45,484 nucleotides of DNA, taken from Flavobacteriales bacterium. Lineage in GTDB: Bacteria; Bacteroidota; Bacteroidia; Flavobacteriales_D; Sanyastnellaceae. The stretch is taken from positions 1-45,484 of the forward strand of contig JADFAK010000179.1 in assembly GCA_015665315.1 (NCBI GenBank), given 5' to 3'. How positions within the stretch are numbered: position 1 is the stretch's first letter; each line of letters opens with the position of its first letter. The notes below the pieces were generated by a model. The model was not told the origin of the DNA. It searched no databases and saw nothing but the letters and a program-made list of their open reading frames with translations. Shown here piece by piece: positions 1 through 45,484 of this stretch. Made by a program: the position numbers and the translations under genes.

Positions 1-108
1 CAATGAAATTTAATACTATTGCTCCAATTCCCATTTCAGAATTTATTATTTGTTTATGAGTTGAACAACGCGAGTTAATTTGAGTACTAATCTCTCAGGC
101 TTTCGTGG

Positions 109-501
109 CTAATTCTTCTTCCGATACGTCCTTCCATCAAGTACCATATAGTAATTTCCAGCAGGTATTGTGTCGAATGGAGTCGCTATCTCACTAGCAG
201 ATATAGTCGGGTATTCGTCAATTGTGAACGCAAAATTTGGCCCATCTCCTAGGCGACTATGATGCAATATATCGTCTTTAACATACCAACCTCGTCTTTG
301 AGCATCAATAGTATTTCCATGGTCATTCTCTCCCCACATCCAGCCCCGACCATTCTTTTGAATGTAAATAATGTGAAATCCGTCATTGGCAGAATAATGA
401 ACCCAATCCCCAATCATTTCTGGGGCTACGTCTTTGACGCACTCGTATTTCTCGCATCCAATCAACGTTAGAGAAAGACATATGGTGATAAAGTATTTCA
501 T
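109..501 (-). CDS. Small lipoprotein of unknown function
   Basis: This 130-residue protein starts with a short hydrophobic signal ending in a lipobox (LTLIGC, Cys16), so it is probably lipid-anchored. I do not recognise a family for the mature part, which is rich in aromatic residues and glycine and has a lone Tyr-Tyr-Met-Val stretch near the end. Small Bacteroidota lipoproteins with this kind of body often have a lipocalin-like or beta-sandwich fold, but that is a guess here. It is the last minus-strand gene before the window edge and lies 10 nt downstream of the stop of the 56-residue gene on the same strand. No terminator was seen in positions 1-108, which otherwise hold nothing I can name. 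Confidence 0.75.
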   Translation of the reverse strand: MKYFITICLSLTLIGCEKYECVKDVAPEMIGDWVHYSANDGFHIIYIQKNGRGWMWGENDHGNTIDAQRRGWYVKDDILHHSRLGDGPNFAFTIDEYPTISASEIATPFDTIPAGNYYMVLDGRTYRKKN

Positions 502-511
502 ACTTGCCGAC

Positions 512-682
512 TTACCGTCCCGCCAACGGCTTTTCCTCCCTAGCCATACTCTTCGCTATCCATAGCTTATAACCGATCATCAACTTGTCCATCTTCGAAA
601 GCTTGTTGAGATCCTTTTTGTGGAAGGCAGGCAATATGATCTTGTTGATCGCGTGGAGGATGTGAATCATGTTTTGCTTCAT
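512..682 (-). CDS. Small basic conserved-type protein, 56 aa
   Basis: A short open frame begins with ATG at 682 and ends with TAA at 512-514. The product has a hydrophobic N-terminal half (MIHILHAINKIILPAF) followed by lysine-rich residues and a YKLWIAKSMA stretch. From memory, Bacteroidota genomes carry short proteins with the same layout (a Leu-Pro-x-Phe turn, a Lys/Leu/Ser-Lys segment, then Gly-Tyr/Trp-Lys-Leu-Trp), sometimes mislabelled as SsrA-binding protein. That likeness is why I call it real. It sits between the lipoprotein and sigZ genes on the same strand. Function unknown; the basic amphipathic character could suit nucleic acid or membrane binding, which is inference. Confidence 0.6.
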   Translation of the reverse strand: MKQNMIHILHAINKIILPAFHKKDLNKLSKMDKLMIGYKLWIAKSMAREEKPLAGR

Positions 683-744
683 CTAATGGGCTAGCATTGT
701 TATGTCAACGAATGTACAAATTCATCCGCATGTTTTGAACAGAC

Positions 745-1302
745 CTAGGGCTTGGTTTGCTCGTTGCAGATGGTGCAATGTTCTGGGATACAGTTGTCTC
801 CCTTCAGTTTTCCCGTTTGGTCTAACTGAAAGTGGCAGCAACTGACGAAATTTTCCTGAAGCTGCTTGCGGGCGCGTTGGATTCTGGATTTGGTGGCAGA
901 TAAACTTAGCCCCAGACGTTTGGCGATTTCGCTTTGCTTGATTCCACGGATGTCAGAAAGGACCAGCGCTTCGCGGTACATAGCCGGTAGGGCGTTGATC
1001 ATGGGGTCCAAACAGTGAATCAACTCCTCTTCGAAATCTTCGTCGGTGGAAAGTGAGGCCTCGTTGAGCTGAGCCATTTGGCCTTGTGCCTTATAATGAT
1101 CGTTGAGCAAATTGCGGACAATTCGGTATACCCATGCTCTAACTTTTTCCTCACTCTCAAGTTTATCCAAATGGAGATGTATGCGCAAAAATGCTTCTTG
1201 CAGAATGTCATCGGTGTGGTCGGCAGATTGTACTCGCTTGAATATAAACCCGCGCAATTCGTCGGCAAATTGTGTCCAGACTTTTTGAGTTGTTATCTTC
1301 AT
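745..1302 (-). CDS. sigZ: ECF-type RNA polymerase sigma factor, SigZ-like
   Basis: This 185-residue protein has sigma region 2 at about residues 10-70 (DDILQEAFLRIH and the RAWVYRIVRNLLNDHY segment) and region 4 at about 100-150, with the helix-turn-helix KQSEIAKRLGLSLSATKSRIQRARKQL. After region 4 comes a Cys/His-rich tail with C155, C156, H157, C171, H175, C176 and C179. Such a tail is known from the SigZ group, whose members are usually annotated without a defined anti-sigma factor. No anti-sigma gene lies next to it here. It is preceded on the same strand by a 37-residue metallothionein-like gene, with a 12-bp-stem hairpin in the 63-nt gap. I infer that the tail binds a metal or senses thiol state and that the two genes form one unit. 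Confidence 0.88.
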   Translation of the reverse strand: MKITTQKVWTQFADELRGFIFKRVQSADHTDDILQEAFLRIHLHLDKLESEEKVRAWVYRIVRNLLNDHYKAQGQMAQLNEASLSTDEDFEEELIHCLDPMINALPAMYREALVLSDIRGIKQSEIAKRLGLSLSATKSRIQRARKQLQENFVSCCHFQLDQTGKLKGDNCIPEHCTICNEQTKP

Positions 1303-1311
1303 GGTAGAGTA

Positions 1312-1344
1312 GATGGTCTGCCCAAGAGTTTCGGGCAGACCATC
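1312..1344 (-). promoter_or_regulatory. Strong hairpin between metallothionein-like gene and sigZ
   Basis: The arms GATGGTCTGCCC (1312-1323) and GGGCAGACCATC (1333-1344) pair perfectly over 12 bp around a 9-nt loop. Read on the minus strand, the hairpin ends 9 nt before the sigZ ATG at 1302 and is followed by TACTCTACC, not a U-run, so it is not a standard intrinsic terminator. It could stabilise the upstream mRNA end, limit ribosome access to sigZ, or be a processing site. All three are inference. Confidence 0.7.
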
Positions 1345-1365
1345 GTGATTAAAATCGTTGTGAAT

Positions 1366-1479
1366 TTAGCACTTGCAAGAACAAGCACATGTACAATCTT
1401 TGCATTCGCAGTTGCTATTGTCTGTTGAACAGTTGCAATTGGTGCACGAACACGTGTTTTCTCCTTTTGAATTTTTCAT
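1366..1479 (-). CDS. Metallothionein-like Cys-rich small protein, 37 aa
   Basis: The frame opens with ATG at 1477-1479 and closes with TAA at 1366-1368. The product has 11 cysteines in 37 residues, at positions 10, 12, 15, 17, 24, 26, 29, 31, 33, 35 and 37, arranged as repeated Cys-x-Cys and Cys-x2-Cys motifs with no aromatic residue. That composition is the hallmark of metallothioneins, small cytosolic proteins that bind Zn, Cu or Cd as thiolate clusters. It has no His and lacks the zinc-finger fold features of cyanobacterial SmtA, so it would be a different type. It has no signal peptide. The next gene downstream is sigZ, whose protein also carries a Cys-rich tail. The reading frame is very short, but chance production of this spacing is unlikely. 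Confidence 0.7.
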   Translation of the reverse strand: MKNSKGENTCSCTNCNCSTDNSNCECKDCTCACSCKC

Positions 1480-1556
1480 ATTGTATCTTTTTGTTTCCCC
1501 GCTGACGCAAAACGACTCAAAAAGATGCAAGATTTTCCAAGAATCTGCTCAAATAG

Positions 1557-4500
1557 CTATCGTTGGATGATTACTTTCTGCGTTTGTGTAGTATTTGCCG
1601 ACTTCAACCTGACGAAGTAAATTCCTGATCTCAGCGCTGCTACATTGATGTTATCGCCGGCGTTGAGGGTTGCGGAGTAGACATATTTGCCTTGTGCGTC
1701 AATCATATCCAATTGAATAGGGCCCAAGGTTGTAGGGAACTGCACATTGAGTACATCGCTCGCCGGATTCGGAAATAAGTTGACCGCAAAGCCGCTTTCT
1801 AAATCTTCCACATCGGTTGCCATGGTCAAGTTGACGTTGTCGAGCCAAATGTGATTTCCATAAGCACCAACATTTGCGAATGCTAAAGTCACACACGATT
1901 CACCTGCCAGAGAAGCCAAATCGACTGTGTCCATGCGCCAGATGAGCTCGCCCTCCTGATCGTACCAAAACCACACGTAGTTGTCTTCAACCGCAAGTTC
2001 AAGCCCTTCCTTTTCATACAAGGTAATCCACTCATCGCTGTCGCCTGTCTGATACACCACCTTGAGTCCGTCGATGTAATCGGCGTATACCTGATAGCTC
2101 ACGTCGAAGTGCATGATGGCATTTTCGACATTGGTGAAATCTTGGGCCGGCATGATGAGTAGGTCGGTCTGACCATTCGTATCGACCCAATAATTCGGAA
2201 ACTGTGCCACTTGGTTGTCCTCGCCAAGAACATTTCCTTGTTCCCAAGTACCTCCGCCTTCAGGGTTGTAAATTTTCCAGTTTTCAGGCGGAAAACCGTT
2301 GTTGAAATCCTCGGCTATCGGGAAACCAATCGGCTCGTCGACTACTTCGATCATATTCTCCCAGGTCCACGTGTCGGTGTTTCCATCGCCATCTGTAATC
2401 GTTAATGTTACGTCGTAATTGCCTGATTGGGCATACGTTATTTGCGGCTCCAATTGGTCGGAAGTAGCTGGCACACCACCCTCAAAAGTCCATGAGAAAC
2501 TCGCTCCCTCGCACCGAATGACGCTGTTTTCCGTGAAGTGAATTGTATCGGCCTCGCACTGAATACCAAGGTTTAAATAGGTCTTGTTGGCCGTAAACGC
2601 TGCTTGAATATCAGGCTCTTCGTAGAAATTACTTTGGTGCACTCCGCGCGAACCAGCACTTCGGATTTTCCCTTCGCAGTAATTGCTTTGGAGGAAGACG
2701 GATGGAGTTTTGGCGGGCAGACCAGCATTGAAAAGTTCCCAGTCGGCCATGGTGCCATTTCGGTAGTAGACCGCGTGATCGGTTGCGATGTACAGTCCGT
2801 CATCCGTGCCTCGTTGATGGGCAATTGCTGTTGTAAACTGACCGTTGAGAGCGCTTCCTGTGAGGTTCTCCCATGAGTCTCCGCCATCGCTCGTCTTGAA
2901 TACTTTGTGGTCGCTTTGTGAGCCGATAATGACAAAATAAAGCACATTCGGGTCGGTACCATGAACATCGATGTACTTAGAGGAACCATTGTTGTTGCCG
3001 ACTGTTCCACTGTCTGGAGTAATATCCGTCCAGTTGTCGCCACCGTCTTCTGTGCGCCAGATTTTCCAGCCTGGTCCGCCGCTATCATGCGTCACGTAGA
3101 TCACATTCGGGTCTCGGGGTGCTACCTTCACGTTGACGATCAAACTACCGCCAAAATCATGAACTAAATTCCAAGAAGCTCCGCCGTTATTTGTTGTCCA
3201 TAACTCAGTCTCAACAGGGGAGTAGATGCGGTTGTAGCACTCCGGACTCCATTCCATGTTCCCATATTCTCCCCACCAATAGCTTGTGTTCGGACGTTTG
3301 CTATTGTCGTAGGTGAGGCCTGAAATCCGCTCAAATCGATCGGTTGTGTACTTGAACGCACCTCCATCGTGGTAGCCAATGGTGCTATCGCCTGGATTTA
3401 CAAATCCGCGAAAATTATCCCCCGCAAGCTCGGCCAACCAGCCACCGCTGGCCTCACTGTCTTGTCCCCAGTAGTATAAATTTCCATTGCGAATCAAGGT
3501 TCCATTGTGATAGGTTCCGCCTACCATGACGGAGCCATGACGAGCTCCCGATTGCCATCCCCAGAAATCGGTTCCGTGCATGCCGTACATGCGTGGTTCA
3601 ATGTTGTCGCCTTGGTTCGAAGAGTAGAATAGTCCGCCATCGGAAGCCACCCACATGTCGACCGACTCATCGGCATTTTGGAAGAATTTGACGTCGTGTA
3701 CATCGGCGTGGGTGTAGCGATCGGCTGTAAATTCTCCTGCCCACGTGACCCAATGTCCGTTCAACGACCAATCGCTTCCCGCATTTTCGCTTCGCCAAAC
3801 GTTGATTCCAGCTGAGAATATCAAGTCAGGGTTGGTCGGACTTACATCTAAACCAAGGTCGTAATAGAATTGTCCGCCCTCACCACTTCCGTCCTCACTC
3901 CAGCCCAGGGTATTCGGATTGACATCTGCCTCTGGCACCCCGCTTGGTCCTTCGCCACAGCATTGAAAAGCGAATGTTTCACCGGCATCTTCGCTGAGGT
4001 AAATACCATACAATCCAGAACCGCCATTTTCTTCACCTGAAGCGAGCACATACACACGATCAGGAGCAGCTGCAGAGACGCTAATCTCACATCTTCTTTG
4101 TTGCGCTCCGGCTGCTGGTTCTGGCCAACCAATAGTTGAATTGCTAAAGATCTCGCCCCCATCGACCGATCTCATCATCAATGTTTTGTTGTTGGACAAG
4201 CGAACGGTATAAATGGTGTCAGGAGCAGTGGGATGAAACTCGATCTCCATGAACTCTCCAGCTACCACCTGCTGCCATGACACTCCGCCGTCTTGGGTGC
4301 TTCGCAGACCGTTACTCGTGGCCGCAAAGAGATATTGATCGTTGCCTGGCTTGAACTTCAAGTCCCTCGACCAAAGCGTCAAAGATTGAAAAGCTTCATC
4401 GCCCGTCATATTCCATGTATCGCCACCGTCTGTGGTTTTATAAATAGTGCCGTTTCCCTCTCCGAAATACACTGTGTTGGGATCAGTTGGGTGAATGGCG

Positions 4501-5066
4501 ATGCTGTACACCGAAGTCACAAGCAAGTCGCGAGACATCAATTCCCAATGCATTCCTTTGTCGACCGACTTCCAAATTCCAGCTGTGGCGGTTCCTGCCC
4601 ACACGATATCTGGATTTGACGGTGCCTGTTCAACTGTGTAAACATGGCAAGCGCCCGGAGACTGTACTTCAAAATACATGGCCACTTCAGGGTCGAAGTG
4701 CCAAGGTCCCATTTCTTCCCAATTGGCGTCATCTCGTTGCTGGGCCTCGTGATACGTGTCGAGATAGTCCTGCTGTGCGCGAAGGTCTCTTTCTGGAATT
4801 TGAATCACCCCTTGCTCAGTAGCATAGGGCATGACCATGCGCGTCCAACGCTTGTAGTATTGTGTGTCGGCATTTTTGACAAACTCATTCGTCTCGTAAT
4901 ACGCTTCATACGCCTCACGTACATCTTTGACATTTGGATTTTCGCCGTACATCAATTGCACCCACAGAGGGTCGCTTTCTTCACTTGAATACTTGGTTTG
5001 AATAACGTGTTGGGCTTGAGCGGAAAGGCAGACAAGCGTGAGAAGAAGCAGGAGATATCGGGTCAT
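1557..5066 (-). CDS. Secreted BNR-repeat (VPS10/sortilin-like) beta-propeller protein with PKD and T9SS sorting domain
   Basis: This 1169-residue protein begins with a signal peptide (MTRYLLLLLTLVCLSAQA). Residues of about 120-860 contain many BNR/Asp-box-like motifs (TTDGGDTW, TQDGGVSW, SVDGGEIF, SEDAGETF, TNNGGASW, TEDGGDNW, TSDGGDSW), which build beta-propellers as in sialidases, xyloglucanases and Vps10 proteins. A PKD-type domain follows at about 880-940 (SFSWTFEGG, SGNYDVTLTITDGDGN), then a cleaved-adhesin/MAM-like jelly-roll segment at about 950-1085 and a type A sorting domain (LFPNPASDVLNV) in the last 75 residues. The protein should be exported by Sec, moved over the outer membrane by T9SS and attached to the surface or released. 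The ligand is unknown; no sialidase catalytic set was identified. A promoter lies directly upstream. Confidence 0.9.
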   Translation of the reverse strand: MTRYLLLLLTLVCLSAQAQHVIQTKYSSEESDPLWVQLMYGENPNVKDVREAYEAYYETNEFVKNADTQYYKRWTRMVMPYATEQGVIQIPERDLRAQQDYLDTYHEAQQRDDANWEEMGPWHFDPEVAMYFEVQSPGACHVYTVEQAPSNPDIVWAGTATAGIWKSVDKGMHWELMSRDLLVTSVYSIAIHPTDPNTVYFGEGNGTIYKTTDGGDTWNMTGDEAFQSLTLWSRDLKFKPGNDQYLFAATSNGLRSTQDGGVSWQQVVAGEFMEIEFHPTAPDTIYTVRLSNNKTLMMRSVDGGEIFSNSTIGWPEPAAGAQQRRCEISVSAAAPDRVYVLASGEENGGSGLYGIYLSEDAGETFAFQCCGEGPSGVPEADVNPNTLGWSEDGSGEGGQFYYDLGLDVSPTNPDLIFSAGINVWRSENAGSDWSLNGHWVTWAGEFTADRYTHADVHDVKFFQNADESVDMWVASDGGLFYSSNQGDNIEPRMYGMHGTDFWGWQSGARHGSVMVGGTYHNGTLIRNGNLYYWGQDSEASGGWLAELAGDNFRGFVNPGDSTIGYHDGGAFKYTTDRFERISGLTYDNSKRPNTSYWWGEYGNMEWSPECYNRIYSPVETELWTTNNGGASWNLVHDFGGSLIVNVKVAPRDPNVIYVTHDSGGPGWKIWRTEDGGDNWTDITPDSGTVGNNNGSSKYIDVHGTDPNVLYFVIIGSQSDHKVFKTSDGGDSWENLTGSALNGQFTTAIAHQRGTDDGLYIATDHAVYYRNGTMADWELFNAGLPAKTPSVFLQSNYCEGKIRSAGSRGVHQSNFYEEPDIQAAFTANKTYLNLGIQCEADTIHFTENSVIRCEGASFSWTFEGGVPATSDQLEPQITYAQSGNYDVTLTITDGDGNTDTWTWENMIEVVDEPIGFPIAEDFNNGFPPENWKIYNPEGGGTWEQGNVLGEDNQVAQFPNYWVDTNGQTDLLIMPAQDFTNVENAIMHFDVSYQVYADYIDGLKVVYQTGDSDEWITLYEKEGLELAVEDNYVWFWYDQEGELIWRMDTVDLASLAGESCVTLAFANVGAYGNHIWLDNVNLTMATDVEDLESGFAVNLFPNPASDVLNVQFPTTLGPIQLDMIDAQGKYVYSATLNAGDNINVAALRSGIYFVRLKSANTTQTQKVIIQR

Positions 5067-5089
5067 GAAAAGACAGTTTTGTATGCTTT

Positions 5090-5120
5090 CAAAGATAGTG
5101 TGAAACTACATGATAGGCAA
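5090..5120 (-). promoter_or_regulatory. Bacteroidota-type promoter of the BNR-repeat gene
   Basis: On the minus strand a -33 element TTG (5120-5118) is followed after exactly 20 nt by TATCTTTG (5097-5090), a full match to the TAnnTTTG -7 box. Transcription should start about 4-5 nt further on, leaving a leader of about 20 nt before the ATG at 5066. Confidence 0.7.
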
Positions 5121-5184
5121 TTTCATGGCGCAAGGTATCTAAACAAACTATCAGTGTTGATTATGGCGAGATAAGTAATATCAA

Positions 5185-5216
5185 TTTGACTTATGTGTGT
5201 TTACGGGGCATCTTTG
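5185..5216 (+). promoter_or_regulatory. Promoter of the VOC protein gene; decides its start
   Basis: TTTG (5185-5188), a 20-nt spacer and CATCTTTG (5209-5216, one mismatch to TAnnTTTG) match the Bacteroidota promoter layout. The in-frame TTG at 5186, which could be read as a start codon, is part of the -33 element, so the real start must lie downstream at 5240. Confidence 0.65.
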
Positions 5217-5239
5217 TGGAAACTATTAAAACAAACACC

Positions 5240-5653
5240 ATGAAGAACAATCAATCATATTTAGAGCACGCCAATTTAATCGTAAGTGACATAGACCAAG
5301 CGTTGGCATTTATTCAGACAGCCATGCCGGAATTCGAAGTGAGAGGAGAGGGAAAGTGGGATACACGTCGTTGGATTCACGTGGGTACGCAAGAGTCTTA
5401 TTTGGCTTTGGTTGAGCCTCCGGCAAATGACGAGCAGCAGAATCTGGGACGTTTGAACCACCTAGGATTTGTCGTACCTAACGTCGCCGAATTATCGGCC
5501 CGATTGGAAGCAGCAGGTTACAAAAGAGGATTTCCGCATACAGAAGATCAATTTCGCATTCGGGATTATTTCGAGGATGCGTCGGGGCAGGAGTATGAGT
5601 TCATTCAGTACTTAACCGAGGATGTACACGAGCGCAATGCGTACTTGGATTAA
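5240..5653 (+). CDS. VOC (glyoxalase/bleomycin resistance) superfamily protein
   Basis: The 137-residue product has the single-domain vicinal oxygen chelate layout: an N-terminal segment with a first metal-ligand candidate (YLEHANLIVSDIDQALAFI), a central segment RLNHLGFVVPNVAELSARLEAAGY and a C-terminal FEDASGQEYEFIQYL with a glutamate ligand candidate. These proteins work as dimers that bind a divalent metal and act on varied small molecules; the substrate cannot be told. The ATG at 5240 is preferred because the predicted promoter overlaps the upstream alternative start at 5186, and because the leader before 5240 is A-rich, as usual for Bacteroidota. The dps gene follows 29 nt later on the same strand, so the two are probably co-transcribed and may share a stress role. 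Confidence 0.85.
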   Translation: MKNNQSYLEHANLIVSDIDQALAFIQTAMPEFEVRGEGKWDTRRWIHVGTQESYLALVEPPANDEQQNLGRLNHLGFVVPNVAELSARLEAAGYKRGFPHTEDQFRIRDYFEDASGQEYEFIQYLTEDVHERNAYLD

Positions 5654-5682
5654 CCGATTATAAATGTCATAAAATAAGCAAG

Positions 5683-6144
5683 ATGAATATAGGAATTGAA
5701 GAAAGTAAAACGGCCGGACTTATCGAGTCTCTCAACGAGCTGTTGGCCAATTATCAGATCACATACCAGAACTTGAGGGGCTCACATTGGAACGTTCGAG
5801 GAAGATCGTTTTTTGAATTGCACCTGCAATTTGAAAATATGTACAACGCGGCCGCCCTTGTTGTAGACGCAATAGCTGAGCGAATTTTAACCCTAGGAGG
5901 AGAGCCGATGCATCGCATGGAAGATTATTTGCGCATAGCGCGGATCAAAGAAAGTGGTCATAGCCATGTGGGTGAAGAACTCGTGAAAGCGGCTATGATG
6001 AATTTCACCGAAATCATTCGGCTCGAGCGCACCACACTGGAAAAGGCACAAGACGCGGGTGACGAGTCGACGGCAACATTACTTACCGACGACCTAAGTG
6101 TATTGGAAAAGCAGCAATGGATGTTGCGTGCCTACTTGGGATAG
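5683..6144 (+). CDS. dps: Dps-type DNA-binding ferritin-like protein
   Basis: The 153-residue length is typical of Dps. The intersubunit ferroxidase signature is visible as H35-W-N-V-R-G, H47, E51, D62 and E66 (HWNVRG...LHLQFE...DAIAER). Dps proteins assemble into 12-subunit shells that oxidise Fe(II) with hydrogen peroxide and store iron, protecting DNA in stress or stationary phase. The N-terminus is short and only weakly charged, so direct DNA binding is not certain. The gene follows the VOC gene closely and ends 16 nt before a strong bidirectional terminator. No OxyR or Fur site could be identified by eye. Confidence 0.95.
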   Translation: MNIGIEESKTAGLIESLNELLANYQITYQNLRGSHWNVRGRSFFELHLQFENMYNAAALVVDAIAERILTLGGEPMHRMEDYLRIARIKESGHSHVGEELVKAAMMNFTEIIRLERTTLEKAQDAGDESTATLLTDDLSVLEKQQWMLRAYLG

Positions 6145-6160
6145 AAAAAGAGTTGAATCG

Positions 6161-6193
6161 AAAAGCCCCTTTGTCGAAAGGGGCTTTTTATTT
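6161..6193. terminator. Bidirectional intrinsic terminator between dps and the LOG gene
   Basis: AAAAGCCCCTTT (6161-6172) and AAAGGGGCTTTT (6177-6188) form a perfect 12-bp stem with a GTCG loop. T-rich sequence follows on the plus strand (to 6196) and A-rich sequence on the other side gives a U-run for the minus strand. It serves both convergent genes. Confidence 0.9.
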
Positions 6194-6901
6194 TTAGAAG
6201 TTTGGCTTGAGCAAGTACTGACTATAAAATTTATCGATTTCGATAACCGCTTCTTCAGCCGTATCGACGAGGACAAATAAATCTAAGTCTTTGGCACTAA
6301 TTGTTGCGAATTTCTCCAGGAGCGTTGACTTAATCCAATCGAGCAATCCACCCCAAAAGTCTTTGCCGACCATAATAATAGGGAAGCGGCCAATTTTGTC
6401 GGTTTGAATCAAGGTAAGCGACTCGAACAACTCGTCCAAAGTTCCAAATCCGCCTGGCATAACGACAAATCCTTGGGAATACTTGATGAACATGACCTTT
6501 CTCACGAAGAAGTAGTCAAAATCAATGCTGTGCTGGTTGTCGACCCAAGCGTTAGAGCTTTGTTCAAAGGGCAAGTCGATATTCAATCCAACGGAAACTC
6601 CTTCTCCTTGCTGCGCTCCCTTATTTCCAGCTTCCATAATTCCCGGTCCGCCACCAGTAATCACTCCATAGCCTTTTTGAGTTAGCTCAAAAGCAATCTC
6701 CTGCGCCATTTTGTAATACGGATCTTCGGGCTTCGTTCGGGCACTTCCAAATATACTTACACAAGGACCGATACTCTGTAGGCGGTCATATCCTTCAACA
6801 AATTCGCCCATAATCTTAAATATGGACCATGAATCATTGCTTTTCTTTTCATTCCAGCTTCGTTGAGAAAACTTACTGGTTACACGGTGGTCTTTAGACA
6901 T
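6194..6901 (-). CDS. LOG family (TIGR00730) nucleotide phosphoribohydrolase-like protein
   Basis: The 235-residue product has the Rossmann-type LOG fold with GGGPGIMEAGNKGA in the first half and the signature PGGFGTLDELFE in the centre. LOG enzymes (often mislabelled lysine decarboxylase) cleave nucleoside 5'-monophosphates, releasing a free base and ribose 5-phosphate. In bacteria without cytokinins the likely role is nucleotide salvage or clean-up, similar to PpnN. An N-terminal extension of about 45 residues (Lys/Ser-rich, then WSIFKIMGEFVEGYDRLQ) precedes the domain, as seen in the longer LOG subgroup. It converges with dps and shares the terminator. Its upstream gap to 6973 is short, so it may be read together with the lipoprotein gene on the other side only by its own promoter. 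Confidence 0.9.
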   Translation of the reverse strand: MSKDHRVTSKFSQRSWNEKKSNDSWSIFKIMGEFVEGYDRLQSIGPCVSIFGSARTKPEDPYYKMAQEIAFELTQKGYGVITGGGPGIMEAGNKGAQQGEGVSVGLNIDLPFEQSSNAWVDNQHSIDFDYFFVRKVMFIKYSQGFVVMPGGFGTLDELFESLTLIQTDKIGRFPIIMVGKDFWGGLLDWIKSTLLEKFATISAKDLDLFVLVDTAEEAVIEIDKFYSQYLLKPNF

Positions 6902-6972
6902 AATACTTTCTAATTTCTTGACAAGTTAACTTATCTACTTTCAATTTTGGTAGGAATAAGTTTGACCGGTCA

Positions 6973-7551
6973 CTAATTTTCATCTTTCACTTGAAAGAAC
7001 GTGTCGAATATGCGAATTGTTTCGGACTTCAAGGTGTGTGGATGATCAAATGTCCAAAATACATAGCGTACCGCTTTATCTCCTTCTATGTACATGAGCT
7101 CTCTAAAGTAGGCGACGGCACCGAATTTTGCAGACCGACATTGGTAATTCGCTACCCACAGCGGCGATTCCTTGCCTTCCAATCGATGCATTTCGAGGTT
7201 TACAGCTCCATGATCGGATAAAAAAGTATGCATTGCTGTATCCGAACAATTGTCGCACTGAGTTTGTAAGGTGATCCCTGAAAAATGTGGTTCAATGGAC
7301 GTTGTGAAGATCTGCGTAATGCGCGAGCTGGCCTTCAACATGTGAAAGGATGCCAAGTCCAAAGGTGGAAGTAGGCTGCTGGCAACTACCGGCTCATAGT
7401 CCCCAAAAAGCTCAACACATCCCACATCTGTGCATAGAATGGGCTGACCGCTTTCTGCCTTGTCGAAAGTCTGAACCGAAGCCGAACATGAAACCAAGGT
7501 CACTACGATGGCGAAAAGGAATGAAGGAGTCAACAGTCTGTATGGCAACAT
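6973..7551 (-). CDS. Lipoprotein of unknown function
   Basis: The 192-residue product starts MLPYRLLTP and carries a lipobox LVSC at Cys22. An in-frame TTG at 7575 would add eight residues, but that TTG lies inside a likely -7 box (CATTTTTG, minus strand 7580-7573), so 7551 is the better start. The mature part holds two paired cysteines spaced Cys-Asp-Asn-Cys and a third pair further upstream (CTDVGC), which suggests disulphides in the periplasm. I do not recognise a family. It is on the same strand as the LOG gene, 71 nt upstream of it. Confidence 0.75.
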   Translation of the reverse strand: MLPYRLLTPSFLFAIVVTLVSCSASVQTFDKAESGQPILCTDVGCVELFGDYEPVVASSLLPPLDLASFHMLKASSRITQIFTTSIEPHFSGITLQTQCDNCSDTAMHTFLSDHGAVNLEMHRLEGKESPLWVANYQCRSAKFGAVAYFRELMYIEGDKAVRYVFWTFDHPHTLKSETIRIFDTFFQVKDEN

Positions 7552-7758
7552 AATCAAAGGATTGGTTGTCGGCAAAAATGAAAAACTTCCTGTTGACTTG
7601 GTGTATGTGAAGAGGAAAATATGGTGAGGGACTGTATAAAAATGGAAAATATTTTGGCTTTCACTGCTTGGTTTTTAGGGTTTTCGTTTGGATTGCGGTA
7701 CTGTTATTAGGTTCCAATTATAAGATGAAATGGGGGAGAGAGAAGTGGAACCAATGTA

Positions 7759-7766
7759 TATCTTTG
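7759..7766 (+). promoter_or_regulatory. -7 box TATCTTTG in front of the antitoxin-like gene
   Basis: A full match to TAnnTTTG lies 5 nt before the ATG at 7772. No convincing -33 element was found 19-22 nt upstream. If used, transcription would start at or next to the start codon. It lies inside the longer reading frame that opens at 7730 and so argues against that start. Confidence 0.5.
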
Positions 7767-7771
7767 TGAGA

Positions 7772-8044
7772 ATGAACGAAATGGATTTTAACCAAGAGAA
7801 ATTGGATATTATTTCTTGGACTTTGAAAGAGGACAATGAGTCTTCATTGCGTCAAATGAAAGAGTTGATCAATGAGATTGACTACAACCGAACAAGTGAT
7901 GCCAAGGTCATTGGTTTCCGCATAAACGGAACCAAAGTTTTTAAAAGTCAGTTCATTCACGACATACGCCAAAGTGAAAGAGGCATAGCCAATGGCGAAT
8001 TTCTTTCTTTGGACGACCTGGAAACCCTATCAGAAAGCTGGTAA
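7772..8044 (+). CDS. Antitoxin-like small protein without a partner toxin
   Basis: The 90-residue product has an N-terminal helical part (FNQEKLDIISWTLKEDNES) and a C-terminal part of the form VIGFRINGTKVFKSQFIHDIRQSERGIANGEFLSLDDLETLSESW. That layout (a Gly-containing 'G-x-P/K-hinge', then a helix with a Gly-x3-Gly turn, then a Ser/Thr-x-x-Asp/Glu-Asp-Leu motif and a final Trp) matches a Bacteroidota antitoxin group usually coded next to RelE/ParE toxins. Here no RelE/ParE-like frame follows; the next gene is a secreted protein 14 nt downstream. The frame is open from 7730, but the promoter box at 7759-7766 supports 7772 or 7781 as start. Function as an antitoxin is inferred from likeness only. 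Confidence 0.65.
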   Translation: MNEMDFNQEKLDIISWTLKEDNESSLRQMKELINEIDYNRTSDAKVIGFRINGTKVFKSQFIHDIRQSERGIANGEFLSLDDLETLSESW

Positions 8045-8058
8045 TCGAATAAACCTGT

Positions 8059-9504
8059 ATGAAAAGAATCTTACTCTTAATGACGCTGTCGGCATCAATC
8101 TGGTGCACGGCCCAAACCCCTTGTGTTGATGGATATGCTGGACCCTATCCATGTGAAAATGTTGACCTAATTAGCGTTACCCCCATCAACGAGATTGGCG
8201 GAGGCGACAACCTAAATGATATTTGGGGTTGGACCGATCCTCAAACTGGAAAGGAATACGCCATCATTGGGAGATCCAATGGTACTGCCTTTGTCGATGT
8301 GACAGACGGTGCGAATCCAATTTACTTGGGTAACCTACCAACAGCCATTCAAGGAAACAACCTCTGGCGAGATGTGAAAGTTTACGATCACTTCGCCATT
8401 ATCGTATCGGAACATAGCAGCCATGGCATGCAAATTTTCGATTTGAATCACCTCGAAGAAGTAACTGATGCTCCCGAGCAATTTACACCTGATGCCTACT
8501 ATACAGAGTTCGGCCATGCACACAATGTAGTGGTCAACGAAGAGTCGGGCTACGCCTATGGCGTGGGAACGAGTGGGTTCAACGGCGGACTGCATATCGT
8601 AGATATCAATGATCCACTGAACCCCGTTCTTGCAGGAGGATATGCGGAAGCTGGGTATACCCACGATGCGCAGGTCGTGAATTACAAAGGTCCGGATGAA
8701 GAGCATGTTGGCAAGGAAATCGCATTTGCGTTCAACGCCGATATAGTTGCAGTGATTGATTGTACGGATAAGACAGACTGCCAATTGATAAGTACAGCTT
8801 CGTATGCGGATGTTCAGTATGTGCACCAAGGTTGGTTGACCGAGGATCAGCGCTATCTTTTGGTCGATGACGAATTGGACGAATTGTACAACGGAACCAC
8901 CTTGCACACGCATATGTACGACATGCTCGATTTAGAAAACCCGGTGTACATGGGATTTTACGATCACGAGATCTATTCATCAGATCACAACCAATATGTA
9001 AAAGGAAACTTCACTTTTCAGAGTAACTACTCTTCTGGACTCCGAATTCTAGACATCTCTGATATAGCCAACGCCAACCTGACTCTTGCTGGAATGTTTG
9101 ACATTCTTCCCGATTTCGATCAAGCTGGATTCGACGGTTCGTGGAGTAATTATCCATACTTCGAGAGCTTGAATGTGATTCTTTCAACCTACGAGGCATT
9201 GTACGTATTGCGCCCGAGTGATTTCATCATGGTAGGTGTTGAAGAGCAAATAGCACCAACAGCAGTTCAAATTGGCGTGTCTCCCAATCCAGTTGATCAA
9301 TTTGCAACATTGACGATTGCCGGAGCCAAAGGAAAAATGAATCTAGACATAGTAGATCTGCAGGGCAAAGTAGTTCGGTCGATAGATGCTATGCCTATTT
9401 TAGGCAATAACTTGCAACTCGATGTGAGTGATCTCCGTACCGGCGTGTACATCATTCAAGTGCGCGGAGAAGTGAATGCTTCTGCTCGCCTAATTAAATT
9501 GTAG
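8059..9504 (+). CDS. Choice-of-anchor B family (LVIVD-repeat) secreted protein, copy 1
   Basis: The 481-residue product has a signal peptide (MKRILLLMTLSASIWCTAQ), the choice-of-anchor B signature at its start (ISVTPINEIGGGDNLNDIWGW) and repeated blade-like segments (AFVDVTDGANPIYLGNL, LHIVDINDPLNPVLAGGY, LRILDISDIANANLTLAGMF) typical of LVIVD beta-propellers. A type A sorting domain ends the protein (SPNPVDQFATLTIAGAKG), so it should be a T9SS substrate. The role of this family is not established; surface adhesion or binding is the usual suggestion. It follows the antitoxin-like gene by 14 nt and precedes a paralogue by 21 nt, so the two paralogues are probably one transcript. Confidence 0.9.
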   Translation: MKRILLLMTLSASIWCTAQTPCVDGYAGPYPCENVDLISVTPINEIGGGDNLNDIWGWTDPQTGKEYAIIGRSNGTAFVDVTDGANPIYLGNLPTAIQGNNLWRDVKVYDHFAIIVSEHSSHGMQIFDLNHLEEVTDAPEQFTPDAYYTEFGHAHNVVVNEESGYAYGVGTSGFNGGLHIVDINDPLNPVLAGGYAEAGYTHDAQVVNYKGPDEEHVGKEIAFAFNADIVAVIDCTDKTDCQLISTASYADVQYVHQGWLTEDQRYLLVDDELDELYNGTTLHTHMYDMLDLENPVYMGFYDHEIYSSDHNQYVKGNFTFQSNYSSGLRILDISDIANANLTLAGMFDILPDFDQAGFDGSWSNYPYFESLNVILSTYEALYVLRPSDFIMVGVEEQIAPTAVQIGVSPNPVDQFATLTIAGAKGKMNLDIVDLQGKVVRSIDAMPILGNNLQLDVSDLRTGVYIIQVRGEVNASARLIKL

Positions 9505-9525
9505 AATTCAACTAATACTCATAGA

Positions 9526-11499
9526 ATGAAAAAGCTCTCTCTACTTTTAGGAATTGGTCTGTCTGTAACAATACTTTCAGCCCAAACTCCTTGTGAAGCT
9601 GGATTTGCAGGGATTTGGCCTTGCTCTAATATCGACATGTGGTCCTTTATGACGCTTTCGGAGATTGGTGGCGGCGACAATACCAATGACGTTTGGGGAT
9701 GGACCGATAGTGATTCAGGACGTGAATTTGCACTCATTGGAAAGAATACGGGAACTGCATTCATCGAAATTACGGATCCGCTTAACCCTGTTTATTTAGG
9801 TTCTTTAGCTACGCAAACGACTCCCAGTCTTTGGCGTGACGTGAAGGTGTACAGCAATCATGCTTATATCGTATCGGAAGCTGGTGAACATGGAATGCAA
9901 GTGTTTGACCTAACGCAGTTGTTGACCGTCGATGCTCCTCCTGTCGTTTTTGAGAACACGGCCCATTACGATGGCTTTGGAGATGCACACAATATTTGTA
10001 TCAATGAAGACTCTGGCTACGCCTATGGTGTGGGTACCGACAATATGAATGGAGGTTTGCATATCGTGGATATTTCCGATCCCACCAACCCAGTTGTGGC
10101 CGGCGGTTATTCTGAAGACGGATATACGCATGACGCACAGATTGTGAACTACATGGGGCCGGATGAGGACTATGCGGGTAAGGAGCTTGCTTTTGCGTGC
10201 AATGAGGACAACATCGCCATCATCGACGTAAGTGATAAGGCCGATTGTCAATTGATCTCCCACATGGATTACAATGAACCGGGCTATGTTCACCAGGGGT
10301 GGCTCACTGAAGACCACAAGTATTTCTTGTCCAATGACGAAGGGGATGAGAATGCAAATGGCACGCCTACCCGAACGTTCATTTTTGACGTTCAAGACAT
10401 TGAAAACCCAGTGTATATGGGACTGTATGAGGCAGATAATAATGCTATCGATCACAATTTGTACATTATTGGTGACTTGGTTTACGAAAGCAACTATCGC
10501 TCTGGTCTTCGTATTCTAGATGCAGGAGATGTTGAAAATGCCAACCTTGCGGAGGTGGCCTTTTTTGATGTCACCCCTGACAACGACAACGCATCTTTTT
10601 CAGGCTCTTGGAGCAACTACGCTTGGTATCCGAGTGGAAACATTGTCGTTTCAGACATGTACGACGGGTTCTTCGTGTTAAAGCCAACTATCTTCAAAGT
10701 AAATCCAGAGGCGCCAGTTATTGGTTGCGACACGGATGAATTGAATTTCACCATTGAAACTGAAGTAGACTTTCCTGGGAGTTTTGACATTACCATGCAA
10801 GGTTTGACAGGTGCAAGTCTGGTTTCCAGTGTATTCGACGCACCGGGATCTACCGAGGTGACTGTATCCGGCTTGCTCGGATTGGAAAATGGACAACACA
10901 ATTTTGAATTTGTTTTAACTTCAACTTACGGAGCGTACAAAGCATTGGCTAGTGTGGTAAAAGAAGGTGGAATGCCTGCAGCAGCGCAATTGCTAAGTCC
11001 GGATGATATCAGCCAAGTTGAGGCTATGCCAGTTCTCTTTGATTGGGCGATGGACGCAAATGCCGATTCCTACCACTTAGAAGTAGCCTCAGATATCACG
11101 TTTACGACGATTGTTGTTGACGAAGTGCTCACGACCAATTCGTACAACTGGAGTGCCATCGTTGATAATGGAACTTACTATTGGAGGGTGACAAGCACAA
11201 ATGAATGTGGTGCAGGACCTGTAAGCGGGTTATACTCGTTTCAACTCCTCTTGCCTTTGAGCGTCGAAGAAGGCGAGCAGGCTGCGTTCAATATGTACCC
11301 CAATCCAACTGCTTCACACATTACACTATCGGCCAATTCAGCACTTGGACTGGTTACGATTTGTGATCTGGAAGGTCGAATCGTTAAGTCGATCAATACA
11401 ACAGAGATTACCCTTAATGTAGACCTGTCGGCTCTTGCAGCAGGTTCTTATGTGATAAACACAAATCATGGTCAGCAAAAGCTGACGCTAATTAAATAG
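9526..11499 (+). CDS. Choice-of-anchor B family secreted protein, copy 2, with extra fibronectin-like domains
   Basis: The 657-residue product is a clear paralogue of the preceding gene: same signal peptide style, the same opening (MTLSEIGGGDNTNDVWGW) and matching blades (AFIEITDPLNPVYLGSL, LHIVDISDPTNPVVAGGY). After the propeller (about residue 390) it gains roughly 180 residues, with a beta-sandwich at about 395-485 and a fibronectin III-like segment at about 490-580 (ADSYHLEVASD, NGTYYWRVTSTN). It ends in a type A sorting domain (MYPNPTASHITLSANS). So the pair arose by tandem duplication and one copy gained or the other lost the inserted domains. Transcription ends at the terminator just downstream. 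Confidence 0.9.
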   Translation: MKKLSLLLGIGLSVTILSAQTPCEAGFAGIWPCSNIDMWSFMTLSEIGGGDNTNDVWGWTDSDSGREFALIGKNTGTAFIEITDPLNPVYLGSLATQTTPSLWRDVKVYSNHAYIVSEAGEHGMQVFDLTQLLTVDAPPVVFENTAHYDGFGDAHNICINEDSGYAYGVGTDNMNGGLHIVDISDPTNPVVAGGYSEDGYTHDAQIVNYMGPDEDYAGKELAFACNEDNIAIIDVSDKADCQLISHMDYNEPGYVHQGWLTEDHKYFLSNDEGDENANGTPTRTFIFDVQDIENPVYMGLYEADNNAIDHNLYIIGDLVYESNYRSGLRILDAGDVENANLAEVAFFDVTPDNDNASFSGSWSNYAWYPSGNIVVSDMYDGFFVLKPTIFKVNPEAPVIGCDTDELNFTIETEVDFPGSFDITMQGLTGASLVSSVFDAPGSTEVTVSGLLGLENGQHNFEFVLTSTYGAYKALASVVKEGGMPAAAQLLSPDDISQVEAMPVLFDWAMDANADSYHLEVASDITFTTIVVDEVLTTNSYNWSAIVDNGTYYWRVTSTNECGAGPVSGLYSFQLLLPLSVEEGEQAAFNMYPNPTASHITLSANSALGLVTICDLEGRIVKSINTTEITLNVDLSALAAGSYVINTNHGQQKLTLIK

Positions 11500-11532
11500 G
11501 AATATTCGTATCCGATCAACCGGATAAAAGTG

Positions 11533-11566
11533 AAAAGCATTGCTCTGATTAGGGCAATGCTTTTTT
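11533..11566 (+). terminator. Intrinsic terminator after the choice-of-anchor B pair
   Basis: AAAAGCATTGC (11533-11543) pairs with GCAATGCTTTT (11554-11564) around a 10-nt loop, followed by TT. It can also act on the opposite strand for the DUF2007 gene, whose stop lies at 11585. Confidence 0.85.
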
Positions 11567-11584
11567 CGTGAATAGGGAATGATT

Positions 11585-12235
11585 CTAGTTGAGAAACAGA
11601 CAAATCATGATAACCGAAGAAATGAGAGAGAGTAGCACCAAATAGAGTCCGTGCTGACGTGTACTCTTGTCATATTTTGGGACTCTATCACCTGCGCTAT
11701 TGGTCTTGCGTGAGGTCATGTATAGAATCCCAGCAATGATGGAAATAAAACTCGTAAAGAGCGCGAGGATGTACAACAAGGCGAGAATAGGCTTGCCTAT
11801 AGATTCCGGTTTTGACGATTCCTCTACAGCCAAAGCTCTTTCCTTTTTAATTTCTTCTGGAGCTACGGTCTCACCGCGTTCTTTCAATAACTTGATTGCC
11901 AAGGCCACATCCAAAGGAGTCCACTCATGCGACTTGATCACAACCTCTCGCAACTCCTCATTGTCAAAGCTGAAAATGAAATAGTCCTTATCAATGTTCT
12001 CCAGCTCAGAGTTGGCCCTCTTCTCAATCAAATCATCCACCCGCAAGTGATCTTCAGGCTTCAAGAGTATGATTATACTGTGCGTTTCAGGTCCCAGAAT
12101 CACTTCCTGTTCGACCTCGGCCTCATTGCGGATACGGTATTCGATGCCTTCATCTTTTAGCAGCCCCATTAGGATGTCTGCTGGCTCGCTGTAAGTAAAC
12201 TCCTTGTAAACAGTGAAACTATCGTTGGTGTCCAT
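11585..12235 (-). CDS. DUF2007-type protein with C-terminal membrane segments
   Basis: The 216-residue product begins with a DUF2007-like domain (residues of about 5-75: SFTVYKEFTYSEPADILMGLLKDEGIEYRIRNE, then ILLKPEDHLRVDDLIE), a ferredoxin-like fold described as a putative signal-transducing domain. A middle part contains WTPLDVALAIKLLKERGE, and the C-terminus has two hydrophobic spans (ILALLYILALFTSFISIIAGI and LYLVLLSLISSVIMICLF). It overlaps the 3' end of cdaA by 17 nt on the same strand, so translation is probably coupled. A role linked to c-di-AMP or the envelope is possible but rests only on position. Confidence 0.8.
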   Translation of the reverse strand: MDTNDSFTVYKEFTYSEPADILMGLLKDEGIEYRIRNEAEVEQEVILGPETHSIIILLKPEDHLRVDDLIEKRANSELENIDKDYFIFSFDNEELREVVIKSHEWTPLDVALAIKLLKERGETVAPEEIKKERALAVEESSKPESIGKPILALLYILALFTSFISIIAGILYMTSRKTNSAGDRVPKYDKSTRQHGLYLVLLSLISSVIMICLFLN

Positions 12236-13013
12236 CGTGTCTTTTTTGAATTATTCTTCCCAGCTCGATTCGGCTCATGTTGGGGAGTAGTTTTCCGTCG
12301 TAAGCCAAGCTAAGCTGACCTGTTTGCTCCGAAACGACAATTGCAAATGAATCGGTCATCTCAGAAATACCCAATGCTGCGCGGTGCCGCATACCCATGG
12401 AGCCATCCATCTTGATGCTTTCCGATACGGGCAACACCCCTCGCGCTGAGCTGATTCTGCCATTCTTGATGACGACAGCTCCGTCGTGAAGCGGACTGTT
12501 CTTGAAAAATATACTTTCAATCATCGAGGTCGAAAGGGTCGCATCAAGTGGGGTAGATGAGGTGATAAAATGCTCAGGATCGGAGTCGTTGGCCACCACA
12601 ATAAGTGCGCCCGTTTTGGTAAGAGCCATGTTCTCACAGGCATCGAGCAATGCATCGCAATCCCATTGCTCGGAGTCTGTTTTATTAGCGAATAGTCGCT
12701 GGATGAAATTCGATTTATTTCCAGCTATAAAATTCTGATTACCAATCATTAATAAGAATTGCCTCAACTCATTCTGGAAGACAATCAATAGTGCGATGAC
12801 TCCCACACCAATGAATTGTCCCAAGATCTCTTCTAGCATATTTAGTTGAAACGCATCGACCAATTTCCAGAGCAAGTAAATGGCTAGTATTCCAAAGAAT
12901 ATCTTGATTGCTACCGTTCCTCGAATGAGGTAGTATACTTGGTAGATTATAAAGGCTACAAGCAGAATATCGAGTAAATCGAAAAAAGAGAAGTTTATAA
13001 AACCTGTGATCAT
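12219..13013 (-). CDS. cdaA: Diadenylate cyclase, CdaA type
   Basis: The 264-residue product has about three membrane helices in residues 10-95 and then a DisA_N/DAC domain. The catalytic motifs are visible as D177-G178-A179 (SPLHDGAVVI) and R209-H210-R211 (MGMRHRAALGISE). CdaA condenses two ATP into c-di-AMP, a messenger for cell-wall and osmotic control, at the inner face of the membrane. The start overlaps the folP stop by 4 nt (ATGA type) and its end overlaps the DUF2007 gene, giving a tight folP-cdaA-DUF2007 operon. Neither CdaR nor GlmM, the partners known in Firmicutes, is coded here, as expected for Bacteroidota. Confidence 0.95.
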   Translation of the reverse strand: MITGFINFSFFDLLDILLVAFIIYQVYYLIRGTVAIKIFFGILAIYLLWKLVDAFQLNMLEEILGQFIGVGVIALLIVFQNELRQFLLMIGNQNFIAGNKSNFIQRLFANKTDSEQWDCDALLDACENMALTKTGALIVVANDSDPEHFITSSTPLDATLSTSMIESIFFKNSPLHDGAVVIKNGRISSARGVLPVSESIKMDGSMGMRHRAALGISEMTDSFAIVVSEQTGQLSLAYDGKLLPNMSRIELGRIIQKRHDGHQR

Positions 13014-13870
13014 GCGTCGTGGACCGTTCTAGCAAAACTAACAATTTTGACTGCTTCGACAGCTTCTTTGACGTCGTGAACGCGAATAATCGAAGCTCCA
13101 CCTTGCAAGCACATTGTATTGAGAACGGTCGTGCCATTGAGCGCATCCTTGGCGCTGGTTTCGAGTACCCGATTTATCATGGATTTCCGTGAAACACCAC
13201 ATAAGATCGGCATATCCAAATCTTGCAGTTGGTCCATGTTGTTCAATAAAGCGTAGTTGTGTTCAAGGGTTTTTCCAAATCCAAAGCCCGGATCAATTAT
13301 GATTTTATCGACTCCCTTTGATTGAGCGTGAAGCACCATTTGCCGAATGGCTGAGAAAACATCTTTTACAACATCGATATAGCTTGGGTTTTCTTGCATG
13401 GTGGCCGGTGTACCTTGCATGTGCATGAGAATTAGGGGGACGTCGTACTGAGCGGCTACTTCCATTATTCGCGCATCGTGCTGTCCGCCCGAAATGTCAT
13501 TGATCACCGAAATGCCCCGTTCTACGCACCAAGCAGCTGTTTTCGAATGAAATGTGTCGATTGAAAAAATGCCTTGCGGAAAAGACTGAACTAGGGCTGG
13601 GACAATGTCTTGCAGACGAGCAATTTCCTCATCGGCCTCCAAGAACTTAGCGCCCGGTCGGCTTGATTGCGGACCAATATCTACGATCCTAGCTCCCTCC
13701 GAAAACATCCTTCTGGCCTGTTCTACAGCGTCTTTCACAGACGTATTGTTTCCACCATCGTAGAATGAGTCGGGCGTAATATTCAATATGCCCATGACTG
13801 CTGGGGTTGATAAATCGAGGATATTTCTTCCGCAATTGATCGATCTTTGCTTGTAGCTTAATTTCTTCAC
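13010..13870 (-). CDS. folP: Dihydropteroate synthase
   Basis: The 286-residue product shows the TIM-barrel DHPS motifs: VMGILNITPDSFYDGG near residue 25, a P-loop-like VDIGPQSSRPGA near 62, FSIDTFHSKTA near 100, NDISGG near 123, IIDPGFGFGKT near 190 and a final SIIRVHDV. It joins 6-hydroxymethyl-dihydropterin pyrophosphate to p-aminobenzoate in folate synthesis and is the sulfonamide target. The start is a GTG at 13870; no in-frame ATG lies before the first conserved motif. It is the first gene of the operon with cdaA and diverges from the DUF1599 gene with only 32 nt between start codons, so the two promoters overlap. Confidence 0.96.
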   Translation of the reverse strand: MKKLSYKQRSINCGRNILDLSTPAVMGILNITPDSFYDGGNNTSVKDAVEQARRMFSEGARIVDIGPQSSRPGAKFLEADEEIARLQDIVPALVQSFPQGIFSIDTFHSKTAAWCVERGISVINDISGGQHDARIMEVAAQYDVPLILMHMQGTPATMQENPSYIDVVKDVFSAIRQMVLHAQSKGVDKIIIDPGFGFGKTLEHNYALLNNMDQLQDLDMPILCGVSRKSMINRVLETSAKDALNGTTVLNTMCLQGGASIIRVHDVKEAVEAVKIVSFARTVHDA

Positions 13871-13902
13871 GTCTATACTTGCATTGCAAAATAAGCGAAT
13901 CG

Positions 13903-14469
13903 ATGGCAGTTGAACAGGATTTAAATAAAACGAGTGAACAATATGACGCAGTTGTGGCTCGGTGTAAGGAGATTTTTAACAAGAAAATGCTGGACTACGG
14001 CAGCTCTTGGCGCATTTTTCGCACCTCATCTCTTACCGACCAGTTGTTTATTAAAGCTCAGCGTATTCGAACTTTGCAGGAGACTGGCATGAACAAAGTA
14101 GGCGATGGAATCGAATCTGAATTCTACAGCATCGTCAATTATGCCGTGATGGCACTTATTCAACTTCAGCTAGGAGCAGGGGAGGACAACGACCTCAATG
14201 CCGAAAATGCAAGTGCGCTTTATTCCAAGCACGTAGCACTAACCAAAGAGTTGATGATGAATAAAAATCACGACTACGGCGAGGCGTGGCGCGATATGCG
14301 TATTAGTTCACTTACCGATTTGATCCTTGTCAAGTTACTGCGAATCAAACAAATTGAGGACAACGATGGGCAGACTATCATGTCGGAAGGGGTGGATGCC
14401 AATTACCACGATATCTTGAACTATGCGGTCTTTGCGTTGATTCGCTTCGATGAAGGCACGGCGAGCTAA
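13903..14469 (+). CDS. DUF1599 family protein, two repeats
   Basis: The 188-residue product consists of two related halves. Both have a helix with an Asn/Lys-rich run ending in DYG-x2-W-R (KKMLDYGSSWRIFRTSSLTDQLF and MNKNHDYGEAWRDMRISSLTDLI), then a helix with RI-x-Q/K and a final HDILNYAVFALI or FYSIVNYAVMALI. This is the DUF1599 layout, common in Bacteroidota beside folP; an NTP pyrophosphohydrolase-like (MazG-type) all-helical fold is sometimes suggested but is not proven. An in-frame start at 13879 exists, but TATACTTG just upstream (about 13873-13880) resembles a -7 box, which favours 13903. Confidence 0.88.
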   Translation: MAVEQDLNKTSEQYDAVVARCKEIFNKKMLDYGSSWRIFRTSSLTDQLFIKAQRIRTLQETGMNKVGDGIESEFYSIVNYAVMALIQLQLGAGEDNDLNAENASALYSKHVALTKELMMNKNHDYGEAWRDMRISSLTDLILVKLLRIKQIEDNDGQTIMSEGVDANYHDILNYAVFALIRFDEGTAS

Positions 14470-14589
14470 TACCGAGTGGCAGCCGGCTTCCAAGCTTGTT
14501 CTCAAATTTTAAAACCTAAGTGTTCATAGTTAGTTCGCTGCTGAAAGTTAATCAGCCGTTAAAAAACTAATTTCACGGAGTGGTGTAAT

Positions 14590-14597
14590 TAAGTTTG
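14590..14597 (+). promoter_or_regulatory. -7 box TAAGTTTG before the BT_3928-like gene
   Basis: A full TAnnTTTG match 19 nt before the ATG at 14617. No clear -33 element was seen. It marks the membrane-protein gene as separately transcribed from the DUF1599 gene, 147 nt upstream. Confidence 0.5.
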
Positions 14598-14616
14598 TAT
14601 CCTACAAAACAAGGTG

Positions 14617-16182
14617 ATGATCGTAAAATTTATATTAACCCTCAGCCGTATTTTAGTCGGCTCACTGTTTATAGTCTCCGGACTCATCAAGTCAAATGAT
14701 GCGATGGGATTCAAATATAAATTGGAAGAATACTTCGAGCCGGGGGCGCTCAATATGTCCTTCTTCGAGCCGATAGCTTTGGAGTTGGCCATCTTTGTAT
14801 GTGTGGCAGAGGTGCTCCTAGGAATCGCGATCCTCACCGGTGCCAAAGCCAAACTCACCGCCGTCCTTTCCTTGCTCATGATGCTGTTTTTCACTTGGCT
14901 CACGTACTACACACATACATGCGATCCAACCGGAGTGACGATGATCACCGATGCGGCCGGAGAAGCCAAGGAAATTGTCAATCAGTGCGTCCTTGAATGT
15001 GGATGTTTTGGAAACGCAATTCCCCTCACCCCTTGGGAGTCTTTCCTCAAAGATCTTTCGATCCTAATTTTTGTAATTCCTATTGTGATTGGTGCGTTTA
15101 CCAATAAAATCAAACTCAACACAGTCCGTGAAGATATCATTGTCTACACCGCGGCCATTGTTATTACAGCCCTTTTTGGGATGTTAATGCTAGATTGGCT
15201 CTTCCCTGTTATCTTCTTGGTAATCAGTTTGTTGGTCGTTACTTTTTTGAAAAAGCGGCTGTCGGATAAGTGGCGCGAATGGGGAATGGCTGCTGGTATA
15301 TTGGTTGTGTGTTCTGTATTCCAATACCACACGTTGGCGCATCTTCCTATGAAAGACTACCGACCGTACGCCGTGGGCAAGAACATTAGCACCCAAATGA
15401 AGAGTGTTGATGAATTGAATGAAGCTCTGCTAGCGCAAATGTCCACCGGCAATATCGATAACGTGTATGCCTTTATCCATCAACTGGACTTGCCTAGTGC
15501 CGACAGTTTGCATTACGTCAAAAAATACTTCGATACGTACCAGTCCATGAATGAAGGTCAGCGCGAAGAAAACGGCATCGCCCTGATGGAAGACCTGGGA
15601 AATAAAATCTCCTTGACTTCTCCTGTGTATGCTACGAAATTTGTTTTCAAGAACATCAAGACGGGTGTCGATACAATTGTTCTAAGTAGCGACTGGCTGC
15701 AAGTGTATAGCACACCTTGGTTCAAATCTACCTATGAAAATGTGACCTACGATGGGGACGAGGTGATGCTTGAAGAGGGCTACGAACCTGCCATCAAGGA
15801 CTTTAGCCTAGAGACCTACGAAGGGGACAATATCACGCAGGAGGTATTGGATTTTGATGGATATACGTTTCTTCAAATCTCCAATGATTTGAGCAAGACC
15901 AATGAAGCGGCCCAAACGAAGTTCAACGATTTGGCCAAAGAAGCCGAAGCGAGCGGCAATCGATTCTACGCGGTTACGAACGCGCTGTACGAAGAGACTG
16001 AGGCCTACCGACACAAACACAGCGCAGCTTATCCGTTCTTGAATTGCGATCAAATCGAGCTCAAAATCATCGTTCGCAGCAATCCGGGATTGGTGCTCAT
16101 CAAAGAAGGTACTGTCATTCAAAAATGGGCGTGGCGCGATGTGCCAACTTGGGCTGAAGTTTCCAAAGAATATATGAAATAG
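14617..16182 (+). CDS. BT_3928-like DoxX/MauE-type membrane protein with thioredoxin-like tail
   Basis: The 521-residue product opens with a DoxX/MauE-like four-helix membrane part (GSLFIVSGLIKSNDAMGF, then CGCFGNAIPLTPWESFLKD), further membrane helices to about residue 245, and a long periplasmic region. The last 120 residues read like a thioredoxin-fold (FLQISNDLSKTNEAAQTKFNDL, then NPGLVLIKEGTVIQKW) but no Cys-x2-Cys active site is present there. MauE/DoxX proteins are linked to disulphide or quinone redox chemistry; the cysteines near CGCFG may be relevant. An alternative GTG start one codon earlier (14614) exists. This family regularly sits between DUF1599 and central metabolic genes in Bacteroidota, and the same order is kept here. 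Confidence 0.85.
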   Translation: MIVKFILTLSRILVGSLFIVSGLIKSNDAMGFKYKLEEYFEPGALNMSFFEPIALELAIFVCVAEVLLGIAILTGAKAKLTAVLSLLMMLFFTWLTYYTHTCDPTGVTMITDAAGEAKEIVNQCVLECGCFGNAIPLTPWESFLKDLSILIFVIPIVIGAFTNKIKLNTVREDIIVYTAAIVITALFGMLMLDWLFPVIFLVISLLVVTFLKKRLSDKWREWGMAAGILVVCSVFQYHTLAHLPMKDYRPYAVGKNISTQMKSVDELNEALLAQMSTGNIDNVYAFIHQLDLPSADSLHYVKKYFDTYQSMNEGQREENGIALMEDLGNKISLTSPVYATKFVFKNIKTGVDTIVLSSDWLQVYSTPWFKSTYENVTYDGDEVMLEEGYEPAIKDFSLETYEGDNITQEVLDFDGYTFLQISNDLSKTNEAAQTKFNDLAKEAEASGNRFYAVTNALYEETEAYRHKHSAAYPFLNCDQIELKIIVRSNPGLVLIKEGTVIQKWAWRDVPTWAEVSKEYMK

Positions 16183-16185
16183 GCT

Positions 16186-17460
16186 TTGCTCAAGTATATC
16201 CTCTCCAAACTCACCTATGGTCTCCTGGTTCTTTGGGGAGTCGTCACGGTGGTCTTCTTTATTTTTTCGCTAGGAGGTGACCCCGTTGAGAACCTTGTCG
16301 CCGAGAATTCAACGCAAGAGGTCAAAGACGCTATACGGGAGAAGTTCAATTTGGACTTGCCAGTGGGGGAGCGCTATCTGCTCTATCTCAATGATATCTC
16401 ACCTATTTCAGTCCACAGCACCAATGAGTCAAGCCGATACTTCCTCGATGAAAAGCAGTATTCCGTGGCCGCGAGCGTGCAAGTTGGCAGCAAAACAATC
16501 GCACTCAAAGCCCCCTTTCTCAGTCGGTCCTACATCTCCGAACGCAGCGTTACCGAGATCATAGGAGATGCACTTCCAGGCACTGGAGTTCTTGCGCTTG
16601 TAGCCATCATCTTTGCTATCATCGTTGGTATTTCAATTGGCGTTCTTTCGGCCCTCAACAAAGACGGATTGGTCGACCGATTGGCGCTCGTGCTCAGCGT
16701 TCTAGGTATGTCTGGCCCTTCCTTTTTTATGGCCATTCTCGTCGCCTGGGTAGGAGGTTATTTGTGGTATGAATCAACGACCCTCACCGCTTGGCCCGTG
16801 GTCTTTATGCTGCTTTTCGTTTCGGCCGGTTTATGGCGCAATCGCCGAACAGGAAAAGCTTGGTCAGTTGGTCTCGGTCGATTATCCCTCCTTGGTTTTC
16901 TTATCGGAGTGGGCTTTTGGCTTATGGCCTCTTTTCTCCTGCTGGATAATCTGAGCGACTTTGCCTTTCATCTTCCGGGAACGGGATTGTCCATGACTGG
17001 CAGTTTATACGACGTGGATATTTGGAAGGGGCAGGTCTTGAATTTGAAAAACTTGATACTGCCAGCCCTCACGCTCGGCATACGTCCATTGGCAGTAATT
17101 GTACAGCTCACACGCAATAGTTTGTTGGAAGTGATGCAGCAAGATTACATCCGCACGGCCAGAGCCAAAGGCCTCAAAGAGTCGGCGATTATTTGGCGAC
17201 ATGCCTTGAAAAATGCGTTAAACCCAGTGATTACAGCTATTTCAGGATGGTTTGCCTCGATGTTGGCAGGTGCCGTTTTTGTCGAATTTGTCTTTGGCTG
17301 GAAGGGACTCGGACTGGAGACTTACAACGCACTTGAGAAAGATGATTTGCCGGTGGTCATGGGCTCCGTAGTGGTTATCGCCTCCATTTTTGTGGTCATC
17401 AATATCCTCACCGATCTGCTGTACGGGGTCATCGATCCTCGGGTGCGCATCTCGAAGTAA
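16186..17460 (+). CDS. ABC transporter permease, oligopeptide/dipeptide (DppB/OppB) type
   Basis: The 424-residue product has a first membrane helix (YGLLVLWGVVTVVFFIF), an extracytoplasmic insert of about 90 residues, and the binding-protein-dependent permease domain in the rest. The EAA loop is visible as ARAKGLKESAIIWRHALKNALNPVI and the protein ends in DPRVRISK, as usual for DppB. It would pair with a second permease, ATPases and a lipoprotein binding protein, none of which are coded in this window. The start is a TTG at 16186, 3 nt after the stop of the preceding gene; no in-frame ATG or GTG is available before the first helix, so translation is probably coupled. Confidence 0.88.
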   Translation: MLKYILSKLTYGLLVLWGVVTVVFFIFSLGGDPVENLVAENSTQEVKDAIREKFNLDLPVGERYLLYLNDISPISVHSTNESSRYFLDEKQYSVAASVQVGSKTIALKAPFLSRSYISERSVTEIIGDALPGTGVLALVAIIFAIIVGISIGVLSALNKDGLVDRLALVLSVLGMSGPSFFMAILVAWVGGYLWYESTTLTAWPVVFMLLFVSAGLWRNRRTGKAWSVGLGRLSLLGFLIGVGFWLMASFLLLDNLSDFAFHLPGTGLSMTGSLYDVDIWKGQVLNLKNLILPALTLGIRPLAVIVQLTRNSLLEVMQQDYIRTARAKGLKESAIIWRHALKNALNPVITAISGWFASMLAGAVFVEFVFGWKGLGLETYNALEKDDLPVVMGSVVVIASIFVVINILTDLLYGVIDPRVRISK

Positions 17461-17813
17461 AGGCACTAGGTGGAGTTTTTAAATTCCTTGCTGCTGGTTG
17501 TATCTGCTATTACGTTAAGCTAGAAGTGCCTGAGAATCACCAATTGGTAAAAAATGACTAGTGGAACTTGATTTTCCCTTAACTTGAATATGAGCTAAAA
17601 AACAAAGCCCACATTAGTGCGGACCTTGTTGCCTTGGAATCAAAAAGAAGATTCAAATACGATTGCTGTTCCGTTGAGCAAGCGAGTCGAAAAGAAATCT
17701 AATAACTTCATTTTTGAAGTCGGCACAAAGCTCTACATGTATTGTTAAGTCTGTATGAACGATAAGAAAAGGAATTTTAAAACTTTAGCACAAGGCAAAT
17801 GCTTCTGATCACC
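17461..17813. other. Intergenic stretch, 353 bp
   Basis: No reading frame of note is present between the convergent permease and esterase genes. The only structures are a likely minus-strand terminator (17597-17630) and a small palindrome ACTTCA-TTTT-TGAAGT near 17708. Confidence 0.7.
17597..17630 (-). terminator. Possible terminator for the esterase gene
   Basis: On the minus strand, AACAAGGTCCGCAC pairs imperfectly with GTGGGCTTTGTT across a TAAT loop and is followed by TTTTTT. It lies about 185 nt past the esterase stop. The stem has a bulge, so confidence is limited. Confidence 0.45.
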
Positions 17814-18713
17814 CTAATCTTCAACTTGGCGTACGAAATCGGCCACATCCTCGAGCGATTTCATTCCTTCAGACACATAGTCTGGAAAGACCTGCCAGCT
17901 GTGAAATAGCTTGTCGCTAGGCTGGAATTTCACGTGTACCTGAGCTTCCTCGAGTCGCTTGGCAAAGATATCGCTGTCGGGAAACAAAAGTTCGTTGGTT
18001 GCGGCCTGCAAGAGCACAGGAGGGTAGTGGGCTAGGTTGACGCTTTGGATCGGTGAGATTTCAGGAACTTGAAAGTCTGATTCATCCGCATAAATCGCCG
18101 CATAGCTTTTCAAATCTTCTTTGTCAAAGACCGAATCGGTTGCCTGGTTGAGCTTGGCCGACTCAGAATCAGAGCGCAGATCGAGCCAGGGTGAAAGTAA
18201 AGCCAATTTGGCTGGTGTTGGTTTGTTTTTAGAAATGCATCTCTCTGTCAGCGCGCAGGTCAAATTTCCCCCTGCCGAATCCCCAATAACAACGATCTTT
18301 TTCCCCGGATAAGTTTCGAGTAGTCGTGTGTACACACTTTCACAATCGTCGAGCGCAGCAGGATATTTGAATTCTGGCGACAAGCGATAGTTCGGAGCAA
18401 TGACCTCGCTACCAGTGAGGCGCGCCAAATGTCCCATCATGGCACGATGTGTCTTGGACGAACCAAAAGCAAATGCTCCCCCATGCAGGTAGAGAATAAC
18501 TGTATCGTTCGTTTCTCCTCGGTATACAATACGGTCGCAGTCTATTCCGCCAATGCTTTCCTTGGTAGCCTTGACACCGCGTGGTGCGGGAACAAACTTC
18601 GAAAGGTGCTCTAAATAGTTACGCAATTGCAAGGGCCCAAGGTTCAGGCGCGAGCGCACGGCTCGCATAACCTTGTAGTACAACATGACATACTCGTACT
18701 TAAAGAGATTCAT
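17814..18713 (-). CDS. Alpha/beta hydrolase, hormone-sensitive-lipase-type esterase
   Basis: The 299-residue product carries the HSL-family oxyanion motif HGG (77-79, YLHGGAFAFG) and the nucleophile motif G-D-S-A-G with Ser146 (IGDSAGGNL). The remaining triad is likely Asp in FPDSDIF and His in LFHSWQ near the C-terminus. These cytosolic enzymes hydrolyse short-chain esters; the natural substrate is not predictable. A GTG at 18731 could extend the protein by six residues, but it lies upstream of a -7 box that ends 4 nt before the ATG at 18713, so 18713 is chosen. It stands alone, diverging from the large hydrolase/beta-helix gene. Confidence 0.9.
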   Translation of the reverse strand: MNLFKYEYVMLYYKVMRAVRSRLNLGPLQLRNYLEHLSKFVPAPRGVKATKESIGGIDCDRIVYRGETNDTVILYLHGGAFAFGSSKTHRAMMGHLARLTGSEVIAPNYRLSPEFKYPAALDDCESVYTRLLETYPGKKIVVIGDSAGGNLTCALTERCISKNKPTPAKLALLSPWLDLRSDSESAKLNQATDSVFDKEDLKSYAAIYADESDFQVPEISPIQSVNLAHYPPVLLQAATNELLFPDSDIFAKRLEEAQVHVKFQPSDKLFHSWQVFPDYVSEGMKSLEDVADFVRQVED

Positions 18714-18717
18714 GATC

Positions 18718-18749
18718 CAAAAATAGGGCACTCTGGCAGATTCTCACAA
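18718..18749 (-). promoter_or_regulatory. Promoter of the esterase gene; predicts a leaderless mRNA
   Basis: TTG (minus strand 18749-18747), 21 nt, then TATTTTTG (18725-18718) is a full match to the Bacteroidota promoter pattern. The box ends 4 nt before the ATG at 18713, so transcription should start at or next to the start codon. Confidence 0.65.
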
Positions 18750-18939
18750 CCCGATTTCAAATTGTCGTCGCTTTTTACTGTAGAGAGTCTGTCTATACCG
18801 ATCAAAACTTTGTAGATGCGCCAATTGGCTTTGTAGATCGTAGTGCATGAATGGTGGATTTGCCCTTGATTTGTTTCATTCAACAACCAAGCTTCTTTCC
18901 CCTTTACAAATCGTGCTTCGGCACTCAAATCCTGATATC

Positions 18940-21900
18940 ATGAACAAAGTAAATTTGTTGTGGTCAATCATATTTGTATTGGTGAGTAAATTGATCCTTT
19001 GCCAATCTGTTGACCCTTTTGAAAACCTCGATCTAAGCTCAATAACGAGCGGTGTTTTCTTGCCAACCACCCCCGGTTCGGAATACATTCCCAATGGATC
19101 ATCTTACACCGAACTAGACTTTTCCTTTGGCAGTCAAGTGGTCTTTGAAATCGGAAATGCTAGGTTAGATAACCAACTTTTCCCTCAAATGGATCAAATT
19201 CAAGAGCTTTCAGACGCTCTCAAAGATGAACTGGGGGCAGTTCCTATCGTCGTGACTGATGTTCGGTACCATGACTTTATCCCAGATGCTATGGAAAGCG
19301 GGCTCCTTGGATTTGATAATGGGCAGTACATTGACCTTTCAGAACCGGGAGACGAATTATTCGAAGAAAAGAGGGCCGTAAGTTGCTTTCACGACCGCGA
19401 GTTTTACACCGATCCCGTGCAGCGATTTATCTTTCCTTCGTCCCTCAAAATCACCAATATTCCATCCGACACTTTCGTCATTCAGGCCGATTTCGATGAC
19501 GGACAAGGCTGGATTCCAGTTCTGTGGGATGAAGTTGTAGAGGTCGTTTATCCCAATGCAACAGAAGATCGATACATCAAAGTGAAGTTTCTCAGGGATG
19601 AGCAATTGTTGAAGTCGGGTTTCCACTTGCGCAGTGGGGGCGGACAAGCCGGAAGCTTCGAATTGAATCCATCTCCGTGGCCCATCTCAAGCAGTGCCCA
19701 TCCTTGGCGGATTAGTACGATCTATGGAGACTATTTAATTCAAGCCAATGCCTATACCTTGACAAGTCCCGATGGAATATTTGACAAGCCCTTCATTTTC
19801 GTTGAAGGAGTCGATTTCGGTGATGATATCTCCTCCAAACGAAATGGTACTTTTGGTTGGTACGAGTTTTCTAGCGGACAGTCGGAGAGGTACGGATTCC
19901 TTGAGATGATGCCAACGCTAATCGAACAACTCCAAGAAGAGGGCTATGACATCGTGCTGCTAGATTTTAAGGATGGAGCAGATTATATCCAACGAAATTC
20001 GGCCATCCTCCAGCATCTATTCGAATTGGTCAATGAATACAAAGTTGGTGACGCCGGAAACGTGGTCGTGGGAGCGAGCATGGGCGGACAAGTCAGCCGT
20101 CACGCATTGCGTAAGATGGAGTTGGCGGGCAACAAGCATTGTTGTCGACTATGGGTATCGATGGACTCCCCGCACAGTGGAGCCTATATTCCTGCTGGAG
20201 TGCAAGGTTTGCTCGAAGACATGGCGACACAAAGCGATGGCGCAAAAAAGTCGGTCGATGACTTATCAAAGCCAGCAGCCAAACAAATGTTGAGGTACAA
20301 TCGGTTTTCGAATTCCGACTTGTTTGATATTTGGTACAATGAGTTAGATGAATTGGGGTACCCCAAAGAATGCCGGAAAATTGCGATTGCCAATGGGAAT
20401 ATTTCAGGGGTCCCTCTTGATTACGCTCCAAGTTCTAACATATTAGACTATAGCTGGAGTTTCTTGGGAGATGAAATCATCGGATTTGATGTACATGCTT
20501 TACCCGGCAACTTAATTCATGAAGAATCCGATGGGACAACGAACGTAGTGTCGGAAATTAGAATCCCCCCGCCGGGAATGTGCATTGATCCAGCTTGTTT
20601 GGCGGCTGAGCTGTTTGGGCTGACCATCAACCCGAAGATCAAGAAGGTGAGTACTTCGTCTTTGGTAATCTACGACGTAGCACCCGGAGGTAAGTACAAT
20701 ACCACCCAACAATTGGTCAGAAGTTTGAACGACTACTTGGATAAATACAGTTTTGTTCCACAAGTTGGGGGAGATGATTATCAGAAGTACCATTCCTTTA
20801 TCTCCACGGCGAGTGCATTGGGCTTAGGAGATGAATACACAATGGCCAACATCGGACAAGTAGTGACCGACAACCCTGAACTCATGCCTTTCGATGCTTT
20901 CTACGCCCCCGCGAGCGCCAATCAAATCCATACCCAAGTAACAGCCGAAAACATCGCCTTCGTTATGGCCAATGTACTTTCTGGAGAAGGCTTATTAAGT
21001 GAAGAGCTAAATGCTTCAAGTCCGAACAATGGAACGTATAATCTATGCTTGGAAGAAAATAGTGTGCTTTCAACTGTAACCATTCACGATGGAGCGAAAG
21101 TTTACATCAACGGAAATCTCCCCAGTCATTTTGCCGATGGCGGCGACATCGTTCCCGAAGAGGGATCGTCGTTTTTCGCCAAGACTGCCTATTGCGGAAG
21201 CGAGGTCACAGTAGGAAAGAACGGGATGCTCATTCTTGGCGATTCAAATGGCAATAAAGGAATGCTTGAGATCCGCGAAGGAGGCTCTCTCTCCATTGAA
21301 GGAAGTGGAATACTTTTAGTTCATGCTGGCAGCGAATTGAGAGTGAAAAGTGGAGCTTACTTAAATTCCAATAACGGACATGTGCGCGTTGAAAATGGCG
21401 CCAAGATAATCATTGAAGAGGGTGCCGAATTTCATCTGGACGGGGATGAGGCCATTGGACTACTGGGGTCCGAAGCTATCTTGGAAATCCATGGAGACGT
21501 GTATATCCATGACAATAGCACACTTCTGATAACTCATACAAATGTGCAAAGTGGAAAAATATTAATCTATGGGGAGGGCGCTACTTTTTATGGGGGCGCA
21601 TTCGCGCAAATAGATCTTGTAGGAGATTCGCCAACTGACAAAATCATCGAGGTAATGCCGAATGCTCGATTCAAATGTGAAGAAGGGTTCGGTACACTCA
21701 CAGTTCAGCACGGATTAGTCTATATCCATCCGAATGCAATTTTTGAAAATCGAAATCACGGAGTCTTTGATAAAGTCGTCTTTGAAGCCCAAGGAAACGA
21801 CGCGACTTTTTTAACACGATTCGATACCCAAATAACCGACTGTACTTTTGATAATGTAGCGGTCACGGCCGAACTGCTGGGCGGAATGCTGGAAGTAGAT

Positions 21901-22869
21901 AATTCAACTTTCGTCGGAGAAGAATGTAAAATTGCAGTCACAGGACAAGGGTACACGATACGCAATAGCACTTTTGAAGATTGTCGAGGGATTGTTTCGA
22001 ACGCTCTAGATCTATCAAGCACGATTGATAATTGTCACTTCGATTTCCATAACCTGGCAGATAACTGTGCCGTCAAAGACAATTCGGAGGTCTCGATTTT
22101 TGTGACCGACTGCTTTATCCAACGGTGCGGGACTGGTATTTTCAAAGTGGAAGGAGAGGTATATTTGGGCTGCACTGAAATCGGACATAATTCGATTCGA
22201 GGGTTATACCTAGGTCAAGGATGCAAGGCCTACCTCGACGAAGCTCATGATGTTGGACACAATAAGCTTATTCAGAATCGGATCAACATTGAAATGGCAG
22301 GTGTCGAGCAGTTTGCAATCATAGATGGCTACAATACCATTCGGAATGCATCGCTTTGGAATGTGTACGGTTTGATGCAAGGAGAATGCGATGATTGTGG
22401 TGCAGTCACCTTGAACGTTTCAGGAAATAATTGGTCAGTAGCCGATTATACGCCGCTAAACGGACTGCCAGGCGAACCTGATGACGATGAAATTCAGGTG
22501 TGGATATACAACTTTGATTGTATCTTACAACAACCCCCAGCCCTTGGTTGTCCCGTTATTTTCCATGATGGTGCGCCAATATTGAATACCTCTTGCGTCG
22601 GCCACGGCCCACCCAGCCACGCAGCCAAAAAATCGGCTGGCGAAAATCAAGAATTCACGCTGTATCCCAATCCAGCCACTAGTCAACTCCTGATTGAGGT
22701 TGATAGTTACGCCCTTTCTAATTGGAAGGTGTATGATGTTTCAGGCCGACTAGTCGCTAGCGGAAAGCTAGTAGATGGTAAGACCGAGCTATCTGTTGAA
22801 TCATGGTCCAAAGGAATCTATTGGATTACCTTCGACGGAGTTCAAAGTGAACGATTCGTAGTGCAGTAA
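18940..22869 (+). CDS. Large secreted alpha/beta-hydrolase plus beta-helix protein with T9SS sorting domain
   Basis: The 1309-residue product starts at ATG 18940 with a signal peptide (MNKVNLLWSIIFVLVSKLILCQS); an in-frame start 93 nt upstream would spoil it. Residues of about 270-620 look like a PGAP1/lipase-type alpha/beta hydrolase: PFIFVEGVDFGDD, GYDIVLLDFKDGADYIQ and the nucleophile elbow GASMGG with Ser380, then WVSMDSPHSGAYIP. Residues of about 690-1190 form a parallel beta-helix-like region rich in short repeats (LEIREGGSLSIEGSG, IRNSTFEDCRGI). The last 85 residues hold a type A sorting domain (LYPNPATSQLLIEVDS). The catalytic Asp and His are not assigned with confidence. A surface esterase or lipase held on a beta-helix stalk is the best guess. 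Confidence 0.85.
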   Translation: MNKVNLLWSIIFVLVSKLILCQSVDPFENLDLSSITSGVFLPTTPGSEYIPNGSSYTELDFSFGSQVVFEIGNARLDNQLFPQMDQIQELSDALKDELGAVPIVVTDVRYHDFIPDAMESGLLGFDNGQYIDLSEPGDELFEEKRAVSCFHDREFYTDPVQRFIFPSSLKITNIPSDTFVIQADFDDGQGWIPVLWDEVVEVVYPNATEDRYIKVKFLRDEQLLKSGFHLRSGGGQAGSFELNPSPWPISSSAHPWRISTIYGDYLIQANAYTLTSPDGIFDKPFIFVEGVDFGDDISSKRNGTFGWYEFSSGQSERYGFLEMMPTLIEQLQEEGYDIVLLDFKDGADYIQRNSAILQHLFELVNEYKVGDAGNVVVGASMGGQVSRHALRKMELAGNKHCCRLWVSMDSPHSGAYIPAGVQGLLEDMATQSDGAKKSVDDLSKPAAKQMLRYNRFSNSDLFDIWYNELDELGYPKECRKIAIANGNISGVPLDYAPSSNILDYSWSFLGDEIIGFDVHALPGNLIHEESDGTTNVVSEIRIPPPGMCIDPACLAAELFGLTINPKIKKVSTSSLVIYDVAPGGKYNTTQQLVRSLNDYLDKYSFVPQVGGDDYQKYHSFISTASALGLGDEYTMANIGQVVTDNPELMPFDAFYAPASANQIHTQVTAENIAFVMANVLSGEGLLSEELNASSPNNGTYNLCLEENSVLSTVTIHDGAKVYINGNLPSHFADGGDIVPEEGSSFFAKTAYCGSEVTVGKNGMLILGDSNGNKGMLEIREGGSLSIEGSGILLVHAGSELRVKSGAYLNSNNGHVRVENGAKIIIEEGAEFHLDGDEAIGLLGSEAILEIHGDVYIHDNSTLLITHTNVQSGKILIYGEGATFYGGAFAQIDLVGDSPTDKIIEVMPNARFKCEEGFGTLTVQHGLVYIHPNAIFENRNHGVFDKVVFEAQGNDATFLTRFDTQITDCTFDNVAVTAELLGGMLEVDNSTFVGEECKIAVTGQGYTIRNSTFEDCRGIVSNALDLSSTIDNCHFDFHNLADNCAVKDNSEVSIFVTDCFIQRCGTGIFKVEGEVYLGCTEIGHNSIRGLYLGQGCKAYLDEAHDVGHNKLIQNRINIEMAGVEQFAIIDGYNTIRNASLWNVYGLMQGECDDCGAVTLNVSGNNWSVADYTPLNGLPGEPDDDEIQVWIYNFDCILQQPPALGCPVIFHDGAPILNTSCVGHGPPSHAAKKSAGENQEFTLYPNPATSQLLIEVDSYALSNWKVYDVSGRLVASGKLVDGKTELSVESWSKGIYWITFDGVQSERFVVQ

Positions 22870-22880
22870 AGTGCGCGCGT

Positions 22881-22932
22881 TGTCCGCTGACGCCGGTGGG
22901 TCGAGATCGAAAAAGAAGTCCGCCGGCGGACA
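22881..22932. repeat. GC-rich inverted-repeat element
   Basis: TGTCCGC (22881-22887) is mirrored by GCGGACA (22926-22932), and the right end contains the perfect 14-nt palindrome GTCCGCCGGCGGAC (22918-22931). It is much more GC-rich than its surroundings and lies between the stop of the hydrolase gene and the next promoter. It may be a REP-like repeat copy or a factor-dependent stop; there is no U-run. Confidence 0.5.
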
Positions 22933-22994
22933 GCAGGCTCGGTAGGGATGTAAGTTCTCAAGGAATCGCAGGGAAATAAGTGCCGTTTTCGTGG

Positions 22995-23044
22995 TATATT
23001 TGTGTACGCACCAGAAATCGATGCGTTTTGAAACAATTAAATCT
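22995..23044 (+). promoter_or_regulatory. Promoter box and conserved leader of FG-GAP copy 1
   Basis: TATATTTG (22995-23002) matches the -7 consensus. A 20-nt A-rich leader (23025-23044, ending AACAATTAAATCT) is identical to the leader of the next paralogue and sits 6 nt from the ATG in both. The distance from box to ATG (48 nt) is also the same. Confidence 0.6.
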
Positions 23045-23050
23045 TGAGGG

Positions 23051-25777
23051 ATGAATAAAATTTACGCGCTGCTTTTTGCGGTTATACCTACCTTGACCTT
23101 CGGTCAATCTTTCACCAATGCCACGGCTGATTTACCTGACGCATACAACAGCGGTGGCTGTGTTGGAGTAACTGATATGGACCAGAATGGTTATGATGAT
23201 ATCATCGTTTTGGACGGCAGCAATGTTTTAAAAATTCTCTATCAAGACAACATGGGCAACTTTAGTGAGTCTATGTTCGGAATGGTTTCAGGAAATAGTC
23301 AATGGGGAATGGCCATAGGTGATGTGGACAACAATGGACATAACGATGTGTTTTGTGGAGGAGCTTATGATGGTGTTCACCTAATGAGTATTACCAACCC
23401 AGGTAATTACAGCCTTGGCGACCTAAGTGACGGAAGTATGTTTATGCAAGGATGCAACATCGCTGATATCAACAACGATGGTTGGCTAGATGCCTTCGCC
23501 TGTCATGATGATGCCGAAAGCCGAATTTGGGGAAACGATGGTTCTGGAGACCTTGTGCCACAAAATGGGTGGATCGATATGGCGAGTACGCCAGCATCTG
23601 ACAACTCAGGTAACTACGGTTCTGTTTGGACGGATTTTGACCGAGATGGAGATTTGGACCTCTTTATTGCCAAGTGCCGTCAAGGTGTTACCAATGCCTC
23701 CGATCCTCGAAGAATAAATACATTGTTCATCAATGATGGGTCAAATAATTATTCTGAGGGTGCTTATGATAGAGGACTCGTTATTTACGAGCAGTCATGG
23801 ACTTCAGATTTCGCGGATATTGATAACGACGGAGACTTCGATTGTCTGATAACCAATCATAGTACTACGCTGACTCTACTTGAAAACGATGGAAGCGGAA
23901 ATTTTACGGACATTACAGCTGGAAGCGGACTTGAAATCAGTAATTTTTTCCTTCAGGCGAAGATGGTTGATTTTGACAATGACGGATTTGTCGATCTTGT
24001 CTACGCTGGAGGAAGTGAAGGATTTCTTCATAACAATGGCGATAAGACTTTCACCTGGGTCGATGACGTTTTTCCGTATGATGGGGATCAGTTACATTCA
24101 TTCGCGATTGGCGACTTGAATCATGACGGACAATTGGACTTGTACGGAAGTTATGGTGGCGGCTATGTGAATCCGGATTACAACCACGATGATGCTTTGT
24201 GGTTGAATGATGGTAACTCGAATAACTGGATTACCTTCCAACTTGAAGGAACTGAGTCAAATGTAAACGCTATTGGAGCCAAAGTAATTATCTACGGAGA
24301 TTTTGGAACACAAATTCGCGAAGTACGCGCTGGTGAAAGTTATGGTATCGTGAATTCCTTCAATTGTCACTTTGGCTTGGGCACGTCGACCATCGATTAT
24401 GCCGTTGTTGAATGGCCTTCTGGACAAATGACTTTGTTAGAGAATCCTGCCGTGAACCAATTCGTTCAGGTTGTAGAAGGACCTTGTTTAGCTGAGGAAG
24501 GAACTATTTCCACTTCGGGCGCAAGTACGCTATGTACTGGAGAGTCAGTAGATCTTGTAATTGATGATGAAACGTTATCCTGGGTTTGGTCGAATGGCGA
24601 TACGGGCAACAGCGTTACCGTAAGTGAGGAAGGCTCTTACCATGCTGTTGTGTGGGGTGAGAACGATTGTCCTTCTTTCACAAACACAATTTTTGTAAGT
24701 CACTATGAACCTATTGCGCCTACCGTTGCGGTTATGGGTGATTTGGAATTCTGTGAAGGTGGTTCTGTTGAATTAATCAGCTCTGAAGGTGTGTCATGGG
24801 AATGGTCAAGTGGTGAAGAGACACAAGCCATTACAGTAACTCAATCAGGCACCTACTCCGTTTCAGTCCAAGGCGATTGCGAGACTCCTTTAACATCTTC
24901 TGAAATTGAAGTCATTGCTCTTGCAACTCCACCTAGTCCAGTAGTTGACGATGTTGAAGTATCTGGCGAGGGTAACGCAGAATTCACGGGTACAAGCGCT
25001 GCATTGCGTTGGTATGATACTGAATTGGCTGCTGTTCCGTTGGCAGAAGGAGAAACTTTCATCTCTCCATGGATAGATGAAACAACGAGTTACTGGGTAG
25101 AAGACGTTATGAACCACGGTGGTGTAGTAGCCAATGGTGGTTTAGAGACAAATGGCGATGGACAGTATCATTTTAACGGTGGATTCTACCTGCTCTTTGA
25201 TGCACATGAAGATCTTGTTATTGAGTCGGTTAAAGTCTTTGCCAATGGTAGTGCCGACCGTGAGTTTGCAGTGGTAGATGCTTTTGGTGCAGTGCTTACT
25301 TCTGGAACATTCCTGGTCCCTGATGGAGAGAGTGTAGTGGAGTTGAATTTTTCAGTTCCCGCTGGCGTGGGATATGGTCTGCGTACATTGGACACAGATC
25401 CCCAACTATGGCGAGATTCACAACCCGATACCGATATGGACTATCCTTTCGCTATTGGTACACTAGCATCAATTACTGGAACGAACGTTTCCGGTAATAA
25501 TTGGAATAACTACTACTACTTCTTCTATGACTGGATCGTTTCTACACCAGTAACTGAGTGTGTAAGCGAACGTGTAGAAGTGATGGCCGTTGTGGTTTCA
25601 TGCGCGGGCGATTTTGATGGGAATGGTGTAGTGAATACAAACGACCTTCTGTTCTTTCTAGGCGATTTTGGATGTAATGATGCACCTTGTCCCACTGATT
25701 TAACCGGTGATGGCGTCGCCAACAGCTCGGACCTTTTGGTATTTCTATCGATGTTTGGAAATATTTGTCCGAGTTAG
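23051..25777 (+). CDS. Secreted FG-GAP/VCBS and ASPIC-UnbV protein with dockerin-like C-terminus
   Basis: The 908-residue product has a signal peptide (MNKIYALLFAVIPTLTFGQ) and about seven FG-GAP calcium-loop repeats in residues 25-380 (DMDQNGYDD, DVDNNGHND, DINNDGWLD, DFDRDGDLD, DIDNDGDFD, DFDNDGFVD, DLNHDGQLD), which form a beta-propeller. An ASPIC/UnbV domain follows at about 395-475 (GAKVIIYGDFGTQIREVRAGESYG), then two Ig-like segments and a beta-sandwich part. The C-terminus (851-908) is not a T9SS sorting domain but a pair of EF-hand-like dockerin repeats, DFDGNGVVNTNDLLFFLGDFG and a second one starting DLTGDG, flanked by cysteines. The neighbour copy is near-identical in layout but ends in a sorting domain. 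How this copy is exported past the periplasm is therefore open. Confidence 0.9.
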   Translation: MNKIYALLFAVIPTLTFGQSFTNATADLPDAYNSGGCVGVTDMDQNGYDDIIVLDGSNVLKILYQDNMGNFSESMFGMVSGNSQWGMAIGDVDNNGHNDVFCGGAYDGVHLMSITNPGNYSLGDLSDGSMFMQGCNIADINNDGWLDAFACHDDAESRIWGNDGSGDLVPQNGWIDMASTPASDNSGNYGSVWTDFDRDGDLDLFIAKCRQGVTNASDPRRINTLFINDGSNNYSEGAYDRGLVIYEQSWTSDFADIDNDGDFDCLITNHSTTLTLLENDGSGNFTDITAGSGLEISNFFLQAKMVDFDNDGFVDLVYAGGSEGFLHNNGDKTFTWVDDVFPYDGDQLHSFAIGDLNHDGQLDLYGSYGGGYVNPDYNHDDALWLNDGNSNNWITFQLEGTESNVNAIGAKVIIYGDFGTQIREVRAGESYGIVNSFNCHFGLGTSTIDYAVVEWPSGQMTLLENPAVNQFVQVVEGPCLAEEGTISTSGASTLCTGESVDLVIDDETLSWVWSNGDTGNSVTVSEEGSYHAVVWGENDCPSFTNTIFVSHYEPIAPTVAVMGDLEFCEGGSVELISSEGVSWEWSSGEETQAITVTQSGTYSVSVQGDCETPLTSSEIEVIALATPPSPVVDDVEVSGEGNAEFTGTSAALRWYDTELAAVPLAEGETFISPWIDETTSYWVEDVMNHGGVVANGGLETNGDGQYHFNGGFYLLFDAHEDLVIESVKVFANGSADREFAVVDAFGAVLTSGTFLVPDGESVVELNFSVPAGVGYGLRTLDTDPQLWRDSQPDTDMDYPFAIGTLASITGTNVSGNNWNNYYYFFYDWIVSTPVTECVSERVEVMAVVVSCAGDFDGNGVVNTNDLLFFLGDFGCNDAPCPTDLTGDGVANSSDLLVFLSMFGNICPS

Positions 25778-25843
25778 ATAGATCTCTGGGCGGTCATTCC
25801 AATAATTAGAAAAATGTAGTTTCTATAATTGCAGTATTCGTGC

Positions 25844-25893
25844 TATATTTCGCACGCATCACTAATAAGGTGTGTTTTGAAACAATTAAATCT
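25844..25893 (+). promoter_or_regulatory. Promoter-like box and conserved leader of FG-GAP copy 2
   Basis: TATATTTC (25844-25851, one mismatch to the -7 consensus) and the 20-nt leader at 25874-25893 occupy the same positions relative to the ATG as in copy 1. The in-frame start at 25840 lies upstream of this box, so the ATG at 25900 is used. Confidence 0.55.
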
Positions 25894-25899
25894 GCAAGA

Positions 25900-28722
25900 A
25901 TGAAAAGAATTTACGCATTACTTTTTGCGGCTATTCCTTCGTTGATGTTTGGTCAAACCTTTACCAACGCTACGAATGAGTTGCCTGACACGTATAACAG
26001 CGGAGGCTGTGTTGGTGTAACCGACATGGATCAAGACGGTTATGACGACATCATTATCTTAGATGGTAGTAACAACCTAAAAATTGTCTACCAAGATGCA
26101 ATGGGCAACTTTAGCGAGGCCATGTACGGTATGGTCTCTGGAAACAGCCAGTGGGGTATGGCCATTGGTGATCTTGATAACAACGGTCACAACGATGTTT
26201 TTTGTGGTGGTTCATATGATGGTGTTCACGTGGTGAGTATTACCAATGAAGGCAACTATAACTCAAATGACTTGGATGAAGGGAACATGTTCATGCAAGG
26301 ATGCAATATTGCCGACATCAACAACGATGGTTGGTTGGATGCCTTTGCATGTCACGATGATGCAGAAAGCCGCATTTGGGGAAACAACGGTTCTGGAAGC
26401 CTAGTACCTCAAAATGATTGGATTGACATGGCGAGTACGCCGATTACCGATAATTCTGGTAATTATGGTTCTGTTTGGACCGATTTCGACAGAGATGGTG
26501 ATCTAGATTTGTTTATCGCCAAGTGCCGACAATTTGTGAGCGACCCGTACGATGCACGGAGAATTAATACCTTATGGGTGAATGATGGAGATAACAACTA
26601 CTCTGATCATGCTCTAGAAAGAGGATTGGTTCTTTATGAGCAATCTTGGACTTCCGATTTTGCCGACATTGACAACGATGGTGATTTTGATTGTTTGATT
26701 ACAAACCACAGTACTACCATGACTCTGTTGGAAAATGACGGAATGGGCTACTTCACCGATATCACTGCTGGAAGTGGATTGGAGATCGACAACTTCTTCC
26801 TTCAGGCGAAATTTGCCGATTTTGACAACGATGGGTTTGTTGATCTTGTTTATGCTGGTGGTAGCGAAGGATTTCTTCACAACAACGGTGATCAAACATT
26901 TACGTGGATGGATGATGTGTTTCCATATTCAGGAGACGAATTGCACTCACTTGCTATTGGTGACTTGAATCATGACGGTCAGCTCGACCTGTATGGAAGC
27001 TACGGGGATGGTTATGTTAGCGCCGATTACGATCACGATGATGCATTGTGGTTGAACAATGGAAACTCGAACAACTGGATTACTTTCCAACTTGAAGGAA
27101 CTGAGTCTAATATCAATGCCATTGGTGCAAAGGTTATCATCTACGGAGATTTCGGAACACAAATTCGCGAAGTAAGAGCAGGTGAAAGCTATGGTATCGT
27201 AAATACCTTCAACTGCCACTTCGGCCTTGGTGATGCGACAATTGATTATGCAGTTGTAGAATGGCCTTCAGGTCAAATGACATTGCTTGAAAATCCAGAC
27301 GTGAATGAATTCGTTCAAGTTGTGGAAGGAGCTTGTACTGCTGAGGAAGGAACTATTTCTGCCTCTGGGTCAATCGCTCTTTGTGATGGAGAAACTGTTG
27401 ATTTGTCAGTAGACGATGAGTCGCTTTCTTGGGTTTGGTCAAATGGCGAAACTGGAAGTACTATAAACGTGAGCGAAGAAGGAGCATACCACGCCGTTGT
27501 TTGGGGTGAAAATGGCTGTCCTTCTTTCACGAATACAATTTTTGTTAGCTACTATGAGCCTGTTGCTCCTACAGTAAGCGTTACAGGAGATCTTGAATTC
27601 TGTGAAGGTGGTTCTGTTCAGTTGATTAGTTCCGACGGTATGTCATGGGATTGGTCAAATGGTGAAGACACGCAAGCCATCACCGTAACTGAATCAGGTA
27701 TTTATTCAGTTGAAGTTCAAGGTGAGTGTGATGCACCACTTTCTTCGGAAGAAATTGAAGTTGTTGCACTGACTACTCCAGGAACACCAGTGGTAACCGA
27801 TATCGTCTTAGACGTGGCCGGAAGCGCTGAATTTACTGGTGCAAGTGAAAACCTTCGCTGGTACGAAACTGAAACCGCCGAGACGCCTTTGGCAGAAGGA
27901 ATGACTTTCACGACTCCATGGATCGATGTTACGACTACTTATTGGGTTGAAGATGTCATGTATCATGGTGGTGAAGAAGGAAATGGTGGTCTAGAGACAA
28001 ATGCCGATGGCCAGCATCACTTCAACAGTGGATTCTACCTCACTTTTGATGCACATGAAGACCTTATCATTGAGTCGGTGAAGATATTCGCCAACGGAAC
28101 GGCAGATCGAGAAATCGCTGTTGTAGATGCGTTTGGTGGTGTTGTCTCTTCTGGAGTATTTAACGTTGCCGATGGTGAAAGCGTTGTTGAACTGAATCTA
28201 TCAGTTCCTGCAGGTGAAGGCTATGGACTGCGTTCTATGGACGACGATCCTCAAATGTGGAGAGATTCTCAGCCTGATTCAAATATGGACTACCCATTTG
28301 CTGTGGGTGATCTTGCTGATATCACTGGAACAAATGTTACAGGCGATAACTGGGACAATTACTACTACTTCTTTTACGATTGGACAGTTTCAACTCCAAT
28401 TACTGAATGCGTCAGTGACCGTGTAGAAGTAATGGCTACGGTTGTTGGAGTAGAGGAAATCGAAGAACTTGCTTCTTTGGATATGTATCCAAATCCTGCA
28501 AATGATCAGTTGACTCTTGCATTCAACTTGGTTCAATCAGCTTCGATTCAAATCAATATGTACGATCAAGTTGGTAAACTTGTTGTTAGCGAAAACTTAG
28601 CTCAACAAGGAATCGGTACTTTGAATCAGATCCTTGATCTAGAAAATGTTGAAGCAGGCGTTTATCACATGCAAGTTGTGGTGAACGGAAAGTCTGTTTC
28701 TGAAAAGGTGATCGTTCGATAA
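25900..28722 (+). CDS. Secreted FG-GAP/VCBS and ASPIC-UnbV protein with T9SS sorting domain
   Basis: The 940-residue product is a tandem paralogue of the preceding gene. Signal peptide (MKRIYALLFAAIPSLMFGQ), seven FG-GAP repeats, ASPIC/UnbV domain and the two Ig-like segments align almost without gaps, and long blocks are identical in protein (for example GDFGTQIREVRAGESYGIVN) while third codon positions differ widely. The copies part after the shared RVEVMA-x-VV: this one continues with VGVEEIEELASLDMYPNPANDQ, a type A sorting domain of about 90 residues. It should be exported by T9SS to the cell surface. The binding target is unknown. Transcription stops at a strong terminator 22 nt past the stop codon. 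Confidence 0.92.
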   Translation: MKRIYALLFAAIPSLMFGQTFTNATNELPDTYNSGGCVGVTDMDQDGYDDIIILDGSNNLKIVYQDAMGNFSEAMYGMVSGNSQWGMAIGDLDNNGHNDVFCGGSYDGVHVVSITNEGNYNSNDLDEGNMFMQGCNIADINNDGWLDAFACHDDAESRIWGNNGSGSLVPQNDWIDMASTPITDNSGNYGSVWTDFDRDGDLDLFIAKCRQFVSDPYDARRINTLWVNDGDNNYSDHALERGLVLYEQSWTSDFADIDNDGDFDCLITNHSTTMTLLENDGMGYFTDITAGSGLEIDNFFLQAKFADFDNDGFVDLVYAGGSEGFLHNNGDQTFTWMDDVFPYSGDELHSLAIGDLNHDGQLDLYGSYGDGYVSADYDHDDALWLNNGNSNNWITFQLEGTESNINAIGAKVIIYGDFGTQIREVRAGESYGIVNTFNCHFGLGDATIDYAVVEWPSGQMTLLENPDVNEFVQVVEGACTAEEGTISASGSIALCDGETVDLSVDDESLSWVWSNGETGSTINVSEEGAYHAVVWGENGCPSFTNTIFVSYYEPVAPTVSVTGDLEFCEGGSVQLISSDGMSWDWSNGEDTQAITVTESGIYSVEVQGECDAPLSSEEIEVVALTTPGTPVVTDIVLDVAGSAEFTGASENLRWYETETAETPLAEGMTFTTPWIDVTTTYWVEDVMYHGGEEGNGGLETNADGQHHFNSGFYLTFDAHEDLIIESVKIFANGTADREIAVVDAFGGVVSSGVFNVADGESVVELNLSVPAGEGYGLRSMDDDPQMWRDSQPDSNMDYPFAVGDLADITGTNVTGDNWDNYYYFFYDWTVSTPITECVSDRVEVMATVVGVEEIEELASLDMYPNPANDQLTLAFNLVQSASIQINMYDQVGKLVVSENLAQQGIGTLNQILDLENVEAGVYHMQVVVNGKSVSEKVIVR

Positions 28723-28744
28723 GAAGATCTCGTACAATACTAAG

Positions 28745-28778
28745 AAGGCCGCTCTATTCGTTTTAGAGCGGCCTTTTT
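28745..28778 (+). terminator. Intrinsic terminator after FG-GAP copy 2
   Basis: AAGGCCGCTCT (28745-28755) and AGAGCGGCCTT (28765-28775) form a perfect 11-bp stem with a 9-nt loop, followed by TTT. Confidence 0.92.
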
Positions 28779-28790
28779 CTTGTCCTTTAA

Positions 28791-28823
28791 TTGCGACTCC
28801 ACTTAAATCAACGACTATCTTTG
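28791..28823 (+). promoter_or_regulatory. Promoter of truA; predicts a leaderless mRNA
   Basis: TTG (28791-28793), 22 nt and TATCTTTG (28816-28823) match the Bacteroidota pattern. The box ends 4 nt before the GTG start at 28828. Confidence 0.65.
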
Positions 28824-28827
28824 CCTC

Positions 28828-29565
28828 GTGAGAGTGTTTTTGGAAATAGCATATGACGGGACAGATTTCAGCGGCTGGCAAATTCAGAACAATGCCGTAA
28901 CCGTCCAGGGAGAGGTGAATGATGCGCTTTTTACCCTATTGCGAACGCCCATCGAAACACTCGGCTGCGGTCGTACCGATGCCGGCGTGCACGCCTCCCA
29001 GTTTTTCCTCCATTTTGATCTCGAGAAGCTCGAGTGGTCATTCCAAGACTTTGTATTCAAACTAAACGGGATTCTTCCCAAATCAATTGTCGCCATTCGG
29101 GCGCTGGAAGTACCAAAAGATGCCCACGCACGATTCGATGCCACGGCAAGAAGTTATTCCTACTATACCCATCGCTCAAAGAACCCATTCAAATGGCAAT
29201 ACTCGGCCATGGTTCGGTTCGACCTCGATGTTGAATTGATGAATACAGCCGCCAAGCTCCTTCTAAAAGAAACCGATTTCGCAACTTTCTGTAAGGTGGG
29301 CAGTGATATAAAAACGACCAATTGCGATGTGCGTAGTGCACAGTGGGTTGTGGAAGAAGGCGGACTAAGATTCGACATCACAGCCGATCGATTTTTACGG
29401 AATATGGTGAGGGCTATTGTCGGCACGATGATAGACTTAGGAAGAGGCTATATCGACCTGTCCCAGTTCGAAGAAATCCTGAAATCAAAATCCCGATCGA
29501 AGGCAAGTGCTTCGGCCGAAGGGTGCGGACTTTTTTTAACGAAAGTTGAGTATCCGTTTTTGTAG
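28828..29565 (+). CDS. truA: tRNA pseudouridine(38-40) synthase TruA
   Basis: The 245-residue product shows the TruA signature at the N-terminus (FLEIAYDGTDFSGWQIQ) and the catalytic motif GCGRTDAGVHA with Asp51. Later family motifs include HARFDATARSYSYYTH and FLRNMVRAIVGTMIDLGRG. TruA isomerises uridines 38-40 in the anticodon arm of many tRNAs. The start is GTG; the -7 box ends only 4 nt before it, so no longer start is possible from that promoter. A second GTG at 28834 is possible but would lose the first beta-strand residues. The ABC exporter gene follows 25 nt after the stop. Confidence 0.96.
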   Translation: MRVFLEIAYDGTDFSGWQIQNNAVTVQGEVNDALFTLLRTPIETLGCGRTDAGVHASQFFLHFDLEKLEWSFQDFVFKLNGILPKSIVAIRALEVPKDAHARFDATARSYSYYTHRSKNPFKWQYSAMVRFDLDVELMNTAAKLLLKETDFATFCKVGSDIKTTNCDVRSAQWVVEEGGLRFDITADRFLRNMVRAIVGTMIDLGRGYIDLSQFEEILKSKSRSKASASAEGCGLFLTKVEYPFL

Positions 29566-29590
29566 TTTTGCCCCGCACTAAGCATTCATT

Positions 29591-31363
29591 TTGAGCGATC
29601 CCAAGAAAAAGACTTTTAATCTAGGTGTTCTCCGCAGAGTTCTCGCGAGAGTAGGCCCCTATAAAGCCCGCTTTAGGCTTACAGGCTTCGTGGTTATCGT
29701 CCTAGCTTTGCTCGCTCCAATTCGCCCCTACCTGATTCAAATCGCAATCGACGATAAAATGAAAGCAGGCGATCATCATGGTCTGCTTATGATCTTACTC
29801 TCCGTCGTCGGAATCATTATTGTCGAGGCCTTGTTGCAGTTTTTTCAGACCTATATGGCCAATTGGGTCGCCCAGTCCGTGACGCTTGATATGAGATCTC
29901 AGCTCTACGAGCATGTCGTCAAGTTTAAACTCAGGTATTTCGATAAAACGCCTGTAGGAGCTCTGGTGACGAGATTGGTTTCGGATATTGATGGTATCGC
30001 TCGGGTGTTCTCTGATGGGGTGCTTACAATCACTGGAGACCTTCTCAGACTTGTCGTGGTTATCGTCTACATGTTTTATGTCAATTGGCTTCTGGCATTG
30101 CTAGTGCTCATCCCTGTGCCTATTTTAATATGGGCGACAAAAGCATTCCAAAAGGCCATGAAATCAGCCTTCGTAGATGTGAGGAATCAGGTGTCCAAAA
30201 TGAATGTCTTCGTACAAGAGCATGTCACAGGCATGGCCATTGTCCAAATCTTCAACAGAGAGAAACGAGAAAAAGACAAATTTCAAGTCTTGAACAAACA
30301 GCACATGAAGGCGCATATTCGCACAGTATGGGCCTTTTCAATCTTCTTCCCCGTTGTCGAACTTCTCTCAGCCTTATCTGTGGCTATCCTACTATGGCTT
30401 GGTATCAAAGAGGTTGTGGACGGTGAATTCACTTTGGGGGTACTCTTGGCCTTTATTCTTTACGTTTTCATGATTTACCGACCAATTCGTCAATTGGCCG
30501 ATAGATTCACCACGCTGCAAGAGGGAATGGTCAATGCCGAACGTGTGTTTAAAGTATTCGATACAGAAGCTTCTATTCAAGACACTGGAACCTTGGATCC
30601 AGGCAAACTCAACGGCGATATCATTCTGAAAAACGTGTGGTTCGCCTACGATGATCAGTTGGTCGACAAGTCTGAAAAAGGATGGATTCTAAAAGACATC
30701 AATTTGGAGGTGAAGGCTGGTCAGACTATCGCTTTTGTTGGAGCAACTGGAGCCGGTAAATCTTCTATTATCAATCTAATTAGTCGTTTTTACGAGTTCC
30801 AACATGGGAGTATTTCGTTGGATGGTGTAGACGTGAAGTCGATGTCCCTGGAATCGGTTAGACGGGAGGTGGCGGTTGTGCTTCAAGATGTATTCCTTTT
30901 CTCTGATTCCATTTACAAGAATGTTACGTTACATGATCCAACTATCAGCAAGGAACAGGTGATCGAAGCTGCCAAAGCTGTGGGAGCGCATGATTTCATC
31001 AAACTGCTGCCAAAACAATACGACTACGACGTGCGTGAAAGAGGAGGGATGCTCTCGGCCGGACAAAGGCAATTGCTGGCCTTCATACGCGCCTATGTCT
31101 ACAATCCGTCGATTCTAGTTCTCGATGAGGCTACGTCTTCGGTCGATTCAGAATCAGAAGAATTGATTCAAACGGCCATCAACAAACTCACAAAAGGACG
31201 AACGTCAATCGTAATTGCCCATCGATTGAGCACTATTCAAGAAGCCGATATGATCGTCGTACTCGATAAAGGAGAAATTGTAGAGCGCGGAACACATACC
31301 GAGCTTCTCGCCAAAGGAGGCAACTACAAGCGTCTGTTCGAATTGCAGTTTCAAGAAGCATAG
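29591..31363 (+). CDS. ABC exporter (fused permease-ATPase), MsbA/multidrug type
   Basis: The 590-residue product has six predicted membrane helices in residues 20-330 and an ATPase domain after about 345. Walker A is GATGAGKSS, the signature is LSAGQRQ (in place of LSGGQ), Walker B is ILVLDEATSSVD, and the switch His is in IAHRLSTIQEADMIVV. Such homodimers or heterodimers export lipids or drugs; the LSAGQ variant is common in Bacteroidota copies. The start is a TTG at 29591 (MSDPKKKTF), with no in-frame ATG before the first helix. A box TAGTTTTG (29563-29570) overlaps the truA stop codon and could give it its own promoter. Confidence 0.92.
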   Translation: MSDPKKKTFNLGVLRRVLARVGPYKARFRLTGFVVIVLALLAPIRPYLIQIAIDDKMKAGDHHGLLMILLSVVGIIIVEALLQFFQTYMANWVAQSVTLDMRSQLYEHVVKFKLRYFDKTPVGALVTRLVSDIDGIARVFSDGVLTITGDLLRLVVVIVYMFYVNWLLALLVLIPVPILIWATKAFQKAMKSAFVDVRNQVSKMNVFVQEHVTGMAIVQIFNREKREKDKFQVLNKQHMKAHIRTVWAFSIFFPVVELLSALSVAILLWLGIKEVVDGEFTLGVLLAFILYVFMIYRPIRQLADRFTTLQEGMVNAERVFKVFDTEASIQDTGTLDPGKLNGDIILKNVWFAYDDQLVDKSEKGWILKDINLEVKAGQTIAFVGATGAGKSSIINLISRFYEFQHGSISLDGVDVKSMSLESVRREVAVVLQDVFLFSDSIYKNVTLHDPTISKEQVIEAAKAVGAHDFIKLLPKQYDYDVRERGGMLSAGQRQLLAFIRAYVYNPSILVLDEATSSVDSESEELIQTAINKLTKGRTSIVIAHRLSTIQEADMIVVLDKGEIVERGTHTELLAKGGNYKRLFELQFQEA

Positions 31364-31401
31364 CTAGTCGTGATAGCGAAAGGAGATCCGAATGACTAGC
31401 T
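31362..31401. repeat. Inverted repeat overlapping the ABC exporter stop codon
   Basis: AGCTAGTC (31362-31369, containing the end of the TAG stop) pairs with GACTAGCT (31394-31401) around a 24-nt loop. No U-run follows. It may be a weak stop or mRNA end structure. Confidence 0.4.
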
Positions 31402-31438
31402 GCGTTTATTCTACCAATGATTTTTGCATTTTTGTCCT

Positions 31439-31864
31439 ATGACTGAAAAAGAACTCGCCACAGCGGTGGTAGATTTGATGTACAACAATGATCCGTTTAG
31501 TCAATGGCTCGGAATTGAACGTTTGCTAGATGCTCCAGGTGATTCTCGATTGAGAATGACGGTGTCCAAAGAGATGCTCAACGGCTTTGCTATAGCGCAT
31601 GGGGGAATCACGTATTCGCTGGCCGACAGCGCGCTGGCATTCGCGTCAAATAGCCATGGAAGAAAATCGGTATCCGTAGAAACATCGATTTCCCATATCC
31701 AACCCGTATTCGAAGGGGATGTCCTCACGACCTTCGTCACTGAAGTGAGTTTGAATCACAAAATCGGAATCTACCACATTGTAGTTAAAAATCAACATGA
31801 AGTTGAGGTGGCCCACTTTAAAGGAACAGTTTATAGGAAGAGTGAAATGTGGATCACGGGCTAA
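31439..31864 (+). CDS. paaI: Hydroxyphenylacetyl-CoA thioesterase PaaI
   Basis: The 141-residue hot-dog protein contains the PaaI-type motif FAIAHGGITYSLADSALAFASN, with the conserved His-Gly-Gly and the Asp of LADSALAFA, followed by VSVETSISHIQPV. PaaI hydrolyses ring-hydroxylated phenylacetyl-CoA esters and releases CoA when the phenylacetate pathway stalls. The assignment is backed by paaD-C-B-A and paaE 2-6 kb downstream. An in-frame ATG at 31424 is rejected because a CATTTTTG box (31427-31434) lies between it and the ATG at 31439. It ends 7 nt before the convergent hipA gene. Confidence 0.88.
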   Translation: MTEKELATAVVDLMYNNDPFSQWLGIERLLDAPGDSRLRMTVSKEMLNGFAIAHGGITYSLADSALAFASNSHGRKSVSVETSISHIQPVFEGDVLTTFVTEVSLNHKIGIYHIVVKNQHEVEVAHFKGTVYRKSEMWITG

Positions 31865-31871
31865 CTGAATG

Positions 31872-33146
31872 CTAGTCATTGGCTTCGGTGAATGCAGGTG
31901 CTTTAAGCTCTTGTTCGGCTCGGGATATTCCATATTCCGAAGCCACTTTTCTCCAGTCCTGAACCGCATTTTTCACCTCAGATATAATCTCATTCGCTCG
32001 GTTTAATTTTAATCGAAAATATTCATGGACATCTAGCGCAAGTTCGAGATCAAGTGAGTTGTCATGATCCGAAATATTTAATTTCAAACCAGTCCCAGTT
32101 TCAACAGGGTTGATGTCATAAGCGGGGGAGATTGTCCATCCTTGATCGGAAAGCAAGAATCCATGGTTACGTAAGTGATCATCTGTGTTTTTAACGCAAA
32201 TACTGAATACAATTCTCCGCCAAAGTTCTTCTAGATTGGCTTCAATATTTGCTCCGTGGTTCTGAATGAATTCTACGAGTTCTAAATAACTAGCTCCGTC
32301 AGAATAATCTTGACCATCAGAGTAACCAAGCATTGTCATAGCTGAAGCAAAGTGTATTCTGCTGTCATCTGAGGCTCGATCAAATCTCCTGGTTAGAAAA
32401 GTATGATGATCTGTGGTGAATTTTTGTGCTTTGGATTGAGACATAGTTAGCCCCGCAGCAATGGCCAGTTCGTAAGTGACCATTTCCCATCCACCTGTAT
32501 CCGTATGATCATTTAAACTTGGGAATTTCGCTATCCACAAGTGGCCATCATTGTCGACGACACTTGCCTTGGGCCGCGCTCCGCCTAATGAAGCTCCGGG
32601 AGCAATTAGCATACTTAACCAATTTAAATAGTCTGGATCATCAACTATATTGTCCTCTTCTAAGCGTAGGCTGATTTGTTCTAGTTCTCTCAAAGAGGCC
32701 CATGGCGGACATGCCATTTCAATATTGTCATCAAGGAATGGACCATCCTCGATTTTGAAACGTAAAGCTCCCATTCGATGTCCGTCAAAAACTTCAAGGA
32801 GATAGTCAGTTTCAAATAAATTGCGCTCCTTTCTACTATCGCGACGTGCCCTCGCTGCCTCACGTCTTCGCATTAAAATTCGTCCCCATCGATCTGGAGA
32901 GGAGTCCAGGAAAATGCCAAAATTACCGCTGTCATTATCTGGGTAATGCAGACCGGAGAATAGTTGGAGATTGGGATCTAATAGATGAAAGGTTCCATTT
33001 TTAAGCCAATCTGTGCTGTACTCAAACGAAAATATTTCTTTTCCCTTGATTCTATCGGATTGTAAAACACCCATTAAGATTGGATGCACCATTCCTTGCC
33101 AGTGTGCAAACACGCTAATGGATCTTTTGTCGACTTTCCGTGACAT
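31872..33146 (-). CDS. hipA: Type II toxin, HipA serine/threonine kinase
   Basis: The 424-residue product is full length for HipA (E. coli about 440). Visible are the autophosphorylation loop GASLGGARPK with Ser186, the ATP-binding Lys207 (WIAKFPS), the catalytic loop NTDDHLRNHGF with Asp322 and Asn327, and the metal-binding PAYDINP with Asp344. HipA phosphorylates aminoacyl-tRNA synthetases such as GltX, stopping translation and causing persistence; its own phosphorylation at the loop Ser switches it off. The ATG shares one base with the hipB stop (TAATG), so the genes are coupled. It sits between paaI and paaD, an unusual place, and this stretch looks more AT-rich than the paa genes. Confidence 0.94.
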   Translation of the reverse strand: MSRKVDKRSISVFAHWQGMVHPILMGVLQSDRIKGKEIFSFEYSTDWLKNGTFHLLDPNLQLFSGLHYPDNDSGNFGIFLDSSPDRWGRILMRRREAARARRDSRKERNLFETDYLLEVFDGHRMGALRFKIEDGPFLDDNIEMACPPWASLRELEQISLRLEEDNIVDDPDYLNWLSMLIAPGASLGGARPKASVVDNDGHLWIAKFPSLNDHTDTGGWEMVTYELAIAAGLTMSQSKAQKFTTDHHTFLTRRFDRASDDSRIHFASAMTMLGYSDGQDYSDGASYLELVEFIQNHGANIEANLEELWRRIVFSICVKNTDDHLRNHGFLLSDQGWTISPAYDINPVETGTGLKLNISDHDNSLDLELALDVHEYFRLKLNRANEIISEVKNAVQDWRKVASEYGISRAEQELKAPAFTEAND

Positions 33147-33466
33147 TATACGTTGCTTCTTTTTGGTGCTCGTTCTCTCGTGGTAATTTTCGCATCTTGA
33201 AGCTTTCTACCCAACTCATCATCCTTAGCGACCAACAGGAAATCTTTCTCCAAGCCAAGAACCTGGAGCACCAGCAGGTAGGATCCCATGCTAACTGTAG
33301 GGGATCCTTTTTCAATGGCCGACAAGGTCGGTCTGCTAATATTCGCTCGCTCGGCCACTTGTTCAGCACTTAGTTTTCTTCGTAATCGAGCGAGCTTAAT
33401 GTTGTCGCCCAATTCGTTCAGAATTCGCCTCGTCTTCGGCAACATTATAATCTTCTTCTTTGGCAT
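33146..33466 (-). CDS. hipB: Antitoxin HipB, HTH XRE family
   Basis: The 106-residue product has a Cro/C1-type helix-turn-helix at about residues 18-75 (LARLRRKLSAEQVAERANISRPTLSAIEKGSP, then SMGSYLLVLQVLGL) and a basic disordered tail (KITTRERAPKRSNV). HipB binds operators as a dimer, represses the operon and neutralises HipA. The frame is open up to an ATG-like start at 33487, but that codon lies inside the predicted -7 box, so the ATG at 33466 (MPKKKIIM) is chosen; 33445 is a further option. The inverted repeat over the promoter fits autoregulation. Confidence 0.92.
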   Translation of the reverse strand: MPKKKIIMLPKTRRILNELGDNIKLARLRRKLSAEQVAERANISRPTLSAIEKGSPTVSMGSYLLVLQVLGLEKDFLLVAKDDELGRKLQDAKITTRERAPKRSNV

Positions 33467-33480
33467 AACGTAATATAAGA

Positions 33481-33506
33481 TTTGCAAATATACGAATATT
33501 TGTAAA
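33481..33506 (-). promoter_or_regulatory. hipBA promoter with overlapping operator palindrome
   Basis: CAAATAT (33485-33491) and ATATTTG (33496-33502) form an exact inverted repeat around ACGA. Extending outward, 10 of 11 positions pair (33481-33506). On the minus strand the repeat contains TATATTTG (33492-33485), a full -7 box, so a protein bound there would block transcription. This is the expected arrangement for HipB autorepression. Confidence 0.75.
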
Positions 33507-33942
33507 TTATATCATGTGTTATGGGCGTGAGGTTGAGCGGAAGAAACATAACTTGAATCTTGGTCGATCTATATTCATGACTATCCGTAACATGTCACCA
33601 GAAACCAACGCTGTATAAAGTCGGCTCGTCCTATCCATTTACGTTCCCTCGACCTCCTCAGATCTGCGGGGTAGAATCCCGATAATAAGCAGTTAAGGCG
33701 GCTAATCCAGTTGGTCTAGTGTAGGAAAATGTGTAAAGCGTCATGCGCTAGAAGCTAGCTGTCTGTGAATTTTCTTGACGAGAAACGTTCATTTTTAAGG
33801 ACGCAATCCCATACCTACGGCATGGTGACACTTCCGTTGTTTCATTTTTCTACCGATATATAGTCTAAATGTTAGGAAAAATTCGATCTTCATAGCATGC
33901 GCTGGAAGGATGGTGAATACCTCTAGTACGCACCGAAGCCCC
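33507..33942. other. Gene-free stretch of about 436 bp between hipB and paaD
   Basis: No credible gene is present. One open frame (minus strand 33795-34019) overlaps paaD by 77 nt and has no family features. Part of the stretch (about 33800-33940) gives translations that seem familiar to me from scattered Bacteroidota intergenic regions, so it may be a multicopy repeat, but this is an unverified memory. An AGCTAGCT palindrome lies near 33757. Confidence 0.5.
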
Positions 33943-34437
33943 CTAAATACATTTGAAATAATCAAATGGATCGCCGCAAGCATGGCACTTATACAATGCC
34001 TTGCAAGCCGTACTGCCAAATTCAGAAATGCGGGACGTGTCTTTGGAGTTGCAACGCGGACAAGTAGCGGTGGTGTCCTTGCCCATTAAATCGGCCTTGC
34101 TGATAGAGTGATCAGGGGGAGCAATGCCTGTCTTTCGAAGCTTTTCTTTTGCTTCTTCTGAGAACCAGTCTGTAGTCCATGGCGGATAAAGGACTGTCTT
34201 TACCTTGGTGCCCTTGAATCCATGTGCTTTGAATTGATGAAGAATGTCTTCCTCAATCGTATCCATCGCTGGACAACCACTGTAAGTTGGTGTAATTGTA
34301 ACTTCAAGTCCTGTTGCCGTCTCTTCAACTTTCCGAACGACGCCCATGTCCAAAACACTCAGCACAGGAATTTCTGGATCCCTGACTTTTTCCAGGATCT
34401 CAATATACTTATTGGCTATGTCAGGGGTGTCAGACAC
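33943..34437 (-). CDS. paaD: Phenylacetyl-CoA epoxidase maturation protein PaaD
   Basis: The 164-residue product has an N-terminal MIP18/DUF59 domain (VRDPEIPVLSVLDMGVVRKV, then TYSGCPAMDTIEEDI) and a C-terminal zinc-ribbon-like part with Cys pairs (CPRCNSKDTSRISEFGSTACKALYKCHACGDPFDYFKC). This is the full PaaD layout. PaaD is needed for phenylacetate use in E. coli, apparently for assembling the metal centre of the epoxidase or the Fe-S cluster of PaaE. It follows paaC by 12 nt and is the last gene of the paaABCD operon; beyond it lies the gene-free stretch next to hipB. Confidence 0.95.
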   Translation of the reverse strand: MSDTPDIANKYIEILEKVRDPEIPVLSVLDMGVVRKVEETATGLEVTITPTYSGCPAMDTIEEDILHQFKAHGFKGTKVKTVLYPPWTTDWFSEEAKEKLRKTGIAPPDHSISKADLMGKDTTATCPRCNSKDTSRISEFGSTACKALYKCHACGDPFDYFKCI

Positions 34438-34449
34438 GATTTTAGGCCT

Positions 34450-35199
34450 TTACCATTCAAGACCAGGATAGGCTCTTTGTAGAAACTGCATTTCCGCCAA
34501 TATCAACCCAAGATGCTCAGTATGATTGCCTTGCTTGCCTCCACGTAACATCCAAACATCTGGTGCCTCAATAGTCAATGTAGCTTCTTTCAATGTGCGC
34601 TCGACGGTGTCCGACCAGATCTTCTTGATCTCCAACAAGTCTGGAGCTCCCCATGCACGTGCTTTTTCGTCAAGCTCATCGGCAATCATAAGTTCGCCCG
34701 TATATGGCCACAGCTTGTTCACCGATTCCTCCATGCGATCATGACTTTCAGCTGTGCCATCTCCTAGACGTACCATCCATTGAGCACTGTGCTTGAGATG
34801 GTATTTGGCTTCTTTGACCGACTTCAACGCAAAGTTCCTCAAAAATTCGTCTTCACTTTGAGTTAATGCTTCCAAGTAAGGAACCTGAAAGGCCGAAAAG
34901 AAAAACTGCCGCGCGATGGTCATTCCGAAATCGCCATTGTCGAGTTCTACGAGCAGACAGTTATAAAATTCGTGTGAATCGCGCTTGAATGCAATTTCAT
35001 CTTCGTCCTTTACGTCGCTTTCCAGCTCGGCATAGCGCTGATAGGCCATGCGCGCCTGTCCAATTAAGTCGAGCGATATATTGGTCAATGCAATATCTTC
35101 TTCCAATACCGGGCCATGACCGCATATCTCCGCAAGTCGTTGTCCAAGTATGAGCGCATTGTCTCCGATGCGCAATAAATATGATGAATAGCTATCCAT
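34450..35199 (-). CDS. paaC: Phenylacetyl-CoA epoxidase structural subunit PaaC
   Basis: The 249-residue product has a ferritin-like all-helical layout with the PaaC opening (LLRIGDNALILGQRLAEICGHGPVLEEDIALTNISLDLIGQAR) and the motif LKSVKEAKYHLKHSAQWMVRLGDGT. PaaC pairs with the catalytic PaaA in a heterodimer but has lost the catalytic di-iron role. Together with PaaB and the reductase PaaE it epoxidises the ring of phenylacetyl-CoA. It lies 45 nt after paaB and 12 nt before paaD on the same strand. Confidence 0.96.
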   Translation of the reverse strand: MDSYSSYLLRIGDNALILGQRLAEICGHGPVLEEDIALTNISLDLIGQARMAYQRYAELESDVKDEDEIAFKRDSHEFYNCLLVELDNGDFGMTIARQFFFSAFQVPYLEALTQSEDEFLRNFALKSVKEAKYHLKHSAQWMVRLGDGTAESHDRMEESVNKLWPYTGELMIADELDEKARAWGAPDLLEIKKIWSDTVERTLKEATLTIEAPDVWMLRGGKQGNHTEHLGLILAEMQFLQRAYPGLEW

Positions 35200-35244
35200 G
35201 CTTAATTCTTGTAAAAGTCAATTGATTTATAGTCTGCCACAGTT

Positions 35245-35535
35245 CTACATATGCCCAATCTCATCGGGGATATCGTAAAATGTTGGATGACGATAGATCT
35301 TATCGTTTGATGGATCATACATAATGTCCTTCTCGTCGGGCGATGAGGCGTGAATATTCGAGCTCTCTATAACCCAAATGCTTACTCCTTCCATCCGGCG
35401 AGTATACACGTCGCGTGCGTTTTCAATAGCCATTTCCTCGTCTGGAGCATGCAAGCTACCCACGTGCTTGTGATGAAGCCCTTGTTTACTTCGGATAAAT
35501 ACCTCCCATAGAGGCCAGTTCTTTTTGTCACTCAT
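35245..35535 (-). CDS. paaB: Phenylacetyl-CoA epoxidase subunit PaaB
   Basis: The 96-residue product has the typical opening WPLWEVFIRSKQGLHHKHVGSLHAPDEEMAIENARDVYTRR and the segment IWVIESSNIHASSPDEKD. PaaB is a small alpha/beta protein that bridges PaaAC units and is required for the active complex. It lies 13 nt after the paaA stop. Length and sequence are standard for the family. Confidence 0.96.
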   Translation of the reverse strand: MSDKKNWPLWEVFIRSKQGLHHKHVGSLHAPDEEMAIENARDVYTRRMEGVSIWVIESSNIHASSPDEKDIMYDPSNDKIYRHPTFYDIPDEIGHM

Positions 35536-35548
35536 GATTTCAATAGAT

Positions 35549-36487
35549 TCAAGCTACCTTACTAGTCTTTCTTTTATTGGCATACGCCGTTGCTGCCTCA
35601 CGCACCCAAGCTCCGTCATCGCTGGCTTTCTTGCGAGCTGCTACACGTTCTTTGTTGCACATGCCATTGCCTTTAACGACATTCCAAAACTCATCCCAAT
35701 CAATCTCACCCCAGTCATACTGACCTTTCTCCGCATTCCATTTCAAATCCGGATCTGGAATGGTCAATCCCAAGTACTCCGCCTGTGGGACGGTCATGTC
35801 GATGAATTTTTGACGCAATTCATCGTTGGAATGACGCTTGATTCGCCAAGCCATGTTTTGCTGACTGTGCGTGCTGTCTTTGTCAGACGGACCGAACATC
35901 ATAAGAGAAGGCCACCACCATCGATTCAATGAATCTTGCGCCATTTTCTTCTGCTCGGCGCTCCCTTGGGCCATCTTCATCATGATCACATATCCCTGAC
36001 GTTGATGAAAACTCTCTTCCTTACATATACGGATCATAGCGCGTGAGTACGGACCATAGGAGGTTCTTTGCAATGAAACTTGGTTCACAATCGCAGCTCC
36101 ATCGACCAACCAGCCTACCGCCCCGATGTCGGACCAGCTTAATGTCGGATAGTTGAAGATAGAAGAGTACTTAGCTATGCCATGGTTCAAGTCGTTGACC
36201 AAATCATCCCGCTCAACGCCCAATGTCTCAACTGCACTGTACAAATACAAGCCATGCCCACCTTCATCCTGAACTTTTGCCAGTAGAATGGCTTTTCTTT
36301 TCAAAGTTGGCGCACGCGTAATCCAATTGGCCTCGGGCAACATTCCTACTACTTCAGAATGTGCGTGCTGGGCCATCTGGCGCACCAAGGTCTTCCGATA
36401 TTGCTCAGGCATCCAATCCTTTGCCTCAATCTTCAACTCTTGCTGCACGTATGCTGAAAACTTGTCAAGCTGTTCTTGATTTTCCAT
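35549..36487 (-). CDS. paaA: Phenylacetyl-CoA epoxidase catalytic subunit PaaA
   Basis: The 312-residue product carries the di-iron ferritin-like ligand pattern of PaaA, with ligand candidates in [22 protein letters not shown] and [16 protein letters not shown] (Glu-x2-His type motifs), and [32 protein letters not shown] further on. It uses O2 and electrons from PaaE to form ring-1,2-epoxyphenylacetyl-CoA. The ATG at 36487 (MENQEQL) is preferred over one 21 nt upstream because it gives the usual N-terminus. It is the first gene of the paaABCD operon; a TAAACTTG sequence upstream (minus strand, about 36512) resembles a -7 box. Confidence 0.96.
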
Positions 36488-36708
36488 ATGCTTCAATTTG
36501 TAATGCAAGTTTAGCCATTTTCGACCACTAATAAGCGGGTTTTTACAGTCTGAACGCTGAAATTAATCAACCTTCGTGTATACTTATCACCCATCACGAA
36601 TCCCTGTTATCCGCTTGTTTCCTGCATTCAAAACAATCTTACACAAAAAACGTTCAGCTTTTCCGTATCTAAAATGATTAGGATCATGTGACCCGTTGAA
36701 TGGATTAC

Positions 36709-36716
36709 TATTTTTG
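36709..36716 (+). promoter_or_regulatory. -7 box TATTTTTG of paaE; decides the start
   Basis: A full TAnnTTTG match lies downstream of the in-frame start at 36696, which is thereby excluded, and 18 nt before the ATG at 36735. A further ATG at 36729 remains possible. No good -33 element was seen. Confidence 0.55.
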
Positions 36717-36734
36717 TCCCCACAAGAAATGCAC

Positions 36735-37811
36735 ATGGCACAATTTGAAACTCTCACAGTAAAAGATATCATTCGCGAAACCGCCGACACTGTATCCGTT
36801 GGATTTGATGTACCAGAATCTCTCGCGAAGTCCTTCCAATTCAAACCTGGTCAGTACCTCACCTTGAGAAAGGATCTCAGTGGAGAAGATACTCGTCGCA
36901 GCTATTCGATCTGCTCAGGAGTAGGTGAGTCTCACCTGCGCGTAGCGATTAAGCAAGTGGAGGGCGGACTGTTCTCAACTTTTGCCAATAAGGATCTTCA
37001 AGTGGGTGAAACGCTTCAGGTCATGCCTCCTATGGGCAATTTCACGTCTGAACTACACCCCGACAACCAAAAGCATTACGTCTTGTTTGCCGCTGGAAGT
37101 GGCGTCACACCTATGATGTCTATCATCAAGTCGGTCTTGTTAATCGAACCAAAAAGTGAAGTTTCGCTTGTGTTCGGAAATCGCTATTTCAAGTCGATCA
37201 TTTTTCGAGACGAACTGGAAGACTTAAAAGATAGAAACCTCGGTCGACTGCGTATTTTTCACGTGTTGAGTGGCGAAATGAATGAAATTGACATGTTTGC
37301 CGGCCGCATCGATGGCGAAAAAACGGAGAAACTGTTTCAGACTTTCCTAAGTCCCGATCGCTGTGATGAGGTGTTTATTTGCGGACCAGAATCCATGATC
37401 AACGAGGTTTCTGCAGCCTGTGAGAAAGTGGGCATTGCCAAAGATCACATTCACTTCGAGTTATTTACTTCTCCGAAAGGGAGTTTGGACAAGGCGAAAA
37501 AAGTTGAGGTGGCCGATGAGCACAAAGGAAAGACTTGCCACGTTGATATTACACTTTATGGTCAGCAATGGGAGTTTGACATGCCTTTCGATAAACCAAT
37601 TTTAGAAGCGGCCATAGACAAAGGTCTGGATCTTCCATTCTCATGCAAAGGTGGTATGTGCTGTACGTGCCGCGCCAAAATCGAAGAGGGAAAAGTAGAC
37701 ATGATGGTCAATTACGCCCTGGAGCCAGGAGAAGTGGACGCTGGATTCGTGCTTACATGCCAAGCGATTCCTAAATCGGATACCGTAAAAGTGAATTTCG
37801 ATCAGCAGTAG
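36735..37811 (+). CDS. paaE: Phenylacetyl-CoA epoxidase reductase PaaE
   Basis: The 358-residue product has an FAD-binding domain (R-x-Y-S motif, RRSYSICS around residues 54-61), an NAD(P)H-binding domain (FAAGSGVTPMMSIIKSVL and CGPESMI) and a C-terminal plant-type [2Fe-2S] ferredoxin domain with Cys304, Cys309, Cys312 and Cys342. It passes electrons from NADPH to PaaA. In E. coli paaE is the last gene of paaABCDE; here it is transcribed away from paaA with about 250 nt between the start codons. That gap may hold shared control sites, but no clear operator was found. Confidence 0.95.
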   Translation: MAQFETLTVKDIIRETADTVSVGFDVPESLAKSFQFKPGQYLTLRKDLSGEDTRRSYSICSGVGESHLRVAIKQVEGGLFSTFANKDLQVGETLQVMPPMGNFTSELHPDNQKHYVLFAAGSGVTPMMSIIKSVLLIEPKSEVSLVFGNRYFKSIIFRDELEDLKDRNLGRLRIFHVLSGEMNEIDMFAGRIDGEKTEKLFQTFLSPDRCDEVFICGPESMINEVSAACEKVGIAKDHIHFELFTSPKGSLDKAKKVEVADEHKGKTCHVDITLYGQQWEFDMPFDKPILEAAIDKGLDLPFSCKGGMCCTCRAKIEEGKVDMMVNYALEPGEVDAGFVLTCQAIPKSDTVKVNFDQQ

Positions 37812-37814
37812 GAT

Positions 37815-38771
37815 TTATCTACTTATTAATCCCATTTGACGCGCTATCCACCACGTAGAGTGAAAGTCAAAATCGGCCGAAAACATAGTGCGTTTTCCCC
37901 CTTGCCGTTCGCCATCACCGGGGTCTATCGCCAGTTGATGCGTGAGTTTGTCGATTTCAAGGTGGCTTACAATAGCCTCTCCCGTGGGCGCACAATATTC
38001 CTTCAATACAAGGTCTTCGCGGTCATCTATCAGCGACGAGCGCAAATGCTGGTCTCCCATACCATGCAATTCTACCCACTGCATACACGCTAGCCTACCA
38101 TTCTTCGGACTTACAATCGGATCCCTTGTACCATGAACCACTACCACATTGGGGTAGCGAACTACTTCAGTTCCCGATTGTCGGCGCACAGTGGCAGCCA
38201 GTTCTTCGGCCGAAAGGTCCTCCGGGTGAGTCATCGTTTTCATCGGGCGCAATGGACTCTCTGCCGCACCAAATGCTCCTCCTGCATAGATGCAACCGGC
38301 ATGAAATAATTCGGGATAATTGGCCATTAGGGCACTAGTCATAGCACCACCAGAAGATACCCCGTACACGAATACTCCGTCATCTTTGATGGCATAGTGT
38401 GTCTGCATATAGTCGATCATTTCTCGAATTGACCCCAATTCACCCTGACCGTCGTAGGTATCCTCCGCTTGAAACCAATTCCAACATCGAGAGGAGTTAT
38501 TCGACATCTTTTGCTGCGGATAGAGAATTCGAAATCCATGGCGGTCGGCAAGTTCGTTCCAGCCTGTCTGCTTTGCCAATTTCTCCGCGGTTTCCGAACA
38601 GCCGTGTATGGCAACTAGGAGGGGAGATGGGTCGTTTTTACCCAAAGATGCTGGTTCATACACGAACATGTCGCAATTGCCAAGATTGCTGCCGAAATTT
38701 TCGACTTCATCCAATGCATTTGCGCTTGTCGCTAATAGAACTGTAAGAAAGACTAAGGAAAATAATTTCAT
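37815..38771 (-). CDS. Secreted PHB depolymerase/feruloyl-esterase-type hydrolase
   Basis: The 318-residue product begins with a signal peptide (MKLFSLVFLTVLLATSANA) and follows the esterase PHB depolymerase pattern: oxyanion region LLVAIHGCSETAE, nucleophile motif G-V-S-S-G with Ser139 (FVYGVSSGGAMTSALMANYPELF), Asp in VVHGTRDPIV and His in DFDFHSTWW near the end. The His motif differs from the usual GMGHAW. Family members cleave short-chain polyhydroxyalkanoates, acetylated or feruloylated sugars; the substrate is uncertain. No T9SS sorting domain is present, so it is likely periplasmic. It ends 3 nt from the convergent paaE stop. Confidence 0.87.
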   Translation of the reverse strand: MKLFSLVFLTVLLATSANALDEVENFGSNLGNCDMFVYEPASLGKNDPSPLLVAIHGCSETAEKLAKQTGWNELADRHGFRILYPQQKMSNNSSRCWNWFQAEDTYDGQGELGSIREMIDYMQTHYAIKDDGVFVYGVSSGGAMTSALMANYPELFHAGCIYAGGAFGAAESPLRPMKTMTHPEDLSAEELAATVRRQSGTEVVRYPNVVVVHGTRDPIVSPKNGRLACMQWVELHGMGDQHLRSSLIDDREDLVLKEYCAPTGEAIVSHLEIDKLTHQLAIDPGDGERQGGKRTMFSADFDFHSTWWIARQMGLISR

Positions 38772-38803
38772 AAACGTACAAGAATATTACGCGTCAATTG
38801 GTG

Positions 38804-39247
38804 CTACTCATCGTCGAAAGAAACGCTTTCTTGCCCCAATGTAGGGTTGAACTGGAAGTAAAACATCATGAGTACCCAACCCATAGCCGCCAACATCAAC
38901 AACGAGAAAGGGAGGATATGATTGTGCTGCAAGAAAGTCGACATACCGGCCATCGTCCACTCGGGCATGAGCAAGTTGTACAGTGGAAAAACAGATGCGA
39001 TGGCCAAAAAGATCATAATTAGGCTTTGTAATTTCCTAAGCGGACAATACAATCGGGACATCACACGCTTCACGGCAACGTAAAATACAGCCCATCCACC
39101 TACGAGTAAACCAAGCGTATTCCACGTCATGGGGCAGTTGAGTTCAGTGCATTGAGATTTGGCTACATACCAAAGAATCAGACTGATAACTCCAGATGTG
39201 ATGATGACCACGCGCAGGACACTCCACCATTTACGAATAAGTTCCAT
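38804..39247 (-). CDS. Small membrane protein of unknown function
   Basis: The 147-residue product has four likely membrane helices (VVIITSGVISLILWYVA, WNTLGLLVGGWAVFYVAV, SLIMIFLAIASVFPLYNLL and FSLLMLAAMGWVLMMFYF) and an acidic C-terminus. A Cys pair lies in the first loop (CTELNC). I do not recognise the family. A TAAATTCG box (minus strand 39259-39252) ends 4 nt before the ATG, and the esterase gene follows 32 nt downstream on the same strand, so they may be one transcript. Confidence 0.75.
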   Translation of the reverse strand: MELIRKWWSVLRVVIITSGVISLILWYVAKSQCTELNCPMTWNTLGLLVGGWAVFYVAVKRVMSRLYCPLRKLQSLIMIFLAIASVFPLYNLLMPEWTMAGMSTFLQHNHILPFSLLMLAAMGWVLMMFYFQFNPTLGQESVSFDDE

Positions 39248-39334
39248 GCTACGAATTTACCAAATGAAAGTGTATGTTGAGGTTCAATTGTGAATTGTTG
39301 TTTTTTAATTAATCACAAGACAAAAAGACTATTC

Positions 39335-41926
39335 CTAATTCCGGATGAAACGCCCTATGATCTGACCATTTGAGGTACGAATGCAGTACGGACCAGAGGC
39401 TAGATTGCCAATGTTGACCGATAACTTCGACACATGTTGTGAGTTGTTGATGTCAAGTACAATTTGGCCAAGAGTATTGTATACGAGTAATTGACTAAAT
39501 GTTGCACAGCCAACTATCGTTATCTCCGATTGAGCAGGGTTTGGAAATACAATGAGTTGAGAATTTCTCAAATCCATCGTACTGGTGAGCATAAAGGTTT
39601 CCTGCAAGGTGCAGCCCATACTGTCGGTCACTAGAACGCTGTACTCGCCTGGGATTACGTCGATCAAATCGGCGGTATCGTGGTCGCCCGGGGTCCATAG
39701 GAAAGTGTATGGTTCGGTACCGCCTAGGACAAGTAATTCGATAGTTTGAGTCCCTTCAATTGTGCCTTCCACGATGTTACTGTTGGCAGTCAATTCCACT
39801 GGAGCAATCAATTCAAAATTAGTTTGCCATGCACAATTCAAGGAGTCTGTTATTGAAAAGCCAAACTCCCCAGCGCCCATAATAGTAGGATCAAAATCTA
39901 CAAAGTCAATGGTGTAATCTCCAGCTCCACCTTGTATAGAGTCGATAATCAATAATCCATCTTCTGAATCGAAACAAGTGGGATTCATTGTCGAATAGTA
40001 AACCAACAGTGCATCTGGAGATGCTAGCAGAATGGAGTCGGCGTGGTGGCAACCAAAAATATCTGTCAGCAGGTAGCTGGCGTACCCCGCATGAAGACTG
40101 TCAATTGAAATTCCCGAATGACCGTTGTGCCAAACGATGCTATCGACTACAGTACTGTCCAGTTGCAAATCGATTGTGCCGTTGTTGAAACCATAGCATG
40201 AAACTTCCTGAATTGAAGCTGAAATGCTAAGTGCAGGAGCATAGCTGATCGTAAACACAGGCGAATGCGCATACAATCCTAAATTGGTCCATGTTTCCAC
40301 ACTATAATCTCCTGGCTCTGTCACATTGATTGATGATGTAGTATCGCCTGTTGACCAAAGGTATTGATCCCAATCGCCCGCATCCAAGACGGCGCTATCA
40401 CCAGAACAAAGATAGTTTGAGGTCGAAGTGACTTGCGCAGATAGGGAGGAGCCTTCGGAATATATATACTTCTCGTTGGTAGGGACATCTAAGAAACGAT
40501 CGACATGCCCTGAGGGCCAGTGTACAACGACGCTGTCAGCAATTTCTGCTAATCCCAAACCAAAATGCTCTACCGCTGAATTTTGCCCAATATAGTTTTC
40601 ACCACAGTGGACAAAGGCTGAGTTCAATCCGTTACTGGAGTATACATCTATAATAGATCCAATTCCAGGGCGATTGCTTATAATTCCCTTCAATCCAATA
40701 CTTAAAAAGTTGCCACCTATGCCTAAATTTTGCCACAATTCGGTACCGAGTTCAGGCTCGCTATGCGTAACCACATCTTGGAATCCGTCGTTGTTGAGAT
40801 CACCTAAAGCAAGAGCATAGGAACGTCCGATGCTCTCCTCAATTCCAGCATTCGGAAAAATTTCGAAAGAATCTCCCGTATTCGTGTATAAGTAATGGTT
40901 GCCTTCTCCAAAAATAAGGGGGTCACTCAAAACCCAAAGGTCTTTCCGGCCGTCGTTGTCATAGTCGCTAAATGCACTTCCCCAGCAAAATGAGCCAACT
41001 GATACATTTTGCGATTCGGTGACATCAAGGAATCCTTCTTCTCCTTCTGCGAATTCGCTCATAAACAAGGCATTGCCAGTGATCGTGTTGGTCACATAAA
41101 TATCTGGATATCCGTCGTTGTTGAAGTCGTCGACTGTGTTACTCATAGACCACATATCATAGTCAACGTCGTAGAACCCGCTCACATTCGTAAAATGGTC
41201 GCCATCATTTCTATAGAAGTTATTTGTGTATCCAGTCCGGTCGTTGATGATAAAGAGGTCCTGGTCACCATCTCGATCAACATCGAAAAAGGTCGACTGA
41301 AAACTGGGCTGATAGCCATTCTCTACTCCCCAAATACTAGTCTCGTCAATAAAATTCCCAGCTTGATCGGAAACGTAGAGTATGTTCGTAAATCCGCTGT
41401 CGGTCTGATAATACCGACAAATGTACAGGTCCAACCAACCGTCATTGTTGACATCTCCAAAACTGGATCCAGCGCAATTGGCTACTGTATTGGCAATGCC
41501 CACTTCTGCAGTGACATCTGTCATTAACATATCGCCATTATTCTGATATAGGACTACATTTGAAGTGCCAGTGATAAGTAAATCATTGTCGAAATCGTTG
41601 TCGTAGTCTATCCATATGATGCTTTTTGCGTCTCCGTCAAAAGCAACTTGAATTGTTAAAGGCTCAAAAGTCCCATCTCCTAGATTGCGGTATATTTTTA
41701 TCCCATTGTTATGTGAACCAAGAGTAATGTCGTCCCAACCGTCTCCATCAATGTCATAAATGCTCGCTCCATTTCCGAATACCCCGTCGCACCATGCATT
41801 AATCCCACTCAACGCTGTGATATTCTCATAGCCTTGCGCTGACATATCAATAGATAGGAGGCAGAGTATATTCCAAAGAATTACTCTTAGCGGCGTTAGA
41901 AGAAGAGAATTTTGATTAAGGTTCAT
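39335..41926 (-). CDS. Secreted FG-GAP/ASPIC-UnbV protein with SprB-like repeats and T9SS sorting domain
   Basis: The 863-residue product has a signal peptide (ending near LLSIDMSAQG), about seven FG-GAP calcium loops in residues 45-390 (DIDGDGWDD, DVNNDGWLD, DVDRDGDQD, DFNNDGYPD, DYDNDGRKD, DLNNDGFQD) and an ASPIC/UnbV domain at about 415-490 (IVEVYSS-like GSIIDVYSSNG, VVHWPSGHVD). Then come an Ig-like segment and two or three SprB-like repeats (VSCYGFNNGTIDL, PTCFDSEDGLLIIDSIQGGAG, GGTEPYTFLWTPGD), as found in gliding adhesin SprB. A type A sorting domain (VFPNPAQSEITIVG) ends it. It is a more distant relative of the tandem FG-GAP pair at 23-28.7 kb. Confidence 0.9.
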   Translation of the reverse strand: MNLNQNSLLLTPLRVILWNILCLLSIDMSAQGYENITALSGINAWCDGVFGNGASIYDIDGDGWDDITLGSHNNGIKIYRNLGDGTFEPLTIQVAFDGDAKSIIWIDYDNDFDNDLLITGTSNVVLYQNNGDMLMTDVTAEVGIANTVANCAGSSFGDVNNDGWLDLYICRYYQTDSGFTNILYVSDQAGNFIDETSIWGVENGYQPSFQSTFFDVDRDGDQDLFIINDRTGYTNNFYRNDGDHFTNVSGFYDVDYDMWSMSNTVDDFNNDGYPDIYVTNTITGNALFMSEFAEGEEGFLDVTESQNVSVGSFCWGSAFSDYDNDGRKDLWVLSDPLIFGEGNHYLYTNTGDSFEIFPNAGIEESIGRSYALALGDLNNDGFQDVVTHSEPELGTELWQNLGIGGNFLSIGLKGIISNRPGIGSIIDVYSSNGLNSAFVHCGENYIGQNSAVEHFGLGLAEIADSVVVHWPSGHVDRFLDVPTNEKYIYSEGSSLSAQVTSTSNYLCSGDSAVLDAGDWDQYLWSTGDTTSSINVTEPGDYSVETWTNLGLYAHSPVFTISYAPALSISASIQEVSCYGFNNGTIDLQLDSTVVDSIVWHNGHSGISIDSLHAGYASYLLTDIFGCHHADSILLASPDALLVYYSTMNPTCFDSEDGLLIIDSIQGGAGDYTIDFVDFDPTIMGAGEFGFSITDSLNCAWQTNFELIAPVELTANSNIVEGTIEGTQTIELLVLGGTEPYTFLWTPGDHDTADLIDVIPGEYSVLVTDSMGCTLQETFMLTSTMDLRNSQLIVFPNPAQSEITIVGCATFSQLLVYNTLGQIVLDINNSQHVSKLSVNIGNLASGPYCIRTSNGQIIGRFIRN

Positions 41927-42278
41927 GATTTAATTTCGACAGTATGAAGATACGAAAAGGACTTCTATTGGAATAAATATTTTTGGCTGCTACGTCAGAT
42001 CCCATTCCGGTTGCGCTACATATTCGAAAGTCCTTGTCACTCTATATATTCTCCTCTAGTGATAGCAAGAGCAACTTATTTTGTACCAGTGGTTCCTTGA
42101 ATAAATCGGTGTCTGAATTGATTGTTCAAGGAACAGTAAGTAGATAGCCATATTTAGTCGGTCATGGTTAATTGTTTAGGGGAGGCCAAGTTGTGAAATA
42201 GGTCATTTTTAAAAAATATCCATGGAGTCAAACATACGATTTCCAGATTTTTCGAGTTGTGTAGTCAAACCAGAATCC
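41927..42278 (+). other. Intergenic stretch of 352 bp with a hairpin
   Basis: This gap lies between divergently transcribed secreted-protein and lipoprotein genes. The lipoprotein frame is open from 42222 but that part lacks a signal peptide. The only clear structure is the inverted repeat at 42092-42134. Confidence 0.6.
42092..42134. repeat. Perfect 10-bp inverted repeat with 23-nt loop
   Basis: GTTCCTTGAA (42092-42101) pairs with TTCAAGGAAC (42125-42134). The loop can add an AATC/GATT pairing. No U-run follows, so it is not a standard terminator; it could be a leader structure or a binding site. Confidence 0.55.
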
Positions 42279-42905
42279 ATGAAGTACCTGTTTCCCTTAT
42301 TTGTAGGTGTGCTTGCAATTACTGCTTGCAAAAAAGAAGTCATCGATTGTCCTCAAGAATCCCCCACTATTTCGAAGAATGCGTATTATCCCTTGGAGAT
42401 TGGCAATTATTGGATTTATGAATTTCAAACCTATTTGCCAGATGGATCGACTTCAGGCACAATATCCATGGATACCTTGAAAGTTGTGGGCGACACAATT
42501 ATAGATGACAATTCCTTTTTCGTGATTCACACTGATAAGCCAACGTCGAATGGGGTGTGGTATTTGAGAGATGATGAAGGCTCAATTCTCACTAGGTATG
42601 GGTCAATGGTCTTGCCTCCAAGTCCGACTGAAGAAAGTTATAACGAACATCATTACGTCCTTGGAGATTCAGATACCTTGTTCTATTACTACGACAAATT
42701 TCCGCTTAAAGAGTTGGTTGAAACCAATTTTGGTGAAGAAGAATGCATGCGTCAGGAAGCTACTCATATTGTCTATCCGTTGGCCGAAAACAATGAGGTC
42801 GTTGACATCTCCTATTTTGCCAGTTTTGGCCCGGTTCAACGGAGCTACGCGTATGTATCAGGTGCTAAAATGATTGGAACGTTGGTGGACTACCACATAG
42901 AGTAA
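42279..42905 (+). CDS. Lipoprotein of unknown function
   Basis: The 208-residue product starts at ATG 42279 with a signal and lipobox AITAC (Cys17); an ATG 57 nt upstream (42222) would bury the signal and is rejected. The mature part begins with a short linker and the motif YYPLEIGNYWIYEF, which is frequent at the start of Bacteroidota lipoproteins with a beta-rich body. No catalytic motif is visible. It converges with the DinB-like gene, whose stop lies 7 nt away. Confidence 0.8.
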   Translation: MKYLFPLFVGVLAITACKKEVIDCPQESPTISKNAYYPLEIGNYWIYEFQTYLPDGSTSGTISMDTLKVVGDTIIDDNSFFVIHTDKPTSNGVWYLRDDEGSILTRYGSMVLPPSPTEESYNEHHYVLGDSDTLFYYYDKFPLKELVETNFGEEECMRQEATHIVYPLAENNEVVDISYFASFGPVQRSYAYVSGAKMIGTLVDYHIE

Positions 42906-42912
42906 AAAGGAT

Positions 42913-43452
42913 TTACCCCATTTTCATTTCAATCTTCACACGATCAAGCTGATGCATGTGATGATAAATGTGGTGTGTCAAGAAATCCATCGTTTGCCAT
43001 AGATTCAATCGGCCAGCATACGGGTGCTTGAACAATAGTCGGTCGTAAAATTCCTCAGGAAGTTTGTCCAAGAACACGTCGTATTTCACGCGCAAAGCTG
43101 TCCAGTTATCCAATAATTCATCCAAGCTTGTCTGCCCCAAAGGCTCGGGCAATACTGCTGGAGCGGTCCATCGTTTGTCGGAAATCAGACTATCGTGTAG
43201 CTGATTGGCGGCTTTGATATTTGAGGCGCCTGTTAATTCCAGACTTTCCCATCCGCCCAGAATCTTCTTTTTCATGTAGTTGAGCGTGCCGTATTCGGAG
43301 GTGATTATGTGCTCACAAATTTGAATAGGGTTCCAACCTCCATTTGCGCCTGTCGCTGACAATCCTTTTTCAGAGAAAGAATTCAGGTCGTTTACAAATC
43401 GATCCTTGGCTTGTGTAAATGAAGCATTTACTTTAATTATTGTCTGTGGCAT
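42913..43452 (-). CDS. DinB-like (YfiT/DinB superfamily) protein
   Basis: The 179-residue product has the four-helix DinB layout with the metal-ligand histidines in WNPIQICEHIITSEYGTL and in FLTHHIYHHMHQLDRVK near the end. Family members bind a divalent metal and many act as thiol transferases (bacillithiol or mycothiol dependent), often in stress; the actual substrate is unknown. A TAAATTTG box (minus strand 43464-43457) ends 4 nt before the ATG and its first three bases are the stop codon of the upstream elaA gene. Confidence 0.87.
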   Translation of the reverse strand: MPQTIIKVNASFTQAKDRFVNDLNSFSEKGLSATGANGGWNPIQICEHIITSEYGTLNYMKKKILGGWESLELTGASNIKAANQLHDSLISDKRWTAPAVLPEPLGQTSLDELLDNWTALRVKYDVFLDKLPEEFYDRLLFKHPYAGRLNLWQTMDFLTHHIYHHMHQLDRVKIEMKMG

Positions 43453-43456
43453 GCTG

Positions 43457-43464
43457 CAAATTTA
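43457..43464 (-). promoter_or_regulatory. -7 box TAAATTTG of the DinB-like gene, overlapping the elaA stop
   Basis: Full TAnnTTTG match on the minus strand, 4 nt from the ATG at 43452. Its TAA is the elaA stop codon. No convincing -33 element was found. Confidence 0.5.
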
Positions 43465-43920
43465 ACTGTTTGGATGAAAAAGCATCTCTATATGTGGAAT
43501 TCCGTCTTCCAGGTATTCATTGCCTTGGTTTTCAAAGCCTAGAGAGGCGTAGAATTTGTTGAGGTAGATCTGCGCTCCAATTCGAATACTTGCACCAGGC
43601 CAACGCTGTGCTATTTCCTGCTTGCCACGCTCCATGATCTCCCTTCCCAACTGTTTTCCTCGAAATTCTTCGGCCACAATGACCCGACCTATCGCGGCCT
43701 CGGCGTACGCTTTGCCTGGTGGAATTACTCGAATATAGGCCGCAACGCGTCCTTGGGGATCGGTGGCGATCATGTGCAGACTAACCTTATCAAGTTCATC
43801 GGCCTCTTGGTAGGGACAGTCTTGTTCGACTACAAATACGCGAATTCGTGCAGCCAGAACGTCGTACAATTCGCCCACGGTGAGGTCGTCAAATGATTTC
43901 AATGTCCATGTCAATTCCAC
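43462..43920 (-). CDS. elaA: GNAT acetyltransferase, ElaA type
   Basis: The 152-residue product matches ElaA: LYDVLAARIRVFVVEQDCPYQEADELDK at the N-terminus, then AAYIRVIPPG, IGRVIVAEEFRGKQLGREIMERG (the acetyl-CoA loop Arg-Gly-x-x-x-Gly/Leu-Gly) and FYASLGFENQGNEYLEDGIPHIEM. The acceptor is not known. The start is a GTG at 43920; a TACTTTTG box ends 4 nt before it, which supports this start. Confidence 0.93.
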   Translation of the reverse strand: MELTWTLKSFDDLTVGELYDVLAARIRVFVVEQDCPYQEADELDKVSLHMIATDPQGRVAAYIRVIPPGKAYAEAAIGRVIVAEEFRGKQLGREIMERGKQEIAQRWPGASIRIGAQIYLNKFYASLGFENQGNEYLEDGIPHIEMLFHPNS

Positions 43921-43924
43921 AGGA

Positions 43925-43932
43925 CAAAAGTA
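43925..43932 (-). promoter_or_regulatory. -7 box TACTTTTG of elaA
   Basis: Full TAnnTTTG match on the minus strand, 4 nt before the GTG start. A TTG 22 nt further upstream can serve as -33 element. Confidence 0.6.
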
Positions 43933-44068
43933 ATTCGTTTCTCGATATCAACGACAATAACTCAAAGCAGTGTCTGACCAGTCGGCCCAACTAGTCCCCA
44001 ATCGAGATGTCTATTCGTTCAAAATCCTCTTTTTCCATCTCATGCATCTTATTCTTTGACATACGACT

Positions 44069-44076
44069 TATCTTTG
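44069..44076 (+). promoter_or_regulatory. -7 box TATCTTTG of the DUF4293 gene
   Basis: Full TAnnTTTG match 16 nt before the ATG at 44093. No TTG is found at the usual distance upstream. Confidence 0.55.
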
Positions 44077-44092
44077 CCAAAAAAAGTATAGC

Positions 44093-44560
44093 ATGCTTCA
44101 ACGAATTCAGTCTATTTACCTATTGTTAGCTAGCCTCTGCCTTTTGGCGGTTGTATTATTTCCACTTTATGACTTCAACAGCGACGCTGGATCATTTACA
44201 CTGAAAATGTGTTCGTTTTCTAACGGCGAGACGGCCTTGGCGATTCCTGTTTTGTATTGGGTATGGCTCTCAATTGCTTGGCTAGCGGGTTTAATGCTGT
44301 TGGCCTCTATATTCGGTTATAAGAATAGAGGTGGTCAGTTGAAAAGAGGACGCTTGGCATACGTGCTAATCTTGGCTGTGCTCGTATGTGCCTTCTTCGT
44401 GGGAGGTGCAGCTAAAGAATTGTTGCCTGAAGGAACTTGGCAAAGTGTGTATGGTGTTGCATTTTACCTACCAGCAGCTTCTTTGGCATTCAACTTCTTG
44501 GCAAATCGCGCTATAAAAGGAGACGAAGACTTGGTTAAATCATTGGATCGCCTGCGATGA
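44093..44560 (+). CDS. DUF4293 family membrane protein
   Basis: The 155-residue product opens with the family signature MLQRIQSIYLLLASLCLLAVVLFPLY and has four membrane helices, with an RGGQLKRGRL cytosolic loop after helix 2 and a charged C-terminus. The function is unknown; in many Bacteroidota the gene lies beside rho. Here the downstream neighbour is a coiled-coil lipoprotein gene whose ATG overlaps its stop by 4 nt (ATGA), so the two are translationally coupled and may act together. Confidence 0.9.
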   Translation: MLQRIQSIYLLLASLCLLAVVLFPLYDFNSDAGSFTLKMCSFSNGETALAIPVLYWVWLSIAWLAGLMLLASIFGYKNRGGQLKRGRLAYVLILAVLVCAFFVGGAAKELLPEGTWQSVYGVAFYLPAASLAFNFLANRAIKGDEDLVKSLDRLR

Positions 44561-45408
44561 AAAACGGACTTTGGATCTTATTTCTCGTCCTTGCTTCAGG
44601 CTGCTCAAGCCAGGAAGATTTACAGCAATTCTCCGATGAGATCACAGCCAACCACCTCGAACTCATGCGCGGCGAGCAGGACATTGAAGGGAAGTACTAT
44701 ACCAAGGAAGAATTCCATGTCGAATTAATGTTCGAATGCCGCGAAAAGGAAAAAGAGCCTTATGCCGAATTAATAGAACTTAAAACTGAGCTCGACGAAA
44801 TTCACAACGCTGTGCTCAAGAACCGCGGTGCCTACTATGCTACGGCCGATTCCTGTAAAAAGGTGATGTCTGCAGCTTCGCCTGAGGGAAAGTCGGCTTT
44901 ATTGGCTAGGGAATCCCAAGCTTTTGACATGGCTTCAGAGAATTTATCAAACTACAACAAGCAGTTTGACAAAGCCAATGCGCGATACGATGAACTGGCT
45001 TTGCAGCATGGAATACGCCGCATCACGCACGAGGAATACGGGGATACTTTGCTAGCCCAAATTCAAATGTGGGAAGACTCTTTGATGACGCAGGGGAGTA
45101 TCATTGGTAAAAGTTTGCAAACCCTTAAAGCAACAGGACTCGAATCCAATAGCGATGCATACCGAGCCCTCTACAGGCCGGTATCCGAAATGCAAGCCTT
45201 ACACAAAAAGCTCCAGGCCAAAATCCTATCGGCCGAGAACCAACATGGGCGCTATGACTCTTCGCGACAAGATGAATGGTTTTATGTAGGACCTTATCTT
45301 GTGGTGCGCTCCGATGTCGAAATGCTGCAAGCCGATATGAAAGGGATGGTCACTTTAATGATCCTTTTTCGCCAACACGAGGCTACCTTTCTTCAGTCGA
45401 TTCAATAG
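44557..45408 (+). CDS. Coiled-coil lipoprotein of unknown function
   Basis: The 283-residue product has a signal peptide and lipobox LASGC (Cys16). The rest is rich in Glu, Lys, Gln and Ala with long predicted helices (for example about residues 60-150 and 200-230), suggesting a periplasmic coiled coil. There are two internal cysteines (FECREKE and DSCKKV). I do not recognise a family. The overlap with the DUF4293 gene points to a joint envelope role, which is inference. Its 3' end overlaps a convergent minus-strand frame by 26 nt. Confidence 0.82.
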   Translation: MKNGLWILFLVLASGCSSQEDLQQFSDEITANHLELMRGEQDIEGKYYTKEEFHVELMFECREKEKEPYAELIELKTELDEIHNAVLKNRGAYYATADSCKKVMSAASPEGKSALLARESQAFDMASENLSNYNKQFDKANARYDELALQHGIRRITHEEYGDTLLAQIQMWEDSLMTQGSIIGKSLQTLKATGLESNSDAYRALYRPVSEMQALHKKLQAKILSAENQHGRYDSSRQDEWFYVGPYLVVRSDVEMLQADMKGMVTLMILFRQHEATFLQSIQ

Positions 45409-45484
45409 CTCGCGGACCAAGTTCTACAACGCGCAAATCATGGATCTTGCCGGCGTCAATTCTGAACTTCAACAATGTTCGCAT
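45383..45484 (-). CDS. Possible partial gene running off the window
   Basis: On the minus strand a frame open from the window edge ends at TAG (45385-45383). The visible residues MRTLLKFRIDAGKIHDLRVVELGPRAIESTEER-like tail is charged and ends normally, but 33 residues are too few to name a family; the first Met may be internal. It overlaps the coiled-coil lipoprotein gene by 26 nt at the 3' ends. Confidence 0.35.
   Translation of the reverse strand: MRTLLKFRIDAGKIHDLRVVELGPRAIESTEER

Follow-up and report, generated by a model that had tools for sequence, protein, structure and literature searches.

SigZ sigma factors recurrently paired with a small metallothionein-like protein in Bacteroidota: a candidate metal-responsive switch

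What might an orphan sigma factor do when the gene directly ahead of it encodes a tiny cysteine-rich protein? SigZ is an orphan ECF sigma factor of unclear role, and a contig of a Flavobacteriales bacterium (JADFAK010000179.1, assembly GCA_015665315.1) raises this question. The window, by which we mean the whole 45,484-nt stretch that was analysed, carries on its minus strand a 37-aa cysteine-rich ORF (1366..1479) followed by a 185-aa SigZ-family gene (745..1302), with a hairpin in the 63-nt gap between them (1303-1365). The original prediction of a 37-residue, 11-cysteine ORF lying 63 nt 5′ of an ECF sigma gene on the same strand was accurate in both coordinates and gap, and so was its statement that no anti-sigma gene is linked, as none of the three flanking ORFs matched an anti-sigma family in Pfam. 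Downstream of sigZ lie a 56-aa ORF and a 130-aa ORF, neither of which matched an anti-sigma family in NCBIfam. The same-strand upstream neighbour (1557-5066, minus strand) encodes a 1169-aa protein with sortilin-like repeats, a PKD domain, and a type IX secretion sorting tail, which is probably unrelated to the module.

The sigma factor contains Sigma70_r2 and Sigma70_r4_2 domains and scored 179.8 bits against the SigZ model TIGR02959, above the cut-off of 168.65; against NF007215 (PRK09637) it scored 183.6 bits, under the cut-off of 212, yet this was its best match by E-value. TIGR02959, whose family includes Bacillus subtilis SigZ, also matches a B. subtilis control genome. The source genome has 29 Sigma70_r2 matches, so sigZ is one sigma gene among many. 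We compared its cysteines in an alignment of 20 sigmas with 29-41% identity to the window protein (hereafter A1), 19 rows of which had been picked for a Cys-rich neighbour. Five cysteines were present in all 20 rows: Cys97 in the sigma2-sigma4 linker (codon at 1012..1014, minus strand), the Cys155-Cys156 doublet just past region 4 (835..840, minus strand), and Cys176 and Cys179 of the terminal CxxC (766..777, minus strand). The Cys/His tail originally proposed survives in part, for every residue named exists and C155, C156, C176, and C179 are conserved, whereas H157 (1/20 rows), C171 (1/20), and H175 (2/20) are not, and these three were ruled out as ligands on that ground. Cys97, invariant in the linker, had been absent from that first list. 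In the window the linker has this single cysteine (IHCLDP) and the tail reads CC-x14-C-x4-CxxC, while the linkers across A1 carry C, CC, or C-x(2-3)-C.

The small protein (MKNSKGENTCSCTNCNCSTDNSNCECKDCTCACSCKC) has 11 cysteines among its 37 residues, in CxC and CxxC spacing, and no histidine. It shows the metallothionein pattern of a small, Cys-rich chain with CxC/CxxC motifs, but matched no curated metallothionein family, nor any other, in Pfam and NCBIfam at E ≤1, a weak test for a short, low-complexity query. Its size and cysteine content recall the bacterial metallothioneins SmtA, NmtA, PmtA, and MymT, which are under metal-responsive control; SmtA, PmtA, and NmtA are reportedly under AzuR. 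These four are controlled by repressors or other regulators, whereas in the module described here that part would fall to a sigma factor. Across 19 aligned small proteins, C10, C15, C24, and C26 are invariant, and the sequence between the cysteines is very variable. Two of the downstream Cys-rich ORFs (at L173 and L085) start, by eye, with a signal-peptide-like stretch, which suggests a possible secreted variant.

Searching 395 genomes of the phylum with TIGR02959 gave matches in 92 at 1e-25, 14 of them above the cut-off, and the phylum survey was built on the top 56 matches (at least 102 bits, window included) and their flanks. The signature was defined as the linker cysteine (C97 column) together with the CC doublet (C155-156 columns) and a terminal C-x(1-4)-C; a Cys-rich ORF as one of 20-75 aa with at least 6 cysteines, at least 20% cysteine, and an ATG, GTG, or TTG start; and pairing as such an ORF on the sigma's strand no more than 700 nt away. 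Bacteroidota relatives do carry the small frame beside sigZ, as the original prediction would have it: pairing was found at 18 of the 20 loci with the full signature (window included), at 1 of the 36 without it, and at 1 of the 66 generic ECF controls. The sole signature-less locus with a pairing, L121, has a sigma gene cut by a contig end. On the opposite strand, the corresponding counts were 0/20, 0/36, and 1/66. An order-level search with the A1 profile at 1e-35 matched 21 of 299 genomes, one match being the window again and one being unreadable through internal stops; among the 19 loci scored, the Cys-rich ORF stood at 15/18 with the signature and 0/1 without. The signature was itself defined from A1, whose members make up 16 of the 20 phylum-survey and 4 of the 18 order-level signature loci; outside A1 the ORF was found at 2/4 and 12/14 signature loci, respectively, 14/18 altogether, the order-level ones still having been retrieved with the A1 profile. 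SigZ and its metallothionein-like partner are a real, recurrent two-gene module.

The individual loci show how the pair varies. In a set of 60 genomes that included its own, the best SigZ matches beyond the source genome were G046 (41% identity) and G038 (38%), with a 49-aa and a 46-aa ORF, each with 14 cysteines, directly 5′ of the sigma gene; next came G012 and G031, both at 30%. G012 has a 33-aa, 11-cysteine ORF directly 3′ of the sigma gene. In G031 (L133/L161), a near relative of G012, the sigma gene is intact, the small-ORF frame runs into unrelated sequence, and the motif described below is degraded, which is a natural loss of the partner. The genus mate G001 had no SigZ ortholog. Over 34 loci, the Cys-rich ORF lies downstream of sigZ at 13. 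A Pfam scan covering 79 of the 127 neighbours of pairing loci found few metal genes: among the 25 commonest of 74 families, those of clear metal function amounted to two SBF matches, a family which we take to cover ACR3, and two of the ArsR family, so that recurrent metal genes beside the pair were discarded as a feature. Peripla_BP_2, whose substrate is unassigned, was seen at three neighbours in the same scan.

A chance ORF is ruled out by the pairing counts, by the rarity of such ORFs around generic ECF loci, and by their substitution pattern. In the 45-kb window, one ORF meets the Cys-rich definition, the small ORF itself, and three were counted on the two strands of the 429 kb that surround 67 generic ECF loci. 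Five pairs of relatives gave small-ORF pN/pS values of 0.05/0.66, 0.11/1.03, 0/0.39, 0.19/1.03, and 0.11/0.99, taken from pairs of equal length, with one locus serving in two pairs and several pS values saturated; two further pairs, of unequal length, were left out. Low pN/pS in these scored pairs indicates purifying selection on the protein that the small ORF encodes there; none of the relatives was close enough for the window's own ORF to be scored. A profile of the small proteins (A2), run on 24 genomes, gave five matches, each of them at the sigZ locus; it missed the window's own ORF and is therefore no measure of paralogues.

Descent was addressed with a core tree of 65 sigmas, built without the tail and linker columns and after exclusion of 8 divergent and 2 truncated rows. 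On it, the metallothionein-linked sigmas require 7 changes against a shuffled mean of 22.0, and a single clade of them is rejected (p-AU 8.9e-5); since they are not one clade, the neighbour swap seems to have occurred more than once. On a quick full-length tree of 73 rows, 6 changes were needed against 24.4 in shuffles, and there were two well-supported independent pairs. On the core tree, the independent-pair test, based on four well-supported pairs, was not significant (same way 1.9, opposite 0, no difference 2.1), so that signature and small ORF are strongly associated by count, an association not proved to be independent of descent.

Upstream of the pair lies a promoter-like motif, TGCATCTTTTT-N11-CGTC (1504..1529, minus strand), which ends 24 nt ahead of the small-ORF ATG. 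This is its one match in the window, against 0 in 100 shuffles, and the exact form occurs once in the source genome, at the sigZ locus; one mismatch adds no site there, and two mismatches give 15 sites against 7 for a reversed-pattern control, counts that neither establish nor exclude a larger SigZ regulon with distant targets. Read from the upstream regions of the loci, the motif is TGYRTCYTTTT-N9-12-GTC, i.e., TG[CT][AG]TC[TC]TTTT, a spacer, and GTC. A looser regex starts 50-82 nt ahead of the small gene at 24 of the 34 loci and 128 nt ahead at one, and is absent at nine; five sigma-first loci (L132, L135, L136, L139, and L140) have a copy before each of the two genes. At loci outside the motif derivation, the strict regex matched 13/15 of the order-level set (dinucleotide-shuffle mean 0.01) and 2/6 of the phylum-survey loci with linker C and CC (shuffle mean 0), in a test that was not fully blind, as the GTC ending and the 9-12 spacer were set after looser matches in the test loci were known. 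SigZ loci with CC and no linker Cys matched at 6/21 (shuffle mean 0.01), and generic ECF control loci at 0/66.

On the scale of whole genomes, the form TGYRTCYTTTTN{10,12}GTCT gave 15 matches in 12 of 17 genomes, 13 of the 15 at the sigZ locus, against seven matches for the reversed-pattern control; this GTCT-ending form, with spacers N10-N12, had no match in the source genome. Of 390 genomes, five had a match to the strict form TGCATCTTTTT-N10-12-GTCTA, against four reversed-control matches; three of the five were at SigZ loci (G243, G088, and G369), and the other two genomes were G259 and G136. Ahead of the small gene in the nearest relatives, G046 and G038, there was no match to the looser regex, and a mismatch-tolerant search showed no clear excess over the control (11 versus 9 and 14 versus 12, respectively); degenerate versions can be seen by eye, TGCGTCTTTTT...CGTATA in G046 and TGCGACTTTTT...CGTTAG in G038. 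A motif common to the loci implies autoregulation. We infer that it is the SigZ promoter, bound by SigZ, and the simplest reading of these upstream sequences is that SigZ would activate its own promoter, with the sigZ locus as its main target.

Between the two genes, the predicted hairpin is there: a 14-bp stem at 1312..1344 (minus strand; approximate limits), folding at -27 kcal/mol with a z of -9.07, equalled by 0 of 200 shuffles. At ORF-first loci, 11 of the 16 spacers that could be folded (window included) had a z no higher than -3 against 100 mononucleotide shuffles, five more such spacers being too short for folding; none of 13 sigma-first spacers did. Seven of the 11 hairpin spacers are then followed by at least four T, as in an intrinsic terminator. 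We infer an attenuator holding the sigma factor below the effector; in the window, where no U-run stands behind the stem, the hairpin may work through pausing or mRNA stability.

Surveyed SigZ members differ both in their linker cysteine and in their neighbour, which may be the metallothionein-like ORF, arsenic genes, or others. Arsenic neighbours were called by homology to representatives of ArsI, ArsM, ACR3, and ArsC, drawn as queries from the same surveyed loci, within flanks of ~1.5 or 4 kb; the ArsI/CadI, ArsM, and ACR3 representatives scored above their NCBIfam cut-offs, and the ArsC representative, a fragment truncated at the end of its contig, below. In the phylum survey, loci with CC and no linker Cys had arsenic genes nearby at 16/20 and a Cys-rich ORF at 0/20, loci with linker Cys and CC had a Cys-rich ORF at 18/22 and arsenic genes at 2/22, and the other 14 loci had one of each. 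At L118 (G291) and L119 (G187), the Cys-rich ORF and sigZ stand behind an ACR3-type gene that ends 272-305 nt before the sigma gene; with ACR3 beside these linker-Cys loci, the split from the arsenic types is not clean. Four further loci have a SigZ-like sigma with a linker Cys and an altered CC doublet, ahead of a PhzF-family gene at L101 and L106 and of a 315-333-aa protein at L095 and L103; the motif is present at L095, L103, and L106.

SigZ-like matches on plasmids number 1364 records, 1048 of them from Klebsiella; three loci were inspected, one of them enterobacterial. A Hymenobacter plasmid has ArsC and ACR3 genes ~2 kb away from a SigZ gene whose product carries linker Cys and CC. The Leclercia plasmid NZ_CP042495.1 (L209) has its SigZ-like gene between arsH and an arsD-family gene, in an arsenic locus that runs from an ArsR/SmtB-type gene through arsH and the sigma gene to the arsD-family gene. 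This locus resembles the window in its SigZ-like sigma, its linker Cys, and a GCATCTTTTT element seen by eye just past the sigma gene, but has no CC right past region 4 and is flanked by arsenic genes rather than a metallothionein-like ORF. A GCRTCTTTTT element was seen by eye near both the Hymenobacter and the Leclercia genes and was not flagged by the motif regex. On the Priestia plasmid NZ_CP137803.1 (L208), an annotated SigZ at 3963 (minus strand) has linker Cys and CC but lacks the terminal pair of cysteines; immediately upstream, the other strand carries a TGCATCTTTTT-N-CGTC motif.

Sigma factors that sense metals through a cysteine tail have been published. CorE of Myxococcus xanthus has a 38-residue, 6-Cys tail needed for its copper response and no linked anti-sigma, and its homologues, as counted in 2011, were 21 in four phyla, with none listed there from Bacteroidota (PMC3107203); the word metallothionein is absent from that paper. 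CorE-like sigmas have an essential CXC in the linker, CorE2 responds to Cd and Zn, and the ECF287 and ECF288 groups, with Cys-rich extensions, are suggested to act as CorE does (PMC8999054). CorE and CorE2 (former ECF44, now placed near ECF238) share with SigZ a short Cys-rich C-terminal extension, a linker Cys, and the lack of a linked anti-sigma, the last borne out in the window for three flanking ORFs; they are also partly autoregulated, as proposed for SigZ, and the CorE2 tail opens with a CC doublet like that of the window (PMC3107203, PMC8999054, PMC9023288). Unlike CorE-like sigmas, the window protein has no linker CXC, which is found in 0/20 rows of A1 between 8 residues before and 5 after Cys97, and its tail spacing departs from the C-x4-C-x2-C-x-C of CorE and the CC-x3-C-x2-C-x-C of CorE2 (PMC9023288). 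A metal response is described for CorE; that of SigZ is a prediction. The window SigZ may work as CorE does, but we do not class it as a CorE; it may prove to be a member of ECF287 or ECF288 and would then be less novel.

OrbS of Burkholderia cenocepacia likewise has a C-terminal Cys cluster, which serves it as an on-board metal sensor through which Fe(II) inhibits the sigma factor (PMC9023288). Beyond this inhibition, OrbS is set apart from SigZ by additional Fur control, siderophore targets, and a different Cys spacing. Neither a pairing of SigZ with a metallothionein nor any involvement of SigZ with metals was described in the titles and abstracts listed by searches of open-licence papers, which is weak evidence of absence. 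The suggestion that no system of this form had been described therefore holds for the SigZ-metallothionein pairing in the literature searched and fails for metal-sensing Cys tails, given CorE, CorE2, and OrbS.

We consider it probable, though short of certain, that the module is an autoregulated, anti-sigma-free, metal(loid)-responsive SigZ driving a metallothionein-like protein. This reading, made from genome sequences, draws on the recurrence of the pair, the five cysteines, the motif, the hairpin in ORF-first order, purifying selection on the small ORF in the relatives scored, and the arsenic genes near sister SigZ forms. Metal would be the signal, and both the SigZ cysteines and the small protein would bind it. 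SigZ would have little or no activity until its C97, C155-C156, and C176/C179 are engaged by a thiophilic metal or metalloid; it would then take RNA polymerase to the TGYRTCYTTTT-N-GTC promoter ahead of the operon, whose output would be abundant metallothionein-like protein that binds and buffers the metal. The intergenic hairpin would cap the sigma factor made per transcript, so that effector exceeds regulator.

The same circuit could answer to a different signal, disulfide or electrophile stress; the SigZ cysteines would then form a thiol switch, and the small protein would serve as a thiol buffer. Thiol switches are known in sigma control, RsrA being an example, and the conserved candidate ligands are all cysteines, with neither H157 nor H175 conserved; against this, metal clusters typically show CxC/CxxC repeats, sister SigZ groups adjoin arsenic genes, and two pairing loci adjoin an ACR3 gene, and we hold a thiol signal to be unlikely. 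Quite improbable, in our judgement, is that the small protein is no buffer and acts instead as a metal-dependent anti-sigma or co-regulator, binding SigZ through a shared metal: the ORF does co-occur with the linker-Cys form of SigZ, but the 20 SigZ loci with CC and no linker Cys lack it, and the protein matches no family and is very variable between its cysteines.

That the ORF is merely a Cys-sensing leader peptide, on whose cysteine codons stalling would govern read-through past the hairpin into sigZ, is suggested by the window itself, where a short frame rich in Cys codons lies directly 5′ and a strong hairpin precedes sigZ. The downstream loci, 13 of 34, several with their own copy of the motif, largely rule this out; in addition, CxC/CxxC spacing recurs among the small proteins, and 0/13 spacers in the reverse gene order reach a z of -3 or lower, which makes a leader role very improbable. 

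A broader form of the metal-responsive reading takes in the whole family, and we offer it tentatively, at slightly under even chances: SigZ proteins may be widespread one-component sigmas, each itself the sensor of thiophilic metal(loid)s, with one promoter grammar, one Cys-tail design, and two main neighbour targets, the linker Cys marking the metallothionein-driving forms and its absence the arsenic-locus forms. The SigZ family is found in Bacteroidota, Priestia, and Bacillus, and a SigZ-like form occurs on enterobacterial plasmids. If the switch reading is true, it would mean that metallothioneins can also be controlled through a sigma factor, and would place another anti-sigma-free metal-sensing sigma family beside CorE and OrbS. 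The pairing gives these poorly understood sigma factors a possible job, and SigZ a testable hypothesis that specifies one promoter motif, one target gene, and five cysteines for mutation.
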